Shown: positions 1-64,000 of the stretch, in pieces
How positions within the stretch are numbered: position 1 is the first letter of the stretch
How the letters are laid out: each line of letters opens with the position of its first letter
Translations under genes and position numbers: made by a program
Source of the DNA: Ectopseudomonas mendocina
Lineage (GTDB): Bacteria; Pseudomonadota; Gammaproteobacteria; Pseudomonadales; Pseudomonadaceae
Direction: 5' to 3'
DNA length: 64,000 nucleotides
Assembly: GCF_008041835.1 (NCBI RefSeq)
Contig: NZ_VRYE01000011.1
Coordinates: 124,001 to 188,000 of the forward strand
Notes under the pieces: generated by a model
The model's input: the letters and a program-made list of their open reading frames with translations, nothing else
What the model was told of the DNA's origin: nothing
The model's database searches: none

Positions 1-1071
1 CGGCAGCACCTTGTCGCCCGTGGCGTCGTTACGACGATCCTGACGGGCACGCACCGAACCCTCGACCACCGGAGAAACGATCTCCAGGTGCGAAGGGTTG
101 AACGCCAGCGCTAGGTGCACTTCACCGCCCTGGGTCATGACGTTGGACGAAAAACCCTGGTGGTACTTCACGTCACCAGAGGACAGGCCTTCGGTCTTCT
201 TGCCTTCGAACTCGTCGAACAGGTCACGCGGGTTCTTGCCGAAGGTGTTGACCAGTACGTTCAGACGGCCACGGTGGGCCATGCCGATGACGATTTCCTT
301 GGTGCCGTAGGAGCCCGAACGCTGGATGATTTCGTCCAGCAGCGGGATCAAGCTTTCGCCGCCTTCCAGACCGAAACGCTTGGTGCCCGGGTACTTGGTG
401 CCCAGGTACTTCTCCAGGCCCTCGGCAGCGGTCAAGCGCTCGAGCACGTGCGCCTGCACCTCGGCGGAAAATTGCGGACGACCACGCACGCTTTCCAGAC
501 GCTGAGCGAACCAGTGGCGCTGGCCGGAATCGACGATGTGCATGAACTCGGCACCGATGGTGCGACAATATGTCTGCTGCAACGCACCGATGATTTCACG
601 TAGGGTCGCCTCCTCCTTGCCGATATACAGCTCACCGGTGCGGAAAGTGGTATCCAGATCCGCATCGGTCAGGCCGTAATGGTTGATCGACAGGTCAGAC
701 GGCGCGGTGCGCACCCACAGACCCAGAGGGTCGAGTTGGGCGGCCTGATGGCCACGCATGCGGTAGGCCTGGATCAGGCGCAGCACTTCCACCTGCTTCT
801 TTTCGTGCTCGCTGCTGACGGCCCCGGCGGAAACCGGCTGGGCGCGACGCAAATTTTTGGCGAGCAGGACGAAATGATCGCGAATGGTCGAATGCGATAC
901 GTCCGTTGCAGCGCTGCCGTCAGCCGGCAACTTCTGGAAGTAAGTGCGCCACTCTTCTGGCACAGCGTTGGGATCGTGCAGGTAGAGCTCGTAGAGCTCT
1001 TCCACGTAGGCAGCGTTGCCACCGGATAGGTGGGCACTGTCCCACATGCGCTGCATCACGCTTTCTTGCAT
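1..1071 (-). CDS. sucA: 2-oxoglutarate dehydrogenase E1 component, N-terminal part (cut by window edge)
   Basis: Thiamine-dependent E1 subunit of the 2-oxoglutarate dehydrogenase complex, which decarboxylates 2-oxoglutarate in the TCA cycle. The 357 codons present run from an ATG at 1071 and stay open to base 1. They show the family N-terminus (MQESVMQRMW), the early motif EEWRTYFQ, GTKRFGLEGGES, GMAHRGRLNVL and FNPSHLEIVSPVV at the expected spacing. The remainder (a full E1 is about 940 residues) lies outside the window. It follows sdhB on the same strand with a gap of about 250 bases that contains a strong hairpin, so it is the distal part of an sdh-suc cluster. The identity is secure; only the 3' end is unseen. 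Confidence 0.96.
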   Translation of the reverse strand, partial: MQESVMQRMWDSAHLSGGNAAYVEELYELYLHDPNAVPEEWRTYFQKLPADGSAATDVSHSTIRDHFVLLAKNLRRAQPVSAGAVSSEHEKKQVEVLRLIQAYRMRGHQAAQLDPLGLWVRTAPSDLSINHYGLTDADLDTTFRTGELYIGKEEATLREIIGALQQTYCRTIGAEFMHIVDSGQRHWFAQRLESVRGRPQFSAEVQAHVLERLTAAEGLEKYLGTKYPGTKRFGLEGGESLIPLLDEIIQRSGSYGTKEIVIGMAHRGRLNVLVNTFGKNPRDLFDEFEGKKTEGLSSGDVKYHQGFSSNVMTQGGEVHLALAFNPSHLEIVSPVVEGSVRARQDRRNDATGDKVLP

Positions 1072-1270
1072 GCTTGGTCACCCTCGTTAAGGGGACACCA
1101 CCGGCGTGAATACCGCATGGCGCCAATCGAAGTCACGCTGTTGCGACTCGGTTGAAGCCACTTGGGTTCCCGCAGATAGTCCGGGTACCAGCCCGGATGC
1201 CCCTGCTGGTCGTCATATTTTTCGAGTATGAGCTGCGGCTTTGTGAGCTGCGGCTCCGGCTTTTGCTGCA

Positions 1271-1290
1271 ATACCGGCCGAAGCCGGTAT
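1271..1290 (-). terminator. UUCG-capped hairpin between sdhB and sucA
   Basis: A perfect 8-bp stem (ATACCGGC/GCCGGTAT) closes a TTCG tetraloop when read on the minus strand, just after the sdhB stop. No T-run follows, so it is more likely an attenuator or an RNA-processing/stabilising hairpin than a full Rho-independent terminator. The rest of the 1072-1320 gap holds a direct repeat (TGAGCTGCGGCT at about 1229 and 1244) and nothing else I recognise. Confidence 0.5.
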
Positions 1291-1320
1291 GCAGGTGTTA
1301 CAGGTACAGCAACTTGCGAA

Positions 1321-2028
1321 TCAGGTACCGCTCTGCAGCAGCATGTTACGCACGTGGCCGATCGCCTTGGTCGGGTTCAGACCCTTGGGGCAGACGTTCA
1401 CGCAGTTCATGATGCTGCGGCAACGGAACACACTGAACGGATCGTCCAGCGAGGCCAGACGCTCGGCGGTCTTGGTGTCACGGCTGTCGGCCAGGAAGCG
1501 ATAGGCCTGCAGCAGTGCAGCGGGACCGAGAAACTTGTCCGGGTTCCACCAGAACGACGGGCAGCTGGTCGAGCAGCATGCGCACAGAATGCACTCGTAC
1601 AGACCGTCGAGCTTTTCGCGCTCTTCCGGAGTCTGCAGACGTTCGATGGCCGGAGCCGGCGTATCGTTCTGCAGGAATGGCTGCACCTTCTCGTACTGCT
1701 TGTAGAAGATGCTCATGTCGACGACCAGGTCACGAATGACCGGCAGACCGGGCAGCGGACGAATCACCAGTTTGCCACCCTTGAGGCCGGCAGCGGAGAT
1801 CGGTGTGATACAGGCCAGGCCGTTCTTGCCGTTGATGTTCATGCCGTCTGAACCACACACGCCTTCACGGCAGGAACGACGGTAGGAGAAACCTTCATCC
1901 TGTTCCTTGATCAGCGCCAGCACGTCGAGGACCATGATGTCCTTGCCGCCGGTGTCGACCTGGAAGTCCTGCATGAACGGAGCAGCGTCCTTCTCCGGGT
2001 TGTAGCGATAAACACTGACTTGCAACAT
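1321..2028 (-). CDS. sdhB: Succinate dehydrogenase iron-sulfur subunit
   Basis: Electron-transfer subunit of respiratory complex II; it passes electrons from the SdhA flavin to quinone. The 235 residues carry the plant-type 2Fe-2S cysteines (SCREGVCGSDG, then NGLAC) and the two C-terminal clusters (CILCACCSTSCPSFW and CVNVCPKGLNP). This matches the usual length of about 235. I chose the ATG at 2028 because AAGGG lies 8 bases upstream and the family starts MLQVSVYRYNP. An in-frame GTG at 2037 would add three residues. It lies 11 bases after sdhA in the sdhCDAB operon. Confidence 0.97.
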   Translation of the reverse strand: MLQVSVYRYNPEKDAAPFMQDFQVDTGGKDIMVLDVLALIKEQDEGFSYRRSCREGVCGSDGMNINGKNGLACITPISAAGLKGGKLVIRPLPGLPVIRDLVVDMSIFYKQYEKVQPFLQNDTPAPAIERLQTPEEREKLDGLYECILCACCSTSCPSFWWNPDKFLGPAALLQAYRFLADSRDTKTAERLASLDDPFSVFRCRSIMNCVNVCPKGLNPTKAIGHVRNMLLQSGT

Positions 2029-2039
2029 ATCAGTCACCC

Positions 2040-3812
2040 TTAATAAGTCCGAACCTTGGGTTCAAATGCCGGAACGGTCTTCGGCGCGAAGTTGACATCA
2101 CGCTTGGCAACGCGCTTCTCGCCTGGGAAGTACAGGGAGTGGCACAGCCAATTCTGGTCATCGCGCTCCTCGAAGTCTTCACGAGCATGGGCACCACGGG
2201 ACTCTTTACGAGCCTCGGCGGCAACCGCAGTCGCTTCAGCCACTTCGAGCAGGTTTTGCAGTTCCAGCGCTTCGATACGCGCAGTGTTGAATGCCTGGCT
2301 CTTGTCCGCGATTTTGACTTTCGCGATGCGCTCACGCAGGTCGGCCAGTTGTTGGATGCCCTTCTGCATGTATTCGCCAGTACGGAATACACCGAAGTAG
2401 TTCTGCATGCACTGTTGCAGCTCTTTACGCAGCGGGGCGACGTCTTCACCGGTGCTGCGCTCGTTGACACCAGCCAGACGCGACAGCGACTGTTCGATGT
2501 CGGTTTCGCTGGCACCACGGACTTCCACGCCTTCTTTCAGCGCTTTTTCCAGGTGCAGGCCAGCGGCGCGGCCGAATACCACCAGATCGAGCAGCGAGTT
2601 GCCGCCCAGACGGTTGGCACCGTGTACCGATACGCACGCCACTTCACCTACGGCGAACAGACCTTCGATGATCTTGTCGTTGCCGTTGGCATCCTGAGTG
2701 ATGGCCTGGCCGTGAATGTTGGTCGGCACGCCGCCCATCATGTAGTGGCAGGTCGGGATCACCGGAACCGGAGCGACGACCGGGTCGACGTGAGCGAAGG
2801 TCTTGGACAGTTCGCAGATACCCGGCAGACGGCTGTGCAGCACTTCTTCGCCGAGGTGGTCGAGCTTGAGCAGTACGTGGTCCTTGTCCGGGCCACAGCC
2901 GTTGCCGGCGATGACTTCCTTGACCATGGAACGGGCAACCACGTCGCGACCAGCCAGGTCTTTGGCGTTCGGCGCATAACGCTCCATGAAACGCTCGCCA
3001 TGGGCGTTGATCAGGTAACCACCCTCGCCACGGCAACCTTCGGTGACCAGTACGCCAGCGCCGGCGATACCGGTCGGGTGGAACTGCCACATTTCGATGT
3101 CCTGCACCGGCACGCCGGCACGCAGGGCCATGCCCACGCCGTCACCGGTGTTAATCAGGGCGTTGGTGGTGGAGGCGTAGATACGACCAGCACCGCCGGT
3201 GGCCAGAACCACGGCCTTGGAGCGGATGTAGACGGTTTCGCCAGTCTCGATGCAGATGGCGATGACGCCGACGATGGCGCCGTCCTGATTCTTCACCAGG
3301 TCAACCGCGTACCACTCGTTGAGGAACGAGGTGCCGGCTTTCAGGTTGGCCTGATACAGGGTGTGCAGCAGCGCGTGACCGGTACGGTCAGCTGCGGCGC
3401 AGGTACGGGCAGCCTGAGTCGGATTGTCCGGCCCCTTGGACTGACCGCCGAACGGACGCTGATAGATGCGGCCCTGCTCGGTACGGGAGAACGGCAGGCC
3501 CATGTGCTCGAGCTCGAACACAGCTTCCGGACCAACGGAACACATGTACTCGATAGCGTCCTGGTCACCGATATAGTCGGAGCCCTTGACGGTGTCGTAC
3601 ATGTGCCAGCGCCAATCATCGTTCGGATCGGCCGAAGCGATGGCGCAGGTGATGCCGCCCTGGGCGGATACGGTATGCGAACGGGTCGGGAACACCTTGG
3701 TGACCACGGCAGCCTTGTGACCGCCCTGAGCCAGTTGCAGCGCGGCACGCATGCCGGCGCCGCCGCCACCTACGATGATGGCGTCATAGGAAAGAGTACG
3801 GATGCTAGCCAT
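2040..3812 (-). CDS. sdhA: Succinate dehydrogenase flavoprotein subunit
   Basis: Catalytic FAD-binding subunit of complex II; oxidises succinate to fumarate on the cytoplasmic face of the inner membrane. The 590 residues have the N-terminal dinucleotide fold ([16 protein letters not shown]), the histidine that holds FAD covalently ([11 protein letters not shown]), the substrate loop around [15 protein letters not shown] and the late motif [12 protein letters not shown]. Length and order are standard. It lies 3 bases after sdhD and before sdhB. A 725-codon reading frame on the other strand across this gene is a codon-bias shadow. Confidence 0.98.
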
Positions 3813-3815
3813 GAA

Positions 3816-4184
3816 TCAGAAACCCCACAGAATCTGCACGCCCCAGACGAACATCGTGAACATGGCGATGCCACACACGGCCTGGAACAGGAAACGCACA
3901 CCAGTCGCCCACTTGCCCAGCGCCATCGGCGTCAGGTAGTCGGTGGAAATGGTCCACATGCCAACCCAGGCGTGCACGCTCAGTGCAACCAGGGCCAGCA
4001 GGCTGAAAATGCGCATTGCGGTATGCGAGAACAGACCATGCCACTCGGCGTAGCCCATGCCCGGATTGCAGATCACATAGCCCAGCAGAAACAGCGTGTA
4101 AGCCGCGAGAACGACCGCAGAAACGCGTTGCGCCATCCAGTCATAGAGGCCCGAACGCGAGAAATTCGTGACATTAGTTACCAT
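3816..4184 (-). CDS. sdhD: Succinate dehydrogenase membrane anchor subunit D
   Basis: Small membrane anchor that helps bind haem b and the quinone site of complex II. The 122 residues start MVTNVTNFSRSGL and contain three hydrophobic helices. WHGLFSHTAMRIF and the helix around VALSVHAWVGMWTIS hold the conserved histidines. I chose the ATG at 4184 because GGGGG lies 7-8 bases upstream; the ATG at 4190 is too close to it. The start overlaps the end of sdhC by 7 bases, which suggests translational coupling. Confidence 0.95.
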   Translation of the reverse strand: MVTNVTNFSRSGLYDWMAQRVSAVVLAAYTLFLLGYVICNPGMGYAEWHGLFSHTAMRIFSLLALVALSVHAWVGMWTISTDYLTPMALGKWATGVRFLFQAVCGIAMFTMFVWGVQILWGF

Positions 4185-4552
4185 ATCCATACCCCCAGCA
4201 GCACGATCACGACCGCCGCAACGGCGATGACGATTTTCGAGCCCAGCTTGCCGCCTTCCAGCGTCTCGCCGATGCCCATGTCCATGATCAAGTGGCGCAC
4301 GCCGGCCACCAGGTGATACAGCAGAGCGGACAGAAGACCCCAGATCACGAACTTGGCCAGCGGGCTGGCCAGACATTCTTTCACCTGGACGAAGCCCTCT
4401 TCGGAGGTCAGCGACTTGTCGAGGCCAAACAGCAAAATGGCGATGGCGACAAAGAGGATGACACCGGAGATACGGTGAAGAATGGATGTGTAAGCGGTGA
4501 CTGGGAGCTTGATAGTCCTAAGGTCTAGGTTTACAGGTCGTTGGCTATTCAC
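4178..4552 (-). CDS. sdhC: Succinate dehydrogenase cytochrome b556 subunit
   Basis: Haem-b-binding anchor of complex II. The 124 residues show the SdhC signature near the N-terminus (YTSILHRISGV), three transmembrane helices, and a histidine-containing second helix (LLYHLVAGVRHLIMD). The start is a GTG at 4552 (MNSQRPVNLDLRT), which fits related proteins; no ATG is available before the HRISG motif. It is the first gene of sdhCDAB and is read from the promoter at 4685-4713, about 130 bases upstream. Confidence 0.95.
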   Translation of the reverse strand: MNSQRPVNLDLRTIKLPVTAYTSILHRISGVILFVAIAILLFGLDKSLTSEEGFVQVKECLASPLAKFVIWGLLSALLYHLVAGVRHLIMDMGIGETLEGGKLGSKIVIAVAAVVIVLLGVWIW

Positions 4553-4684
4553 GGCTTTTTATCACACTGAGAGCCCCTAACGATCAGGGCAAAGTTGTTG
4601 GGAAGTGCACTGGTCAGGTACCCATCACCCAAGGAGTGACGACCGTCATGATATGGCCGCAAAGCCCCTGACGGTCGGCCACGG

Positions 4685-4713
4685 AGTATAGACAGTTAGC
4701 AGACTAATGACAA
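4685..4713 (-). promoter_or_regulatory. Sigma-70 promoter of sdhCDAB
   Basis: Read on the minus strand there is TTGTCA, a 17-base spacer and TATACT, a near-consensus pair 130 bases before sdhC. It shares the 4553-4914 region with the divergent gltA promoter. The leader between it and sdhC is long enough for post-transcriptional control, but I see no recognisable sRNA site. Confidence 0.65.
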
Positions 4714-4827
4714 TGCAATGCCCTACCCCAAAAAGCGCATTGCAGCCTTCAGACAAATGGCGTAAATAGCGCACTTTTTTCGTCGAAAACACCGCCCAAA
4801 CCCTTCTACTGTCTGGGTTCGCGCAAA

Positions 4828-4857
4828 TTGACATTCGCATTTATCCCACTATAGTGG
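4828..4857 (+). promoter_or_regulatory. Sigma-70 promoter of gltA with overlapping palindrome
   Basis: TTGACA (4828-4833), a 16-base spacer and TATAGT (4850-4855) lie about 60 bases before the gltA start. The -10 hexamer is embedded in a perfect 12-bp palindrome, CCACTATAGTGG (4846-4857). That palindrome could be a repressor operator, or coincidence. Confidence 0.65.
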
Positions 4858-4914
4858 TGCGGGCCCTGCGTGGGGGGCTGTCTGATGATTTCAAGCATAA
4901 CTAGGAGGCCACAT

Positions 4915-6195
4915 ATGGCTGACAAAAAAGCGCAGTTGATCATCGAGGGCAATGCCCCCGTCGAACTGCCCGTTCTGACCGGCACTGTTGGTCCCGAAGT
5001 AATTGATGTGCGGAGCCTGACCGCCACGGGTCGGTTCACATTTGATCCTGGTTTCATGTCGACCGCCTCTTGCGAGTCGAAGATCACCTACATCGACGGC
5101 GACAAAGGGATTTTGCTGCATCGCGGCTACCCCATCGAACAACTCGCCGAGAAATCCGACTACCTGGAAACCTGCTACCTGCTGCTCAATGGCGAACTGC
5201 CGAGCAAGGAAGAAAAGGCCAACTTCGTCAGCACCATCAAGAACCACACCATGGTTCACGAGCAGCTGAAGACCTTCTTCAACGGCTTCCGCCGTGATGC
5301 CCACCCGATGGCCATCATGTGCGGCGTAGTCGGCGCCCTGTCCGCCTTCTATCACGACTCGCTGGACATCAAGAACCCGCAGCACCGCGAAGTATCGGCC
5401 ATGCGCCTGGTGGCCAAGATGCCGACCATCGCCGCCATGACCTACAAGTACTCCATGGGCCAGCCCATGATGTACCCGCGCAACGACCTGAATTACGCGG
5501 AAAACTTCCTGCACATGATGTTCAACACCCCCTGCGAGATCAAACCGATCAGCCCGGTGCTGGCCAAGGCGATGGACAAGATCTTCATCCTCCACGCCGA
5601 CCATGAGCAGAACGCCTCCACCTCCACCGTACGCCTGGCTGGCTCCTCGGGCGCCAACCCGTTCGCCTGTATCGCTGCCGGCATCGCCGCGCTGTGGGGC
5701 CCGGCACACGGCGGCGCCAACGAAGCGGTACTGACCATGCTCGACGAGATCGGCAGCGTGGAGAACATCGACAAGTTCGTGGCCAAAGCCAAGGACAAGG
5801 ACGATCCATTCAAGCTGATGGGCTTCGGCCACCGCGTGTACAAGAACTTCGACCCGCGCGCCAAGGTGATGAAGCAGACCTGCGACGAAGTGCTGGCCGA
5901 GCTGGGCATCAACGACCCGCAGCTGGAACTGGCGATGAAGCTGGAAGAGATCGCGCGTAACGATCCTTACTTCAAGGAGCGCAACCTCTACCCGAACGTG
6001 GACTTCTACTCGGGCATCATCCTCAAGGCCATCGGCATTCCGACCTCGATGTTCACCGTGATCTTCGCCCTGGCACGCACTGTCGGCTGGATCTCGCACT
6101 GGAAGGAAATGCTTTCCGGCCCGTACAAGATCGGGCGCCCGCGCCAGCTGTACACCGGTTACGAGCAGCGCGACCTGCCTGCCAACCGCGACTGA
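4915..6195 (+). CDS. gltA: Citrate synthase (type II)
   Basis: Condenses acetyl-CoA and oxaloacetate to citrate, the entry step of the TCA cycle. The 426 residues match the hexameric, NADH-sensitive bacterial type. The active-site histidines are in [10 protein letters not shown] and [14 protein letters not shown], and the C-terminal aspartate lies in the stretch NVDFYSG. The start ATG at 4915 is fixed by GGAGG 6 bases upstream and by the family N-terminus MADKKAQL; an in-frame ATG at 4870 lacks a site. It diverges from sdhCDAB and ends in a strong terminator. Confidence 0.98.
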
Positions 6196-6210
6196 TAGCG
6201 CCGCGAGACG

Positions 6211-6239
6211 AAAAAGGCTGCCAATCTGGCAGCCTTTTT
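6211..6239. terminator. Bidirectional Rho-independent terminator after gltA
   Basis: A 13-base arm beginning AAAAAGGCTGCCA, a 3-base loop and the exact complement ending TTTTT. The A and T tracts let it serve both gltA and the convergent gene that ends at 6261. Confidence 0.9.
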
Positions 6240-6260
6240 ATTCCGCGAATAACTCGTGCC

Positions 6261-6788
6261 TCAGCGCTTTTCTACCTTCGCCCGCAAACCCTGCAGGGTC
6301 TGCAGCGGCGCATCGACGACGAAACTGTTTGCCAGCCACGACGGCACGCTGCCGCCCGGCTCGGTATGCGCTTCGTACGTCACTTCCACCTTGCCGTCAG
6401 CCAACGGCTTGAGTTGCCATTGACCATCGACGCGTTGCACACGCACGAAATCCCTTTCCGACGGCAGGCGATCCGGCAGCGCCTTGAGCAACCGGGTGAC
6501 ACTGCCATCAGCATCGGTTCGTGTCGCCACCTGAATCACTGAATCGCGCGCTTTCACCGGCCAGGGCATTTCGAAGCGGGCGTACAGCTCGCTCATATCG
6601 CCACCGCCCTTCAGCAGACGCTGCTGCTGACAACTGAAGATCCAGGTGCAGGAACCCTCGACATCCTCCGGCGCAGCCTTCATGGCGGCCAGATCGCCGT
6701 TGATCGTCACCACGCCGCGGTAAGCCTTGTATTTCGAGCCCGGAACGTCAGCCAGATAGACGCGGACGCCCTCCTCTTCACGCTCCAA
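6261..6788 (-). CDS. START-domain (SRPBCC) protein whose signal peptide is interrupted by a stop
   Basis: A START-type lipid-binding fold protein of the family found next to gltA in pseudomonads (PA1579-like). The 175 codons contain EEEGVRVYLADVPGSKYK, WIFSCQQQRLL, the core FEMPWPVKARDSV and the C-terminal motif EPGGSVPSWLANSFVVD. The first in-frame initiation codon downstream of the break is a TTG at 6788. Upstream in the same frame an ATG pair at 6860/6857 begins a typical signal peptide (MMRYSVLTV), then a TAG, then LCATAVQADERQWRL. The gene is therefore probably broken, or makes only a cytoplasmic form with poor initiation. The family role is unknown. Confidence 0.75.
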   Translation of the reverse strand: MEREEEGVRVYLADVPGSKYKAYRGVVTINGDLAAMKAAPEDVEGSCTWIFSCQQQRLLKGGGDMSELYARFEMPWPVKARDSVIQVATRTDADGSVTRLLKALPDRLPSERDFVRVQRVDGQWQLKPLADGKVEVTYEAHTEPGGSVPSWLANSFVVDAPLQTLQGLRAKVEKR

Positions 6789-6860
6789 CCGCCACTGCCT
6801 TTCGTCAGCCTGGACTGCAGTCGCACACAGCTACACAGTCAGAACGGAATAACGCATCAT
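6789..6860 (-). pseudogene. Orphaned signal-peptide segment of the START-domain gene (in-frame TAG)
   Basis: This segment reads MMRYSVLTV, TAG, then LCATAVQADERQWR in a single frame that joins the downstream START-domain coding region. The pattern (basic start, hydrophobic run, AVQA cleavage-like end) is that of a secretion signal. One base change at the TAG (for example to TTG, TGG or CAG) would restore an export-competent protein of about 199 residues. Confidence 0.65.
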
Positions 6861-6926
6861 CTTCGAGCGACTCCCAACAGGACTGTTGACGATTCGATAC
6901 CCAACGGATCAGAGCGGTACAGAGAG

Positions 6927-7178
6927 TCAGGCAGTGGCCTGCTCCAGCCAACCCAGCAAACGGATGGCACTTTCACGGTCGTCGGCACACACCTCAGCCT
7001 CGGCCTTGAAACCCGAGCAGACCGCAGGACGCTCCGGCCGACCAAAGATGGCGCAAAGAAAATCGGCATTGAGGTGAATGCAGCGCACGCCGGCTGGCTT
7101 GCCATGGGGCATGCCTGGAATCGGCGAGCTGATCGAAGGTGCGATGCAACAGGCACCGCAACCGGCACGACACTCCAT
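6927..7178 (-). CDS. YkgJ-family cysteine cluster protein
   Basis: Small protein of 83 residues with the YkgJ-type CxxxCxxCC cluster near its start (MECRAGCGACC) and later cysteines (GVRCIHL, FLCAIFG, AVCSGF, EVCADD). These are presumed to bind zinc or an Fe-S cluster. The function is not established. The ATG at 7178 has GAGG 7 bases upstream; the open frame continues further up but lacks the family pattern. A PAO1 neighbour of gltA belongs to the same family. Confidence 0.85.
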   Translation of the reverse strand: MECRAGCGACCIAPSISSPIPGMPHGKPAGVRCIHLNADFLCAIFGRPERPAVCSGFKAEAEVCADDRESAIRLLGWLEQATA

Positions 7179-7251
7179 GAAATAACCTCGACGGAAAACG
7201 AACGGCGGCGATGCTAATGAGGCATGCGGCATCCGTCGAGGCCTTTGCCGA

Positions 7252-8124
7252 TCAGCGGTTACGCTGCAGACGCGCCACCAGGCTAGAGGTATCCCAGCGC
7301 CCGCCGCCCATGCCCTGAACATCGGCATAAAACTGATCGACCAGCGCCGTCACCGGTAGTTGCGCACCATTGCGCCGCGCCTCCTCAAGCAGGATGGACA
7401 AGTCCTTGCGCATCCAGTCCACGGCAAAGCCGAAGTCGAACTCGCCAGCCAGCATGGTCTTGTAGCGATTTTCCATCTGCCAGGACTGCGCCGCGCCCTT
7501 GCTGATCACATCGACCACGGCATGCCCGTCGAGCCCGGCGCATTGGGCGAAGTTGAGTGCCTCGGCCAGCCCCTGCACCAGACCGGCGATGCAGATCTGG
7601 TTGACCATCTTGGTCAGTTGCCCGCTACCGGCCGGCCCCATCAGGCGCAGCATGCGTGCGTAGCACTGGATGGCCGATTCTGCCGCTGCGTAGACTTGCT
7701 GCTCGCCGCCGACCATCACGGTCAACACGCCATTGACTGCACCGGCCTGGCCGCCGGATACCGGCGCGTCGAGACAGCCCAGGCCACGCTCGACCGCGAC
7801 GGCCGCCAGTTCACGTGCCACATCGGCTGAGGCCGTGGTGTGATCGACCAGAATGGCGCCCGGCGCCATGCCGGCGAAGGCGCCTTGCTCGCCGAGAACC
7901 ACGCTGCGCAGATCATCGTCGTTACCCACGCAGCACATCACCAGCTCGGCGCCCGCGGCAGCTTCACGCGGAGTCGGCGCGCTGCTGCCGGCATATTCCG
8001 CCACCCACTGCTCGGCCTTGGCCGGCGAACGGTTATAGACCGTCACCTGATGCCCCTTGCGGGCCAGGTGCCCGGCCATCGGATAACCCATAACGCCCAA
8101 GCCGATAAATGCGACCTTTGCCAT
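7252..8124 (-). CDS. NAD(P)-dependent beta-hydroxyacid dehydrogenase (3-hydroxyisobutyrate dehydrogenase family)
   Basis: Oxidoreductase of 290 residues in the family of 3-hydroxyisobutyrate and tartronate semialdehyde reductases. It has the N-terminal Rossmann motif (FIGLGVMGYPMAGHLA), the substrate-binding motif DAPVSGGQAGAV and the catalytic lysine region QLTKMVNQ. The true substrate cannot be told from sequence. ATG 8124 has GGAGGTGG directly upstream, so the longer open frame is not used. Its neighbour on the far side, the exonuclease gene, is divergent. Confidence 0.88.
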   Translation of the reverse strand: MAKVAFIGLGVMGYPMAGHLARKGHQVTVYNRSPAKAEQWVAEYAGSSAPTPREAAAGAELVMCCVGNDDDLRSVVLGEQGAFAGMAPGAILVDHTTASADVARELAAVAVERGLGCLDAPVSGGQAGAVNGVLTVMVGGEQQVYAAAESAIQCYARMLRLMGPAGSGQLTKMVNQICIAGLVQGLAEALNFAQCAGLDGHAVVDVISKGAAQSWQMENRYKTMLAGEFDFGFAVDWMRKDLSILLEEARRNGAQLPVTALVDQFYADVQGMGGGRWDTSSLVARLQRNR

Positions 8125-8344
8125 AACCACCTCCAGCTGACATAGGCCGCTGAGCCTAACGGGCCTGGCGCGATTCATCAAAGTTTTTGCACGACGTGCC
8201 GCACCACACTTCGCCATAGAGAAGAACAGCAGCAATCGTCGCAGTGCGCTTGCCCGTCACTGAGGTTTGCCCTGACCGCAAAGGCCTTTCATACTGCCAG
8301 CCAATCGGCCCCGCACAGGGCCTTGCGAACGTTCAGGAGCACCA

Positions 8345-8893
8345 ATGGGACATTGGTTGGTCATCGACCTTGAAGCCACGACCGATGAAGGTGGCTGGCC
8401 GATGGAAGAAATGGAAATCATCGAAATCGGCGCCAGCCTGGTGGGTGCCGATGGCCATGAGCGCGATCACTTCCAACGCATCGTCAAACCTCAACGCCGC
8501 CCATACCTGACCGACTTCTGTCGTCAACTCACGCACATCAGTCAGGCTGATATCGACAGCGCCGCGCCGATGCATCAGGTCTGGGCTCAGTTCGAGCGCT
8601 GGCTGACGCAACATGCGCCACGCCTGGCAGGTTGGTGCAGTTGGGGCGATTACGACCGCCGGCAACTGGAGCAGGACTGGCGCCAGCATCACCTGAAAAG
8701 CTTGCTGGCCGAGGTGCCTCACCTGAATCTGAAGCAGGCTTTCGCCAAGGCCCGCCAGCTGCAGCGCCCGGTTGGTCTGCACAGCGCCCTGCAACTGGCC
8801 GGCATGCAGTTTCACGGACAGCAGCATCGGGCCCTGGAGGACGCGCGCAATACCGCACGCCTGCTGCCACTGGTGCTTCCACTCAAAGACTGA
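8345..8893 (+). CDS. 3'-5' exonuclease, DEDDh family (ERI1/KapD-like)
   Basis: Predicted 182-residue exonuclease. It carries Exo I ([10 protein letters not shown], with D and E), an Exo II region around the [13 protein letters not shown] motif, and Exo III with the histidine and aspartate ([15 protein letters not shown]). These form the two-metal DEDDh site. The fold matches stand-alone RNA/DNA trimming enzymes related to ERI1 and KapD; the substrate is unknown. An AGGAG site lies before ATG 8345. It is followed 82 bases later by ppnP. Confidence 0.85.
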
Positions 8894-8975
8894 TGACGCA
8901 GAAAAGGCGCTTGGGCATACTGGCGCCCCTTTTATGACCACCACTTATGTTCCAACCCATTCCGAGGAATCGCAG

Positions 8976-9257
8976 ATGTTCAAGGTCAACGAGTATTTCG
9001 ACGGCACCGTCAAATCCATCGGCTTCACCATGGCCGAAGGTCCTGCCACCATCGGTGTGATGGCCCCGGGTGAATATGAGTTCGGCACCAGCCAGCTGGA
9101 AGTCATGCATGTCGTCGCCGGTGCCCTGACCGTCAAGCTGCCGGGCAGCGACAGCTGGAACACCTATGAGGCCGGCAGCCAGTTCACCGTCGAGGCCAAC
9201 AGCAAGTTTCAGCTCAAGGTGGCCGTAGACACCGCCTACCTCTGCGAATATCGCTAA
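8976..9257 (+). CDS. ppnP: Pyrimidine/purine nucleoside phosphorylase
   Basis: A 93-residue single-domain cupin (YaiE/PpnP family, formerly DUF1255) that phosphorolyses several nucleosides to base and ribose 1-phosphate. Visible family features are the start [17 protein letters not shown], the segment [13 protein letters not shown] and the C-terminal CEYR. ATG 8976 has GAGGA 9 bases upstream. Its terminator has been split by the mobile element at 9292-9434. Confidence 0.93.
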
Positions 9258-9273
9258 GCCACCCAGCGCCTGA

Positions 9274-9454
9274 AGAACCGGCCCCAGTGGCTAATGCCGA
9301 TCAGATAAGGCCACCAAAGCGGCCTTTCGTAGGAGCCCCGCCCCGGGGCGAATGTCAATTGCGCATCACCCTGGTTCGCGGCGAGGCGCCACTCCTACGC
9401 ACTGACAGCGTCGACGCTTAACTGACTGGCATTACCCCAGTGGCCGGTTTTTTC
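9274..9454 (+). terminator. ppnP terminator, split by an inserted element
   Basis: The left arm AACCGGCC ends at 9283, and the right arm GGCCGGTT with a T-run starts at 9442. If the bases between 9292 and 9444 (the element plus one copy of the duplicated 10 bases) are removed, the two arms form an 8-bp stem with a 5-base loop followed by TTTTTT. The hairpin arms are now about 150 bases apart. Confidence 0.7.
9292..9434 (+). mobile_element. Miniature element copy A (about 143 bp) with terminal inverted repeats and 10-bp target duplication
   Basis: A non-coding element with imperfect terminal inverted repeats (TAATGCCGATCAGATAAG at the left, CTTAACTGACTGGCATTA at the right), flanked by a perfect direct repeat CCCCAGTGGC (9282-9291 and 9435-9444). 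The interior is a REP-type doublet: GTAGGAGCCCCGCCCCGGGG and, inverted, GGCGCCACTCCTAC. A second copy, inverted and roughly 85 percent identical by eye, lies at 17541-17686. It encodes nothing and no transposase is nearby, so it would have to be moved in trans. Confidence 0.75.
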
Positions 9455-9480
9455 TTTGACCGTCACCAGGACACAGCCCC

Positions 9481-10332
9481 ATGCCACGCTCCGCCCTTCT
9501 CGTTCCCATCGCCCTGCTCGTGGTGGCCATGGTCTCGATCCAGAGTGGCGCGTCACTGGCCAAGAACCTGTTCCCCCTGGTGGGCGCGGAAGGCACCACC
9601 ACCCTGCGCCTGGTGCTCGGGGCCATCATTCTGTCGCTGGTGATGCAGCCCTGGCGCACCAGGCTGGACCTGCGCAAGTGCCAGTCATTGCTCGCCTACG
9701 GCCTGGCGCTGGGCGGCATGAACCTGCTGTTCTACATGTCCCTGCAGAGCATCCCGCTGGGCATCGCCGTGGCCCTGGAATTTACCGGCCCATTGGCACT
9801 GGCGCTGTTCTCCTCACGCCGTCTGCTGGATTTCGTCTGGGTGGTTCTGGCCATCGTCGGCCTGTGGATGCTCCTGCCAACTGGCGTCACGCAGAACCCC
9901 ATCGACCCGCTCGGCGCCGCCCTGGCCCTCGGTGCGGGCGTTTGCTGGGCGCTGTACATCATATTCGGCCAGAAAGCCGGCGCCGAGCATGGCCGCCACA
10001 CCGTCGCGCTGGGTACCTGGGTCGCGGCCTTGCTGGTGTTGCCCATCGGGGTCTGGCACGCCGGTAGCGACCTGCTCAGCCTTGACCTGCTGCCCATCGC
10101 CCTCGGCGTCGCGGTACTGTCATCTGCCCTGCCCTACAGCCTGGAAATGGTGGCACTGACGCGCCTGCCAGCGCGTACCTTCAGCGTACTGATGAGCATG
10201 GAGCCAGCCGTTGCCGCAATGTGCGGCCTGGCCTTTCTCGGCGAGAAGCTGCTCTGGGGCCAATGGCTGGCCGTCGGCGCGATCATCGTCGCTTCAGCCG
10301 GAGCAGCCGCCACTATCAGACCCAAGCGCTAG
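9481..10332 (+). CDS. rhtA: Threonine/homoserine exporter RhtA (EamA/DMT transporter)
   Basis: Inner-membrane exporter of 283 residues in the drug/metabolite transporter family with ten predicted helices and two EamA repeats. Family-specific stretches resemble E. coli RhtA: MVSIQSGASLAKNLFPLVGA, IPLGIAVALEFTGPLALAL, LPYSLEMVALTRLPARTF and MSMEPAVAAMCGL. Transport of homoserine and threonine is inferred from that similarity. No good ribosome site is visible before ATG 9481. The gene lies just after the split ppnP terminator, and its stop overlaps the convergent ABC transporter gene by four bases. Confidence 0.88.
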   Translation: MPRSALLVPIALLVVAMVSIQSGASLAKNLFPLVGAEGTTTLRLVLGAIILSLVMQPWRTRLDLRKCQSLLAYGLALGGMNLLFYMSLQSIPLGIAVALEFTGPLALALFSSRRLLDFVWVVLAIVGLWMLLPTGVTQNPIDPLGAALALGAGVCWALYIIFGQKAGAEHGRHTVALGTWVAALLVLPIGVWHAGSDLLSLDLLPIALGVAVLSSALPYSLEMVALTRLPARTFSVLMSMEPAVAAMCGLAFLGEKLLWGQWLAVGAIIVASAGAAATIRPKR

Positions 10333-12086
10333 CTGCCGAATTGCAGCTCGGCCAACCGCGCATACAGCGGGTTGCTTTCGATCAGCTCGGCGTGACTGCC
10401 GATAGCAGCCAGCCTGCCGTGCTCGATCACCGCAATGCGATCCGCCTGCTTCACCGTGGCCAGACGATGGGCAATCACCAGCGTGGTGCGGCCGGTCATC
10501 AGTGACGGCAGCGCCTGCTGGATCAGGTGCTCACTCTCGGCATCCAGCGCACTGGTGGCCTCATCGAGCAGCAGAATCGGCGCATCAGCGAGCAACGCTC
10601 GGGCAATGGCCAGGCGCTGACGCTGCCCGCCCGACAGCCCCAGCCCGGCTTCACCGAGATGGGTCTGATAACCTTGCGGCAGACGCTGGATGAACTCATG
10701 GGCGTGCGCTGCCCGTGCAGCCGCTTCCACCTCGGCGGGGCTGGCATCCAGACGGCCATAGCGGATGTTGTCTTCGACCGAGCCGAAGAACAGCGCCGGG
10801 TTCTGCGACACCAGGGCGAAACTGGCGCGTAACTCACGTGGGTCGAGCTGATCGATCGGCACACCGTCGATAAGGATGCGTCCGCCCTGCGGATCGAAAA
10901 AACGCAGCAGCAGGTCGAACAAGGTCGACTTGCCGGCCCCGGACGGTCCGACCAGCGCCAGGGTCTCGCCTGCTGCCACCTGCAGATCGATACCATCGAT
11001 GGCGTAGCTGTCCGAGCGTGATGGATAGGCGAAGCGTACCGCCTGCAGTTCGATGCGCCCCTGTACCGGCTGCGGCAGATGCTGCGGCTGCTCGGGTGCG
11101 ACGATGGCATTGCCGGCGCGCAACAGCTCACCGATACGCTCGGCGGCGCCTGCCGCGCGCTGCAGTTCGCCGATCACCTCGCTCAGGGTGCCGAAGGACG
11201 AGCCGACGATCAGGCTGTAGAACACGAAAGCCGCCAGCTCACCGCCGGAAATACGCCCGGCGATCACGTCCATGCCACCGACCCAGAGCATCACCCCGAC
11301 GGCGCCGAGCACCAGCACGATGACCACCGTAATCAGCCAGGCACGCTGAGCGATGCGCTTGCGCGCCACATCGAATGCCGCCTCGGCGGAGTCGCCAAAA
11401 CGGCGCTTGTCCTCGTCCTGGTGGTTGTAGGCCTGCACCGTCTTGATCTGCCCCAGCACTTCACCCACATAGCTGCCGACGTCGGCCACACGGTCCTGGC
11501 TCTGCCGCGACAGCGCCCGCACGCGACGGCCGAACAGCAGGATCGGCGCCACCACCAGTGGCAGCGCGGCCAGCACGATACCGCTGAGTTTGGGGTTGGT
11601 GACCACCAGCAGCACGCTACCGCCGATCAGCATGATCAGATTGCGCCGGGCCATGGATAGCGACGAACCGATCACCGACTGCAGCAAGGTGGTATCGGCG
11701 GTCAGCCGCGACTGGATCTCCGAGCTGCGATTGCTTTCATAGAAGCCGGGATGCAGCTCGATCAGGTGATCGAACACCCGCCGGCGAATATCGGCCACCA
11801 CCCGCTCGCCGATCCACGACACCAGGTAGAAGCGCGTGTAGGTGCCAAAGGCCAGCGCCAGCACCAGCACGAAGAACAGCAGCAGGGACTGACGCAGCGC
11901 AGCCGGCGATTGCGTCGCCAGGCCCTGATCCACCAGCAGCTTGATGCCCTGGCCCATAGACAGGGTGATGGCTGCCGTGAACATCAGCGCCAGCAGCGCG
12001 CCCAGTACCCGGCCGCGATACGGGGCGACGAAGCACCAGGCCAGGCGTATGGCACCGCGCTGACGGGAAGAGAGCATCGAAATCAT
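10329..12086 (-). CDS. ABC transporter, fused permease and ATPase (MsbA-like exporter)
   Basis: Half-transporter of 585 residues: a six-helix membrane domain in the first 330 residues, then a nucleotide-binding domain. Walker A (GPSGAGKST), the Q-loop (VSQNPALFFGSV), signature (LSGGQRQRLAIARALL), Walker B (ILLLDEATSALD) and H-loop (IAHRLATV) are all intact. It would act as a homodimer exporting a lipid or drug-like substrate, which cannot be named. The start at 12086 (MISML) gives the family length. The open frame continues about 40 codons upstream in proline-rich sequence that I regard as non-coding. Confidence 0.88.
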   Translation of the reverse strand: MISMLSSRQRGAIRLAWCFVAPYRGRVLGALLALMFTAAITLSMGQGIKLLVDQGLATQSPAALRQSLLLFFVLVLALAFGTYTRFYLVSWIGERVVADIRRRVFDHLIELHPGFYESNRSSEIQSRLTADTTLLQSVIGSSLSMARRNLIMLIGGSVLLVVTNPKLSGIVLAALPLVVAPILLFGRRVRALSRQSQDRVADVGSYVGEVLGQIKTVQAYNHQDEDKRRFGDSAEAAFDVARKRIAQRAWLITVVIVLVLGAVGVMLWVGGMDVIAGRISGGELAAFVFYSLIVGSSFGTLSEVIGELQRAAGAAERIGELLRAGNAIVAPEQPQHLPQPVQGRIELQAVRFAYPSRSDSYAIDGIDLQVAAGETLALVGPSGAGKSTLFDLLLRFFDPQGGRILIDGVPIDQLDPRELRASFALVSQNPALFFGSVEDNIRYGRLDASPAEVEAAARAAHAHEFIQRLPQGYQTHLGEAGLGLSGGQRQRLAIARALLADAPILLLDEATSALDAESEHLIQQALPSLMTGRTTLVIAHRLATVKQADRIAVIEHGRLAAIGSHAELIESNPLYARLAELQFGS

Positions 12087-12217
12087 GGCAGGTCTCAGGT
12101 CAGCGGCCGAAGGTGTCGCAGCCGCTGGCGGCAGGAAGTTGAATGTCTGAGTCAGCAGTTGGGGGCAGCGGCGCGCAACCTCAAGCGGCTGCGTCCATTG
12201 CCGAGGCAAGCGACGGC

Positions 12218-12808
12218 TTATGAGCCCGTCTTCGCCAGCTCTGCTGGCGGACGATAATGGCCGGTAATGCGATAGCTGAAGAGGATGTCCTCCTCCTGCG
12301 TACCACGGCCGATGTTGTGCAGGATCAGCGGCACACCCGTTGCCGCCCGATGATCGCTGACGATACCGATATGCGTGAGGCCACGGCCCAGATCCCAGGT
12401 GACGATATCGCCCGGCCGATACGCCGAAGCCGCCTGGCTAAGCGGCAGCGACCAGCCCTGACGCTTGAACCAGGTCATCAGGTTGGGCACACGGCGGTGG
12501 TCGATATTGCTGTCCGGGCGATTCAGCCCCCAATTCTTCGGATAGACGGAGAAGCTGCCGCGCATGTCGCGGTGCACCGCTTCCTGCAAGTCCAGCCCCT
12601 GCTGGCGCAGTGCGCGGATCACCACGTCGGTGCAGACCCCGGTGGCCATCGGCACATCACCACCGGGATAGCTCAACTGGCGATAGGCCGGGTCATAGCT
12701 CAGCGTCACACCGATCTGCTGGCGTGCATCGCGCACCAGCTTTTCAGCTTCGATGGCCTGTGCGGCCAGCGCCAGTGACCAGAGCAACAGCAGAATCAGC
12801 CCGCGCAT
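12218..12808 (-). CDS. DUF1287 family secreted protein (NlpC/P60-like fold)
   Basis: Periplasmic protein of 196 residues with an N-terminal signal peptide (MRGLILLLLWSLALAAQA). The DUF1287 (YijF-type) hallmarks are present: GVCTDVVIRALRQ with the candidate catalytic cysteine, a conserved HRRVPNLMTWFKR and GLTHIGIVSDH with the histidine. The family is related to the NlpC/P60 amidase fold; its substrate is unproven. It lies 10 bases after the NAD-kinase-like gene on the same strand, so the two are probably co-transcribed. Confidence 0.82.
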   Translation of the reverse strand: MRGLILLLLWSLALAAQAIEAEKLVRDARQQIGVTLSYDPAYRQLSYPGGDVPMATGVCTDVVIRALRQQGLDLQEAVHRDMRGSFSVYPKNWGLNRPDSNIDHRRVPNLMTWFKRQGWSLPLSQAASAYRPGDIVTWDLGRGLTHIGIVSDHRAATGVPLILHNIGRGTQEEDILFSYRITGHYRPPAELAKTGS

Positions 12809-12817
12809 CTCGCTCTC

Positions 12818-13933
12818 CTATCGCGCCAGGGGGTACAGCAACTCTTCCCTGTAACCAGCCCAGACCCGTATGGCATCGGGAAAGGCGTCGTCCAGCGTCA
12901 CGTCGCCGCTGTCGACCAGCAGCGGCCGGCCATCCAGCGTCGCCAGCTTGCGCTTGGTCGCCACCACACGCAGGCGCTCCAGGCCAACCGCACGTAGCAC
13001 ACGCGGGCTGATCTGCTGGTTGCCACGCCCGATGACATGACCCTGCCCCCCGATGGCGGTGACCAGCAAGTAGGTCGGATGCGCCTCGACCAGGGCGAAC
13101 AACTCGGCCTCGTTGACGTCACGGGCGATCACCTGGCCGTCCTCGATCACATCGACGCCCAGCAAGGTGGTGTCCAGCCCGAGATTCTGCGCCAGGCCAT
13201 GCAAGGTCGAACCGGGGCCAAATACATAACGCACACCGGGCTCCCATTCAGCCTCCAGCCAGGCAGCCAGATCAGCCAGCACCAGCTCTTCGGACTCCAC
13301 GCCGCCCTGCTTGACCGCCTGCACGTAACCGCCCTCCTGCGGCACGCACAACTCGCCGTACCAGCGCGCGGTAACGCGCCCCTCACGCAGGGCATTCTCG
13401 TCGATATCACGCACCTCGCCGCTGGCCAGACGAACCAAACCGCCTTCGACCAGGCGCGCCGTCAGCTCACCGGCCGCTCGCGGGCTGATGGCGTACACCC
13501 CGGACTGGATCTTCACCCCCGCCGGAATGCCCAACACCGGCTGCCCGTCCCTGATCACGGCACATACATCACGCGCAGTGCCATCGCCACCGGCAAATAG
13601 AATCAGTGCCACACCGGCGTCCTGCAGGTGTTGCACAGCACGACGGGTGTCGTCGGCCGTGCTGGGCTCGTCGCCCAACTGTCCCAGCAGACGATGCTCA
13701 AAGCCCATCTGCGCCAACAAATCGCCGCCCATGGCACCGCGATAGGTGACGAACTCAATGCGCTCACGCAGCGCCAACAGTTGCTCCAGCGCCGTGCGCG
13801 TACGCTGCGCAGCCTTCGGTTCAACGCCGAGTGCCAGGGCCTGCTCGGCCACGCCGTCGCTGCCCTTGAGTGCAGCCGGGCCACCCAGCCCGGCCAGAGG
13901 GTTGATGATCAGACCTATATGAAAACGCGACAT
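12818..13933 (-). CDS. ATP-NAD kinase family protein (PA1572-like)
   Basis: Protein of 371 residues with the NAD kinase/diacylglycerol kinase nucleotide motif GGDGTARD, the N-terminal NPLAGLGGPAALKGSDG and a downstream VLGIPAGVKIQSGV. It is longer than classical NAD kinase (about 295) and belongs to a separate family whose C-terminal half (ending RVWAGYREELLYPLAR) is of unknown role. NAD phosphorylation is the likely activity. ATG 13933 has GAGGAAGG upstream; the longer open frame reading to 14104 lacks support. Confidence 0.85.
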   Translation of the reverse strand: MSRFHIGLIINPLAGLGGPAALKGSDGVAEQALALGVEPKAAQRTRTALEQLLALRERIEFVTYRGAMGGDLLAQMGFEHRLLGQLGDEPSTADDTRRAVQHLQDAGVALILFAGGDGTARDVCAVIRDGQPVLGIPAGVKIQSGVYAISPRAAGELTARLVEGGLVRLASGEVRDIDENALREGRVTARWYGELCVPQEGGYVQAVKQGGVESEELVLADLAAWLEAEWEPGVRYVFGPGSTLHGLAQNLGLDTTLLGVDVIEDGQVIARDVNEAELFALVEAHPTYLLVTAIGGQGHVIGRGNQQISPRVLRAVGLERLRVVATKRKLATLDGRPLLVDSGDVTLDDAFPDAIRVWAGYREELLYPLAR

Positions 13934-14081
13934 GCCTTCCTCAATTACCGGCAGACTGGCATGCAGCCTGCTTGTGCCTGTTCTGCGTTGCCGGCGTGAC
14001 GGTTTTCCGTACACCTTCACTGTCACCGCACCTTCATCCGGCACCACTAGACTGCGCGCAGAATCGATGAGGAGACAGGCC

Positions 14082-14261
14082 ATGAGCTTGCGCAACACTG
14101 CCAATCAGCCGCAACACCTGAACAACCACGCCCGCCCAACGCCGATCGGTGGCTTCATCATCGACGCCCAAGGGCGCGAAGTGCCGATCACCGAAGCGAT
14201 GATCCAGCAGGCCTGCCAGCTTCTGGAACAAAGCCTGCAGAACCGTCCACAGAAACGCTGA
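14082..14261 (+). CDS. PA1571 family small protein
   Basis: A 59-residue protein of a family confined to Pseudomonas, function unknown. It contains the family core GGFIIDAQGREVPITEAMIQ and a charged C-terminal helix (ACQLLEQSLQ). ATG 14082 is preceded by GGAG. It diverges from the NAD-kinase-like gene, the same arrangement as PA1571-PA1572 in PAO1, and converges on msrB. Confidence 0.82.
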   Translation: MSLRNTANQPQHLNNHARPTPIGGFIIDAQGREVPITEAMIQQACQLLEQSLQNRPQKR

Positions 14262-14264
14262 AAA

Positions 14265-14296
14265 AACTCAGCCGGGCTGCCCGCTCGTGGCAGCCC
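14265..14296 (-). terminator. Terminator of msrB, between convergent genes
   Basis: Stem GGGCTGCC/GGCAGCCC (14274-14281 and 14289-14296) with a 7-base loop. Read on the minus strand it is followed after about 8 bases by a T-tract (the A run at 14261-14266), so it best serves msrB. Confidence 0.55.
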
Positions 14297-14308
14297 ATCG
14301 TTCATCCA

Positions 14309-14707
14309 TCATGGCTCGCGCGGCGCGAGCTTCAGCGACACCGAGTTGATGCAGTAGCGCAAACCGGTCGGACGCGGCCCATCGGGAAAGACGTGGCCCA
14401 GGTGCGCATCGCATTTGGCGCATCTGACCTCGATACGCTGCATGCCATGGCTGAAGTCATCCAGCTCACGGATCACCGTCGCACTGAGCGGCTGAAAATA
14501 GCTGGGCCAGCCGCAACCGGAATCGTACTTGGCGGCGGAATCGAACAGCGCCTCGCCACAACAGACGCAGTGATAGACGCCCGCCACCTTGCTGTCGTGA
14601 TATTGCCCGGTAAAAGGCCGTTCGGTGCCACCCAGGCGGCAGACGTGGAACTGTTCCGGCGACAACACTTCACGCCAGGCATCCAGGGATTTCTCGACTT
14701 TATCCAC
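14309..14707 (-). CDS. msrB: Peptide-methionine (R)-S-oxide reductase
   Basis: Repairs the R isomer of methionine sulfoxide in oxidised proteins. The 132 residues contain both zinc-binding cysteine pairs (YHCVCCG and [12 protein letters not shown]), the core [13 protein letters not shown] and the catalytic cysteine in RYCINS. The start is a GTG at 14707 (reading [14 protein letters not shown] after the initiator), with AGGAGG 10 bases upstream. The open frame runs further upstream but its sequence is not MsrB-like. It diverges from alaA. Confidence 0.94.
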
Positions 14708-14877
14708 GGACTGCTTCCCTCCTCGTAAAAAAGCCCGACCGACAGCTTTGCCAGGGTCAGGCTGCAACGTATGATTCGTGCCCAGTCTGTCACCCGCCCT
14801 GCGGGCTGCCAAGGTTCCGCCAAAGGATACTTTTGCAGCGTGATTCAGCGGGTCATCCACCGAATGGGATTTCTCAC

Positions 14878-16089
14878 ATGCAGGTCAGCAAATCGAACAA
14901 GCTCGCCAACGTCTGCTACGACATTCGCGGGCCAGTGCTCAAGCACGCCAAGCGTCTGGAGGAGGAAGGCCACCGCATCCTCAAGCTGAACATCGGCAAC
15001 CCGGCGCCGTTCGGTTTCGAGGCACCGGAAGAAATCCTCCAGGACGTCATCCGCAACCTGCCCACCGCGCAGGGCTACAGCGACTCCAAGGGTCTGTTCA
15101 GCGCACGCAAGGCGGTGATGCAATACTACCAGCAGAAGCAGGTCGAAGGCGTCACCATCGAGGACATCTACCTCGGCAATGGCGTCTCCGAGCTGATCGT
15201 GATGGCCATGCAGGCGCTGCTCAACAACGGTGACGAGGTGCTGATCCCGGCGCCGGATTATCCGCTGTGGACGGCTGCCGTGGCCCTCTCCGGCGGCAAG
15301 CCGGTGCATTACCTGTGCGATGAACAGGCCGGCTGGTTCCCGGATATCGCCGACATGCGTGCCAAGATCACGCCGAACACCAAGGCCCTGGTGCTGATCA
15401 ACCCGAACAACCCCACCGGCGCGGTGTACTCGCGCGAAGTGCTGCAGGACATCGTCGAACTGGCGCGCCAGCACAACCTGGTGATCTTCTCCGACGAGAT
15501 CTACGACAAGATCCTCTACGACGAAGCCGTGCACATCAGCACCGCTTCGCTGGCCCCGGACGTGCTCTGCCTGACCTTCAACGGCCTGTCCAAGAGCTAC
15601 CGCGTGGCCGGTTTCCGCTCCGGCTGGGTGGCCATCTCCGGGCCCAAGCACAAGGCGCAGAGCTATATCGAAGGCCTGGACATCCTGGCCAACATGCGCC
15701 TGTGCGCCAACGTGCCGAGCCAGCATGCGATCCAGACTGCGCTGGGCGGCTACCAGAGCATCAACGACCTGGTGCTGCCCAACGGCCGCCTGCTGGAGCA
15801 GCGCAACCGCGCCTGGGAGCTGCTCAACGACATTCCCGGGGTCAGCTGCGTCAAACCCATGGGCGCGCTTTACGCCTTCCCGAAGATCGACCCCAAGGTC
15901 TGCCCGATCCACAACGATGAGAAGTTCGTCCTCGACCTGCTGCTCTCGGAGAAGCTGCTGATCGTCCAGGGCACCGCCTTCAACTGGCCATGGCCGGATC
16001 ACTTCCGCGTGGTCACCCTGCCGCGCGTCGACGACCTAGAGCAGGCCATCGGCCGTATCGGCAACTTCCTCAAGGGCTACAGCCAGTAA
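14878..16089 (+). CDS. alaA: Alanine-synthesising aminotransferase AlaA (class I PLP enzyme)
   Basis: Aminotransferase of 403 residues in the AlaA/YfbQ group, which makes alanine from pyruvate and glutamate. Visible motifs are [32 protein letters not shown], the PLP-contact [22 protein letters not shown] and the lysine loop [20 protein letters not shown] 14878 begins the family N-terminus MQVSKSNKL; an earlier in-frame ATG at 14833 would add 15 unrelated residues. The next gene follows after 6 bases. Confidence 0.93.
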
Positions 16090-16095
16090 GCCGAC

Positions 16096-16548
16096 ATGGA
16101 TCTGCAGATCGACGACTTCTACAAGGACGCCGCCAGCGGCCTGCTCATGCTCTATCAGGCCTTCCCGCGCAAGATGGCGCTGTACGTGGAAGACCTGATC
16201 GGGCGTGAGGAGCCGGACGAATTCGGCCTACCCAGCAAGCGCCACCAGGCCTGCCTGGGGGCGCTGCTGTGGCTGGGCGAGGAAGGCTATCTGCGTTTCG
16301 AGTCGACCATCGCCTATGACGCGCTGGATCAGGCGGTGCTCAGCGAAAAAGGCTTCATGCGCCTGTCGCGCGGCATTCCCCATGCCCTGCGCGAAGGCGA
16401 AGCGCTGCCGCCGAGCGTGCGTCGCGTGCACGCCACCCTGGCCTTTCAGCTGCGTGAAGCACTGGCCCAGCAACATGGAGAACGAATTGCCCGTCTCACC
16501 CGTCTGTTGTTCGAAAGCCCGATGGCTACGGCAGGCGACATAGTTTGA
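16096..16548 (+). CDS. Conserved hypothetical protein downstream of alaA
   Basis: A 150-residue soluble protein that I do not recognise beyond being a Pseudomonas neighbour of alaA and htpX. It is mostly alpha-helical in composition, with a central stretch RHQACLGALLWLGEEGYLRFE that reads like a winged-helix or helical bundle. There is no signal peptide or membrane segment. It starts 6 bases after the alaA stop, so it is presumably translated from the alaA message. No function is assigned. Confidence 0.75.
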   Translation: MDLQIDDFYKDAASGLLMLYQAFPRKMALYVEDLIGREEPDEFGLPSKRHQACLGALLWLGEEGYLRFESTIAYDALDQAVLSEKGFMRLSRGIPHALREGEALPPSVRRVHATLAFQLREALAQQHGERIARLTRLLFESPMATAGDIV

Positions 16549-16559
16549 AATAGTCGCCA

Positions 16560-16590
16560 GTTGAAAGCCTGAGGGGCGCGCCCTTATATA
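16560..16590 (+). promoter_or_regulatory. Candidate sigma-32 (RpoH) heat-shock promoter of htpX
   Basis: GTTGAAA (16560-16566), a 14-base spacer and CCCTTATATA (16581-16590) resemble the RpoH consensus (CTTGAAA, 11-16 bases, CCCCATNT). It lies about 45 bases before the htpX start, and htpX is a heat-shock gene in E. coli. Confidence 0.55.
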
Positions 16591-16636
16591 GCCCGCATTA
16601 CTCGTACGTCTTTCCCGTGAGGAGTCCGTTCACACC

Positions 16637-17509
16637 ATGATGCGCATTATGTTGTTCCTGGCCACCAACCTGGCGGTGCTGGTTATCGCCAGCATCACCC
16701 TCAAACTGCTGGGGGTCGACCGCTTTACCGGCCAGAACCATGGCAGCCTGCTGATTTTCTGCGCCGTGTTCGGTTTCGCCGGCTCGCTGGTGTCGCTGTT
16801 CATCTCCAAGTGGATGGCGAAGATGAGCACCGGCACACAGATCATCACCCAGCCGCGCACCCGTCACGAACAGTGGCTGCTGCAGACCGTCGAGGAGCTG
16901 TCGCGCGAAGCCGGGATCAAGATGCCTGAAGTCGGCATCTTCCCGGCCTACGAGTCCAATGCCTTCGCCACCGGCTGGAACAAGAACGACGCACTGGTCG
17001 CGGTCAGCCAGGGTCTGCTCGAGCGTTTCTCCCCTGATGAAGTGCGCGCGGTACTGGCGCACGAAATCGGCCACGTCGCCAATGGCGACATGGTCACCCT
17101 GGCACTGATCCAGGGTGTGGTGAACACCTTCGTCATGTTCTTCGCGCGCATCTTCGGCAACTTCGTCGACAAGGTGATCCTGAAGAACGAAGACGGCCAT
17201 GGCATCGGCTACTTCGTCGCGACCATCTTCGCCGAGCTGGTACTGGGTATCCTGGCCAGCATCATCGTCATGTGGTTCTCGCGCAAACGCGAGTACAAGG
17301 CTGACGAAGCCGGTGCTCGCCTGGCCGGCACTGGCGCGATGATTGCCGCCCTGCAGCGCCTGCGTGCCGAGCAGGGTGTACCGGTGCAGATGCCCGACAG
17401 CCTGACCGCTTTCGGCATCAACGGCGGCCTGAAGAACGGCCTGGCCGGTCTGCTGATGAGCCACCCGCCGCTGGAAGACCGCATCGAAGCGCTGCGCCGT
17501 CTGGGCTGA
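16637..17509 (+). CDS. htpX: Membrane-bound zinc protease HtpX
   Basis: Inner-membrane M48 metalloprotease of 290 residues that degrades misfolded membrane proteins, overlapping with FtsH. It has two N-terminal helices (starting [15 protein letters not shown] and [15 protein letters not shown]), the zinc site [11 protein letters not shown] near residue 140, two more hydrophobic segments, and the third zinc ligand in [14 protein letters not shown]. The C-terminal [15 protein letters not shown] is typical. GAGG lies before ATG 16637. A heat-shock-like promoter precedes it and a split terminator follows. Confidence 0.95.
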
Positions 17510-17522
17510 CCCTTCGACTGAC

Positions 17523-17704
17523 AAAAGGCGACCTTCGGGTTAATGTCTGTCAGTTAAGCGTCGAAGCTGCAAATGGGTAGGAGCGGCGCCCCGCCGCGAA
17601 CCAGGGCGATACGCGATTGAAAAGCTTCGCCCCGGGGCGGGGCTCCTACGAAAGACCGCTTTGGCAAGCTTATCTGATCGGCATTGACCTTCGGGTCGCC
17701 TTTT
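17523..17704. terminator. Bidirectional terminator between htpX and tpm, split by an inserted element
   Basis: The left arm AAAAGGCGACC (17523-17533) and right arm GGTCGCCTTTT (17694-17704) would form a perfect 11-bp stem with a TTCG loop. They are now separated by the element at 17541-17686. Each side keeps one copy of the duplicated loop ACCTTCGGGT. Confidence 0.75.
17541..17686 (-). mobile_element. Miniature element copy B (about 146 bp), inverted relative to copy A
   Basis: Same element as 9292-9434, in opposite orientation. On the minus strand it begins CAATGCCGATCAGATAAG and ends CTTAACTGACAGACATTA, with the same internal REP doublet (GTAGGAGCCCCGCCCCGGGG and its mate GGCGCCGCTCCTAC). 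It is flanked by perfect 10-bp direct repeats ACCTTCGGGT at 17531-17540 and 17687-17696. Those repeats are exactly the loop and inner stem of the htpX/tpm terminator. Confidence 0.78.
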
Positions 17705-17718
17705 GCATTGGGCTGCCG

Positions 17719-18375
17719 CTAGCGGCGGATCAGCCGAAAGACGTGCTCATCCACTGCCGTCAGACCGCTGTCAATGAAACGCGGATTGCCCGTCAGCACA
17801 TCCTTTTCCTCGACCTTGTGCAGCGTCCAGCCATCTGCAAAGTGCTGCTCCACCTCGGTGTCAGCGACCGAGAATGGCGGACCATCCATTTTCGCCTGAT
17901 CGTAAACCAGCGTAACCAGCAATCCCTGACAGGCAACGGGCACTATCGCCTGCAGATGGGCGACATAACGCTCGCGCATCGACGGCGGCAGCGCGATCAG
18001 GGCCGCCCGGTCATAAAAGGCCTGGCACCCGGCGACATCCGCATGACTCAGGGCGAAGAAATCGCCACACAGAATCTGCAACTCACCCGCCTGATAGACC
18101 TTGAACGCCCCGCGCTGTGACACCTGCGGCTGCACATCACGCTCGTTGAAGAAATCCTCCACGGCCCGCTCGGCCAGCTCGACACCAATGACCGGGTGGC
18201 CCTGCTCCGCCAGCCAGACCATGTCCAGGCTCTTGCCACACAGCGGCACCAGCACCGCCGCGCCTTTTGCCAGGCCAAGCGCAGACCAGTGACGACGCAG
18301 GTAACCGTTGACCTTCTCCTGATGGAAACCGATTTGATTGCGCGCCCAGCGCTCCTGCCAGAAAGCATCGCGCAT
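17719..18375 (-). CDS. tpm: Thiopurine S-methyltransferase
   Basis: SAM-dependent methyltransferase of 218 residues, the bacterial TPMT family linked in pseudomonads to selenite/tellurite and thiol methylation. It has the N-terminus [15 protein letters not shown], the SAM-binding motif [20 protein letters not shown] with [13 protein letters not shown], and the conserved [16 protein letters not shown]. Length is normal. It converges on htpX across the interrupted terminator. The IS remnants begin about 30 bases upstream of its start codon and may have replaced its original promoter. Confidence 0.94.
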
Positions 18376-18404
18376 CTCTTATCTCCTCACCTAAACTGAA
18401 AAGG

Positions 18405-18640
18405 CTATGTCTGAGTTAACTGTTGCATATCCCTATACCCCAACGCCTCTTTCAAGCAAATCAATGGGTTGAGCTGTGTTTTGTAGCGCTCAAGCAGGCG
18501 GCGCCAGCCCAGATAGTTCGTTAGGTACTTGGTGGCCACACCATGAAAAGGAATCATCCAGCTCTTGAGTCGGCTGTCGTAAGCATTCACGTTCTGGATG
18601 TGGAAAGCACCATCAACCCGTCGATTCTGGCTCGGGTTAG
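18405..18640 (-). mobile_element. C-terminal remnant of an IS1595-family (ISXO2-like) transposase
   Basis: The minus frame reads [38 protein letters not shown] and ends at a stop at 18405. This is the C-terminal end of an IS1595/ISXO2 DDE transposase, about 75 residues of an enzyme of about 300. Everything upstream of the HIQNVNAY motif has been lost and replaced by the adjoining IS5/IS1182 material. It is not functional. Confidence 0.75.
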
Positions 18641-19071
18641 GGCCTGTTAACACAACCTCAGTCCGTCAACGATCAGGGCAAAAATAACGAAGCCGATGAA
18701 CATGACATCGAGCTTTTCAAAGCGGGAGAAAATTCTGCGAAATCCTTTCAAGCGCCGAAACAGACGCTCTTCCTCATTTCGGCGCTTATAGATTTCTCGG
18801 TCATATTCCCAGGGATTGATGCGAGTCCTCAGCGGAGGAACCACTGGGATAAAGCCCAGGTCCAGCGCAAGCTGACGGGTTTCGTTGCCCTCGTAAGCAC
18901 GATCCATCAGCAGATGATCCTCCGGTAGCAGCTCCTCCAATGTGGGAGGAAACAGGCTGCTTTGCTGACGACCTTCGCCCTGGATGTAGCCCATAAACGA
19001 CAATGCCCCCATCAACTGATGGAGGCATTGTCTTCAGCTTGCTCTCAGACTGCTAGGTTTTCACACAGTCT
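18641..19071 (-). mobile_element. Chimeric IS remnant: IS1182-type N-terminus fused to IS5-type C-terminus
   Basis: An open frame of 122 codons (18647-19015) begins with IS1182-type sequence (MGYIQGEGRQQSSLFPPTLE, ATG about 18994). Near 18914 it changes without a frame break to the C-terminal catalytic part of an IS5-family transposase (LLMDRAYEGNETRQLALDLG, RNEEERLFRRLKGFRRIFSR, FEKLDVMFIGFVIFALI). The shared residues DHL at the join suggest recombination or deletion at microhomology. GGCCTGTTAACACAAC at 18641-18656 may be the IS5 terminal repeat. A CAGACTG...CAGTCTG inverted repeat at 19044-19071 may be an IS1182 end. No intact transposase is present. Confidence 0.72.
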
Positions 19072-19097
19072 GTTTCGGGCCGTTTCTGCATCCGTGG

Positions 19098-19165
19098 GGT
19101 GCGCCGTGCGCACCGGGGACACTCCGCTTAAGCGGTGCGCATGGCCTGGGCGGCCCCGCGACACC
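19098..19165. repeat. GTAGGGTG-type palindromic repeat downstream of the fad genes
   Basis: Contains GGTGCGC-CGT-GCGCACC (19098-19114), the palindrome CCGCTTAAGCGG (19124-19135) and, read on the minus strand, an opening GTAGGGTG. This is the style of small dispersed intergenic palindrome common in pseudomonads. It may double as a transcription end for the fad operon. Confidence 0.5.
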
Positions 19166-19176
19166 CTACAAGGGCT

Positions 19177-21321
19177 TCAGAACGTTTCGCCCTTGGCGGC
19201 CTTGTCCAGCAACAGCGCAGGCGGCAGGAAACGCTCGCCATACTGCTCGGCCAGGTACTGCGCACGGGCGACGAAGTCCTTCACACCGTACTGGTTGATG
19301 AACTGCAACGCGCCGCCGGTCCAGGCGGCGAAGCCGATACCGAAGATCGAGCCGATATTGGCGTCGGCCACCGACTTCAGCACACCCTCCTCCACGCAGC
19401 GCACCGTCTCGATAGCCTGGATGAACAGGATGCGGTCGCGTACGTCCTCCTGCGAGATCTGCGCATCGGCCTTCTCGAAACGTGCCTTGAGCTCAGGCCA
19501 CAGGTGCTTCTTACCTCCTACTGGGTAGTCGTAGAAGCCCATGCCCGCCGCTTTGCCCGGACGCTTGTACTCATTGAGCATCAGGTCGATGACCGCAAAG
19601 GCCGGGTGTTCTGGAATGGATTTGCCCTCGGCGGCCAGATCCGAGAGGGTCTGCTGGCGGATGTGGTTCATCAGGCTCATAGACACTTCGTCGCTGATCG
19701 CCAGCGGGCCGACCGGCATGCCGGCCTTGCGCGCCTCGTTCTCGATCATCGCGGCGCTGACGCCCTCACCGAGCATGGCCAGGCCTTCGTTGGTGAAGGT
19801 GCCGAACACCCGCGAGGTAAAGAAGCCGCGACTGTCGTTGACTACGATAGGCGTCTTCTTGATCTGCATGACGTAGTCGAAGCCGCGCGCCAGCGTTTCA
19901 TCGCTGGTCTGCTCACCGCGAATGATTTCCACCAGCGGCATCTTGTCCACCGGGCTGAAGAAGTGCAGGCCGATGAATTTCTCCGGCTTGGCCACGGCGG
20001 TGGCCAGACCGGTGATCGGCAGCGTCGAGGTGTTGGAGGCAATCACTGCGTCACTCAGCGCGGCGGCTTCGGCAGCGGCTGTGACCTTGCCCTTGAGCGC
20101 ACGATCCTCGAATACGGCCTCGATGATCAGGTCGCAGCCGGCGAAATCCGCCTCGCTATCGGTGGCCTTGATCAATGCCAGGAAAGCCTCGCGCTGCTCG
20201 GCCGTCATGTGGCCCTTGGCGACTTTCTTGTCCAGCAGCTTGGCCGAGTAGCTCTTGCCCTTCTCCGCCGCTTCGATGGATACATCCTTGAGCACCACCT
20301 CGATACCGGCAGCCGCCGACACATAGGCGATACCGGCGCCCATCATGCCAGCGCCGAGCACGCCGACCTTCTTCGTCTGGGTTTTCGGATAGCCCTGTGG
20401 GCGCGAGCCGCCAGCATTGATTTCGTTGAGCTGGAACCAGAAGGTGCCGATCATGTTCTTCGCCACCTGGCCGGTGGTCAGCTCGGTGAAGTAGCGCGCC
20501 TCGATGATCTGCGCGGTATCGAAGTCGACCTGCGCACCCTCGACAGCCGCGCACATGATCTTCTCCGGCGCCGGGAAGCAGCCCTTGGTCTTGTCGCGCA
20601 GCACGCTCGGGGCTATGGCCAGCATCTGCGCCACGTTGGGCGAGCTGGGCGTGCCGCCGGGGATCTTGTAGCCCTGCACGTCCCACGGTTGCTTGGCGGC
20701 CGGGTTGGCGACGATCCAGGCGCGGGCCTTGGCCAGCATGTCGTCGCGGTCGCTGGCCAGCTCATGGATCAGACCGGCCTTGAGCGCTGCGTCCGGGCGC
20801 ACCTTCTTGCCTTCGGCCAGATACGGCAGGGCTTTCTCCAGGCCGAGCAGGCGTACCATGCGCACCACCCCGCCACCGCCCGGCAACAGGCCGAGGGTGA
20901 CTTCCGGCAAACCGAGCTGCACGTGGCTTTCGTTCAGGGCGATACGGTGATGACAGGCCAGGGCGATTTCCCAGCCGCCCCCCAGCGCCGCACCGTTGAT
21001 GGCGGCGACCACGGGCTTGCCGAGAGTTTCCAGGCGGCGTAGCTGACCCTTGATTTTCAGGATCATCTCGTAAAAACCCTGGGCCTCGGACCGGGTGACC
21101 TTGATCAGCTCGTTGAGGTCGCCGCCAGCGAAGAAGGTCTTCTTTGCCGACGTGACGATCACCCCAGCAAGCGAATCCTTTTCCGCTTCCAGACGATCGA
21201 CGATCTGGCCCATGGCTTCGCGGTATACCGCGTTCATGGTGTTGGCGCTCTGGCCGGGCATGTCCATGGTCAGGACGACGATATTGTCCTGGCCTTTTTC
21301 GTAACGGATGGCGTCTGTCAT
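19177..21321 (-). CDS. Fatty-acid oxidation multifunctional protein (enoyl-CoA hydratase/3-hydroxyacyl-CoA dehydrogenase)
   Basis: FadB/FadJ-like bifunctional beta-oxidation enzyme of 714 residues. The N-terminal crotonase half has the oxyanion-hole stretches FFAGGDLNELIK and AINGAALGGGWEIALACHHR and the acid residues in LGLPEVTLGLLPGGGG. The C-terminal half has the NAD motif VGVLGAGMMGAGIAYVSA and the 3-hydroxyacyl-CoA dehydrogenase signature around HFFSPVDKMPLVEIIRG. The start MTDAIRYEKGQ at 21321 is preceded by GAAGTGA; an upstream in-frame codon at 21366 adds 15 unlikely residues. It is co-directional with the thiolase upstream. It resembles PA1737 rather than canonical fadB. Confidence 0.93.
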   Translation of the reverse strand: MTDAIRYEKGQDNIVVLTMDMPGQSANTMNAVYREAMGQIVDRLEAEKDSLAGVIVTSAKKTFFAGGDLNELIKVTRSEAQGFYEMILKIKGQLRRLETLGKPVVAAINGAALGGGWEIALACHHRIALNESHVQLGLPEVTLGLLPGGGGVVRMVRLLGLEKALPYLAEGKKVRPDAALKAGLIHELASDRDDMLAKARAWIVANPAAKQPWDVQGYKIPGGTPSSPNVAQMLAIAPSVLRDKTKGCFPAPEKIMCAAVEGAQVDFDTAQIIEARYFTELTTGQVAKNMIGTFWFQLNEINAGGSRPQGYPKTQTKKVGVLGAGMMGAGIAYVSAAAGIEVVLKDVSIEAAEKGKSYSAKLLDKKVAKGHMTAEQREAFLALIKATDSEADFAGCDLIIEAVFEDRALKGKVTAAAEAAALSDAVIASNTSTLPITGLATAVAKPEKFIGLHFFSPVDKMPLVEIIRGEQTSDETLARGFDYVMQIKKTPIVVNDSRGFFTSRVFGTFTNEGLAMLGEGVSAAMIENEARKAGMPVGPLAISDEVSMSLMNHIRQQTLSDLAAEGKSIPEHPAFAVIDLMLNEYKRPGKAAGMGFYDYPVGGKKHLWPELKARFEKADAQISQEDVRDRILFIQAIETVRCVEEGVLKSVADANIGSIFGIGFAAWTGGALQFINQYGVKDFVARAQYLAEQYGERFLPPALLLDKAAKGETF

Positions 21322-21483
21322 TTCATTCACTTCCCAGATGTTCGGGGAGCGCTTCAGGGGCGTCACGAGCGAAGGTCAGGCTAGGCGGAAATCATTCGGA
21401 AAGCGGAGTTTGCTGTAGCAAATGAGCATTTCCGGAGGATTTCCAACGCGGCATGGCCGAGCGCAGTAGCCCGTGATAGCTCC

Positions 21484-22689
21484 TTAAATACGTTCGATAA
21501 TCGTCGCTATACCCATGCCGCCGCCGACACACAATGTGGCCAGGCCGTAGCGCAGCTGACGTTTTTCCAGCTCGTCGAGCAGCGTGCCGAGAATGGCGCA
21601 GCCAGTGGCGCCGAGCGGATGGCCCATGGCGATGGAGCCGCCATTGACGTTGACCTTATCCTCGCTGACGCCCATGTCTTTCATGAACTTCATCACCACC
21701 GAGGCGAAGGCCTCATTGACCTCGAACAGGTCGATGTCGTCGATGGACAGCCCCGCCTTGGCCAGCGCCTTGCGCGTGGCCGGTGCCGGGCCGGTGAGCA
21801 TGATGGTCGGATCAGTGCTGGTCACTGCCGCCGCGACGATGCGCGCGCGTGGCTTCAGCCCCAGCTCCTTGCCCTTGGCCTCGGAGCCGATCAGCATCAG
21901 CGCCGCGCCATCGACGATGCCCGAACTGTTGCCGGGCGTGTGCACGTGCTCGATACGCTCGACATGGCTGTAGACGCGCAGCGCGGTGGAGTCGAAGCCC
22001 ATCTGTCCCATCATCTCGAAGCTCGGCTTGAGCTTGCCGAGGCCTTCCAGGGTCGAATCGCCGCGAATGAACTCGTCATGATCGAGCAGCACGATGCCGT
22101 TCTGGTCGGTCACCGGAATCAGTGACCTGGCGAACGAGCCATCAGCACTGGCGCGTGCCGCCTTCTGCTGCGAGCGCAGGGCGAAGGCATCGACATCCGC
22201 GCGACTGAAACCCTCCAGGGTGGCGATCAGATCGGCGCCAATGCCCTGCGGCACGAAATTGCTGTGCATATTGGTCTCAGGGTCCATGACCCAGGCACCG
22301 CCGTCGGAGCCCATGGGCACGCGCGACATGGATTCCATACCGCCGACCACCACCAGATCTTCGAAGCCGGAGCGCACCTTCATCGCCCCCAGGTTCACCG
22401 CCTCCAACCCAGACGCACAGAAACGGTTGAGCTGCACGCCGGCGACGCTGACGTCCCAGTCCGCGACCATGGCAGCGGTCTTGGCGATATCGGCACCTTG
22501 ATCGCCCACCGGCGTCACGCAACCGAGAACGATGTCATCCACCTGGCTGGTATCCAGGCCGTTGCGGGCTTGCAGGGCATTGAGCAGGCCGGCGACTAGC
22601 TGGACGGGCTTGACGCTGTACAACGCGCCATCCTTCTTGCCCTTGCCACGGGGCGTACGCAGTGCATCGAAAATATAGGCTTCGGTCAT
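21484..22689 (-). CDS. Acetyl-CoA C-acetyltransferase (thiolase)
   Basis: Thiolase of 401 residues that would complete the beta-oxidation cycle together with the multifunctional protein downstream. The acyl-accepting cysteine is C91 in [12 protein letters not shown]. The second active-site motifs are [17 protein letters not shown] and the C-terminal [14 protein letters not shown]. It resembles the PA1736 type, usually paired with a PA1737-like gene. The gap to the next gene is 162 bases. Chain-length preference cannot be read from sequence. Confidence 0.92.
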
Positions 22690-23277
22690 GGCGTCCTCGA
22701 GAGCTGGTGCAGCGCTGGCGACAAAATACGGCCACCGCGCGGGTTCTTGTTGCGACTTGTCTACCTTAACGCCGGGGCATCTGGGCTCAATGACCTAAGC
22801 GCTCAGCACCATTGACCACTGAGCTCAGACGAACGGTCGTTTGACCTTCGGGAGGCGCTGAAAACGAAGCAGGCTGTCTGCCTCAAGCCCCACTACGGGA
22901 TGGCCAGAAGCCATGCATAGCCTGAAGTTCTAACCACGGCCCATTAGCAACCAAGTCATCTAAAGGAACAGTGATGCCAGCCCTAGAGTTAATCGTGTTC
23001 CCGCCATCGAACGGGCACAGGGAGCCGCTGCCGGGACATGCCGGAGCGGCGAATCAGAAAGACGCCCAGGTGTGACGTAACGGCCTGCCAGACAGTGCGG
23101 CAGCCCCCAACGACACCCATAACAACAAAAGGCATGCGGCCATGTTGAAACAGCCGAAATACCGCCAGGCTGGAGTTATCCTTTTCGCCACAGCGGTCAT
23201 CCTGATCCTTCCCAACCTGACCCGTCTGGTCAGTTGATTCCCACTGTCCCCGCAACTGCGCAGACGCCGTAGCGCGC
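22690..23277. other. Intergenic region of 588 bases between the thiolase and AEC transporter genes
   Basis: No conserved gene was recognised. It holds the upstream region of the thiolase gene and, on the plus strand, a possible 31-codon membrane peptide (23142-23237). A 33-codon frame at about 22975 (MPALELIVFPPSNGHREPLP) has nothing to support it. The minus-strand frames here look like random GC-rich openings. Confidence 0.5.
23142..23237 (+). CDS. Possible 31-residue single-pass membrane peptide
   Basis: ATG 23142 opens a 31-codon frame with a basic start (MLKQPKYRQAG), one hydrophobic segment (VILFATAVILILPNL) and a short tail. AAAGG lies about 10 bases upstream. The composition is that of a bitopic small membrane protein, but no family is recognised and no neighbour supports it. 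Chance occurrence is quite possible. Confidence 0.25.
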   Translation: MLKQPKYRQAGVILFATAVILILPNLTRLVS

Positions 23278-24165
23278 TCAGCGCAGTGCGGGTATCCACC
23301 ACGCCAGCAACAGTGGAATCAGCACGAAGGCCAGCAGGGTCGAGCACAGCACCAGACTGGCGACTTGCTCAGGTGAACGGCCTGCGCGCACCGCGAACAG
23401 GTAATTGAACACCGCCACCGGCATCGACGATTGCAGCACCAGTACGGCATGCGCCAACGGCTGCAAGCCAATTGCCCAGCCGATGATCCAGCCCAGCGCC
23501 GCACCACAGAGAATGCGCAGCAATCCCAGCACCAGGCCGTTACCCAGGTGCTGCACGCGGATACTGGCCAGTGACACACCCAGCGTGATCAGCATCAGCG
23601 GGATGGTCATACCGCCCAACAGGTCGACGGTATTGGCCAGCCAGCGCGGCAATTCAACATCGAGAAACAGCACTGGCAACACCAGCGCCAGGCTGATCAT
23701 GATCGGGTTGAGCAACAGTCCCTTGACTGAAGCCGCTGCTCCGGAGAGCAGCATGCCGATGCTGAAATGCCCCACCGACAGCACCAGGAAAAACGCTACC
23801 GCCAATGCCAGGCCAGGCTCACCGAAGGCGAACAGCGCCATGGGCAGGCCCATGTTGCCCGAGTTCGGGAACAGGTAGGCTGGTACCAGCACTTTCCAGT
23901 CCAGGCCGAACAGACGACTCAGCAGCCAGCCGACCAGCCCCATGCATGAGGTCACCAGCACGCAGGCCAAGGCCATTTGCGAGAAGGCCCCAACATCCAG
24001 CTCGGCACGGCTCAGGGTAGACAGCACCAGGCAAGGCGTACCGACATTGAGCACCAGGCGCGCGATGAAATCAGTGGGGTACTGGTGACCGCTGCGCACC
24101 CAGCCGTAGCCGATGCCTGCCGCAATCAGTACCGGAGCCAGAACGGCGAACAACTCGGCTAACAT
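23278..24165 (-). CDS. AEC family transporter
   Basis: Inner-membrane transporter of 295 residues in the auxin-efflux-carrier family, with about ten helices. Visible features are FIARLVLNVGTPCLVLST, YLFPNSGNMGLPMALFAFGE (the asparagine-rich conserved helix) and SSMPVAVFNYLFAVRAG. Bacterial members move carboxylates such as malonate; the substrate here is unknown. It diverges from the rhodanese-cytochrome pair, with start codons about 95 bases apart. Confidence 0.88.
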   Translation of the reverse strand: MLAELFAVLAPVLIAAGIGYGWVRSGHQYPTDFIARLVLNVGTPCLVLSTLSRAELDVGAFSQMALACVLVTSCMGLVGWLLSRLFGLDWKVLVPAYLFPNSGNMGLPMALFAFGEPGLALAVAFFLVLSVGHFSIGMLLSGAAASVKGLLLNPIMISLALVLPVLFLDVELPRWLANTVDLLGGMTIPLMLITLGVSLASIRVQHLGNGLVLGLLRILCGAALGWIIGWAIGLQPLAHAVLVLQSSMPVAVFNYLFAVRAGRSPEQVASLVLCSTLLAFVLIPLLLAWWIPALR

Positions 24166-24259
24166 CTACTACCCCCGTCACGTCGAGCGCGGCATCCTAG
24201 ACTGCACAAAAGGCTCGGGCAATGATGCCGGGTCCTATCAATCCGCTCTGGGGTCTGCC

Positions 24260-24619
24260 ATGCGCCTGATTCTCCTGCTCACCAGCCTGTTCGCTCTGCT
24301 CACTGCCCATGCCGGTGAAATCGATCAGGCCGCCGCCATCTCCGCCTTGCAGCGCAGCGACAGCCTGCTGATCGACGTGCGTAGCGCCGAAGAGTTCGCA
24401 GAAGGTGCACTGCCCGGCGCCATCCGTATCGGCCATGAAGATATCGCCGCACAGATCGCCAGTGTCGCCCCGGACAAAGATCGCCCCCTGGTGCTCTACT
24501 GCCGCAGCGGTCGCCGCTCCGCCATCGCCCAGCAAAGCCTGGAGGAAATGGGCTACCGCCAGGTGATCAATGCCGGTGCCTATGACGAACTACGACCACT
24601 GCTGGAGCATCGCGAATGA
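24260..24619 (+). CDS. Exported rhodanese-like domain protein
   Basis: Periplasmic single-domain rhodanese of 119 residues. It has a signal peptide (MRLILLLTSLFALLTAHA), LLIDVRSAEEFAEGALPGAI and the active loop YCRSGRRSA with the catalytic cysteine. It would carry persulfide sulfur. Its stop overlaps the next start (ATGA), so it is coupled to the cytochrome c gene that follows, pointing to a shared periplasmic sulfur or redox role. Confidence 0.88.
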   Translation: MRLILLLTSLFALLTAHAGEIDQAAAISALQRSDSLLIDVRSAEEFAEGALPGAIRIGHEDIAAQIASVAPDKDRPLVLYCRSGRRSAIAQQSLEEMGYRQVINAGAYDELRPLLEHRE

Positions 24620-25422
24620 GAGCTGCCGTGCTGCTGACTTTGGTCATCCTGAGCGGCGTGGCCCAGGCGGCCGAGTTCGAGGTGCAACTCAACGATGGCC
24701 GACGCGCCTGGAGCAGCAGCGAACTGCTCGAGCACCCGCAAGCGCGCGATATCGAGATCATCGATGACGTCAGCTACAAGCGCACCATGCACTACCGCGC
24801 CGTGCCGATCAGTACGCTGCTGGAGGGTATCGAGCCCGGCGACCATCTCCAGGCCGTGGCCCTCGACGGTTTTGCCGCGGAACTGCCAGCCTCGATTCTC
24901 TTGGCCAAAGAAGGTGCAAAAGCCTGGCTGGCCATCGAAGATCCCGAGCATCCCTGGCCGCCGCTGGCACAGGGCAAACCCAGCGCGGGACCTTTCTACC
25001 TGGTCTGGACCGATCCTTCTGCCAGCCAGATCGGCCCCGAGCAGTGGCCCTTCCAGATCGCCCGGATTCGCCAACTGGCCCCGATCGAGCAGCGCTTCCC
25101 CGCCCTGCTGCCGGCAGCAGACGCCAGCGCCGAAGTCCGTGCCGGTTTCGCTGTCTATCAGAAAAACTGCATGGCCTGCCATCGACTCAATGGCGCGGGT
25201 GACTCCGAGTTCGGCCCCGACCTGAACATCCCGCACAACCCCACCGAGTACTTCAGCGGCGACTTCCTGCGCCAGTACATTCGTGACCCGCAGAGCCTGC
25301 GGCGCTGGCCGCAAGGGCGCATGCCTGGGTTTGGCGAGTCAGTTTTGCCACAGGCCGAACTGGAGCGATTAATCGCTTATCTGGGTCACATGGCCCAACG
25401 CAAGATCAATACGAACCTGTAG
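24616..25422 (+). CDS. Periplasmic protein with oxidoreductase-like N-terminal domain and C-terminal cytochrome c domain
   Basis: A 268-residue protein with signal peptide (MRAAVLLTLVILSGVAQAA). Residues about 20-160 resemble the small molybdopterin-binding (sulfite-oxidase-like) fold seen in haem-domain fusions: VQLNDGRRAWSSSELLEHPQ, VALDGFAAELPASIL, GPFYLVWTDP. Residues about 170-265 form a class I cytochrome c with CMACH at 185-189 and the distal methionine in GRMPGFGES. I see no obvious cysteine ligand for molybdenum in the first domain, so it may be structural. It is coupled to the rhodanese gene; the donor and substrate are unknown. Confidence 0.78.
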   Translation: MRAAVLLTLVILSGVAQAAEFEVQLNDGRRAWSSSELLEHPQARDIEIIDDVSYKRTMHYRAVPISTLLEGIEPGDHLQAVALDGFAAELPASILLAKEGAKAWLAIEDPEHPWPPLAQGKPSAGPFYLVWTDPSASQIGPEQWPFQIARIRQLAPIEQRFPALLPAADASAEVRAGFAVYQKNCMACHRLNGAGDSEFGPDLNIPHNPTEYFSGDFLRQYIRDPQSLRRWPQGRMPGFGESVLPQAELERLIAYLGHMAQRKINTNL

Positions 25423-25483
25423 AAGGGTTCGGGCGGGGGCGCATGGCGCACGCTACAAAAGGCCTATGGTGCCTCTTGACACA

Positions 25484-26281
25484 TCACTGCTGACGCACCT
25501 GCAGCAGTGGCGCCACCTGCACCTGCGCATGCATCTGCTCACAGCCACCACCACGGCGCATGCCACGTACCGGGCAGGCATCGAGGTAGTCCAGACCGAC
25601 TGCCAGCTTGAGATGGCGCTCAGGGCGCGCCAGGCAGTTGGTCACGTCGAAGCTGTACCAGGCATCGCCGCCCCAGGCCTCAGCCCAGGCGTGGCTGGCC
25701 AGGTGCTCGGCATCATCGGTGTAGAGATAGCCCGACACGTAACGCGCCGGCACGCCGAGGCTGCGCGCGCAGGCGAGGAAAGCGTGGGTGTGATCCTGGC
25801 AGACGCCACGACGACCGGCGAATGCTTCGGTTGCGCTGGTATCCACAGCGGTGATACCCGGCTGATAAGCGATATGGGCGTTGAGCGCATGCATCAGGTC
25901 GATCAGGCCAGTGCGGTCCGTGCGCGCCTTGCTCTGCTGCGCGGCAAACTCGCGGATGGCATCGTCGGCCTGGGTCAGGCGGGTGAAACGCAGGAACGGC
26001 AATGCCGACTGGCGCTCGTGCTCGGCCTCACAGGTCTCATCGATTTCAACCTGGCCACGGGCGCCGATAACGATGGACTCGTGCGGCTCGTCCAGGGTCA
26101 GCACGTGCAGGATGTTGCCGTAGGGATCGAGTTGGGCGTGCACCGGGCGCGGCAGGTCGAGCTGCCAGCTGAGCACCTGCTGGCGTTCGCTGTCGTGCGG
26201 GGTCAGGCGCAGGTACTGGATGCTCGCGCGCACCTGATCATCGTAACGGTAGGTGGTGTCATGACTGATCGAGAGTCTCAT
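25484..26281 (-). CDS. Transglutaminase-like cysteine protease family protein
   Basis: Cytoplasmic protein of 265 residues with an N-terminal beta domain (MRLSISHDTTYRYD, then IQYLRLTPHD) and a transglutaminase core. The triad is visible: C161 in RRGVCQDHTHAFL, H197 in SHAWAEAW and D212 in SFDVTN. Family members associate with ATP-grasp and alpha-E proteins in a predicted peptide-bond-forming and cleaving system. The start overlaps the alpha-E gene by 4 bases, so translation is coupled. It is the last gene of the operon. Confidence 0.9.
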   Translation of the reverse strand: MRLSISHDTTYRYDDQVRASIQYLRLTPHDSERQQVLSWQLDLPRPVHAQLDPYGNILHVLTLDEPHESIVIGARGQVEIDETCEAEHERQSALPFLRFTRLTQADDAIREFAAQQSKARTDRTGLIDLMHALNAHIAYQPGITAVDTSATEAFAGRRGVCQDHTHAFLACARSLGVPARYVSGYLYTDDAEHLASHAWAEAWGGDAWYSFDVTNCLARPERHLKLAVGLDYLDACPVRGMRRGGGCEQMHAQVQVAPLLQVRQQ

Positions 26282-27228
26282 GCGACCTCCAGATAGGACG
26301 TATGGATAGTGTTGCCCAGCTGGCGCACCAGCAGGATGAAGTCGGTGAGCCAGGCATGCAGGCCTTCGTCGAGCACTTCATCGATGCTGGTGTAACGCAG
26401 GCGCGCATCCAGTTCGGCGGCCAGGCGTTGTGCCGGGCGACCGTTCTCTCCGGGTAGACCGGAAAGCATCAGGTTCAGTTCTTCCATGCAGGCACGCAGA
26501 GAGCGCGGTACGTCCGGGCGCAACAGCAGCAGCTCGGCGACCTTGCGCGTGCGCGGCGAGCCACGGTAGCTCTCGGCAAAGGCTTCGAACGAGGACAGTG
26601 CACGCAGCAAGGCACTCCATTGGTAATAGCTGCGCGCGGTGCGTTCTTCCAGCTCGTCGATCTCCTCGCCGAGCATTTCGTAGCGAGCATCGAGCAGGCG
26701 CAGGGTGTTGTCGGCGCGCTCGATGAAGGTGCCCAGGCGAATGAAGCGATAGGCTTCGCCGCGCATGATGGTGCCGAAGGTGGCGCCACGGAACAGGTGC
26801 GAACGCTCCTTGACCCACTCGCAGAAACGGCTGATGCCGTAGCGCCCCAGGCCCTGCTCGGCGATGCCGCGCATTTCCAGCCAGGTGGCGTTGATGTTCT
26901 CCCACATGTCGGCGGTGATCCGCCCGCGCACCGCATGGGCGTTGCTGCGCGCGGCCTGCAGGCAGCAGTAGATGCTGCCCGGATTGCTCGCATCGAGAGC
27001 GAAGAACTGCAGCATGCGCTCGGCATGCAGCGGGCCGTGGCGCTCCAGGTAGTCGTCCAGCGTGCCGGTAATCAGCAGCGGCATGGCCAGTTCGTCGAGG
27101 CCGTCACCACGGCCGTCCTGCGGCATCAGCGACAGCGAATAGCTGACGTCGAGCATGCGCGCCAGGTTCTCGGCGCGCTCCAGGTAGCGCGACATCCAGT
27201 ACAGGTCGGAGGCGGTTCTACTCAACAT
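26278..27228 (-). CDS. Alpha-E domain protein
   Basis: All-helical protein of 316 residues of the alpha-E (DUF403) family. It starts MLSRTASDLYWMSRYLERAENLAR and has the family segments RFCEWVKERSHLFRGAT, FIRLGTFIERADNTLRLLD and SYLEVA at the end. Biochemical activity is unknown; the family nearly always accompanies a circularly permuted ATP-grasp protein and a transglutaminase, as here. GGAGG lies before ATG 27228. It starts 2 bases after the ATP-grasp gene. Confidence 0.92.
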   Translation of the reverse strand: MLSRTASDLYWMSRYLERAENLARMLDVSYSLSLMPQDGRGDGLDELAMPLLITGTLDDYLERHGPLHAERMLQFFALDASNPGSIYCCLQAARSNAHAVRGRITADMWENINATWLEMRGIAEQGLGRYGISRFCEWVKERSHLFRGATFGTIMRGEAYRFIRLGTFIERADNTLRLLDARYEMLGEEIDELEERTARSYYQWSALLRALSSFEAFAESYRGSPRTRKVAELLLLRPDVPRSLRACMEELNLMLSGLPGENGRPAQRLAAELDARLRYTSIDEVLDEGLHAWLTDFILLVRQLGNTIHTSYLEVA

Positions 27229-27230
27229 GA

Positions 27231-28640
27231 TCAGTCCTCCACCACCCAGGTGTCCTTGGTACCGCCGCCCTGCGACGAGTTGACCACCAGCGAGCCTTCG
27301 CGCAGTGCCACGCGGGTCAGGCCGCCGGGCACCAGGCGGGTTTCGCGACCGGTCAGGACGAACGGGCGCAGGTCGATGTGGCGTGGAGCGATGCCGCGCT
27401 CGACGAAGGTCGGGCAGGTCGACAGGCACAAGGTCGGCTGGGCGATATAGGCCTCTGGCTTGGCCTTGAGTCGCTCGCGGAAGGCGTCGATCTCGGCCTT
27501 GCTCGCCGCCGGGCCGACCAGCATGCCGTAGCCGCCGGAGCCCTGGGTTTCCTTGACCACTAGTTCGGACAGGTTGGCCAGTACGTGGGACAGCTCTTCC
27601 GGCTTGCGGCACTGCCAGGTCGGCACGTTCTTGAGGATCGGCTCCTCGTCGAGATAGAAACGGATCATCTCGCCGACGAAGGGATAGACCGACTTGTCGT
27701 CGGCCACCCCGGTGCCAATGGCGTTGGCCAGCACCACGTTGCGCGAGCGGTAGGCCGACAGCAGGCCGGCGACGCCAAGCATCGACTCGGGGTTGAAGGC
27801 CAGCGGATCGAGGAAGGCGTCGTCGAGGCGGCGGTAGATCACGTCCACCTGGCGCGCACCGGCGGTGGTGCGCATGTAGACCTTGTCGTCGCGCACGAAC
27901 AGGTCGGCGCCCTCCACCAGTTCCACGCCCATCTCACGGGCAAGGAAGGCGTGTTCGAAGTAGGCGCTGTTGAAGCGACCCGGCGTCAAGACGACGACCG
28001 TGGGATTGTCCAGCGGGCTGGAACTCTTCAGTGCATCGAGCAGCAGGTTCGGGTAGTGATCCACCGGCGCCACGCGCTGCGCGGCGAACAGTTCGGGGAA
28101 CAGGCGCATCATCATCTTGCGGTCTTCGAGCATGTAGCTCACACCGCTGGGCGTGCGCAGGTTGTCTTCCAGCACGTAGTAGCTACCGTCGCCGTCACGT
28201 ACCAGGTCGACCCCGGCGATGTGCGCGTAGATGTCGCGGTGCAGGTCGAGGCCCTGCATGGCCATCTGGTAGCCCTCGTTGGCCAGCACCTGCTCGGCCG
28301 GGATGATCCCCGCCTTGATGATCCGCTGGTCGTGGTAGAGGTCGGCGAGGAACAGATTGAGCGCCTGCACGCGCTGGATGCAGCCACGCTCGACGATGCG
28401 CCATTCGCTGGCGGGGATGGCGCGCGGGATGATGTCGAAGGGAATCAGGCGCTCGGTGCCCTGATCATCCCCGTAGAGGGTGAAGGTGATACCGGCGCGA
28501 TGGAACAGCAGGTCGGCTTCTCGTCGGCGCTGGGCCAGCAGATCGTCCGGCGTTTCTGCCAACCAGCGGGCAAATTCGCAGTAGTGCGGGCGGACAGCGC
28601 CGCTCGCGTCGTACATCTCGTCATAAAAGGTGCGGACCAT
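27231..28640 (-). CDS. Circularly permuted ATP-grasp protein
   Basis: Protein of 469 residues, the first gene of the operon. It has the DUF404/DUF407-type circularly permuted ATP-grasp pattern: YDEMYDASGAVRPHY, GITFTLYGDD, RIVERGCIQRVQALN, RDGDGSYYVLEDNLRTPSG, VIYRRLDDAFLDPLAF, LVVKETQGSGGYGMLVG and the end SSQGGGTKDTWV. By analogy it ligates a carboxylate to an amine; the substrate is unidentified. AGGAG precedes ATG 28640. A sigma-54 promoter sits 37-52 bases upstream and an NtrC-type site about 85 bases before the predicted transcription start. Confidence 0.93.
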   Translation of the reverse strand: MVRTFYDEMYDASGAVRPHYCEFARWLAETPDDLLAQRRREADLLFHRAGITFTLYGDDQGTERLIPFDIIPRAIPASEWRIVERGCIQRVQALNLFLADLYHDQRIIKAGIIPAEQVLANEGYQMAMQGLDLHRDIYAHIAGVDLVRDGDGSYYVLEDNLRTPSGVSYMLEDRKMMMRLFPELFAAQRVAPVDHYPNLLLDALKSSSPLDNPTVVVLTPGRFNSAYFEHAFLAREMGVELVEGADLFVRDDKVYMRTTAGARQVDVIYRRLDDAFLDPLAFNPESMLGVAGLLSAYRSRNVVLANAIGTGVADDKSVYPFVGEMIRFYLDEEPILKNVPTWQCRKPEELSHVLANLSELVVKETQGSGGYGMLVGPAASKAEIDAFRERLKAKPEAYIAQPTLCLSTCPTFVERGIAPRHIDLRPFVLTGRETRLVPGGLTRVALREGSLVVNSSQGGGTKDTWVVED

Positions 28641-28676
28641 GCCGTACTCCTTGTCACCCGGACTTGCGGGTATCTC

Positions 28677-28692
28677 TGCAAGCCCCGAGCCA
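28677..28692 (-). promoter_or_regulatory. Sigma-54 promoter of the ATP-grasp/alpha-E/transglutaminase operon
   Basis: On the minus strand the sequence is TGGCTCGGGGCTTGCA. It has GG at -24 and GC at -12 with the exact 10-base spacing required by RpoN, and matches the consensus TGGCAC-N5-TTGCA except at one position. Transcription would start near 28666, about 26 bases before the ATG. Confidence 0.7.
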
Positions 28693-28744
28693 TAGCAATT
28701 AATCCTTTAATATCAACAGGTTACAGAAAAACCAAAAACATTAA

Positions 28745-28759
28745 GCACCATCATGGTGC
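28745..28759. promoter_or_regulatory. NtrC-type enhancer palindrome
   Basis: GCACCATCATGGTGC is a perfect dyad with the arms GCACCA/TGGTGC that define NtrC sites at promoters such as glnA. Its centre is about 85 bases upstream of the predicted sigma-54 start at about 28666, in the normal enhancer range. Confidence 0.65.
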
Positions 28760-28949
28760 GCGGCAATGTTTCTGTCATGACGCTCCGCCCCAATGCGTGG
28801 CACAGCTTGCGTTGAAACACGGCAAGTACCGCGTCGCGCGACGGTCGAAACGACCGCAAGCCCCTGCGAAAGGGCTCAGACACTTGCCTGCCACACTGCG
28901 TGACCGCCTGGTCAAGCGCAACCGCTTTTACCGCAGCCGCGCCATGAAA

Positions 28950-29720
28950 AAAGGTCCTTCGCATATTTTGGGGAAAGTGCGGGTTGACACCGGACTGGCA
29001 ATTACGTGTTAGCTGTCGATGACTTGGCACATCCCTTAGCGTGTAGTCTGGCCTGATAGGTTTCGCCCCTTACGGGCGACTCACTTTCTTTGCTTGTGCA
29101 AAGAAAGTGAGCAAAGAGAAGGCCCCCCACCATCCGAGCTAGGCGCCCCCGCCCTGCTGCGCCGGGGCTCCCTCGCTCCATCACCGCTCCAGGGGCACGC
29201 CGTGAAGGGCCATCCCTGGCCCATCACGGCTCTCGCGACATCCATGTCGCTCAACCCCTTCCACGGTGATTTCACTCGGCCTACTGAAGGGGACTTGGGC
29301 GTCGTCTGTGAGATCGTGCGTCAAGAGCAAAAGCCAAACGCTACCGACTTTGATCTTCCAGAGATGTCGCAAGCTCGCGACCTGGTCCCCTTCAGGAGGC
29401 CGAGTGGAGGTGTTGCGCAGGGGGACGAGCCGCATGGATGCGGCGAGAGGCTTAAAGGGCCAGGGACGGCCCTTGTAAGCCGGCCCCCGGAGCAGCGCCG
29501 GAGCGAGGGAAGTTTCGCGTAGCGAAACCCGGATGTCGGGGTGCCCTTCTTTGGCACACCTTTCTTGGGCAAGCAAGAAAGGTGTGGCGCCCGTAAGGGG
29601 CGCAACCCAAATGCCCAGTACACGCGGTAATGGATAGTACTAAGTCAGTAAGCGGTACGCACACAAACTTGCCAGTCCGGTGTCAAGCGTATCTTCCCCG
29701 CGATAACGCGAAGAGCCTGA
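28950..29720. repeat. Long imperfect inverted repeat (about 750 bp, arms about 350 bp)
   Basis: Two arms face each other around a centre near 29335. The outer ends share a perfect 18-bp match, TTGACACCGGACTGGCAA at 28984-29001 and its complement at 29669-29686. CGCCCCTTACGGGCG at 29064 pairs with CGCCCGTAAGGGGCG at 29588. Each arm also has its own hairpin (CTCACTTTCTTTGC...; CACCTTTCTTG...), a CATCCATG-type segment and an ACTGAAGGGGAC/TCCTGAAGGGGAC end. The sequence type recurs in Pseudomonas genomes, where it is often annotated as short hypothetical genes. I regard the 142- and 131-codon frames here as artefacts. Confidence 0.75.
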
Positions 29721-29753
29721 AAAAAGGACGGATGAAGGAGCTTCACCACCCCA

Positions 29754-30428
29754 TCAGCACGACTGCAGACGGTCGGCGATGGCTTGAACCGCGCTGTCGA
29801 GGTGCTGCTCATGGTTGAAGCCGGACGCTTTGAGGGGCTTGAGGTCGTGATCGGCGGCTGGCAACCAGTGCAGTTCGATCGCCGCTGAAAGGTCATAGCC
29901 TGCAACAGTCTCGCGATTGCCCAGAGCATCACGCTCGCCCTGAATGATCAGCGTCGGCGTGCGCAGCGCAGCCAAATGGGCGACTCGCGGTTTTTCCGGT
30001 TTACCAGCGGCATAGAAGGGATAGCCCAGACAAATCAGCACTGAAGCGCCCAGTTCATCGGCCAGCAGGCTGGCCATGCGCCCGCCCATCGACTTGCCGC
30101 CGATGGCCACAGGCCCTGCGACCCGTTGGCGCACCTGAGCATATATGTCACGCCATTGCTGCAGCAGTTGCGCCTGCGGATTGGGCGGCCGTTTGCGCCC
30201 ATCCACCCGCCGCTGCGCCATGTAGGCGAACTCGAAGCGCACCACGCGCACACCGCGCGCGGCAAGACCTTGAGCCATGTACTGCATGAATGGGCTGTCC
30301 ATCGGCGCACCGGCACCGTGCGCCAGGATCAGCGTGCCAGACGCTGCCTGCGGCGGCTCGTCCCACAACCCTGGCAGTTCCCGCTCACATTGACCGGCGT
30401 CAATAAACCCAGATGGCCCTTTGCTCAT
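29754..30428 (-). CDS. Alpha/beta hydrolase of the KANL3/Tex30 type
   Basis: Soluble 224-residue hydrolase of the small dienelactone-hydrolase-like group. It shows [16 protein letters not shown] (oxyanion loop), the nucleophile elbow [16 protein letters not shown] with the serine, [16 protein letters not shown], the acid region [13 protein letters not shown] and the histidine in [12 protein letters not shown]. The substrate is unknown. Its first codons (about residues 9-13) overlap the ANR box that faces the divergent ccoN2 gene, so either the box lies inside the coding region or the real start is further in. It converges on the long palindrome. Confidence 0.85.
30390..30403 (+). promoter_or_regulatory. 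ANR/FNR box upstream of the ccoNOQP-2 operon
   Basis: TTGACCGGCGTCAA matches the ANR/FNR dyad TTGAT-N4-ATCAA with symmetric C/G changes in both arms. It lies 127 bases before the ccoN2 start. In PAO1 the first of the two tandem cco operons (cco-2) is the ANR-induced one, which agrees. Confidence 0.75.
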
Positions 30429-30529
30429 GCTTGCCTCGCGTCGATATCCGTGGTGTTCGTGGCCTGCTCATGCCTGGGGGTGCCACGGATATCGGCCGCT
30501 CTGCCATAACCGTGGATGGAAGCCCAGAC

Positions 30530-31968
<1,439 letters not shown>

Positions 31969-31969
<1 letters not shown>

Positions 31970-32577
31970 TGAAACACGAGATTCTCGAGAAGAACATCGG
32001 CCTGATGGCCCTGGTGATGATCCTGGCGGTCAGCATCGGCGGCCTGACGCAGATCGTCCCGCTGTTTTTCCAGGACGTCACCAACGAGCCGGTCGATGGC
32101 CTCAAGCCCTACACCGCGCTGCAACTGGAAGGCCGCGACATTTACATCCGCGAGGGCTGCGTCGGCTGCCACTCGCAGATGATCCGTCCGTTCCGCGCCG
32201 AGACCGAGCGCTACGGCCACTACTCCGTCGCCGGCGAAAGCGTCTGGGATCACCCCTTCCTGTGGGGATCCAAGCGCACCGGCCCGGACCTGGCCCGAGT
32301 CGGCGGTCGCTACTCGGACGAGTGGCATCGCGCCCACCTGTACAACCCGCGCAACGTCGTGCCGGAGTCGATCATGCCCGCCTACCCCTGGCTGGTGGAG
32401 CAGAGCCTCGATGGCAAGGACACGGCCAAGAAGATGAGCGCCTTGCGCACATTGGGCGTGCCCTACAGCGAAGAAGACATCGCCGGCGCCAGCGATGCGG
32501 TCAAAGGCAAGAGTGAGATGGATGCTCTGGTCGCCTACCTGCAGGTGCTTGGCACCGCCGTGAAGAACAAGAGGTGA
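31969..32577 (+). CDS. ccoO2: cbb3-type cytochrome c oxidase subunit II (mono-haem cytochrome c)
   Basis: Membrane-anchored mono-haem cytochrome c that feeds electrons to CcoN. It has 202 residues, an N-terminal anchor ([20 protein letters not shown]), the haem site CVGCH at 64-68 ([14 protein letters not shown]), and a conserved [20 protein letters not shown] stretch. Nearly identical to ccoO1, with substitutions clustered after residue 130. The ATG overlaps the ccoN2 stop (TGATG), giving coupled translation. Confidence 0.97.
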
Positions 32578-32582
32578 GCGCC

Positions 32583-32762
32583 ATGTTCGAGCTTATCGAT
32601 ATCGGCACCCTGCGCGGTCTGGGCAGCGCACTGGTTCTGATCGCCTTCACCGCCGTTACCCTCTGGGCCTATAGCGGCAAGCGCCGCGACGCCTTCGCCG
32701 AAGCGGCCAACCTGCCCTTCGCCGATGAGCCCAAGCCCGCCGTTTCGAGGACCCAAGCATGA
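32583..32762 (+). CDS. ccoQ2: cbb3 oxidase small subunit CcoQ
   Basis: A 59-residue bitopic membrane peptide that stabilises the cbb3 complex. It has one helix ([19 protein letters not shown]) followed by the family tail [18 protein letters not shown] 32583 ([12 protein letters not shown]) follows ccoO2 by 5 bases and overlaps the ccoP2 start by 4 bases. Confidence 0.92.
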
Positions 32763-33685
32763 CCACCTTCTGGAGTTGGTACATCACCCTGCTGACCGTT
32801 GGTTCGCTGGTTGCGCTGTTCTGGCTGATTTTCGCCACCCGCAAGGGCGAAGTTCACAAGAACCCCACCGAGCAGACCATGGGCCACTCTTTCGATGGCA
32901 TCGAGGAGTACGACAACCCGCTGCCCAAGTGGTGGTTCATGTTGTTCGTCGGCACCCTGGTGTTTTCCGTGGCTTACCTGCTGCTGTATCCGGGTCTGGG
33001 CAACTTCAAGGGCCTGCTGCCGGGCTACGAGGATGGCTGGACCCAGGTCAACCAGTGGCAGCGCGAAATGGATCGCGCCGATGAGCTGTACGGCCCGATT
33101 TTCGCCAAATATGCCGCCATGCCCATCGAGGAAGTGGCCAAGGACGAGCGCGCGCTGAAAATGGGCGGTCGCCTGTTCGCTTCCAACTGCTCGGTGTGCC
33201 ATGGCTCGGATGCCAAGGGCAGCTACGGCTTCCCCAACCTGACGGACAACAGCTGGCGCTGGGGCGGTGAGCCGGAAACCATCAAAGCCTCCATCATGCA
33301 TGGCCGTATGGGCGTAATGCCCGCACAAGGCCCGATGATCGGCGAAGATGGCGTGCGTAATGTCGCGGCCTACGTGCTCACCGAACTGGGTGGTCGTGAG
33401 CTGCCCGAGGGCACGGAAGCGGACATCGCCGCCGGCAAGCAGATCTTCTCCACCCTCTGTGCCGCCTGCCATACCCCTGCCGGTACCGGCATGCCGATGA
33501 TGGGCGCACCGAACCTGACCCAACCCAGCGCGTTCATCTACGGCAGCAGCTTCGCCCAACTGCAACAGACCATTCGCTATGGTCGCAGCGGCAACATGCC
33601 GGCTCAGGGTGATTTTCTCGGTAACGACAAGGCTCACCTACTGGCCGCTTACGTGCTCAAGCTGAGCCAGGGCGAAGACAAGTAG
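32759..33685 (+). CDS. ccoP2: cbb3-type cytochrome c oxidase subunit III (di-haem cytochrome c)
   Basis: Di-haem cytochrome c subunit that takes electrons from soluble cytochrome c. The 308 residues begin with two helices ([34 protein letters not shown]), then haem sites CSVCH at about 144-148 and CAACH at about 234-238. It is 23 residues shorter than the second copy: the loop after LLPGY reads [10 protein letters not shown], whereas CcoP1 has an extra segment there. A stem-loop without a T-run (33698-33722) follows. Confidence 0.97.
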
Positions 33686-35474
<1,789 letters not shown>

Positions 35475-35475
<1 letters not shown>

Positions 35476-36083
35476 TGAAACACGAAATCATCGAGAAGAA
35501 TATCGGCCTGATGGCGCTGCTGATGGTGATCGCCGTCAGCATCGGCGGCCTGACGCAGATCGTCCCGCTGTTCTTCCAGGACGTCACCAATGAGCCGGTG
35601 GAAGGCCTCAAGCCCTACACCGCGCTGCAACTGGAAGGCCGCGACATCTATATCAAGGAAGGTTGTGTCGGCTGCCACTCGCAGATGATCCGCCCGTTCC
35701 GCGCCGAAACCGAGCGTTACGGTCACTACTCCGTCGCCGGCGAAAGCGTCTGGGATCACCCCTTCCTGTGGGGCTCCAAGCGTACCGGCCCGGATCTGGC
35801 TCGCGTCGGCGGTCGCTACTCGGACGAGTGGCATCGCGCCCACCTGTACAACCCGCGCAACGTAGTGCCGGAGTCGAAGATGCCTGCCTACCCATGGCTG
35901 GTGGAAAACAGGCTCGACGGTCGCGACACCGCGAAGAAGATGGAAGTCATGCGTGGCTTCGGCATCCCCTACACCGACGAAGATATCGCCGGCGCCCGCG
36001 ATGCCGTTAAAGGCAAGACCGAAATGGACGCGCTGATCGCGTACCTGCAGGTTCTCGGCACTTCCATCAAGAACAAACGGTAA
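35475..36083 (+). CDS. ccoO1: cbb3-type cytochrome c oxidase subunit II (second copy)
   Basis: Mono-haem cytochrome c of the second oxidase, 202 residues, with the anchor [20 protein letters not shown] and haem site [14 protein letters not shown]. It differs from ccoO2 mainly near the C-terminus ([20 protein letters not shown] instead of the [20 protein letters not shown] type). The start overlaps the ccoN1 stop. Confidence 0.97.
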
Positions 36084-36089
36084 GACGCT

Positions 36090-36278
36090 ATGGACATCGG
36101 GATGATTCGCGGCATCGGCACGGCGGTGGTGTTCATCGCCTTCATCGGCGTGGTGCTCTGGGCTTACAGCAGCAAGCGCAAATCGAACTTCGACGAAGCT
36201 GCCAACCTGCCCTTCGCCGACGATCCCAAGCCCGAGTCCACGCGCGATCAGGACTCTTCCAGGAGCAATAACCAATGA
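36090..36278 (+). CDS. ccoQ1: cbb3 oxidase small subunit CcoQ (second copy)
   Basis: A 62-residue membrane peptide: [20 protein letters not shown] forms the helix region, followed by [19 protein letters not shown]. It starts 6 bases after ccoO1 and overlaps ccoP1 by 4 bases, the same layout as in the first operon. Confidence 0.92.
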
Positions 36279-37270
36279 CCACGTTCTGGAGTTGGTACGT
36301 AACCATTCTGTCTCTGGGCACCATCTTCGCCCTGACCTGGCTGATTTTCGGCACCCGCAAGGGCCAGCGCCAGGAAACCACCGAAGAAACCGTCGGGCAC
36401 AGCTTCGATGGCATCGAGGAGTATGACAACCCACTGCCGAAGTGGTGGTTCATGCTGTTCGTCGCCACCATCGTCTTCGCCCTCGGCTACCTCGCCCTGT
36501 ACCCGGGCCTGGGTAACTTCAAGGGCCTGCTGCCGGGCTACGACTACGTCGACAACGAAAAGCAGACCCCTTTCACTGCCGGTGTACAGATCGCTGACGG
36601 CACCATGCGTTACTCCGGCTGGACCGGCGTGCACCAGTGGGAAAAGGAAATGGCGCGTGCCGATGCGCAATACGGCCCGCTGTTCGCCAAGTACGCTGCC
36701 ATGCCCATCGAGGAAGTGGCCAAGGACGAGCAAGCCCTGAAAATGGGTGGCCGCCTGTTCGCCTCCAACTGCTCGGTGTGCCATGGTTCCGATGCCAAGG
36801 GCAGCTACGGTTTCCCCAACCTGACCGACAACGAATGGCGCTGGGGCGGCGAGCCGGAAACCATCAAGACCACCATCCTCAAGGGTCGTCAAGGCATGAT
36901 GCCTGCGCAGGGTCCGGCCATTGGCGAAGACGGCGTACGCAACGTTGCCGCCTACGTCCTCACCGAGCTGGGCGGGCGCGAACTGCCGGAAGGTGTAGAG
37001 GCTGATATCGAAGCGGGCCAGAAAGTCTTCGCCAGTACCTGCTTCGCCTGCCACGGCGCAGACGGCAAGGGCATGGCCGCCATCGGCGCACCGAATCTGA
37101 CCAACCCGGCAGCCTTCATCTATGGCAGCAGCTACGCACAACTGCAGCAGAGCATCCGCTACGGTCGTCACGGCAACATGCCGGCCCAGGAAGAATTCCT
37201 CGGCAACGACAAGGTGCATCTGCTGGCTGCCTATGTGTACAGCCTGTCGCACAAGGCCGAAGAGCAGTAA
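36275..37270 (+). CDS. ccoP1: cbb3-type cytochrome c oxidase subunit III (second copy)
   Basis: Di-haem subunit of 331 residues. It starts [15 protein letters not shown] and has two helices, then CSVCH and CFACH haem sites ([26 protein letters not shown]). Relative to CcoP2 it has a 23-residue insertion after LLPGYDY ([18 protein letters not shown]), just outside the membrane. That could change the docking of its electron donor or of CcoH. It ends the second operon; ccoG follows with its own ANR box. Confidence 0.97.
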
Positions 37271-37286
37271 GCGCAAAGCGACTCTT

Positions 37287-37300
37287 TTGACAAGGGTCAA
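37287..37300 (+). promoter_or_regulatory. ANR/FNR box upstream of ccoGHIS
   Basis: TTGACAAGGGTCAA lies 132 bases before the ccoG start, in the gap after ccoP1. It implies that the assembly genes can be induced by low oxygen independently of the aerobic oxidase operon. Confidence 0.72.
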
Positions 37301-37431
37301 TGAACGCCTGGGTCGCGACTGCTGGTCGCACCTGGGCGTTGTCTTTCAGGCGTACCATATAGTCATCGTGAAATGACCCTGACCGGCACGCATCGGCCCG
37401 GGCTGCCAACCAACCGCCGTGGTATGCATCG

Positions 37432-38844
37432 ATGAGCGAACAGATTCCCGTACAGGACGTCACCCCTCCCACTTCCAAGAACGCCGGCGTCGATCTCTAC
37501 GCCAGCCGCGAGAAGATCTACACCCGCGCGTTCACGGGCCTGTTCCGCAATCTGCGACTTGCCGGCGGCGCCCTGCTGTTCCTGCTGTTCTTCGGCACCG
37601 TCTGGCTGAACTGGGATGGGCGTCAGGCCGTCTGGTGGAACCTGCCGGAGCGCAAGTTCCACATCTTCGGCGCCACCTACTGGCCGCAGGACTTCATGCT
37701 GCTGTCCTGGCTGCTGATCATCTGCGCCTTCGGCCTGTTCTTCATCACCGTGTTCGCCGGTCGCGTCTGGTGCGGCTATACCTGCCCGCAAAGCGTGTTC
37801 ACCTGGGTGTTCATGTGGGCGGAGAAAGTCACCGAGGGCGACCGCAACCAGCGCATGAAGCTGGACAAGCAGTCCTTGAGCGGCAAGAAATTTACACGCA
37901 AGCTGGCCAAGCACGGCATCTGGGTGGGCGTGTCACTGCTCACCGCCATCACCTTCGTCGGCTACTTCACGCCGATTCGCGACCTGGTCATCGAGATCTT
38001 CACCGGCCAGGCCAGCGGTTGGGCCTATTTCTGGATCGGCTTCTTCACCCTCGCCACCTACGGCAACGCCGGCTACCTGCGCGAGCAGGTGTGCATCTAC
38101 ATGTGCCCCTACGCGCGCTTTCAGAGCGTAATGTTCGACCAGGACACCTTGATCGTCTCCTACGACCCGCGCCGCGGCGAGTTGCGCGGCCCGCGCAAGA
38201 AGGACGCCGACTACAAGGCGCAGGGCCTCGGCGACTGCATCGATTGCAAGATGTGCGTGCAGGTCTGCCCGACCGGTATCGACATCCGTGATGGCCTGCA
38301 GATCGAATGCATCGGCTGTGCCGCCTGCATCGATGCCTGCGACGACATCATGGACAAGATGAACTATCCCAAGGGGCTGATCAGCTACACCACTGAACAC
38401 AACCTGTCCGGGCGCAAGACCCACCTGCTGCGCCCGCGCCTGATCGGCTACGCTGTCGCACTGGTCGCGATGATCGGCCTGTTCGCCTGGGCCGTGGCCA
38501 CTCGTCCGCTGGTGGAACTGGACGTGCTCAAGGATCGCGTACTGTTCCGCGAGAACGAGCGCGGCTACATCGAGAACGTCTACACCCTGAAGATCATGAA
38601 CAAGGCCCAGCGCGACATGACCTACGTGATCACCGCCGACGGTCTCGACGGCCTGGTCTACGAAGGCAAGCGCGAAGTACGGGCACTGGCCGGCGAGGTC
38701 TACTCCTTCCCGGTCGAGCTGTCCATCGCACCGGAAAAACTGCCTTCCAGCGCCAACAACATCGTCTTCCACGTACAATCGGCAGACGACCCCAGTATCA
38801 AGAACGACGCCGACAGCCGTTTCATCGGCCCCAGCGTCCGCTGA
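37432..38844 (+). CDS. ccoG: cbb3 oxidase assembly protein CcoG (RdxA/FixG ferredoxin)
   Basis: Membrane ferredoxin of 470 residues that reduces copper for delivery to the CcoN active site. It has transmembrane helices (ALLFLLFFGTVWLNW, LLSWLLIICAFGLFFITVFA), the membrane motif RVWCGYTCPQSVFTW, two 4Fe-4S clusters (CIDCKMCVQVCPTGIDIRDG and CIGCAACIDACDDIMD) and a C-terminal Ig-like FixG domain. ATG 37432 has no strong ribosome site but fits the family start (MSEQIPVQDVTPP). It is the first gene of ccoGHIS. Confidence 0.95.
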   Translation: MSEQIPVQDVTPPTSKNAGVDLYASREKIYTRAFTGLFRNLRLAGGALLFLLFFGTVWLNWDGRQAVWWNLPERKFHIFGATYWPQDFMLLSWLLIICAFGLFFITVFAGRVWCGYTCPQSVFTWVFMWAEKVTEGDRNQRMKLDKQSLSGKKFTRKLAKHGIWVGVSLLTAITFVGYFTPIRDLVIEIFTGQASGWAYFWIGFFTLATYGNAGYLREQVCIYMCPYARFQSVMFDQDTLIVSYDPRRGELRGPRKKDADYKAQGLGDCIDCKMCVQVCPTGIDIRDGLQIECIGCAACIDACDDIMDKMNYPKGLISYTTEHNLSGRKTHLLRPRLIGYAVALVAMIGLFAWAVATRPLVELDVLKDRVLFRENERGYIENVYTLKIMNKAQRDMTYVITADGLDGLVYEGKREVRALAGEVYSFPVELSIAPEKLPSSANNIVFHVQSADDPSIKNDADSRFIGPSVR

Positions 38845-38857
38845 CGACGGAAAACGC

Positions 38858-39376
38858 ATGAGCGAACACAACACATCGCCAGTCAAACCCTGGTACAAGC
38901 AGTTCTGGCCCTGGTTCATCCTGTTCCTGTTGGGCTACTCGGTGGTGCAGGGGCTGACCCTGCTCACCATCGCCACCAAGAACCCGCCGGGCCTTATTTC
39001 GGATGATTACTACGACGTCGGCAAGGGCATCAACCAGTCGCTGGAACGTGAGAAACTGGCAGAACGCCTGCAGCTGCATGGCGAGCTGGTGCTGGACAAC
39101 ACCACCGGCACCGCGCTGCTGAGCCTGCAGGGCAACAGCCGGCCGCAGCAGATCGTGCTCAACCTGATCTCGCCGACCCAGCCGGAACGTGACCGCCGGG
39201 TGATCCTGCAACCCACTGCTGACGGTCACTACCGTGGTCAGATGGTCGATCAGGTCAGCGGTCGCCGCTTCGTCGAATTGCTCGGCCAGGAAGGCAGCCA
39301 GAACTGGCGCCTGTTCGAGGAAGAAACCATCGCCGATGGCCAGACCATCATGATCGGTGACAATCCCTCCTACTGA
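38858..39376 (+). CDS. ccoH: cbb3 oxidase assembly protein CcoH (FixH)
   Basis: Single-pass membrane protein of 172 residues required for maturation and stability of cbb3 oxidase. It has the FixH N-terminus KPWYKQFWPWFILFLLGYSV and the segment GLISDDYYDVGKGINQSLER, then a periplasmic beta domain. It starts 13 bases after ccoG and ends 8 bases before ccoI. Confidence 0.93.
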   Translation: MSEHNTSPVKPWYKQFWPWFILFLLGYSVVQGLTLLTIATKNPPGLISDDYYDVGKGINQSLEREKLAERLQLHGELVLDNTTGTALLSLQGNSRPQQIVLNLISPTQPERDRRVILQPTADGHYRGQMVDQVSGRRFVELLGQEGSQNWRLFEEETIADGQTIMIGDNPSY

Positions 39377-39384
39377 CCCTGCCG

Positions 39385-41781
39385 ATGCCCGCCCCTACTC
39401 CCTGCTACCACTGTGGCCTGCCGGTGCCTGCCGGCAGTCAGTTCAGTGCCGACGTGCTCGGCCAAGCCCGGCAAATGTGCTGCCCCGGCTGCCAGGCGGT
39501 GGCCGAAGCCATCGTCGCCGGCGGGCTTGAGCACTATTACAGCCATCGCAGCGAAAGTGCCGCCAACCCGCAGGCACTGCCCGCCGAACTGCCTGACGAA
39601 CTGGCGCTCTACGACCGCAGTGACGTGCAGCAGTCTTTCGTCCAGCACGAAGGCGAACTGAGCGAAACCCAATTGCTGATAGAAGGCATCAGTTGCGCCG
39701 CCTGCGGCTGGCTGATCGAAAAGCATCTGCGCGGCCTAGCGGGCGTGGCCGAAGCGCACCTGAACCTGTCCAACCACCGCCTGCAGGTGCGCTGGCAGGA
39801 TAGCCGGATACCCTTGAGCCAACTGCTCGCCGAATTGCGCCGCATTGGCTACGCCGCCCATCCGTGGCGCGCCGACGAGGCGGCCGAGCGCATGGCTGCG
39901 GAGAATCGCCGGCGCATGCGCGAGTTGGGTGTGGCCGGGTTGCTGTGGATGCAGGTGATGATGGCGACCATGGCCACCTGGCCGGAGTTCAACATCGACC
40001 TGTCGCCGGAACTGGACAAGATCCTGCGCTGGACCAGCCTATTCCTCACCACACCTATCGTCTTCTACTGTTGCGGCCAGTTCTTCCGCGGTGCCCTGCG
40101 CGACCTGCGCACGCGCCACCTGACCATGGACTTATCGGTCTCGCTGGCCATTGGCGGCGCCTATGTCGCCGGTATCTGGTCGACCATCACCGGCCAGGGC
40201 GAGCTGTATTTCGACGCGGTGGGCATGTTCGCCCTGTTCCTGCTCGCCGGCCGCTATCTGGAGCGGCGTGCGCGTGAACGCACCGCCGCCGCCACCGCGC
40301 AACTGGTCAAGTTGCTGCCGGCGTCCTGCCTGCGGCTGGATGCCGACGGTCAGAGCCAGCGCATTCTGCTGCGCGAACTGCAGGTCGGCGAACAGGTGCT
40401 GGTGCAGCCCGGTTCGTTGATTCCCGCTGACGGGCGCATCCTTGCCGGCCAGTCCAGCGTCGACGAGTCACTGCTGACGGGTGAATACCTGCCTCAGGCA
40501 CGCGGCATCGGCGACGGCGTCACTGCCGGCACGCTGAATGTCGAAGGCCCGCTGACCGTCGAGGTACAGGCGCTGGGCGATGCCACGCGCCTATCGGCCA
40601 TCGTCCGCCTGCTTGAACGCGCGCAGAGCGAGAAACCTCGCCTGGCAGAGATCGCCGACCGCGTCTCGCAATGGTTCCTGCTGTTCATTCTCGTGGCGGC
40701 TGCCGTGGTCGGCTACGCCTGGTGGGAGATCGACTCCAGCCGCGCCTTCTGGGTCGTGCTCGCCCTGCTCGTGGCCACCTGCCCTTGCGCGCTGGCCCTG
40801 GCCACCCCAACAGCGCTGACCACCGCCACCGGCAGCCTGCACAAGCTGGGCATGCTGCTGACCCGCGGCCATGTGCTCGAAGGCCTCAACCAGGTCGACA
40901 CCCTGGTACTGGACAAGACCGGCACACTGACCGAAGGTCGCCTGACGCTCAAGGCTATCCACCCGCTGCGCGATCTCGACGAGGGCGATTGCCTGGCGCT
41001 GGCGGCTGCACTGGAAAACCGTTCGGAGCACCCCATCGCCCGCGCCTTCAGCCAGGCGCCGCGCGCTGCGCAATCCGTCGACAGCCATCCGGGTCAGGGC
41101 TTGCAGGGCAGCGTCGACGGACGCCTGCTACGCATCGGCGAAGCCAGTTTCGTCTGCGCCCTGAGCGGCCAGACCGCACCACCGATTGCCAGCGAACACG
41201 GCCAGTGGCTGCTGCTGGGCGACGAACAGGGCCCACTGGCCTGGTTCGTCCTCGACGACCGCCTGCGTGAAGACGCGCCGGATCTGATCGCCGCGGCACG
41301 TGCCCGCGGCTGGAACATTCACCTGCTGTCTGGCGACAGCTCGCCGATGGTGGCCGAAGTCGCCCGTCAACTGGGCATCGAAGATGCCCGTGGCGGCCTG
41401 ACTCCGGATGCCAAACTGGCGGTACTCAAACAGCTGCACAGCGAAGGCCGCCGCGTGCTGATGCTTGGCGATGGCGTCAATGATGTACCAGTGCTGGCCG
41501 CTGCCGACATCAGCGTGGCCATGGGTTCGGCCTCGGACCTGGCCAAGACCAGCGCCGATGCGGTGCTACTGTCGAACCGCCTGGGCAGCCTGGTCGATGG
41601 CCTGACACTGGCCAAACGCACGCGCCGTATCATCATCGAAAACCTGGCCTGGGCGACGCTGTACAATGGCCTGGTGCTACCCTTCGCAGCCCTGGGTCTG
41701 ATCACACCGATCTGGGCGGCGGTAGGAATGTCGCTCAGCTCGCTGCTGGTGGTGCTCAATGCGCTGCGCCTGAGTCGTTGA
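39385..41781 (+). CDS. ccoI: Copper-exporting P1B-type ATPase for cbb3 oxidase assembly
   Basis: P-type ATPase of 798 residues (CcoI/FixI) that moves copper towards the periplasm for CcoN. The N-terminus has a CcoI-specific cysteine region (CYHCGLP at 7-13, CCPGC at 32-36) and a metal-binding HMA domain (ISCAACGWLIEKHLRG, about 102-117). Then come eight helices with the CPC metal site (CPCALALATPTALTTATG, near residue 466), the phosphorylation motif DKTGTLTEG (near 510) and GDGVNDVPVLAAADISVAMG. It is the third gene of ccoGHIS. Confidence 0.96.
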   Translation: MPAPTPCYHCGLPVPAGSQFSADVLGQARQMCCPGCQAVAEAIVAGGLEHYYSHRSESAANPQALPAELPDELALYDRSDVQQSFVQHEGELSETQLLIEGISCAACGWLIEKHLRGLAGVAEAHLNLSNHRLQVRWQDSRIPLSQLLAELRRIGYAAHPWRADEAAERMAAENRRRMRELGVAGLLWMQVMMATMATWPEFNIDLSPELDKILRWTSLFLTTPIVFYCCGQFFRGALRDLRTRHLTMDLSVSLAIGGAYVAGIWSTITGQGELYFDAVGMFALFLLAGRYLERRARERTAAATAQLVKLLPASCLRLDADGQSQRILLRELQVGEQVLVQPGSLIPADGRILAGQSSVDESLLTGEYLPQARGIGDGVTAGTLNVEGPLTVEVQALGDATRLSAIVRLLERAQSEKPRLAEIADRVSQWFLLFILVAAAVVGYAWWEIDSSRAFWVVLALLVATCPCALALATPTALTTATGSLHKLGMLLTRGHVLEGLNQVDTLVLDKTGTLTEGRLTLKAIHPLRDLDEGDCLALAAALENRSEHPIARAFSQAPRAAQSVDSHPGQGLQGSVDGRLLRIGEASFVCALSGQTAPPIASEHGQWLLLGDEQGPLAWFVLDDRLREDAPDLIAAARARGWNIHLLSGDSSPMVAEVARQLGIEDARGGLTPDAKLAVLKQLHSEGRRVLMLGDGVNDVPVLAAADISVAMGSASDLAKTSADAVLLSNRLGSLVDGLTLAKRTRRIIIENLAWATLYNGLVLPFAALGLITPIWAAVGMSLSSLLVVLNALRLSR

Positions 41782-41827
41782 TGCCAACCAGTTTGCCCCC
41801 ACAGGCTGCCCTTACACGAGAGATGCC

Positions 41828-42034
41828 ATGTCCGCCCTGTACATCCTGATTCCCGTTGCCATCGCCCTGGTCGGCTTCGCCATCTGGCTGTTCTTCTGGG
41901 CCGTGGACAGCGGCCAGTACGACGACCTCGACGGGCCGGCACACAGCATTCTGTTCGACGACGAAGATCCATTGCACAAGGCTGGCGTCGAACAGGTCGA
42001 AGAGCAGAACAGGCAGGACAAGCCCGATGCCTGA
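41828..42034 (+). CDS. ccoS: cbb3 oxidase maturation protein CcoS
   Basis: Small single-pass membrane protein of 68 residues needed for cofactor insertion into cbb3 oxidase. It has a helix (MSALYILIPVAIALVGFAIW) then the CcoS motif FFWAVDSGQYDDLDGPAHSI and FDDEDP. GAGAGA lies before ATG 41828. It overlaps the next gene by 8 bases. Confidence 0.94.
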   Translation: MSALYILIPVAIALVGFAIWLFFWAVDSGQYDDLDGPAHSILFDDEDPLHKAGVEQVEEQNRQDKPDA

Positions 42035-42710
42035 ACTGGCGCCACTGCTGGTATCGGCGCTGATTCTCGGCCTGCTCGGCGGCGGCCATTGCCTGGGTAT
42101 GTGCGGCGGCCTGATGGGCGCCCTGACCCTGGCGATTCCCCCCGAACAACGCAGCAGACGCCTGCAACTGCTATTGGCCTACAACCTCGGACGCATCCTC
42201 AGCTACGCGCTGGCAGGGTTGCTCCTGGGGCTGGCCGGTTGGGTCGTGGCCGGCAGCCAGGCCGAGGTCATCATGCGCACGCTGGCGGCGCTGCTGCTGA
42301 TCGCCATGGGTCTTTATCTTGCCGGCTGGTGGAGCGGACTGACGCGCATCGAAGCACTGGGCCGTGGCCTGTGGCGACACATTCAACCCCTGACACGCCG
42401 CTTCATGCCGGTCACAAGCATCCCCAAGGCAGTGGTGCTGGGTGGTCTCTGGGGCTGGTTACCGTGCGGGCTGGTGTACAGCACCCTGCTGTGGGCCTCG
42501 AGCCAGGGCAATGCCGTCAACAGTGCCCTGCTGATGCTGGCCTTTGGCCTGGGCACCTGGCCGGTGCTGCTGGCCACCGGTCTGGCGGCAGAACGCATCA
42601 CCGCGCTGCTGCGCAAACGCGGCGTGCGCATGGCGGGTGGCCTGCTGGTCATCCTGTTCGGCATCTGGACCCTGCCCGGCCCACACCAGCACTGGCTGAT
42701 GGGTCACTGA
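42027..42710 (+). CDS. Sulfite exporter TauE/SafE family (CcdA-like) membrane protein of the cco cluster
   Basis: Six-helix inner-membrane protein of 227 residues. It starts MPELAPLLVSALILGLLGGG and carries the motif GGHCLGMCGGLMGAL plus a mid-protein GLWGWLPCGLVYSTLLWASS. The paired cysteine segments resemble the CcdA/ScsB-like group, and the gene regularly sits between ccoS and hemN, so a role in copper or cytochrome maturation (as in CcoA-neighbour genes) is more likely than sulfite export. It overlaps ccoS by 8 bases. Confidence 0.85.
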   Translation: MPELAPLLVSALILGLLGGGHCLGMCGGLMGALTLAIPPEQRSRRLQLLLAYNLGRILSYALAGLLLGLAGWVVAGSQAEVIMRTLAALLLIAMGLYLAGWWSGLTRIEALGRGLWRHIQPLTRRFMPVTSIPKAVVLGGLWGWLPCGLVYSTLLWASSQGNAVNSALLMLAFGLGTWPVLLATGLAAERITALLRKRGVRMAGGLLVILFGIWTLPGPHQHWLMGH

Positions 42711-42713
42711 CAC

Positions 42714-42771
42714 GTAGCCCGGATGCAATCCGGGGAACCCTGCAGAGCCTCCCCGGATTGCACCCGGCTAC
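42714..42771. repeat. Pseudomonas-type GTAGCCCGGATGCAATCCGG inverted repeat
   Basis: GTAGCCCGGATGCAATCCGG (42714-42733) faces its near-complement ending GGCTAC at 42771 across a short spacer. This dispersed palindrome is common between genes in Pseudomonas. Here it starts three bases after the TauE/SafE-type gene and may end the ccoGHIS transcript. Confidence 0.7.
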
Positions 42772-42804
42772 GCAGCGACAACGCATCCGCCGCTCAACAC
42801 GCCC

Positions 42805-42818
42805 TTGATTCAGGTCAA
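42805..42818 (+). promoter_or_regulatory. ANR/FNR box upstream of hemN
   Basis: TTGATTCAGGTCAA, 59 bases before the hemN start; the left arm is the exact consensus. It agrees with the ANR dependence of hemN in P. aeruginosa. Confidence 0.8.
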
Positions 42819-42876
42819 GGCCATCCCCTGCGCGCATCCCTAGACTGGCAACACAGCCTGTCCAGGATTATTTCCC

Positions 42877-44259
42877 ATGCTCGACACCCTCCAGTGGGAT
42901 ACCGACCTGATCCGCCGCTACGATCTCGCCGGTCCGCGTTACACCTCCTACCCGACCGCCGTACAGTTTCACGACGACATCGGCCAGTTCGATCTGCTGC
43001 ACGCGTTGCGCGACAGCCGCAAGGCCGGGCGTCCGCTGTCGCTGTACGTGCACGTACCGTTCTGCGCGCACATCTGTTACTACTGTGCCTGCAACAAAGT
43101 CATCACCAAGGATCGTGGCCGTGCCCTGCCTTATCTGGAAAAGCTCGAGCGGGAAATCGAGATCATCAGCCGCTACATCGATCGCAACCAGCCAATCGAG
43201 CAACTGCATTTCGGTGGCGGCACGCCAACTTTCCTCAGCCATGACGAGCTGCGCCGCCTGATGCAGCACCTACGCCAGCACTTCAACCTGCTGGATGACG
43301 ATTCCGGCGATTACAGCATCGAGATCGATCCGCGCGAGGCCGACTGGTCGACCATGGGCCTGCTGCGCGAACTGGGCTTCAATCGTGTCAGCCTGGGCGT
43401 GCAAGATCTCGATCCCGAGGTGCAACGCGCGGTCAACCGCCTGCAAACCCTGGAGGAAACCCGCGCCATCGTCGAGGCAGCGCGCACCCTGCAGTTTCGC
43501 TCGGTAAACATCGACCTGATCTACGGCCTGCCCAAGCAAACGCCTGAGCGCTTCGCTCGCACCGTGGCCGAAATCATTGCCCTGCAACCGGATCGTCTGT
43601 CGCTGTTCAACTACGCGCACCTGCCCGAGCGCTTCATGCCGCAACGGCGCATCAGCGCCGATGACCTGCCCAGCCCGGCGGACAAGCTGGCCATGCTGCA
43701 GGCCAGCATCGAGCAGCTGACCCGCGCCGGCTATCGCTACATCGGCATGGATCACTTCGCCCTGCCCGACGATGAACTGGCCATCGCTCAGGAAGAAGGC
43801 ACGCTGCAACGCAACTTCCAGGGCTACACCACCCACGGCCATTGCGACCTGATCGGCCTGGGCGTATCCGCCATCAGCCAGATCGGCGACCTGTACAGCC
43901 AGAACGACAGCGATATCACCAGTTACCAGCAGACCCTGGGCAATGGCCAGTTGGCGACGCGCCGCGGCCTGCATTGCAATGCCGACGACCGCCTGCGTCG
44001 CGCCGTGATTCAGCAACTGATCTGCCATTTCCAACTGCGTTTCGACGACATCGAGCAAACGCATGGCGTGGTGTTCCGTGATTATTTCTGCGCCCTGTGG
44101 CCGGAGCTGGAGCAACTCGCGGCTGACGGCCTGATCAGCCTCGACGCTCAGGGTATTGAAGTGCGCCCGGCCGGGCGCCTACTGGTGCGTTCGCTGTGCA
44201 TGCTGTTCGATCGTTATCTCAACGATCAGGTGCGCCAGCGCTTCTCGCGGGTGATCTGA
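42877..44259 (+). CDS. hemN: Oxygen-independent coproporphyrinogen III dehydrogenase
   Basis: Radical-SAM enzyme of 460 residues that decarboxylates coproporphyrinogen III without oxygen, in haem synthesis. The 4Fe-4S site is CAHICYYCACN (CxxxCxxC), followed by the SAM segment LHFGGGTPTFLSHDEL. The HemN-specific N-terminus (DLIRRYDLAGPRYTSYPTA) and C-terminal HemN domain (VIQQLICHFQLRFDDIE) distinguish it from HemW. The ANR box at 42805 couples haem supply to low oxygen. Confidence 0.96.
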   Translation: MLDTLQWDTDLIRRYDLAGPRYTSYPTAVQFHDDIGQFDLLHALRDSRKAGRPLSLYVHVPFCAHICYYCACNKVITKDRGRALPYLEKLEREIEIISRYIDRNQPIEQLHFGGGTPTFLSHDELRRLMQHLRQHFNLLDDDSGDYSIEIDPREADWSTMGLLRELGFNRVSLGVQDLDPEVQRAVNRLQTLEETRAIVEAARTLQFRSVNIDLIYGLPKQTPERFARTVAEIIALQPDRLSLFNYAHLPERFMPQRRISADDLPSPADKLAMLQASIEQLTRAGYRYIGMDHFALPDDELAIAQEEGTLQRNFQGYTTHGHCDLIGLGVSAISQIGDLYSQNDSDITSYQQTLGNGQLATRRGLHCNADDRLRRAVIQQLICHFQLRFDDIEQTHGVVFRDYFCALWPELEQLAADGLISLDAQGIEVRPAGRLLVRSLCMLFDRYLNDQVRQRFSRVI

Positions 44260-44266
44260 GCCGGGC

Positions 44267-44292
44267 AAGCGCCCGTTCCGTTACGGGCGCTT
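44267..44292. terminator. Hairpin between convergent hemN and the 147-residue gene
   Basis: Perfect 10-bp stem AAGCGCCCGT/ACGGGCGCTT with a 6-base loop. Flanking T and A tracts are short, so termination may be partial. It sits between two converging genes. Confidence 0.6.
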
Positions 44293-44293
44293 C

Positions 44294-44737
44294 TCAACTC
44301 ATCGCCAGCAGGCTCGCAGCCTGCATCTGCTCGCTGGAAAGGCCATTGTCACGCATCAACTTGATCAGCTGGGCGTTGGCCGAAGTCAGCGCACTGTTGA
44401 GCGAGGCCAGCTCGGTCTGCAGCCCTTCCAACTGCTGACGCTTGCCCTCGGCGTCAAGCCTCTGGTCGCTCATGATGGCCTCGATCTGCGCCTGTTTCTC
44501 GACGATCTGTGCACGCAGCTCGCGGATCATCTTGAGCAGATCCCTGATCGCCTGAGGCAGGTCGCTATCGTCGATATCTTGATGCTTCTCAGACCTGGTC
44601 GACATGCCCTTGCCCAGCTCGGACAGGCTCACGCGCAATCCTTCGCGACGCTCCTGCGCAGTTCGTTCAGCCGTGCTGAACTGTCGTTGAACACCCTGAG
44701 CCAGATTCTTCAGTGAACCCAGCGAAGCGATGCGCAT
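44294..44737 (-). CDS. Hypothetical coiled-coil protein (PA1545-like position)
   Basis: A 147-residue soluble protein I cannot assign. The second half is strongly heptad-like (LKMIRELRAQIVEKQAQIEA, LEGLQTELASLNSALTSANA), predicting a coiled coil. The first 50 residues are basic. No signal peptide or catalytic motif is seen. It occupies the hemN-anr gap on the opposite strand, as PA1545 does in PAO1, so it is probably a conserved Pseudomonas gene. Confidence 0.7.
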   Translation of the reverse strand: MRIASLGSLKNLAQGVQRQFSTAERTAQERREGLRVSLSELGKGMSTRSEKHQDIDDSDLPQAIRDLLKMIRELRAQIVEKQAQIEAIMSDQRLDAEGKRQQLEGLQTELASLNSALTSANAQLIKLMRDNGLSSEQMQAASLLAMS

Positions 44738-44887
44738 TACCCTGCTCCCTGCCTTGATCTATCATCTCAGGGTCACATCGGCAGGCCGGGATCAAACTTG
44801 AGCAAGCAGTCAGGCTTGCATGGCTGGTCGCAAACCCGCCCCTGCTGTACCCTAAGCGCCATTGCGTATCTATCAGGAAGCTGAACG

Positions 44888-45622
44888 ATGTCCGAGAGCA
44901 TTAAGCTGCGTACGCAGCACCAAGCCCATTGCAAGGATTGCAGCCTGGCCAGCTTGTGCCTCCCGCTCTCGCTGAACATGGAAGACATGGACGCCCTCGA
45001 CGACATCGTCAAGCGTGGTCGACCGCTGAAAAAAGGCGAATTCCTGTTCCGTCAGGGTGATTCCTTCGGCTCCGTATTCGCCGTGCGTTCCGGCGCGCTG
45101 AAAACCTTCAGCTTGAGCGATGGCGGCGAAGAGCAGATAACCGGCTTCCACCTGCCCAGCGAGCTGGTCGGCCTGTCCGGGGTCGACGGCGAGCGCTACC
45201 CGGTCTCGGCACAGGCGCTGGAAACCACCTCGGTCTGCGAGATTCCCTTCGAGCGCCTTGACGACCTGGCCCTGCAACTGCCGCAGCTGCGCCGCCAACT
45301 GATGCGCATCATGAGCCGTGAGATCCGCGACGATCAGCAGATGATGCTGCTGCTGTCGAAGAAAACCGCCGACGAACGCATCGCCACTTTCCTGGTCAAC
45401 CTCTCTGCCCGCTTCCGCGCGCGCGGCTTCTCGGCCAACCAGTTCCGCCTGGCCATGTCACGCAACGAAATTGGTAACTATTTGGGTCTTGCGGTCGAGA
45501 CGGTGTCTCGCGTATTTACCCGCTTCCAACAGAACAAGCTGCTCGAAGCCGAAGGCAAGGAAGTCCACATCCTCGACCCGATCGAGTTGTGTGCATTGGC
45601 CGGTGGCAATCTCGACGTTTGA
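44888..45622 (+). CDS. anr: Oxygen-sensing transcriptional regulator Anr (FNR family)
   Basis: CRP/FNR-family activator of 244 residues that binds TTGAT-N4-ATCAA sites when its oxygen-labile 4Fe-4S cluster is intact. The four ligands are visible: C15, C18 and C24 in [11 protein letters not shown], and C117 in TTSVCEIPF. The sensor beta-barrel is typical, and the helix-turn-helix [20 protein letters not shown] (about 190-209) carries the FNR-type recognition residues E, S and R. Three candidate targets (ccoN2, ccoG, hemN) lie within 15 kb upstream. GGAAG precedes ATG 44888. Confidence 0.97.
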
Positions 45623-45665
45623 GTTCGCACGGCTTTCGCGGGCTCAACGCCTTTAGGACCCCACG

Positions 45666-46214
45666 ATGATCTTTGACGAATTCAGCATCAAGACCCTGAT
45701 CCGCCCGGTGGCAGACTTCCCCAAACCGGGCGTGGTGTTTCGCGACATCACCCCGCTGTTCCAGTCGCCGCGCGCCCTGCGCATGGTCGCCGACAGTTTC
45801 ATCCAGCGCTATGTGGAGGTTGAATTCAGCCATATCGGCGCCATGGATGCGCGCGGTTTTCTCATCGGTTCGATCATCGCCTATGAACTGAACAAGCCGC
45901 TGGTGCTGTTTCGCAAACAGGGCAAGCTGCCGGCGGATGTGCTCAGCGAGGGCTACCAGACCGAGTACGGCGAAGCGTTCCTGGAAATACACAATGACAG
46001 CCTCTGCGAAGGCGACTCGGTACTGATCTTCGATGACCTGATCGCTACCGGCGGCACCCTGATCGCCGCAGCCAACCTGGTGCGACGCATGCGCGCCGCG
46101 GTCTTCGAGGCCGCCGCGATCATCGACCTGCCGGAGCTGGGCGGCTCGCAGAAACTGCAGGACGCAGGCATTCCCACCTTCACCCTGACTGCCTTCGCCC
46201 TCGACGATCGCTAA
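45666..46214 (+). CDS. apt: Adenine phosphoribosyltransferase
   Basis: Purine salvage enzyme of 182 residues; makes AMP from adenine and PRPP. It shows the N-terminal [15 protein letters not shown] and [28 protein letters not shown], the PRPP-binding loop [18 protein letters not shown] and [10 protein letters not shown]. It follows anr by 43 bases on the same strand, the same order as in PAO1. Confidence 0.96.
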
Positions 46215-46287
46215 GCCGTCACGCCCGCCGACCGGCCACTGCGACGCGGGCCCTGCCAGGCCTCACTACAGCCATAGCCAGACTCCC

Positions 46288-47103
46288 ATGCACGAACTCG
46301 AACTGAACCCATCCAGCAACTGGCGTCAGCGCCTGGGCGCTATCATGGACGGCGCCACCATGCAGCGCCTGGTAACCCTGCTGATCATCATCAATGCGGT
46401 CATTCTCGGCCTGCAGACCTCACCCTCGATCATGGCCGACTGGGGCAAACCGCTGCTGATCATCGACAGCCTGATCCTCGCCTGCTTCGTCATCGAACTG
46501 GCCCTGCGTTTCACTGCGCGTGGCATAGGCTTGCTGCGAGATCCCTGGGCAGTATTCGACTGCCTCGTCATTGGCATCGCCCTGGTGCCGGCCAGCGGTC
46601 CCTTCGCGGTACTGCGCGCCTTGCGCGTCCTGCGGGTACTGCGCCTGGTGTCGATCAACCCAAGCATGCGCAAGGTGGTACAGGCACTGCTCGCCTCGCT
46701 GCCGGGCATGGGCAGTATCGTCATGCTGATGGGGCTGGTTTTTTACGTCGCTGCGGTAATGGCCACCCAACTGTTCGGTGAAAGTTTCCCGGAATGGTTC
46801 GGCAACATCGGCGCCAGCCTCTACACCCTGTTCCAGGTGATGACGCTGGAAAGCTGGTCGATGGGCATCGTGCGTCCGATCATGGAACAGCATCCGCTGG
46901 CCTGGATGTTCTTCGTGCCTTACATCCTCGTCGCGACCTTCATGATGCTCAACCTGTTCATCGCGGTCATCGTCAACGCCATGCAGAGCACCCATGAATC
47001 CAGCGCCGAGGAGCAAGCTGCAGCAGCACGCGAGCAGGCGATTCTCGACGAGCTGCGTGCACTGCGCAGTGAGGTTGCCGAGCTACGCCGCCAGACGCCC
47101 TGA
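46288..47103 (+). CDS. Voltage-gated ion channel, bacterial sodium-channel (NaChBac) type
   Basis: Six-helix channel subunit of 271 residues that would assemble as a tetramer. S4 has four arginines at three-residue spacing (R110, R113, R116, R119 in LRALRVLRVLRL), the voltage-sensor pattern. The pore filter is TLESW (186-190), the signature of BacNav channels, followed by the S6 helix ILVATFMMLNLFIAVIVNAM and a C-terminal coiled coil (EEQAAAAREQAILDELRALR). Sodium selectivity is inferred from the filter. It stands alone after apt; its regulation is not evident. Confidence 0.9.
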   Translation: MHELELNPSSNWRQRLGAIMDGATMQRLVTLLIIINAVILGLQTSPSIMADWGKPLLIIDSLILACFVIELALRFTARGIGLLRDPWAVFDCLVIGIALVPASGPFAVLRALRVLRVLRLVSINPSMRKVVQALLASLPGMGSIVMLMGLVFYVAAVMATQLFGESFPEWFGNIGASLYTLFQVMTLESWSMGIVRPIMEQHPLAWMFFVPYILVATFMMLNLFIAVIVNAMQSTHESSAEEQAAAAREQAILDELRALRSEVAELRRQTP

Positions 47104-47159
47104 GCCCCTGGCTGCCGAGCCCGGCAGGCCGATGAGAGCATGGATGCTTCAGCGACCTG

Positions 47160-47375
47160 CTAGGTATTGCGCCGTAGCGGATCGAGCAACGGTTTGAGAC
47201 CGTTATGGTCGATCTCCTGCATCAGCGCCAGCAGTTGCCCCAGCTCGCCCTTGGGAAACCCCTCACGGGCAAACCAGTTCAGATAGTGCCCCGGCAGATC
47301 GGCGATCAGCCGGTCCTTGTACTTGCCATAAGGCATGCGGCGGGTCACCAGGAGTTTCAGCGCTTCGGGATTCAT
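47160..47375 (-). CDS. DUF3820 family protein
   Basis: A 71-residue protein of the DUF3820 family, function unproven. It has the family core RRMPYGKYKDRLIADLPGHY, LNWFAREGFPKGELG and a C-terminal LLDPLRR. Start ATG at 47375. It ends about 55 bases from the converging channel gene. Confidence 0.85.
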   Translation of the reverse strand: MNPEALKLLVTRRMPYGKYKDRLIADLPGHYLNWFAREGFPKGELGQLLALMQEIDHNGLKPLLDPLRRNT

Positions 47376-47421
47376 CGGTTGCTCAGATAGTCGGAAAATA
47401 ACGTCACCATTGTGCCAGCTA

Positions 47422-48015
47422 TCAGCTTTTCAGTGCCGCACGCACAAAATCCAGACGATCCTGACCAAAGAACATCTCATTACCGACAAAGCAGGTTGGT
47501 GCGCCGAATACACCGCGCCTGATCGCTTCATCGGTCGTAGCCTTCAGCGCGTCCTTCACTGCCGGCTCGGCGGCCTGCGCCTGTAGCTCAGCCGCATCGA
47601 AACCCGCGGCGACCAGCACGTCCGCCACCTTGAGTGGATCACCCAGGTTCACGCCATCGACCCAGATCGCCCGAAACAGTGCCTGCAAGGCATCGTCGAA
47701 ACGTTCTGGCTGGCGCAGCTGCAGCGCCACCAGCCAGCGCATCACCGTCAGGGTATTGATCGGGAAATACGGGTTGAAGCGCATCGGCACGCCATAGCGC
47801 TCGGCAAAGCGCGCCAGGTCGCGAATCATGTAACGCCCCTTGGCCGGAATCATCGCCGGCGAGGCGTTGCCGGTGGCCTGGAACACGCCGCCGAGCAGCA
47901 TTGGCCGATAGACCAGCGTTGCCCCGGTTTCGCGACACAGATCAGGCAACTGGGTATGGGCCAGGTAGGACGCCGGGCTGCCCAGGTCGAAGAAGAACTC
48001 CACCGTCTTGCTCAT
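47422..48015 (-). CDS. 2-hydroxychromene-2-carboxylate isomerase (DsbA/kappa-GST fold)
   Basis: Kappa-GST/DsbA-fold isomerase of 197 residues: FFFDLGSPASYLAHTQLPDL with serine in place of the DsbA cysteine, PMLLGGVFQATGN, and the C-terminal GVFGAPTCFVGNEMFFGQDR. Such enzymes work in aromatic degradation with glutathione, but the neighbours (an SDR and a TetR regulator) give no pathway. ATG 48015 is preferred (GAGTGA upstream); a GTG at 48024 would add three residues. Confidence 0.87.
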   Translation of the reverse strand: MSKTVEFFFDLGSPASYLAHTQLPDLCRETGATLVYRPMLLGGVFQATGNASPAMIPAKGRYMIRDLARFAERYGVPMRFNPYFPINTLTVMRWLVALQLRQPERFDDALQALFRAIWVDGVNLGDPLKVADVLVAAGFDAAELQAQAAEPAVKDALKATTDEAIRRGVFGAPTCFVGNEMFFGQDRLDFVRAALKS

Positions 48016-48058
48016 CAGTTTCACTCGCTCGTTATTGTGATGATGGGTTCAGCGCAGG

Positions 48059-48790
48059 TTACCAGCGCTCGATCCACGGACGCAGATCCAGCTCGAAGGT
48101 CCAGGCATCACGCGGCTGGCTGTGCAAGAACCAGTAACTGTCGGCGATATGCTCGGGATCGAGAATGCCATCCTGGTCTTTCAGCGCATATGTCTCCGGC
48201 CAGTTATCACGGATGAAGGCCGTATCGATGGCTCCGTCGACCACGATATGGGCGACATGGATATTCAACGGCCCGAGTTCTCGCGCCATGCTCTGCGCCA
48301 GTGCGCGGATACCATGCTTGGCTCCGGCAAAGGCGGCAAAACCGGCAGCCCCGCGCAAACCTGCGGTAGCACCAGTAAACAGGATGCTGCCACGCCCGCG
48401 CGTGACCATGCGCTTGGCCACTGCCTGACTGGTAAGAAAACCGGAGAAACAAGCCATTTCCCAGATCTTGAAGTACTTGCGTGGCGTTTCTTCCAGAATG
48501 CTGCAGGGCACGTTAGCACCGATGTTGAAGACCATCACCTCGATCGGGCCGATATCTCGCTCGATGCGTTCAACCAGTTCAGCCACCTGCTCCTCACGTC
48601 GCGCATCGGAGGCAAAACCATGTGCTTCGCCACCCTCACTGCGGATTTCTGCCAACAACGGTTGCAGTTTTTCGAGGTTGCGCCGGGTCACGCAGGCGAC
48701 ATATCCCTCGCTGGCAAAACGCCGGGCAATGGCGCCGCCCGTGGCGTCACCGGCGCCAATGATCAATGCGACTTTCTTATTTTCGGTCAT
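48059..48790 (-). CDS. SDR family oxidoreductase lacking the catalytic tyrosine
   Basis: Short-chain dehydrogenase fold of 243 residues: nucleotide motif LIIGAGDATGGAIARRFASE, NIGANVP (NAG equivalent) and the serine region SILFTGATAG. At the usual YxxxK position it reads FAGAK, so the catalytic tyrosine is phenylalanine. This variant recurs in a sub-family and makes a classical dehydrogenase activity doubtful. GGAGAAGG precedes ATG 48790. It diverges from a TetR gene with a double operator in the gap, so it is probably that regulator's target. Confidence 0.85.
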   Translation of the reverse strand: MTENKKVALIIGAGDATGGAIARRFASEGYVACVTRRNLEKLQPLLAEIRSEGGEAHGFASDARREEQVAELVERIERDIGPIEVMVFNIGANVPCSILEETPRKYFKIWEMACFSGFLTSQAVAKRMVTRGRGSILFTGATAGLRGAAGFAAFAGAKHGIRALAQSMARELGPLNIHVAHIVVDGAIDTAFIRDNWPETYALKDQDGILDPEHIADSYWFLHSQPRDAWTFELDLRPWIERW

Positions 48791-48804
48791 GGCCTTCTCC
48801 ATTG

Positions 48805-48833
48805 GCTAACGGTCGTTAGCTGAACGAACGTTA
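48805..48833. promoter_or_regulatory. Tandem TetR-type operator in the SDR/TetR intergenic gap
   Basis: Two dyads of the same form lie 15 bp apart, centre to centre: TAACG-GT-CGTTA inside GCTAACGGTCGTTAGC (48805-48820), and GAACG-AA-CGTTA (48822-48833). The spacing, and the position just upstream of the SDR start, suggest repression by the adjacent TetR protein. Confidence 0.6.
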
Positions 48834-48879
48834 TGCTACGCTCTCGATCAGGTCAACTCAGCATAGAACGGAGTCATCC

Positions 48880-49446
48880 ATGCGTTATTGCGCCGAACAC
48901 AAGGCCGAAACCCGCGAGCGCCTGCTCGCCAGCAGCGGCGCCCTCGCCAAGCAGCAAGGTTTTGCCGTGACCGGGGTGGATGCACTGATGAAAACCATCG
49001 GTCTGACCGGCGCGGCGTTCTACAGCCACTTCCCGAGCAAGAACGACCTGTTCGCCGAACTGATCGAGCGCGAGCTGCGCAATAGCCTGAGCCGACTCGG
49101 CGGCGAAGCGGGTGGTGCCGGTCGCGACAAACTGAAACGCTGCCTGGCGGCTTATCTCAGCCTGGCGCATGTCGAGCAACCGGATAAAGGCTGCGTACTG
49201 CCGGCCCTGGGCGCGGAGATCGCCCGTGCCGATGAAGGCGTACGCTTGCGCACCGAGCAGCAGATCCTGCAACTGCAGAGCATCTGGGCCGAGATCATCG
49301 GCGACCCACAACTGGCCTGGACGATCCTCGCTCAATGCCTCGGCAGCCTGCTGCTGGCGCGCATGATGGCCAGCGAGGAATCGCGCCAGCAGGTGCTCGG
49401 CGCCAGCCTGGACATGCTCGAAAACACATTGAAGCCTGTCAGCTGA
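48880..49446 (+). CDS. TetR/AcrR family transcriptional regulator
   Basis: Repressor of 188 residues. The N-terminal HTH covers KAETRERLLASSGALAKQQG, FAVTGVDALMKTIGLTGAAF and YSHFPSKNDLFAELIER. The C-terminal ligand domain has the motif KGCVLPALGAEIARAD seen in regulators of reactive-compound detoxification. It diverges from the SDR gene across a tandem operator, so autoregulation and control of the SDR are likely. Confidence 0.9.
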   Translation: MRYCAEHKAETRERLLASSGALAKQQGFAVTGVDALMKTIGLTGAAFYSHFPSKNDLFAELIERELRNSLSRLGGEAGGAGRDKLKRCLAAYLSLAHVEQPDKGCVLPALGAEIARADEGVRLRTEQQILQLQSIWAEIIGDPQLAWTILAQCLGSLLLARMMASEESRQQVLGASLDMLENTLKPVS

Positions 49447-49494
49447 ACGCGCATGCCGTTACCCTACGCAGGTTCTTCTTGTCAGGATAGCCCC

Positions 49495-50145
49495 ATGCCG
49501 TACACGCCTTCCCCACTGGTGGGTGAAAACCCGCTGCACGCCATCGAAGTCCGCATCCTCGGTTGCCTGATCGAAAAGCAGTTGACCACACCGGAAACCT
49601 ACCCACTGACGCTCAATGCCGTGCAGCTGGCCTGCAACCAGAAAACCAGTCGCGAGCCGCTGATGAGCCTGGAAACCGGCGAAGTCGGCCGCTATCTGCG
49701 CAGCCTGGAAGGCCGCAAGTTGGTGCACCTGGTCATGGGCAGCCGCGCCGACCGCTGGGAACAGCGTTGCGACAAGCAGCTGGAGTTGGTCAAACCGCAA
49801 ACCGTACTGCTCGGCCTGCTGCTGTTGCGCGGCCCGCAAACGCTCAATGAACTGCTCACCCGCAGCAACCGCATGCACGATTTCGACGACGTAGACGACG
49901 TCCAGCACCAACTGGAACGTCTCATTGGTCGTGGCCTGGCCGTACTGCTACCACGCCAGAGCGGTCAGCGCGAAGATCGCTATATGCATCTGCTGGGCGA
50001 GCAGACTGACCTGGAGAACCTGCTGGCCAGCCGCCCCAGCAGCCGTAGCGACACCTCGGCACCTAACAATGATCGTCTGGTCGAACTGGAAGCGCGCATC
50101 GCCGCGCTGGAAGAACGTCTGGCGCGCCTGGAAGGCGCGCAGTAA
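49495..50145 (+). CDS. YceH family protein (DUF480)
   Basis: Two winged-helix domains in 216 residues, family UPF0502. It has [55 protein letters not shown] and a C-terminal coiled coil ([17 protein letters not shown]). Role unknown. ATG 49495 is preceded by AGGA; the open frame begins earlier but has no support. The lipoprotein gene follows after 18 bases. Confidence 0.9.
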
Positions 50146-50163
50146 CCCAAAGGAGTTCATGCA

Positions 50164-50481
50164 TTGAATCTCAAGAGCCGTTTCTGCCTCATACTCATCG
50201 CAACCCTGCTTGCCGCAGGCTGCAGCAGCACGGCGGACAAACCGGCAGCCACCGCAGCCCCGAGCGGGCCGGCGCCCGATAGCTGCACCTCGTCCGTGGT
50301 CGAACACCTCAAGGGCCAGACCGCCACGCCCGAGTTGCTGGAGCAAGCCCGCCAGCAGGCCGGTGCCAGCAGCGCACGCATCCTCACCCCGACCAGCGTG
50401 GTCACCCTGGAATACAACCGCCAGCGCCTGAACCTGAACGTCGACGAGCAGCGCGTCATCACTCGCGTGACCTGCGGCTAA
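50164..50481 (+). CDS. Lipoprotein of the I78 peptidase-inhibitor family
   Basis: A 105-residue outer- or inner-membrane lipoprotein: signal peptide with lipobox LLAAGC (cysteine about residue 19), then a small inhibitor-like domain with GASSARILTPTSVVTLEYNR and RLNLNVDEQRVITRVTCG, which matches family I78. It presumably guards against serine proteases in the envelope. The start is a TTG at 50164 with AAAGGAG 8 bases upstream; ATG 50159 is out of frame. Confidence 0.8.
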   Translation: MNLKSRFCLILIATLLAAGCSSTADKPAATAAPSGPAPDSCTSSVVEHLKGQTATPELLEQARQQAGASSARILTPTSVVTLEYNRQRLNLNVDEQRVITRVTCG

Positions 50482-50576
50482 GCCTCGCACTGGTGCGGGC
50501 TTGCCCGCACCAACCTCTGGCGCAGCTATCATTAGCGCGCTAACTTGAACCACCCGCCACTTCACAGGCCGCTGCC

Positions 50577-51029
50577 ATGACCACTCCCGTGGAGCCCTGC
50601 GCCGAGCTGCTGCTGGACAACCAGCTGTGCTTCGCCCTCTATTCCACCTCGCTGATGATGACCAAGACCTACAAGCCACTGCTGCAGGCACTGGGGCTCA
50701 CCTACCCGCAGTACCTGGCCATGCTGGTGCTGTGGGAAAACGAGGGCATCACCGTCAGCGAAATCAGCGCCCGCATGCTGACCGACCCCGGCTCGCTCAC
50801 CCCGCTGCTCAAGCGCCTTGAGAGCGAGGACCTTCTGCAACGCAGACGCAGCAGCGAGGACGAACGCGTGGTGCAGCTATACCTCACAGACAAGGGCCGC
50901 GCCCTGCACGAACAGGCCAAGGCATTGCCGGCCTGCGTCCTCAAGGCTTCGGGCCTCGACTTGCCGACCCTGAGCAAGTTGCGTGACGACCTGGTCGACC
51001 TGCGTCAGCACCTGCAAGAGGCACTCTGA
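50577..51029 (+). CDS. ohrR: Organic-hydroperoxide-sensing MarR-family repressor OhrR
   Basis: MarR-type regulator of 150 residues with the reactive cysteine C18 in LLDNQLCFALYSTS, the hallmark of OhrR, followed by MMTKTYKPLLQALGLTYPQY and the winged helix (RMLTDPGSLTPLLKRLESED, RRRSSEDERVVQLYLTDKG). Peroxide oxidation of C18 releases it from DNA. It lies upstream of ohr on the same strand; the 315-base gap between them contains the ohr promoter. Confidence 0.92.
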   Translation: MTTPVEPCAELLLDNQLCFALYSTSLMMTKTYKPLLQALGLTYPQYLAMLVLWENEGITVSEISARMLTDPGSLTPLLKRLESEDLLQRRRSSEDERVVQLYLTDKGRALHEQAKALPACVLKASGLDLPTLSKLRDDLVDLRQHLQEAL

Positions 51030-51344
51030 TCGCGGGCGATGCGAGCCATCGCCCCGTCCGCGCTCACTCACCCCGCCTGAACTGCCATACCACCGCCCCC
51101 TCCTGTGCCTTCCATGCCTTGCCAGACGGCTTCCGAATGAGCGCAACATGGCTGTCCCCATACGGCTTTAGCCCTCGCCGCAGCTGCTTATTACATCGCT
51201 CACCGCTCCTATAGCCAAATACTTTGTACATTTGTATTGCGCGCTAAACATTTGCGCAATAGATTTATCCCCGCGGAAACGGTTAGCGCACAAGCAATTA
51301 GCGAGCCAATCAATCGACTACCTAACCTATCGAGGAATATCGCC
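51030..51344 (+). promoter_or_regulatory. ohrR-ohr intergenic region with candidate OhrR operator
   Basis: AT-rich relative to its surroundings. It contains AATAC...GTATT (about 51218-51238) with TTTGTACATTTG between, and ATTGCGC...GCGCAAT (51236-51260). Either dyad could be the OhrR site. No conserved gene seen. The promoter of ohr should lie within 51210-51320. Confidence 0.35.
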
Positions 51345-51770
51345 ATGACTATCGAAAACGTTCTCTACCGCGCCACCGCTGAAGCCTTTGGTGGCCGTGA
51401 AGGCCGCGCCGTTTCTTCCGACGGCATTCTGGACATCGCCCTGACCACGCCGAAAGAACTCGGCGGCGCCGGCGGCAACGGCACCAACCCGGAACAACTC
51501 TTCGCTGCCGGCTACTCTGCCTGCTTCCTGGGTGCCCTGAAGTTCGTCGCCGCCCGCGACAAGCTGAGCATCCCGGCGGATACCTTCATCGAAGGCACCG
51601 TGGGCATCGGCGCCATCCCCACCGGCTTCGGCATCGAAGTGGAACTGCGCATCAGCCTGCCGGGCCTGGATCGCGACGCCGCGCAAACCCTGGTAGATCG
51701 CGCGCACATCGTCTGCCCTTACTCCAATGCCACCCGCGGCAACATCGACGTCACTCTGACCATCGTCTGA
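51345..51770 (+). CDS. ohr: Organic hydroperoxide resistance protein Ohr
   Basis: Thiol peroxidase of the Ohr/OsmC fold, 141 residues, that reduces organic hydroperoxides with lipoyl donors. The catalytic pair is C60 ([17 protein letters not shown]) and C124 ([15 protein letters not shown]), with E50 in NPEQLFA. GAGGA lies before ATG 51345; the longer open frame from 51237 is rejected because the family starts with this methionine. It ends in a strong terminator. Confidence 0.96.
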
Positions 51771-51792
51771 ACCCCGTACACGCCAAAAAACG

Positions 51793-51829
51793 AAACCCCG
51801 CCACCGTTACCGGTAGCGGGGTTTTCTTT
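51793..51829 (+). terminator. Rho-independent terminator of ohr
   Basis: AAACCCCGC pairs with GCGGGGTTT around an inner ACCG/CGGT extension, followed by TTTTCTTTT. Confidence 0.9.
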
Positions 51830-51846
51830 TGATCATCATCCTTCGC

Positions 51847-51923
51847 GACTGAAGCTGCTCCTACGCGAACGCTGATACACCTGTAGGAACGGCTGGGCGG
51901 CACTCCGCTTCAGCCGCGAAATA
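51847..51923. repeat. REP doublet (REPIN-like)
   Basis: Two REP-type units face each other: TTCGCG.CTGAAGC.GCTCCTAC at the left, and GTAGGAACGGC...CTTCAGCCGCGAA at the right. The right unit carries about 14 extra bases (TGGGCGGCACTCCG) in its loop. It ends 6 bases before the stop of the next gene and may act as a transcription end. Confidence 0.65.
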
Positions 51924-51928
51924 ACGCG

Positions 51929-53296
51929 TTATGCCAGACCACGCACCTGCTCCCAGGTCAGATCCAGGCACTTGCGCGCTTTCTCGACCAGCTCATCCAC
52001 CTCCGCCTGGCTGATCACCAAAGGCGGCGCGATGATCATGGTGTCGCCCACCGCGCGCATGATCAGACCGTTGTTGAAGCAGTGGCCACGACAGACCATG
52101 CCCACGCCCACATCACCGGAGAAGCGCTTGCGCGTGGCCTTGTCCTGCACCAGTTCGATGGCGCCAAGCATGCCGACGCCGCGCACTTCGCCCACCAATG
52201 GGTGGTCGGCCAGCTCACGCAGGCGCTTTTGCAGGTAGGGCGCGGTTTCTGCTTTGACCCGCTCGACGATGCCTTCTTCCTTGAGAATGCGCAGGTTCTC
52301 CAAACCCACCGCCGCTGCCACCGGATGCCCGGAATAGGTAAAGCCGTGGTTGAAGTCGCCGTGCGCCTCGATCACCTCGAACACCTTGTCGCTGACGATC
52401 AGCCCGCCCATCGGCACGTAGCCCGAGGTCAGGCCCTTGGCGATGGTCATCAGGTCGGGTTTCAGATCGTAGTACTGGCTGCCGAACCACTCGCCGGTAC
52501 GGCCGAAACCGCAGATCACCTCGTCGGCGACAAACAGAATGTCGTACTTGGCGGGGATTTCCTTGATGCGCGGCCAGTAGGTTTCCGGCGGGATGATCAC
52601 ACCGCCGGCGCCCTGGATCGGCTCGGCAATGAACGCGGCGACGTTTTCCTCGCCCAGTTCGAGAATCTTCTTTTCCAACTGATCGGCCGCCCAGATGCCG
52701 AAGGCTTCCGGGCTCATGTCACCGCCTTCACCAAACCAGTACGGCTGCGGGATATGCGCAATACCGGGAATCGGCAGATCGCCCTGCTCGTGCATGAACT
52801 TCATGCCGCCGAGGCTGGCGCCGGCCACGGTGGAGCCGTGGTAGCCGTTGTCGCGGCCGATGATGATTTTCTTGTTCGGCTGGCCCTTGCACGCCCAATA
52901 GTGGCGTACCAGACGCAACATGGTGTCATTGCCCTCCGAGCCCGAACCGGTAAAGAACACGTGGTTCATGCCAGCTGGCGCCAGCTGCGAGATGGCATGC
53001 GCCAGTTCCAGCACTGGCGGGTGAGCAGTCTGGAAGAAGGTGTTGTAGAACGGCAGCTGTAACATCTGTTTGGAAGCCGCCGCGACCAGCTCCTCACGGC
53101 CATAGCCGACGGCCACGCACCACAGGCCGGCCATGCCATCGAGGATCTTGTTGCCCTCGCTGTCCCACAGGTGCACACCTTTCGCTTCAGTGATGATGCG
53201 CGGGCCTTTTTCGGCCAGTTGCTTGTAATCACTGAACGGCGCCAGGTGGTGAGCCTGGCTCAGCGCCTGCCAGTGTGCGGTTTTCGGGTTGTTCAT
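51929..53296 (-). CDS. spuC: Polyamine:pyruvate aminotransferase (SpuC-like class III aminotransferase)
   Basis: PLP enzyme of 455 residues, class III, close to P. aeruginosa SpuC, which transaminates putrescine. Features: HLWDSEGNKILDGMAGLWCV, FFTGSGSEGNDTMLRLVRHY, GYHGSTVAGASLGGMKFMHE, FVADEVICGFGRTGEWFGSQ and the PLP-lysine loop TIAKGLTSGYVPMGG. GGAGG lies 5 bases before ATG 53296. It follows the glutamine-synthetase-like gene on the same strand, so the operon is aimed at polyamines. Confidence 0.9.
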   Translation of the reverse strand: MNNPKTAHWQALSQAHHLAPFSDYKQLAEKGPRIITEAKGVHLWDSEGNKILDGMAGLWCVAVGYGREELVAAASKQMLQLPFYNTFFQTAHPPVLELAHAISQLAPAGMNHVFFTGSGSEGNDTMLRLVRHYWACKGQPNKKIIIGRDNGYHGSTVAGASLGGMKFMHEQGDLPIPGIAHIPQPYWFGEGGDMSPEAFGIWAADQLEKKILELGEENVAAFIAEPIQGAGGVIIPPETYWPRIKEIPAKYDILFVADEVICGFGRTGEWFGSQYYDLKPDLMTIAKGLTSGYVPMGGLIVSDKVFEVIEAHGDFNHGFTYSGHPVAAAVGLENLRILKEEGIVERVKAETAPYLQKRLRELADHPLVGEVRGVGMLGAIELVQDKATRKRFSGDVGVGMVCRGHCFNNGLIMRAVGDTMIIAPPLVISQAEVDELVEKARKCLDLTWEQVRGLA

Positions 53297-53319
53297 GTCG
53301 CCTCCTTCGATCCGGGACA

Positions 53320-54666
53320 TCACAGGTACCAGCGGTATTCGCGCGGGCTGATGTCGTGCATGAAGGCCAGGTGATCCTGGCGTTTGTTCTCGCAATAAAC
53401 CATGACGAACTCGCTGCCGAGGCCGGCGGCAACGCGCTCGCTGGCCTGCATGCGGCGCACGGCGTCGAGCATGTCCTTGGGAAAGTCGACGCCGCTTTCG
53501 CGGTCATCATTCAGCGGTGCGATGGGCTCGACCTTTGCGTCGAGGCCCTGCTCGATACTGGTCAGCAATGCCGCCAGCACCAGATAGGGGTTGGCATCGG
53601 CGCCCGGCAGGCGGAACTCCAGGCGCAGGTTGCGCGCGTCGGACTCGGGAATGCGCACGCAGGCGTCGCGATCCTCAAAACCCCAGCTGGCCTTGCTCGC
53701 CGAGTTCACCTGGGCACCAAAGCGACGGTAGCTGTTGTGGTTCGGCGCGTAGATCGGCATCAGTTCCGGCAACAGGCTCAGGCAACCGGCCACGGCATGC
53801 CGCAACGGACGCTGCTCGTCACGCGCCAGCAGGTTGTTGCCAGCCTCGTCGTAGAGGCTGACGTGAATGTGCATGCCGCTGCCCGGATACTGCAGGTAAG
53901 GCTTGGCCATGAAGCTGGCGCGATGACCATGCTTGAGCGCCACGCCACGGGTGACCCGGCAGAACAGCGCCGACCAGTCGGCCGCCTGCAGCGGGTCGGC
54001 GTTGTGGTTGAAGTTGATCTCGAACTGCCCCGGGCCGATCTCGGCGGTGATCACCGTGGTGTCGATGCCCTGCAGGCGCGCGGTCTCGCTGATGTCGTCG
54101 AGCACCTCGGCAAAGCGCGAGAGCCGCTCGATATGCATGTTCGGCTGATCGTCGGCATCCCCGCTCAGGTCATCACGCGGATACTGCGGCAGGCCATCCT
54201 TGAGCGCCTTGTCGAACAGGTAGAACTCCAGCTCGAAGGCCACCACCGGGCGAATGCCGCGTGCCGCCAGACGCTGCACCACGCGCGCCAGCACCTCACG
54301 CGGCTCGAACTCGATGGGCGCCTCGGTGCCATCGGAGCTGATCAGCATCTGCCCCAGCGGCTGGCGCTCCCAGTTCACCAGCTTGAGCGTGCCGGGGATC
54401 AGCCGCCGTGGCGCGTCCGGGTCACCGTCATGGAAGCAGTAATCGCCAATCTCGTAGAGGCCGCCCTGGGCGCCAAGCAGCACGCAGTTCTGCGGCAACT
54501 TCAGGGCGCTGCCGGCGGCGACCTTCTCCAGCATCTCGATGGGGTAGCGCTTGCCGTAGAAATGCCCAGGGATATCCAGGCAGATCAGGTCGACGAAGCG
54601 CACCTCGGGGTGGGCCTGGCGGAATTGGCGGACTTCGTCGAGCAGCTCGACTCGGGTGGCGTTCAT
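53320..54666 (-). CDS. Gamma-glutamylpolyamine synthetase (glutamine synthetase family)
   Basis: GS-fold ligase of 448 residues, PuuA/SpuB/PauA type, which joins glutamate to putrescine or a related amine. Motifs: FVDLICLDIPGHFYGKRYP, the metal-binding FELEFYLFD, EIGPGQFEINF, GSGMHIHVSL and EFRLPGADANPYL. It lacks the N-terminal and adenylylation features of GlnA. It lies between the aminotransferase and the cupin regulator; which polyamine it prefers cannot be told. Confidence 0.88.
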   Translation of the reverse strand: MNATRVELLDEVRQFRQAHPEVRFVDLICLDIPGHFYGKRYPIEMLEKVAAGSALKLPQNCVLLGAQGGLYEIGDYCFHDGDPDAPRRLIPGTLKLVNWERQPLGQMLISSDGTEAPIEFEPREVLARVVQRLAARGIRPVVAFELEFYLFDKALKDGLPQYPRDDLSGDADDQPNMHIERLSRFAEVLDDISETARLQGIDTTVITAEIGPGQFEINFNHNADPLQAADWSALFCRVTRGVALKHGHRASFMAKPYLQYPGSGMHIHVSLYDEAGNNLLARDEQRPLRHAVAGCLSLLPELMPIYAPNHNSYRRFGAQVNSASKASWGFEDRDACVRIPESDARNLRLEFRLPGADANPYLVLAALLTSIEQGLDAKVEPIAPLNDDRESGVDFPKDMLDAVRRMQASERVAAGLGSEFVMVYCENKRQDHLAFMHDISPREYRWYL

Positions 54667-54692
54667 TGTGGTTATTTCCGCTTAACGGGAGG

Positions 54693-55265
54693 TCAGGTGT
54701 AGATCCACAACACCCGCGCGGGGGTGTCGCCTTGGTTGGCATAGCGCAGGTGCGCATAGCTCGGCACCTGGAAAACATCGCCGGGGTAAAGCGTAGCGCT
54801 CTGTTCGTCCTCACCCAGCCACAGCGTCAGCTGGCCTTCGAGCACGTAGCCAGCCTGCTCGGAGCGGTCGCTCATCTGCCGCTCACCACTGCTGGCGCCT
54901 GGTTCCAGCAGACTGTCGACCACCATGAAGGCGCCCTGCAGCGTCGGCGAGGCCATGATGTCGGTGATGCCCCCGGCCAGGTACAGGGTGCGGCGTTCGT
55001 CCGGCCGGGTCACCCAGTCCAGCGCCTTGGGCTTGGGCAGACTGTAGAAATAGGTGGTGGGTACGTCGAGCGCCTCGGCGATGGCAGTCAGATCCTCCAC
55101 CGTCGGGCGCGACAGACCACGCTCGACCTGCGAGAGAAAGCCCACCGAACGGCCGATGCGCTCGGCCAGTTCGTTGAGGGTGACCTTCTTGTGCTTGCGC
55201 AGGTCATGAATAAGCACGGCCAGGGCCGCCATTTCCAGGTTCTTGTCCATCTCTGGGCTGTCCAT
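54693..55265 (-). CDS. XRE-cupin transcriptional regulator of polyamine catabolism (PuuR/PauR/BauR-like)
   Basis: Regulator of 190 residues: an N-terminal HTH (RKHKKVTLNELAERIGRSVG, FLSQVERGLSRPTVEDLTAI) and a C-terminal cupin (GYVLEGQLTLWLGEDEQSAT, LYPGDVFQVPSYAHLRYAN). The arrangement is that of PuuR/PauR-type repressors of gamma-glutamylpolyamine genes. It overlaps or adjoins the remnant oxidase gene (55267). The TTCATGAA-based inverted repeat at 55483-55514 is a candidate operator. An in-frame ATG at 55250 is an alternative start. Confidence 0.88.
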   Translation of the reverse strand: MDSPEMDKNLEMAALAVLIHDLRKHKKVTLNELAERIGRSVGFLSQVERGLSRPTVEDLTAIAEALDVPTTYFYSLPKPKALDWVTRPDERRTLYLAGGITDIMASPTLQGAFMVVDSLLEPGASSGERQMSDRSEQAGYVLEGQLTLWLGEDEQSATLYPGDVFQVPSYAHLRYANQGDTPARVLWIYT

Positions 55266-55266
55266 T

Positions 55267-55476
55267 TCAGAAGCTGTCTCTTAATCGGTACCAGGCCTTG
55301 CCAATGGCCTCGAGCGGCGCCGCCAGGCGTAGCGCCGCGTGCAGGTCGCTGAAACCGGCACCGACCACCAGTGCATCGCACTGCACGTTACCTTGCAGGG
55401 CCGGATAGCGCCTCAACCGGTCCCGACAGTTCTGCGCGTAGTAACTGTCGACATGCTCACTGGCCTGGCGAAACAT
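55267..55476 (-). pseudogene. Internally deleted gamma-glutamylpolyamine oxidase (PuuB/PauB-like) remnant
   Basis: A frame of 69 codons beginning MFRQASEHVDSYYAQNCRDR and QCDALVVGAGFSDLHAALRL, the N-terminus of FAD-dependent gamma-glutamylpolyamine oxidases (normally about 430 residues). It then jumps to GKAWYRLRDSF, which resembles their extreme C-terminus. About 360 residues are missing, and the third glycine of the GxGxxG motif is aspartate. It sits at the expected place in a pau/puu operon, so the oxidase was once encoded here. It could still be translated as a non-functional peptide. Confidence 0.7.
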
Positions 55477-55482
55477 AAGCGG

Positions 55483-55514
55483 TTCATGAAATTTAAAATA
55501 ATTAATTTCATGAA
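55483..55514. promoter_or_regulatory. Perfect 11-bp inverted repeat, candidate PauR/PuuR-type operator
   Basis: TTCATGAAATT (55483-55493) and AATTTCATGAA (55504-55514) are exact complements separated by 10 AT-rich bases; each arm contains the 8-bp palindrome TTCATGAA. The site lies directly upstream of the oxidase remnant and the XRE-cupin gene in otherwise GC-rich DNA. Confidence 0.6.
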
Positions 55515-55764
55515 AATCTATAGATAAAATTTCACAAAGGCAAGTCTGAGCATGCCAGGGGCGAGCCCAGACGCAGCGCTCGACAGGAATACTCGCGACC
55601 AGATTCTCCACGGAAAGTCATTGCGCGACGCTCATACAAACGAAATCGCTCGAAGAAGCGCAGCTTAGGTGCTGTGAATGCACATCCTGAGAGGAATAAC
55701 GGCGCCGCATCAGCGAGCGCCGATACTTTCTGTACAGAGCCTAAAGCCCCTCCTGCGACACCTG

Positions 55765-56913
55765 CTATAGCCCCATCTGCTTGGCGATGATTTCGTTCAT
55801 GATCTCGCGCGTGCCGCCGCCAATGGAGAGGATGCGGTTGTCGCGGTACAGGCGCTCAACCAGGGACTCGCGCATATAGCCCATGCCGCCCATGATCTGC
55901 ACCGCATCGTAGGTCAGGCGGTCGGCGATATCGGTGGCGAAGTTCTTGGCCATGGAGATTTCCTTGATCACACTTCTGCCGGCCGCCATCTGCACGGCCT
56001 GGCGGTAGGTGAACTCACGGGAGACTTCCAACTGAGTAGCCATCTCGGCCAGGCGGTGCTTGAGCACCTGGAACCTGCCCACCGGCTTGCCGAACGCCTG
56101 GCGCTCGCGCGCCCACTTCATGGACTCCTCCAGCGCCAGTTGCGCGGTCATATTGGCCATGATCGCCAGGCTCAGGCGCTCACTCTGGAAGTTGGCCATG
56201 ATGCAGGCGAAGCCGGCGTTCTCCACGCCGATGAGGTTCTCCACCGGCACCAGGCAGTCATCGAAGAACAGTTCGGCGGTGTCCGACGCCCACCAGCCCA
56301 TCTTCTTCAGCTTGCGCCCGACGGTGAAACCCGGCGTGCCCTTTTCCACCAGCAACAGGCTGACGCCGCCAAAGCCCTCGTTGCCGGTGCGCACCGCCAC
56401 CGTGTAGTGATCGGCACGCACACCGCTGGTGATGAAGGTCTTGCTGCCGTTGATGCGGTAATGCTCGCCTTCACGCACGGCGCGGGTCTTGAGGTTGGTC
56501 ACGTCAGAACCGCCGGAAGGCTCGGTCACCGCCAGCGCCATGATCTTCTCGCCGGCCAGTACCTGCGACACCACGCGCTCGCGGACGGCCGGCTTGGCCC
56601 ACTTGACGATGGGCGGCAGGCCGATATCCAGCGAACCCAGCCCGGCCACCAGGCCGCCCGAACCGCTGCGCATCAGTTCTTCGCTGGCTGCGACCTTGGC
56701 GAATACATCGCCTTCATGGCTGCCGCCATACCGCTCCGGGTAACCGATGCCGAGGATGCCTGCAACACCGGCCTTGAGATATAGCTCGCGGGGAAATTCC
56801 TCGGCCTCCTCCCATTCATCGATATGCGGCAGGATCTCGCGTTCGACGAAGCGTCGGACGGCGTCACGAACCAGTTGGTGGGATTCATCGAAATACGACA
56901 GCGCGGCGACCAT
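55765..56913 (-). CDS. Acyl-CoA dehydrogenase
   Basis: FAD-dependent dehydrogenase of 382 residues. Signature segments: LAVTEPSGGSDVTNLKTRAV, GVSLLLVEKGTPGFTVGRKL, ERQAFGKPVGRFQVLKHRLA, QIMGGMGYMRESLVERLYRD and GGGTREIMNEIIA. The catalytic glutamate position lies in the region of the YMRES/GGGTRE motifs, as in long/medium-chain enzymes, but substrate length is not predictable. ATG 56913 (MVAALSYFDESHQL) has GGAG 8 bases upstream; the open frame reaching 56970 is not supported. PAO1 has an acyl-CoA dehydrogenase (PA1535) at the same place near recR. Confidence 0.92.
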   Translation of the reverse strand: MVAALSYFDESHQLVRDAVRRFVEREILPHIDEWEEAEEFPRELYLKAGVAGILGIGYPERYGGSHEGDVFAKVAASEELMRSGSGGLVAGLGSLDIGLPPIVKWAKPAVRERVVSQVLAGEKIMALAVTEPSGGSDVTNLKTRAVREGEHYRINGSKTFITSGVRADHYTVAVRTGNEGFGGVSLLLVEKGTPGFTVGRKLKKMGWWASDTAELFFDDCLVPVENLIGVENAGFACIMANFQSERLSLAIMANMTAQLALEESMKWARERQAFGKPVGRFQVLKHRLAEMATQLEVSREFTYRQAVQMAAGRSVIKEISMAKNFATDIADRLTYDAVQIMGGMGYMRESLVERLYRDNRILSIGGGTREIMNEIIAKQMGL

Positions 56914-56979
56914 GCGGGTACTCCCGTTATTGTTTTCGCCACCCCAACCTAGCACTTGCTTGGTTTTCAAGCGAGCGTT

Positions 56980-57567
56980 TCATTTGTGCTCACGCAGAGC
57001 CTTCCTCACTCGCTCACCCATCGCGTAGGCCGGCCCTTCAACCGCCTGGAAATTGCGGGTGTAGCGCCGAGCAAAGCCATCACTGCCCCATTCGCGGTAC
57101 TGCTGTACATGCCACAGCTCATGCGCCCAGAGCACAGGATCGGCGGCAGCCGCCTGTGCATCACGAAACACCACCACATCCACCAGCGTCACAGCCTGTA
57201 CGTCGGGGTTCTGCAGCATGACGGTGGCGGCGTCCATTTCGTCGGTGATGCCGACGCGATAGCGCACCTCATCGAGCAACGCATCGTCATAGAACGGCGC
57301 AAGTTGCGCGCGAATCATCAGGGGAATGGGTTCGGTGCCGGCTCGCAGCGCCGCCCGGCGGGACTCTAGCAACCAGGCTTCAAGCCGCGCCGCAGCCAGG
57401 TTCAAACCCTCCTCGCGCACCCGCACAGGGTCAGGCACGCACAGGCAGGAAGCACCCAGGCACACCTGAATCTGCCCCGTCGGACATACGTCGGCGCGCG
57501 CAGCCACAGGCAGACTCAACAGGAGCAACAGAATGATGCAACGCAGAGTGTCGGCGGGCACGGGCAC
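56980..57567 (-). CDS. Secreted metalloprotease-like protein with HELWH motif (DUF4157-type)
   Basis: A 195-residue protein with an N-terminal signal sequence (CIILLLLLSLPVAARA) and a cysteine-rich start of the mature chain (VCPTGQIQVCLGASCLCVP). A zinc-protease-like site HELWHVQQYREWG (HExxH form) lies near residue 149. The later ARRYTRNFQAVEGPAYAMGE fits the DUF4157 (eCIS-core) group. Proteolysis is not demonstrated for the family. It lies 20 bases before recR on the same strand. Confidence 0.75.
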   Translation of the reverse strand: MPVPADTLRCIILLLLLSLPVAARADVCPTGQIQVCLGASCLCVPDPVRVREEGLNLAAARLEAWLLESRRAALRAGTEPIPLMIRAQLAPFYDDALLDEVRYRVGITDEMDAATVMLQNPDVQAVTLVDVVVFRDAQAAAADPVLWAHELWHVQQYREWGSDGFARRYTRNFQAVEGPAYAMGERVRKALREHK

Positions 57568-57587
57568 TCCGAACGTGGGGGGCGCGA

Positions 57588-58187
57588 TTACAGGCTGATC
57601 GGACGCCGGCCGGCCAAGGCATGGGCCAGGGTACCGCCGTCGACCAGTTCCAGCTCGCCACCCAGCGGCATGCCGTGGGCGATGCGTGAGGCGACCAGAC
57701 CCTTGCCGACGAGAATCTGCGCGATGTAATGCGCCGTGGCCTCACCCTCCACAGTGGGATTGGTGGCCAGGATCACTTCGCTGAAGGCACCGGCGTCGAT
57801 ACGCGCCAGCAGTTCGGGAATGCCGATGGCTTCCGGGCCCAGACCATCGAGCGGGGACAGATGCCCCTTGAGTACGAAATAACGGCCGCGGTAGCCGGTC
57901 TGCTCCACCGCATGCACATCCATCGGCCCCTCGACGACGCACAGCAGGCTGTCATCGCGGCGCTCGTCCAGACACAGCTGGCACAGTTCGTCTTCGCTCA
58001 GGCTGCGGCAGCGCTTGCAGTGGCCCACGCCTTCCATCGCTGCATTGAGCGCCTGAGCCAGACGCTGACCGCCACTGCGATCGCGTTCGAGCAGCTGCAG
58101 CGCCATGCGCTGCGCGGTCTTCTGGCCGACTCCGGGCAGGATGCGCAAGGAGTCGATCAGTTGGCGAATCAGGGGGCTGAAGCTCAT
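57588..58187 (-). CDS. recR: Recombination protein RecR
   Basis: RecFOR-pathway mediator of 199 residues that helps load RecA on gapped DNA. It has the N-terminal HhH segment ([20 protein letters not shown]), zinc finger ([16 protein letters not shown]) and Toprim domain ([37 protein letters not shown]). ATG 58187 ([10 protein letters not shown]) is the family start. It is the third gene of the dnaX-ybaB-recR order, though a 208-base repeat-containing gap separates it from ybaB. Confidence 0.96.
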
Positions 58188-58220
58188 GGAAGTCCTGCAA
58201 AGGTTGGCGGGCAATGATCC

Positions 58221-58238
58221 GGTGGGCTAAAGCCCACC
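58221..58238. repeat. Short palindromic repeat GGTGGGCT-AA-AGCCCACC
   Basis: Perfect 8-bp stem with a two-base loop, the GGTGGGCT type often repeated between Pseudomonas genes. It lies in the ybaB-recR gap. Confidence 0.6.
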
Positions 58239-58302
58239 CTGCGAACTGAACATGCGATCAACATAATTAAGAGTGGCGATCAGGCGGCGTGCAGGGCAAG
58301 GC

Positions 58303-58360
58303 GCCGACGAACGAGGAACCGCAGTGCGCTGCAGCACATGAGGATTCCGAGTTCGTCGGC
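58303..58360. repeat. Structured inverted repeat in the ybaB-recR gap
   Basis: GCCGACGAAC (58303-58312) pairs with GTTCGTCGGC (58351-58360); AGGAA and TTCC (GATTCC) continue the stem inward. The whole forms a bulged hairpin of about 58 bases. It breaks an otherwise compact operon and looks like an inserted or dispersed element. Confidence 0.5.
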
Positions 58361-58395
58361 AACACAGCCATGTGCGTCGACTGGGCGTCACCTAC

Positions 58396-58722
58396 TCAAA
58401 AAGGCATTTTGAAGCCCGGGGGGAGCTGCATGCCCGCGGTCATGCCGGACATTTTCTCCTGGCTGTTCTGCTCGACCTTGCGCACGGCGTCGTTGACGGC
58501 GGCGGCAATCAGGTCTTCCAGCACTTCCTTGTCTTCCTGCATCAGACTGTCGTCCAGGGTGATGCGCTTGACGTCGTGGCGACCCGTCATCACCACACTG
58601 ACCAGACCCGCACCGGACTGGCCGGTGACTTCAGCATTGGCCAGTTCTTCCTGCATCTTCTGCATTTTTTCCTGCATCTGCTGGGCCTGCTTCATCAGGC
58701 CTGCCATGCCACCTTTCATCAT
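58396..58722 (-). CDS. ybaB: Nucleoid-associated protein YbaB/EbfC
   Basis: Small DNA-binding protein of 108 residues. The first part is a methionine- and glutamine-rich helix ([20 protein letters not shown]), then the conserved core [20 protein letters not shown] and [20 protein letters not shown]. It lies 26 bases after dnaX on the same strand, as in most proteobacteria, and is co-expressed with replication and recombination genes. Confidence 0.95.
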
Positions 58723-58748
58723 CTCGGTATCCTCGGTATTCAGGGATG

Positions 58749-60860
<2,112 letters not shown>

Positions 60861-61322
60861 GGAAAACCGTCATATGAGGAAAGCAAAAGTGGGCTAATGC
60901 TAGCGGAGCAACCGGCAAATTGCATCCGCCACCGGCATGTACGAACGGCATCGCTCTGACCTGAGAAATAGCGCTGGTTATTTCTTGAGCACTACCGTAT
61001 CATCCGCGCCGTTCGTACCACGCTGTAAGTCATTAAGGCCTTTGTGCCCCCTCGCTGGTTTCCCGGTTCAACGTCTAGCGCTTTCCTGCGCTGCCGCCCT
61101 CCCCGATCCCACCTGCTGACTGATCAGGCCGACTCGCCACTTACTGGCGCAGATCCTCCGCCTGCCTCCGACGTACCGACCACGCCTAAGAACCGTAACA
61201 TTGGAACTTTATCGTGCCAACCAAGCTCCAATGGTTCGACATGCTATGGCCGCTTTTCGGCCAACCACATGGAGCTACACCACGCGCAACGAAGCGCACA
61301 TGCTTTAAGGAAGTACCTAAGA
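60861..61322. other. Divergent dnaX/DUF3509 intergenic region with nested inverted repeats
   Basis: Contains an 11-bp perfect inverted repeat GTACGAACGGC (60939-60949) / GCCGTTCGTAC (61008-61018). Inside it is a second dyad, TGAGAAATA...TATTTCTTGA (about 60962-60988). It must hold the dnaX promoter on one side and the DUF3509 promoter on the other. No protein gene recognised; a small RNA is possible. Confidence 0.45.
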
Positions 61323-61544
61323 ATGAATGCTCAACATCAAATTCAGAAAGCCATCAGCACCCTGACCCACGCCTTCGCGCCGTTCGACTGCCGCATCCAG
61401 GCCACGCGCAAGGGTAGCTTCAGTTTCACCCTGGTCGACAAGACCGGTATCGCCCAGTACAGCCAGCGTCTTTACCCGGGCCAGTACAACGACGATTCGC
61501 TGCAACAGGTGATCGAGCGTACACGCCAATCGCTCACGGCTTGA
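61323..61544 (+). CDS. DUF3509 domain protein (first of two)
   Basis: A 73-residue protein of the Pseudomonas DUF3509 family, function unknown. It shows FAPFDCRIQATRKGSFSFTL followed by IAQYSQRLYPGQYNDDSLQQ, the fold repeated in its downstream neighbour. ATG 61323 has AAGGAAG about 10 bases upstream; the open frame extends far upstream without coding character. Confidence 0.8.
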   Translation: MNAQHQIQKAISTLTHAFAPFDCRIQATRKGSFSFTLVDKTGIAQYSQRLYPGQYNDDSLQQVIERTRQSLTA

Positions 61545-61597
61545 ACCAAGCCGCCATGTTGAGGTCGAAGCAAGTCAACCTCAGGATGGAGTCAGAT

Positions 61598-61885
61598 ATG
61601 GAACTCAGCAATCAGCAACTCGTCGACCATCTGTTCAATCCGTTGCGCGCCAGCTTCAGCTCGCCACGGCCGGATGGCAGCGTCATCCTCGCCTTGCTCG
61701 ACGAGAGCGACAGCACCGTCTACAGCCGTGTTCTGGCCAGCCCCCAAATCACCGACCAGAACGCCTTCGCCCAAAGCCTGGAAGAAATCCGCCTGGAACT
61801 GGCGGTACGCGCCGGCAATATTCCTGCCGACCTACGCAAGATACTCAAGGAACAGGACAGCGTGCTGAATTACCGCATCGCCTGA
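61598..61885 (+). CDS. DUF3509 domain protein (second of two)
   Basis: A 95-residue paralogue of the preceding gene, 53 bases downstream: MELSNQQLVDHLFNPLRASF, PRPDGSVILALLDESDSTVY, SRVLASPQITDQ and an added C-terminal helix (LEEIRLELAVRAGNIPADLR). GGAG lies 6 bases before ATG 61598. The two were probably made by tandem duplication and share the terminator at 61903. Confidence 0.8.
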   Translation: MELSNQQLVDHLFNPLRASFSSPRPDGSVILALLDESDSTVYSRVLASPQITDQNAFAQSLEEIRLELAVRAGNIPADLRKILKEQDSVLNYRIA

Positions 61886-61902
61886 ACCTGCACACCCGCA
61901 AG

Positions 61903-61930
61903 AGCCTGCGCCCAACGCGCAGGCTTTTTT
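61903..61930 (+). terminator. Rho-independent terminator of the DUF3509 pair
   Basis: Stem AGCCTGCGC/GCGCAGGCT with a 5-base loop and TTTTTT, 17 bases after the second stop codon. Confidence 0.92.
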
Positions 61931-62002
61931 ATTGCGCAGAGCAAATGACCGGCGACGAGACGGGGGCATTGAGAGAGAAGAAGGGGCGCGCTGGAGATTG
62001 GA

Positions 62003-62114
62003 GGCGAACCCTGCCAGCCACACCCCGGCACACGATGTTCCCGCTGTGGCTGCTCCCTTCCGGGCCTGACCAGGTTCACGGGTAATCGTTGCGAGGGGAC
62101 CGACAGGGCCCACC
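62003..62114 (-). ncRNA. ffs: Signal recognition particle 4.5S RNA
   Basis: On the minus strand the conserved SRP core is present: CCTGGTCAGGCCCGGAAGGG followed by AGCAGCC, with the GGAA tetraloop and the symmetric and asymmetric loops that bind Ffh. The 5' end GGTGGGCCCTGTCGG pairs with the 3' end CTGGCAGGGTTCGCC, which sets the ends at about 62114 and 62003 (112 nt, as in other gammaproteobacteria). It lies near dnaX, its usual place in Pseudomonas. Confidence 0.93.
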
Positions 62115-62188
62115 ATAACGAAGCCCGCCATTGCGACGGGCCGCGCCATTGTAACGACTAAACGCAAACTTACAACTGCTTCAAACAC

Positions 62189-63823
62189 TTAGACGCGGAA
62201 ACGGCCCACCAACTGAGCCAGGCCATGGGACAGCTCGGACAGATGCTGGCTGGCCCGCGTGCTCTGCTCGGAGGTCTGTGCCGCCTCGTTGGACAGATCA
62301 CGAATATCACTGATGTTGCGTGCGATCTCTTCGGTAACGCTGCTCTGCTCCTCGCACGCCGTGGCGATCTGCGCAGCCATGTCATTGATGCGCTGCACCG
62401 AATCACCGGTCACGCTCAACGCCTGATCCACACCCGCCGCCTGCTCCACGCTCTGCCGTGCCCGCGCACTGCCCGAATGGGTGGCCTTGACCGCATTCTG
62501 CACACCGATCTGCAGACGCTCGATCATCTGCTGAATATCCTTGGTGGACTCCTGAGTACGCGCGGCCAACGCGCGCACCTCATCGGCCACCACAGCAAAA
62601 CCACGCCCCTGCTCGCCTGCCCGCGCCGCCTCGATGGCGGCATTGAGTGCCAGCAGGTTGGTTTGCTCGGCAATACCCTTGATCACCGCCAGCACGGCGC
62701 CAATATTGGCGGTTTCCTGCTCCAGGGTCTGAATGGTAGTGGAGGCACTCTCCATTTCCTGTGCCAACTGGCGGATGGAGTGTATGGTGGCTCCCACCAC
62801 CTCGGCTCCCTCACGCGACTGCGCTTCGGCCTGACGCGCCGCATCGGCGGCATTCTGCGCATTGCGCGCCACCTCATGCACCGCTGCGCCCATCTCGGTT
62901 GCAGCCGTGCTGACCTGATCTACGGCCACATGCTCGCTACTGATGAGGCGGTCATTAGCGGCTGCCATTTCTGTCAGGCTTTGCGCTGAGTCGGCCACCT
63001 CCCCGGTGGCCCTGCCCACTTCCTTGATCAAGGGCTGCAACTTGTCGAGAAAGCGATTGAGGGCTTGGCTGAGCTTACCCAACTCATCTCTGGACAGCAC
63101 ATCCAGACGCACCCGCAGATCACCATCCCCATCGGCAATCTGCTCGATGCGATGCAGCAGACTGTGCAGCGGACGCGTCACCAGCAACGGGAAGCCCACT
63201 ATCAACACCAGACACACCAGCAGGCCTATGGCGATCAGCAGCCCCTGCTGCCAGACCAGCGCATCGCCACGTGCTATGGCATCGCTACCCACCGCATTGG
63301 CAGCGCCATCTTCCAACTCACCCAGTTTGTCGATAGCGGTACGTGCCTCTTCGAATTGCGCCTCACTGTCAGCAAAACTCAGTCGGCTGGCGCCCTCCGG
63401 GTCACTCGAACTCATTTCCAGTACACGTAGAGACGTTGCCTTCCAACGCTCATAGCCACGGTCAAACTCGGCCACCAGGGCAAGCGCCTCATTGCCGGGC
63501 TGCATGGCGGCGAACTTGTGCACACGCTCATAGGCCTGCTGCAGATTTTCAGCATGGGCAGCGCGCAACTGGTCGGCATATTGGTGCGCACTCTCATCGA
63601 GCAAGCTGCGCTCGGCAACGAAAGCCTGATAGAGATCCCGGTCGGCATTGAGCAACAGGCTGACAGCCGGCAAATGGCGATTGGTCAGTGTCGTGCTGGA
63701 TTCGGCAACCTGAGTGATGCCACGAACCCCCAGCACCCCCATCGCCACCAGCAGAATGGCCAGCAGCAGAATCGGCAGAGCAATTTTCCAGCGAAAACCA
63801 AGATCAGCGAATGCACGCAACAT
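62189..63823 (-). CDS. Methyl-accepting chemotaxis protein
   Basis: Transmembrane chemoreceptor of 544 residues. TM1 is near residues 11-31 ([20 protein letters not shown]), followed by a helical periplasmic sensor of about 155 residues ([20 protein letters not shown]), TM2 near 190-210 ([20 protein letters not shown]), HAMP, and a signalling domain with the hairpin tip [20 protein letters not shown] and [18 protein letters not shown]. The ligand cannot be predicted. ATG 63823 has GGAG 7-8 bases upstream; an open frame to 63982 is not supported. There is no C-terminal CheR-binding pentapeptide. Confidence 0.94.
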
Positions 63824-64000
63824 GATGGCACTCCAGCATGACATTACCAGCAACAGCTTAGTCGAGCCTTGCCAGTCTGCTGCATACCCTGACAAATCAC
63901 GGCTGAACGCAGCCGACCGTGCCTGCCTGAATGCTTGCGTTTTTCTACTCATGGGCCGGAACCACTGAGGCCGATGCGACACTAAGCCCTACCGGAAGGG
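63824..64000. other. Upstream region of the chemoreceptor gene
   Basis: Presumed promoter region of the chemoreceptor. No convincing promoter motif or other gene was seen before the window ends. Confidence 0.4.

Follow-up and report, generated by a model that had tools for sequence, protein, structure and literature searches.

The non-coding unit inserted into the terminator downstream of ppnP in the window (the whole 64,000-nucleotide stretch of Ectopseudomonas mendocina DNA analysed here) is one copy of a multicopy family, and we put at about 0.8 the probability that it is a non-autonomous MITE of the IS4 subgroup, placed by a DDE transposase at the two-fold axis of intrinsic terminators. 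Terminator targeting is real and is wider than the MITE: over the families and genomes scored, 56 of the 69 copies with an exact target duplication lie in strong hairpins, and 54 of the 69 are centred on the hairpin.

The ends of the unit at ppnP (copy A), TAATGCCGATCAG and CTGACTGGCATTA, form imperfect terminal inverted repeats (Table 1). An earlier note on this DNA had described a non-coding 143-bp unit with terminal inverted repeats and 10-bp direct repeats, and had proposed that its removal rebuilds the ppnP terminator; the unit is indeed found at 9292-9434 and, once it and one repeat are removed, the site reads AACCGGCC-CCAGT-GGCCGGTT-T6, a predicted Rho-independent terminator with a GC hairpin and a run of six T (fold, -17.6 kcal/mol). 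When the window was shuffled 100 times, the 21-base left end was matched 0.00 times on average (up to three mismatches allowed), and its occurrence is therefore not due to chance. The same note had seen a REP doublet carried as cargo; the doublet is real and of the host type, and the REP 24-mer of the interior occurs 175 times in the genome (up to two mismatches), including places without the unit. Tandem arrays of this 24-mer, with a step of about 115 bp, were seen outside the MITEs (C189:10354-11295, C68:123-491 and C62). The copies of the B type, named after the second copy in the window, have a right end more diverged from E. coli IS4 than that of copy A. Near copy B, on the minus strand (18647-19015), lies a 122-aa reading frame, a chimeric IS remnant whose start resembles that of the transposase of L078 and the rest of which is a DDE_Tnp_1/DDE_Tnp_1_2 fragment.

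Table 1. Positions of the MITE copies and neighbouring features in the window.
Feature	Position	Strand	Remark
MITE copy A, non-coding, IS4-type ends	9292-9434	+	143 bp
Left terminal inverted repeat, TAATGCCGATCAGATAAG	9292-9309	+	17/18 vs one E. coli IS4 end
Right terminal inverted repeat, TAATGCCAGTCAGTTAAG read inwards	9417-9434	-	18/18 vs other E. coli IS4 end
Copy A target duplication, left, CCCCAGTGGC	9282-9291		exact 10-bp repeat
Copy A target duplication, right, CCCCAGTGGC	9435-9444		exact 10-bp repeat
ppnP, upstream of the interrupted terminator	8976-9257	+	Pfam PF06865
Interrupted ppnP terminator, 5' arm (AACCGGCC)	9276-9283	+	uninterrupted in G012, G008
ppnP terminator, 3' arm GGCCGGTT (9442-9449) and T-run (9448-9453)	9442-9453	+	
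REP doublet within copy A	9328-9399		inverted arms 9328-9352, 9375-9399
MITE copy B	17541-17686	-	146 bp; opposite to copy A
Copy B target duplication, one side, ACCTTCGGGT	17531-17540		
Copy B target duplication, other side, ACCTTCGGGT	17687-17696		

A search of the unit against its own genome (G000; 4.79 Mb in 248 contigs), which the earlier note had called for and in which copies with two ends were counted and lone ends left out, gave 45 copies: 41 of 146 bp, two of 143 bp, one of 152 bp and one of 101 bp. An exact target duplication flanks 35 of the 45 (10 bp in 27, 11 bp in six and 12 bp in two), a duplication with one or two mismatches flanks five (L001, L020, L037, L087 and L097), and five have none (L003, L013, L014, L018 and L055). 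At L014, the right flank fails to complete the half-terminator of the left flank; this hints at either recombination between copies or a misassembly. The unit thus has the features of a MITE: it is short and non-coding, with inverted ends and target duplications, is present in many copies and lacks a transposase. Four of the 38 relative genomes searched gave a match: G000 itself, G012, where many of the 24 matches are partial, and two in which nothing but short stretches of the ends matched. For the weak hits in G018 and G008 (L105 and L106), there was no second end within 3 kb and no recognised transposase frame. An exact-pattern scan of named genomes returned ten stretches, in P. indoloxydans, P. 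oleovorans and P. chengduensis, five with an exact 10-11-bp duplication and five without; the hairpins of these ten stand outside the scoring described below.

Two further MITE groups with IS4-like ends, TAATGCTGTTCAC... and TAATGCTGATCAG..., were seen in G000 (L101, L102 and L103; L089-L092 and L095), and both seem to interrupt terminators too, as judged mostly by eye. The ends of the first of these groups match the end found beside an incomplete IS4-group gene at C69. Exact duplications were present in only two of ten other two-ended entries of G000 (one locus being counted twice), L092, which is at a strong hairpin, and L103, with a hairpin just below threshold (16.8). Elsewhere in G000 (C124), a 1.04-kb unit lies between two MITE-type ends (L084, 377-1417); its flanking repeats are inverted, not direct, and it carries an open reading frame at about 803-1297, which may encode a DoxX/DUF417 membrane protein.

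The position of the copies relative to hairpins was scored after removal of the unit and one repeat from each copy with an exact duplication (copies without one, 28 of 84 entries, were left out); the best hairpin was sought within 12 nt, and a score of at least 18, on a simple scale of our own making, was taken to denote a strong hairpin. A strong hairpin was found at 28 of the 35 exact MITE copies of G000, with an axis that lies no more than 1 nt from the duplication's centre in all 28, and coincides with it in 20; the seven copies without one are L006, L008, L009, L019, L027, L034 and L088. By the same measure, 77 of 19,804 random positions in the window pass (0.4%), as do 24 of 2,961 positions in 3'-intergenic DNA (0.8%), taken from the 100 bp that follow each of 62 predicted genes of the window. 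Among the 28 strong-hairpin sites, in the orientation as listed, TTT is found within 16 nt on the right in 22 and AAA, that is, TTT on the opposite strand, on the left in 24; at a distance of 2-5 bp from the duplication, there is an A-tract in 23 and a T-tract in 21.

For 19 of the 35 exact sites, the two flanks were joined as an empty site and queried against five relatives, and stretches of G012 were examined. Seventeen of the 19 matched in G012, without the unit and with the repeat region in single copy, the apex sequences differing slightly at several and the alignment being only partial at four (L012, L015, L021 and L025); for L016 and L024, no empty site was found in the five relatives. 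The ppnP orthologue is followed by an uninterrupted terminator in both G012 (AACCGGCCCCAGCGGCCGGTTTTT) and G008 (AACCGGCCCTCGTGGCCGGTTTTT), and the unit is absent from the 75 nt after the ppnP stop codon in all 12 parsable loci of the 20 relatives' loci listed. The insertions L104, L107, L108 and L109 are common to G000 and G012. Since several insertions are shared and empty sites are found as well, the family was active both before and after the split of G000 and G012. In G012, the orthologue of L012 (L217) holds a group II intron remnant (704-775; Rfam RF00029), and the intron-bearing insert starts just past the T-tract of the very terminator occupied by the MITE in G000; this one terminator has been the site of two different terminator-associated mobile elements.

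The structure, which the earlier note did not recognise, is of a recognisable kind. The ends of copy A agree with those of IS4 of E. coli K-12 at 18 of 18 and 17 of 18 bases, and a full-length IS in a congener (L121 in G106), an element of the sort that the note had proposed to look for by its terminal repeats, has ends identical to those of IS4. The transposase of L121 (460 aa; 52% identity to InsG) has the Nterm_IS4 and DDE_Tnp_1 domains, falls under NF033592 and carries the YREK motif with the signature Y(2)R(3)E(6)K (YSQRWEIELGFREMK). Duplications of about one helix turn, as in the IS4 subgroup, are seen throughout (10-12 bp for the MITE, 10-13 bp for the ISs and 11-14 bp for E. coli IS4). 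Judged by these sequence features, the unit is a MITE of the IS4 subgroup, within the IS4 family.

The MITE would then be moved in trans, by cut-and-paste, by the DDE transposase of an IS4-subgroup element. An intact partner transposase was not found in the G000 assembly (248 contigs), nor in G012 in a search with the L121 protein; in G000, the same search returned only the gene at C69 and a distant one. The transposase remains in G000 are those at C69 (N-terminally incomplete and of a sister group), C180 (a short fragment) and C220 (a distant relative). The 13 DDE_Tnp_1 matches of G000 were considered as partners and rejected, the sole exact end of the copy A type among them (L082) belonging to copy B. 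The gene at C69 (L073) was likewise rejected: it is an IS4-group gene beside a related end, TAATGCTGTTCACTTAAG, with its N-terminal part missing. The sequence beyond this gene is presumably that of an IS66.

The same targeting is seen with full-length elements. The C69 protein was searched against Pseudomonas genomes, 27 of 149 of which matched, and further stretches were added; among the Pseudomonas ISs and their shorter derivatives, 17 have both ends as well as an exact duplication, and 14 of these 17 are in a strong hairpin, centred to within 1 nt, the exceptions being L115, L141 and L147 (ten more two-ended entries from other genomes have no exact duplication and were left out of the scoring). 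In a plasmid collection, 421 records hold relatives, and eight, from the 30 matches listed, were examined (Vibrio, Proteus, Salmonella, Pseudoalteromonas, two of Klebsiella, Serratia and Aeromonas). Their 11 copies all have exact duplications of 10-13 bp and strong hairpins, and 10 of the 11 are centred to within 1 nt; one Aeromonas record carries four IS4-type copies of 1426 bp, with duplications of 11, 12, 13 and 12 bp, all at terminators. E. coli IS4 itself matched 2,739 records, at 5,360 places; 14 places and that of K-12 were examined, giving 15 places and eight distinct locations. It lies at a hairpin apex in five of the eight (pst/glgP, raiA-bamD, the cspG region, adhE-tdk and crr-pdxK), with scores just below the strong-hairpin threshold at pst/glgP (16.8) and in the cspG region (17.5); no hairpin is found at the other three, two of which are intragenic and the third the K-12 site. 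At adhE-tdk of E. coli 20Y000092 (L272), the two copies of the IS4 duplication face in opposite directions and the stem has become perfect, an outcome that template switching in a palindrome might give.

A hairpin is thus a preference and not a requirement, because seven of the 35 MITE copies lack a strong one and three of the eight E. coli IS4 locations are without any. That the element targets terminator hairpins had been put forward in the earlier note from two copies; it is now supported by 43 other copies, by the empty sites and by the related full-length ISs. Of the observations that the note had named as speaking against it, the first did not hold, as the orthologous loci free of the unit have their terminators intact (17 of the 19 sites); further copies without a duplication or a hairpin do exist, but form a minority. 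The note was right that the duplication covers the loop and the inner stem, but not that its length is fixed at 10 bp, as it ranges from 10 to 12 bp across the copies. As to its statement that transposition recognises the hairpin, the targeting holds; recognition of the hairpin as such is something that we infer, because a double-stranded palindrome has the identical symmetry.

In the mechanism that we propose, a two-fold symmetric transposase-DNA complex would dock on the axis of the terminator (A-tract, GC stem, loop, GC stem, T-tract), so that both ends of the element would be joined symmetrically on either side of this axis. Self-complementarity, a C..G closing pair and A/T flanks would be what marks the target, and the length of the duplication (10-14 bp over all elements) would be set by the hairpin and not by a fixed spacing. 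In the 27 copies of G000 with 10-bp duplications, pairing across the axis exceeds that in shuffled pairings at the five positions immediately outside the duplication and the first two inside it (p of 0.004 or less at each of the seven positions; 2,000 shuffles), with several types of pair, and 22 of the 27 have C at position 3 and G at position 8 of the duplication; the central four bases pair no more than do shuffled ones in these 27 copies. Such covariation is the signature of a stem, but would also be expected of a duplex palindrome, and a terminator is a hairpin in any case. It is the centring, rather than the covariation, that calls for the symmetry axis.

Even duplications go with even loops and odd ones with odd loops (27/8 vs 4/15 in 54 centred copies; Fisher p 1.2e-4, a value that, like the other p-values, is not strictly valid, because the copies share ancestry and are not independent, the pair L028/L109 being orthologous). 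For the MITE, the length of the duplication is not correlated with that of the loop (rho 0.09, p 0.64) or with the distance from A-tract to T-tract (rho 0.24, p 0.32). Neither of the IS groups shows a correlation with loop length (rho 0.21 and -0.14, p above 0.5), and both show a weak one with tract distance (rho 0.59, p 0.07; rho 0.55, p 0.04). At raiA-bamD of E. coli, IS4 produced a 13-bp duplication in the apex CAGCTCAAGGCTG (13 nt) and a 14-bp duplication in the apex CAGCTCAAGGGCTG (14 nt): in these alleles, one loop base apart, identical stem positions were cut, and the downstream flanks differ. A third IS4 insertion at raiA-bamD has a 14-bp repeat with one mismatch. Both apex alleles are found uninterrupted; among the six matches listed, none had the downstream haplotype of the 14-bp case in uninterrupted form, and a short-sequence search with the 14-nt allele gave no match although this apex is present in L274, which we take as a limit of the search mode. 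Duplication length thus seems to vary with the hairpin rather than obey a fixed spacing, an effect that rests on parity and on one allele pair, because none of the three groups shows a correlation with loop length, and we infer that the stem sets the cuts. As a mechanism, placement of the cuts by hairpin symmetry is the best that the data suggest, as yet unproven.

At somewhat less than even odds, what the transposases of the IS4 subgroup read is the two-fold symmetry of a target able to form a hairpin, perhaps as an extruded cruciform, so that the stem places both cuts and the target writes the length of the duplication. A rival that we regard as possible, at odds rather below even, is that the transposase reads a double-stranded pattern, an A-tract and a GC half-site in mirrored arrangement, and not a folded hairpin, terminators being merely where mirrored half-sites occur. 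The A- and T-tracts at 2-5 bp from the duplication, the near invariance of C3..G8 and the A/T-rich flanks that some hairpin-free sites keep (by eye) all agree with such a pattern; however, the stem covaries through several kinds of pair, for which a fixed sequence would have no need, some sites with a single tract (L007, L023 and L030) are still centred on the axis, and the length of the duplication follows the apex in the raiA-bamD pair. It is very unlikely that insertion is non-specific and that selection removed the copies elsewhere, sparing terminators after genes: 3'-intergenic sites are cheap, and some copies do lie in gene ends or genes (L008; yicI in E. coli), but selection leaves the centring within 1 nt of the axis unexplained, as it does the difference between the pass rate of 3'-intergenic positions and that of the MITE copies.

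Two further readings concern the unit itself, and we give little credence to either. The doublet of the host's own REP family would fit a REPIN moved by the host RAYT, with TAATGCC ends that are incidental; yet the borders of the unit, its exact target duplications and its IS4-like ends lie outside the REP doublet, where a REPIN would consist of two inverted REPs without IS ends, and full ISs with related ends share the targeting. Just as improbable is a domesticated part of a terminator or attenuator, placed after genes by host selection. Dozens of copies interrupt terminator-like hairpins, and in minimum-energy folds an occupied site becomes a single long stalk whose outer terminator stem is still closed; against this, the sites in the sister genome are plain terminators without the unit, and an outer stem of at least four pairs is predicted in 33 of 37 occupied sites and, nearly as often, in 151 of 185 with shuffled inserts. 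The idea that the palindromic insert preserves the terminator by extending the stalk was rejected on the same count. Because most shuffled inserts also keep the outer stem, closure in these predicted folds appears to be a property of position and not of the palindromic interior. On the reading that we prefer, targeting of the axis by an IS4-subgroup transposase, insertion is probably cheap for the host, as it occurs just after genes and leaves the outer stem able to close.

If IS4-subgroup transposases do read hairpin symmetry and the stem places both cuts, they would be structure-guided DDE transposases for which intrinsic terminators serve as landing sites genome-wide. The sites at which a textbook IS tends to land would also become predictable, many genes ending in a possible site. 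With DDE transposases, it is normally the enzyme that fixes how long the duplication is; the puzzling variability of the IS4 duplications would find an explanation, and a length that appears to follow the target hairpin is a directly testable claim on how the target is held in the transposase complex. The elements could spread with little harm, and the inserted ISs and MITEs sit where read-through between neighbouring genes can change. A hairpin-seeking transposase could also serve for the insertion of DNA just after genes.

With E. coli IS4 and the IS4 subgroup, the MITE shares its ends, the 10-14-bp duplications and, in the cognate IS, a DDE transposase with the Y(2)R(3)E(6)K signature; it differs in being non-autonomous, a REP doublet replacing the transposase. 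IS4 was reported in 1984 to lie in the pheST attenuator. The interior of the MITE, an inverted pair of the host REP, resembles a REPIN or REP doublet; REPINs are moved by RAYTs and have neither IS4 ends nor 10-bp duplications. Group IIC introns also insert at intrinsic terminators, but their insertion is RNA-based and occurs after the hairpin, not at its apex. IS231A, an IS4-family element with duplications of about 11 bp, has the palindromic target GGG-N5-CCC; it differs from the elements studied here in its subgroup, its sequence-defined target and its host, Bacillus. No paper on terminator-apex targeting by IS4-type elements was found in our searches of open-access literature, most subscription journals being outside them. 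For some elements of the IS4 subgroup, a strong specificity for target arms and duplications of about 10 bp have been described (De Palmenaer, 2008; PMC2266710); the word "terminator" does not occur in the main text of that paper, and the target arms drawn in its figures may well be these. Repeats of 4 to 13 bp are given for the IS4 family (PMC7335449), and targeting of this sort is not described in the parts consulted of three other papers (PMC9208149, PMC10969869 and PMC6382973). A parallel is offered by ISRm22, of the IS4 family, nine copies of which lie in REPs of S. meliloti, inserted "just at the palindromy axis" (Tobes and Pareja, 2006; PMC1525189). The target of ISRm22 is a single family of REP sequences, whereas the targets found here are terminators unrelated in sequence that share a structure.
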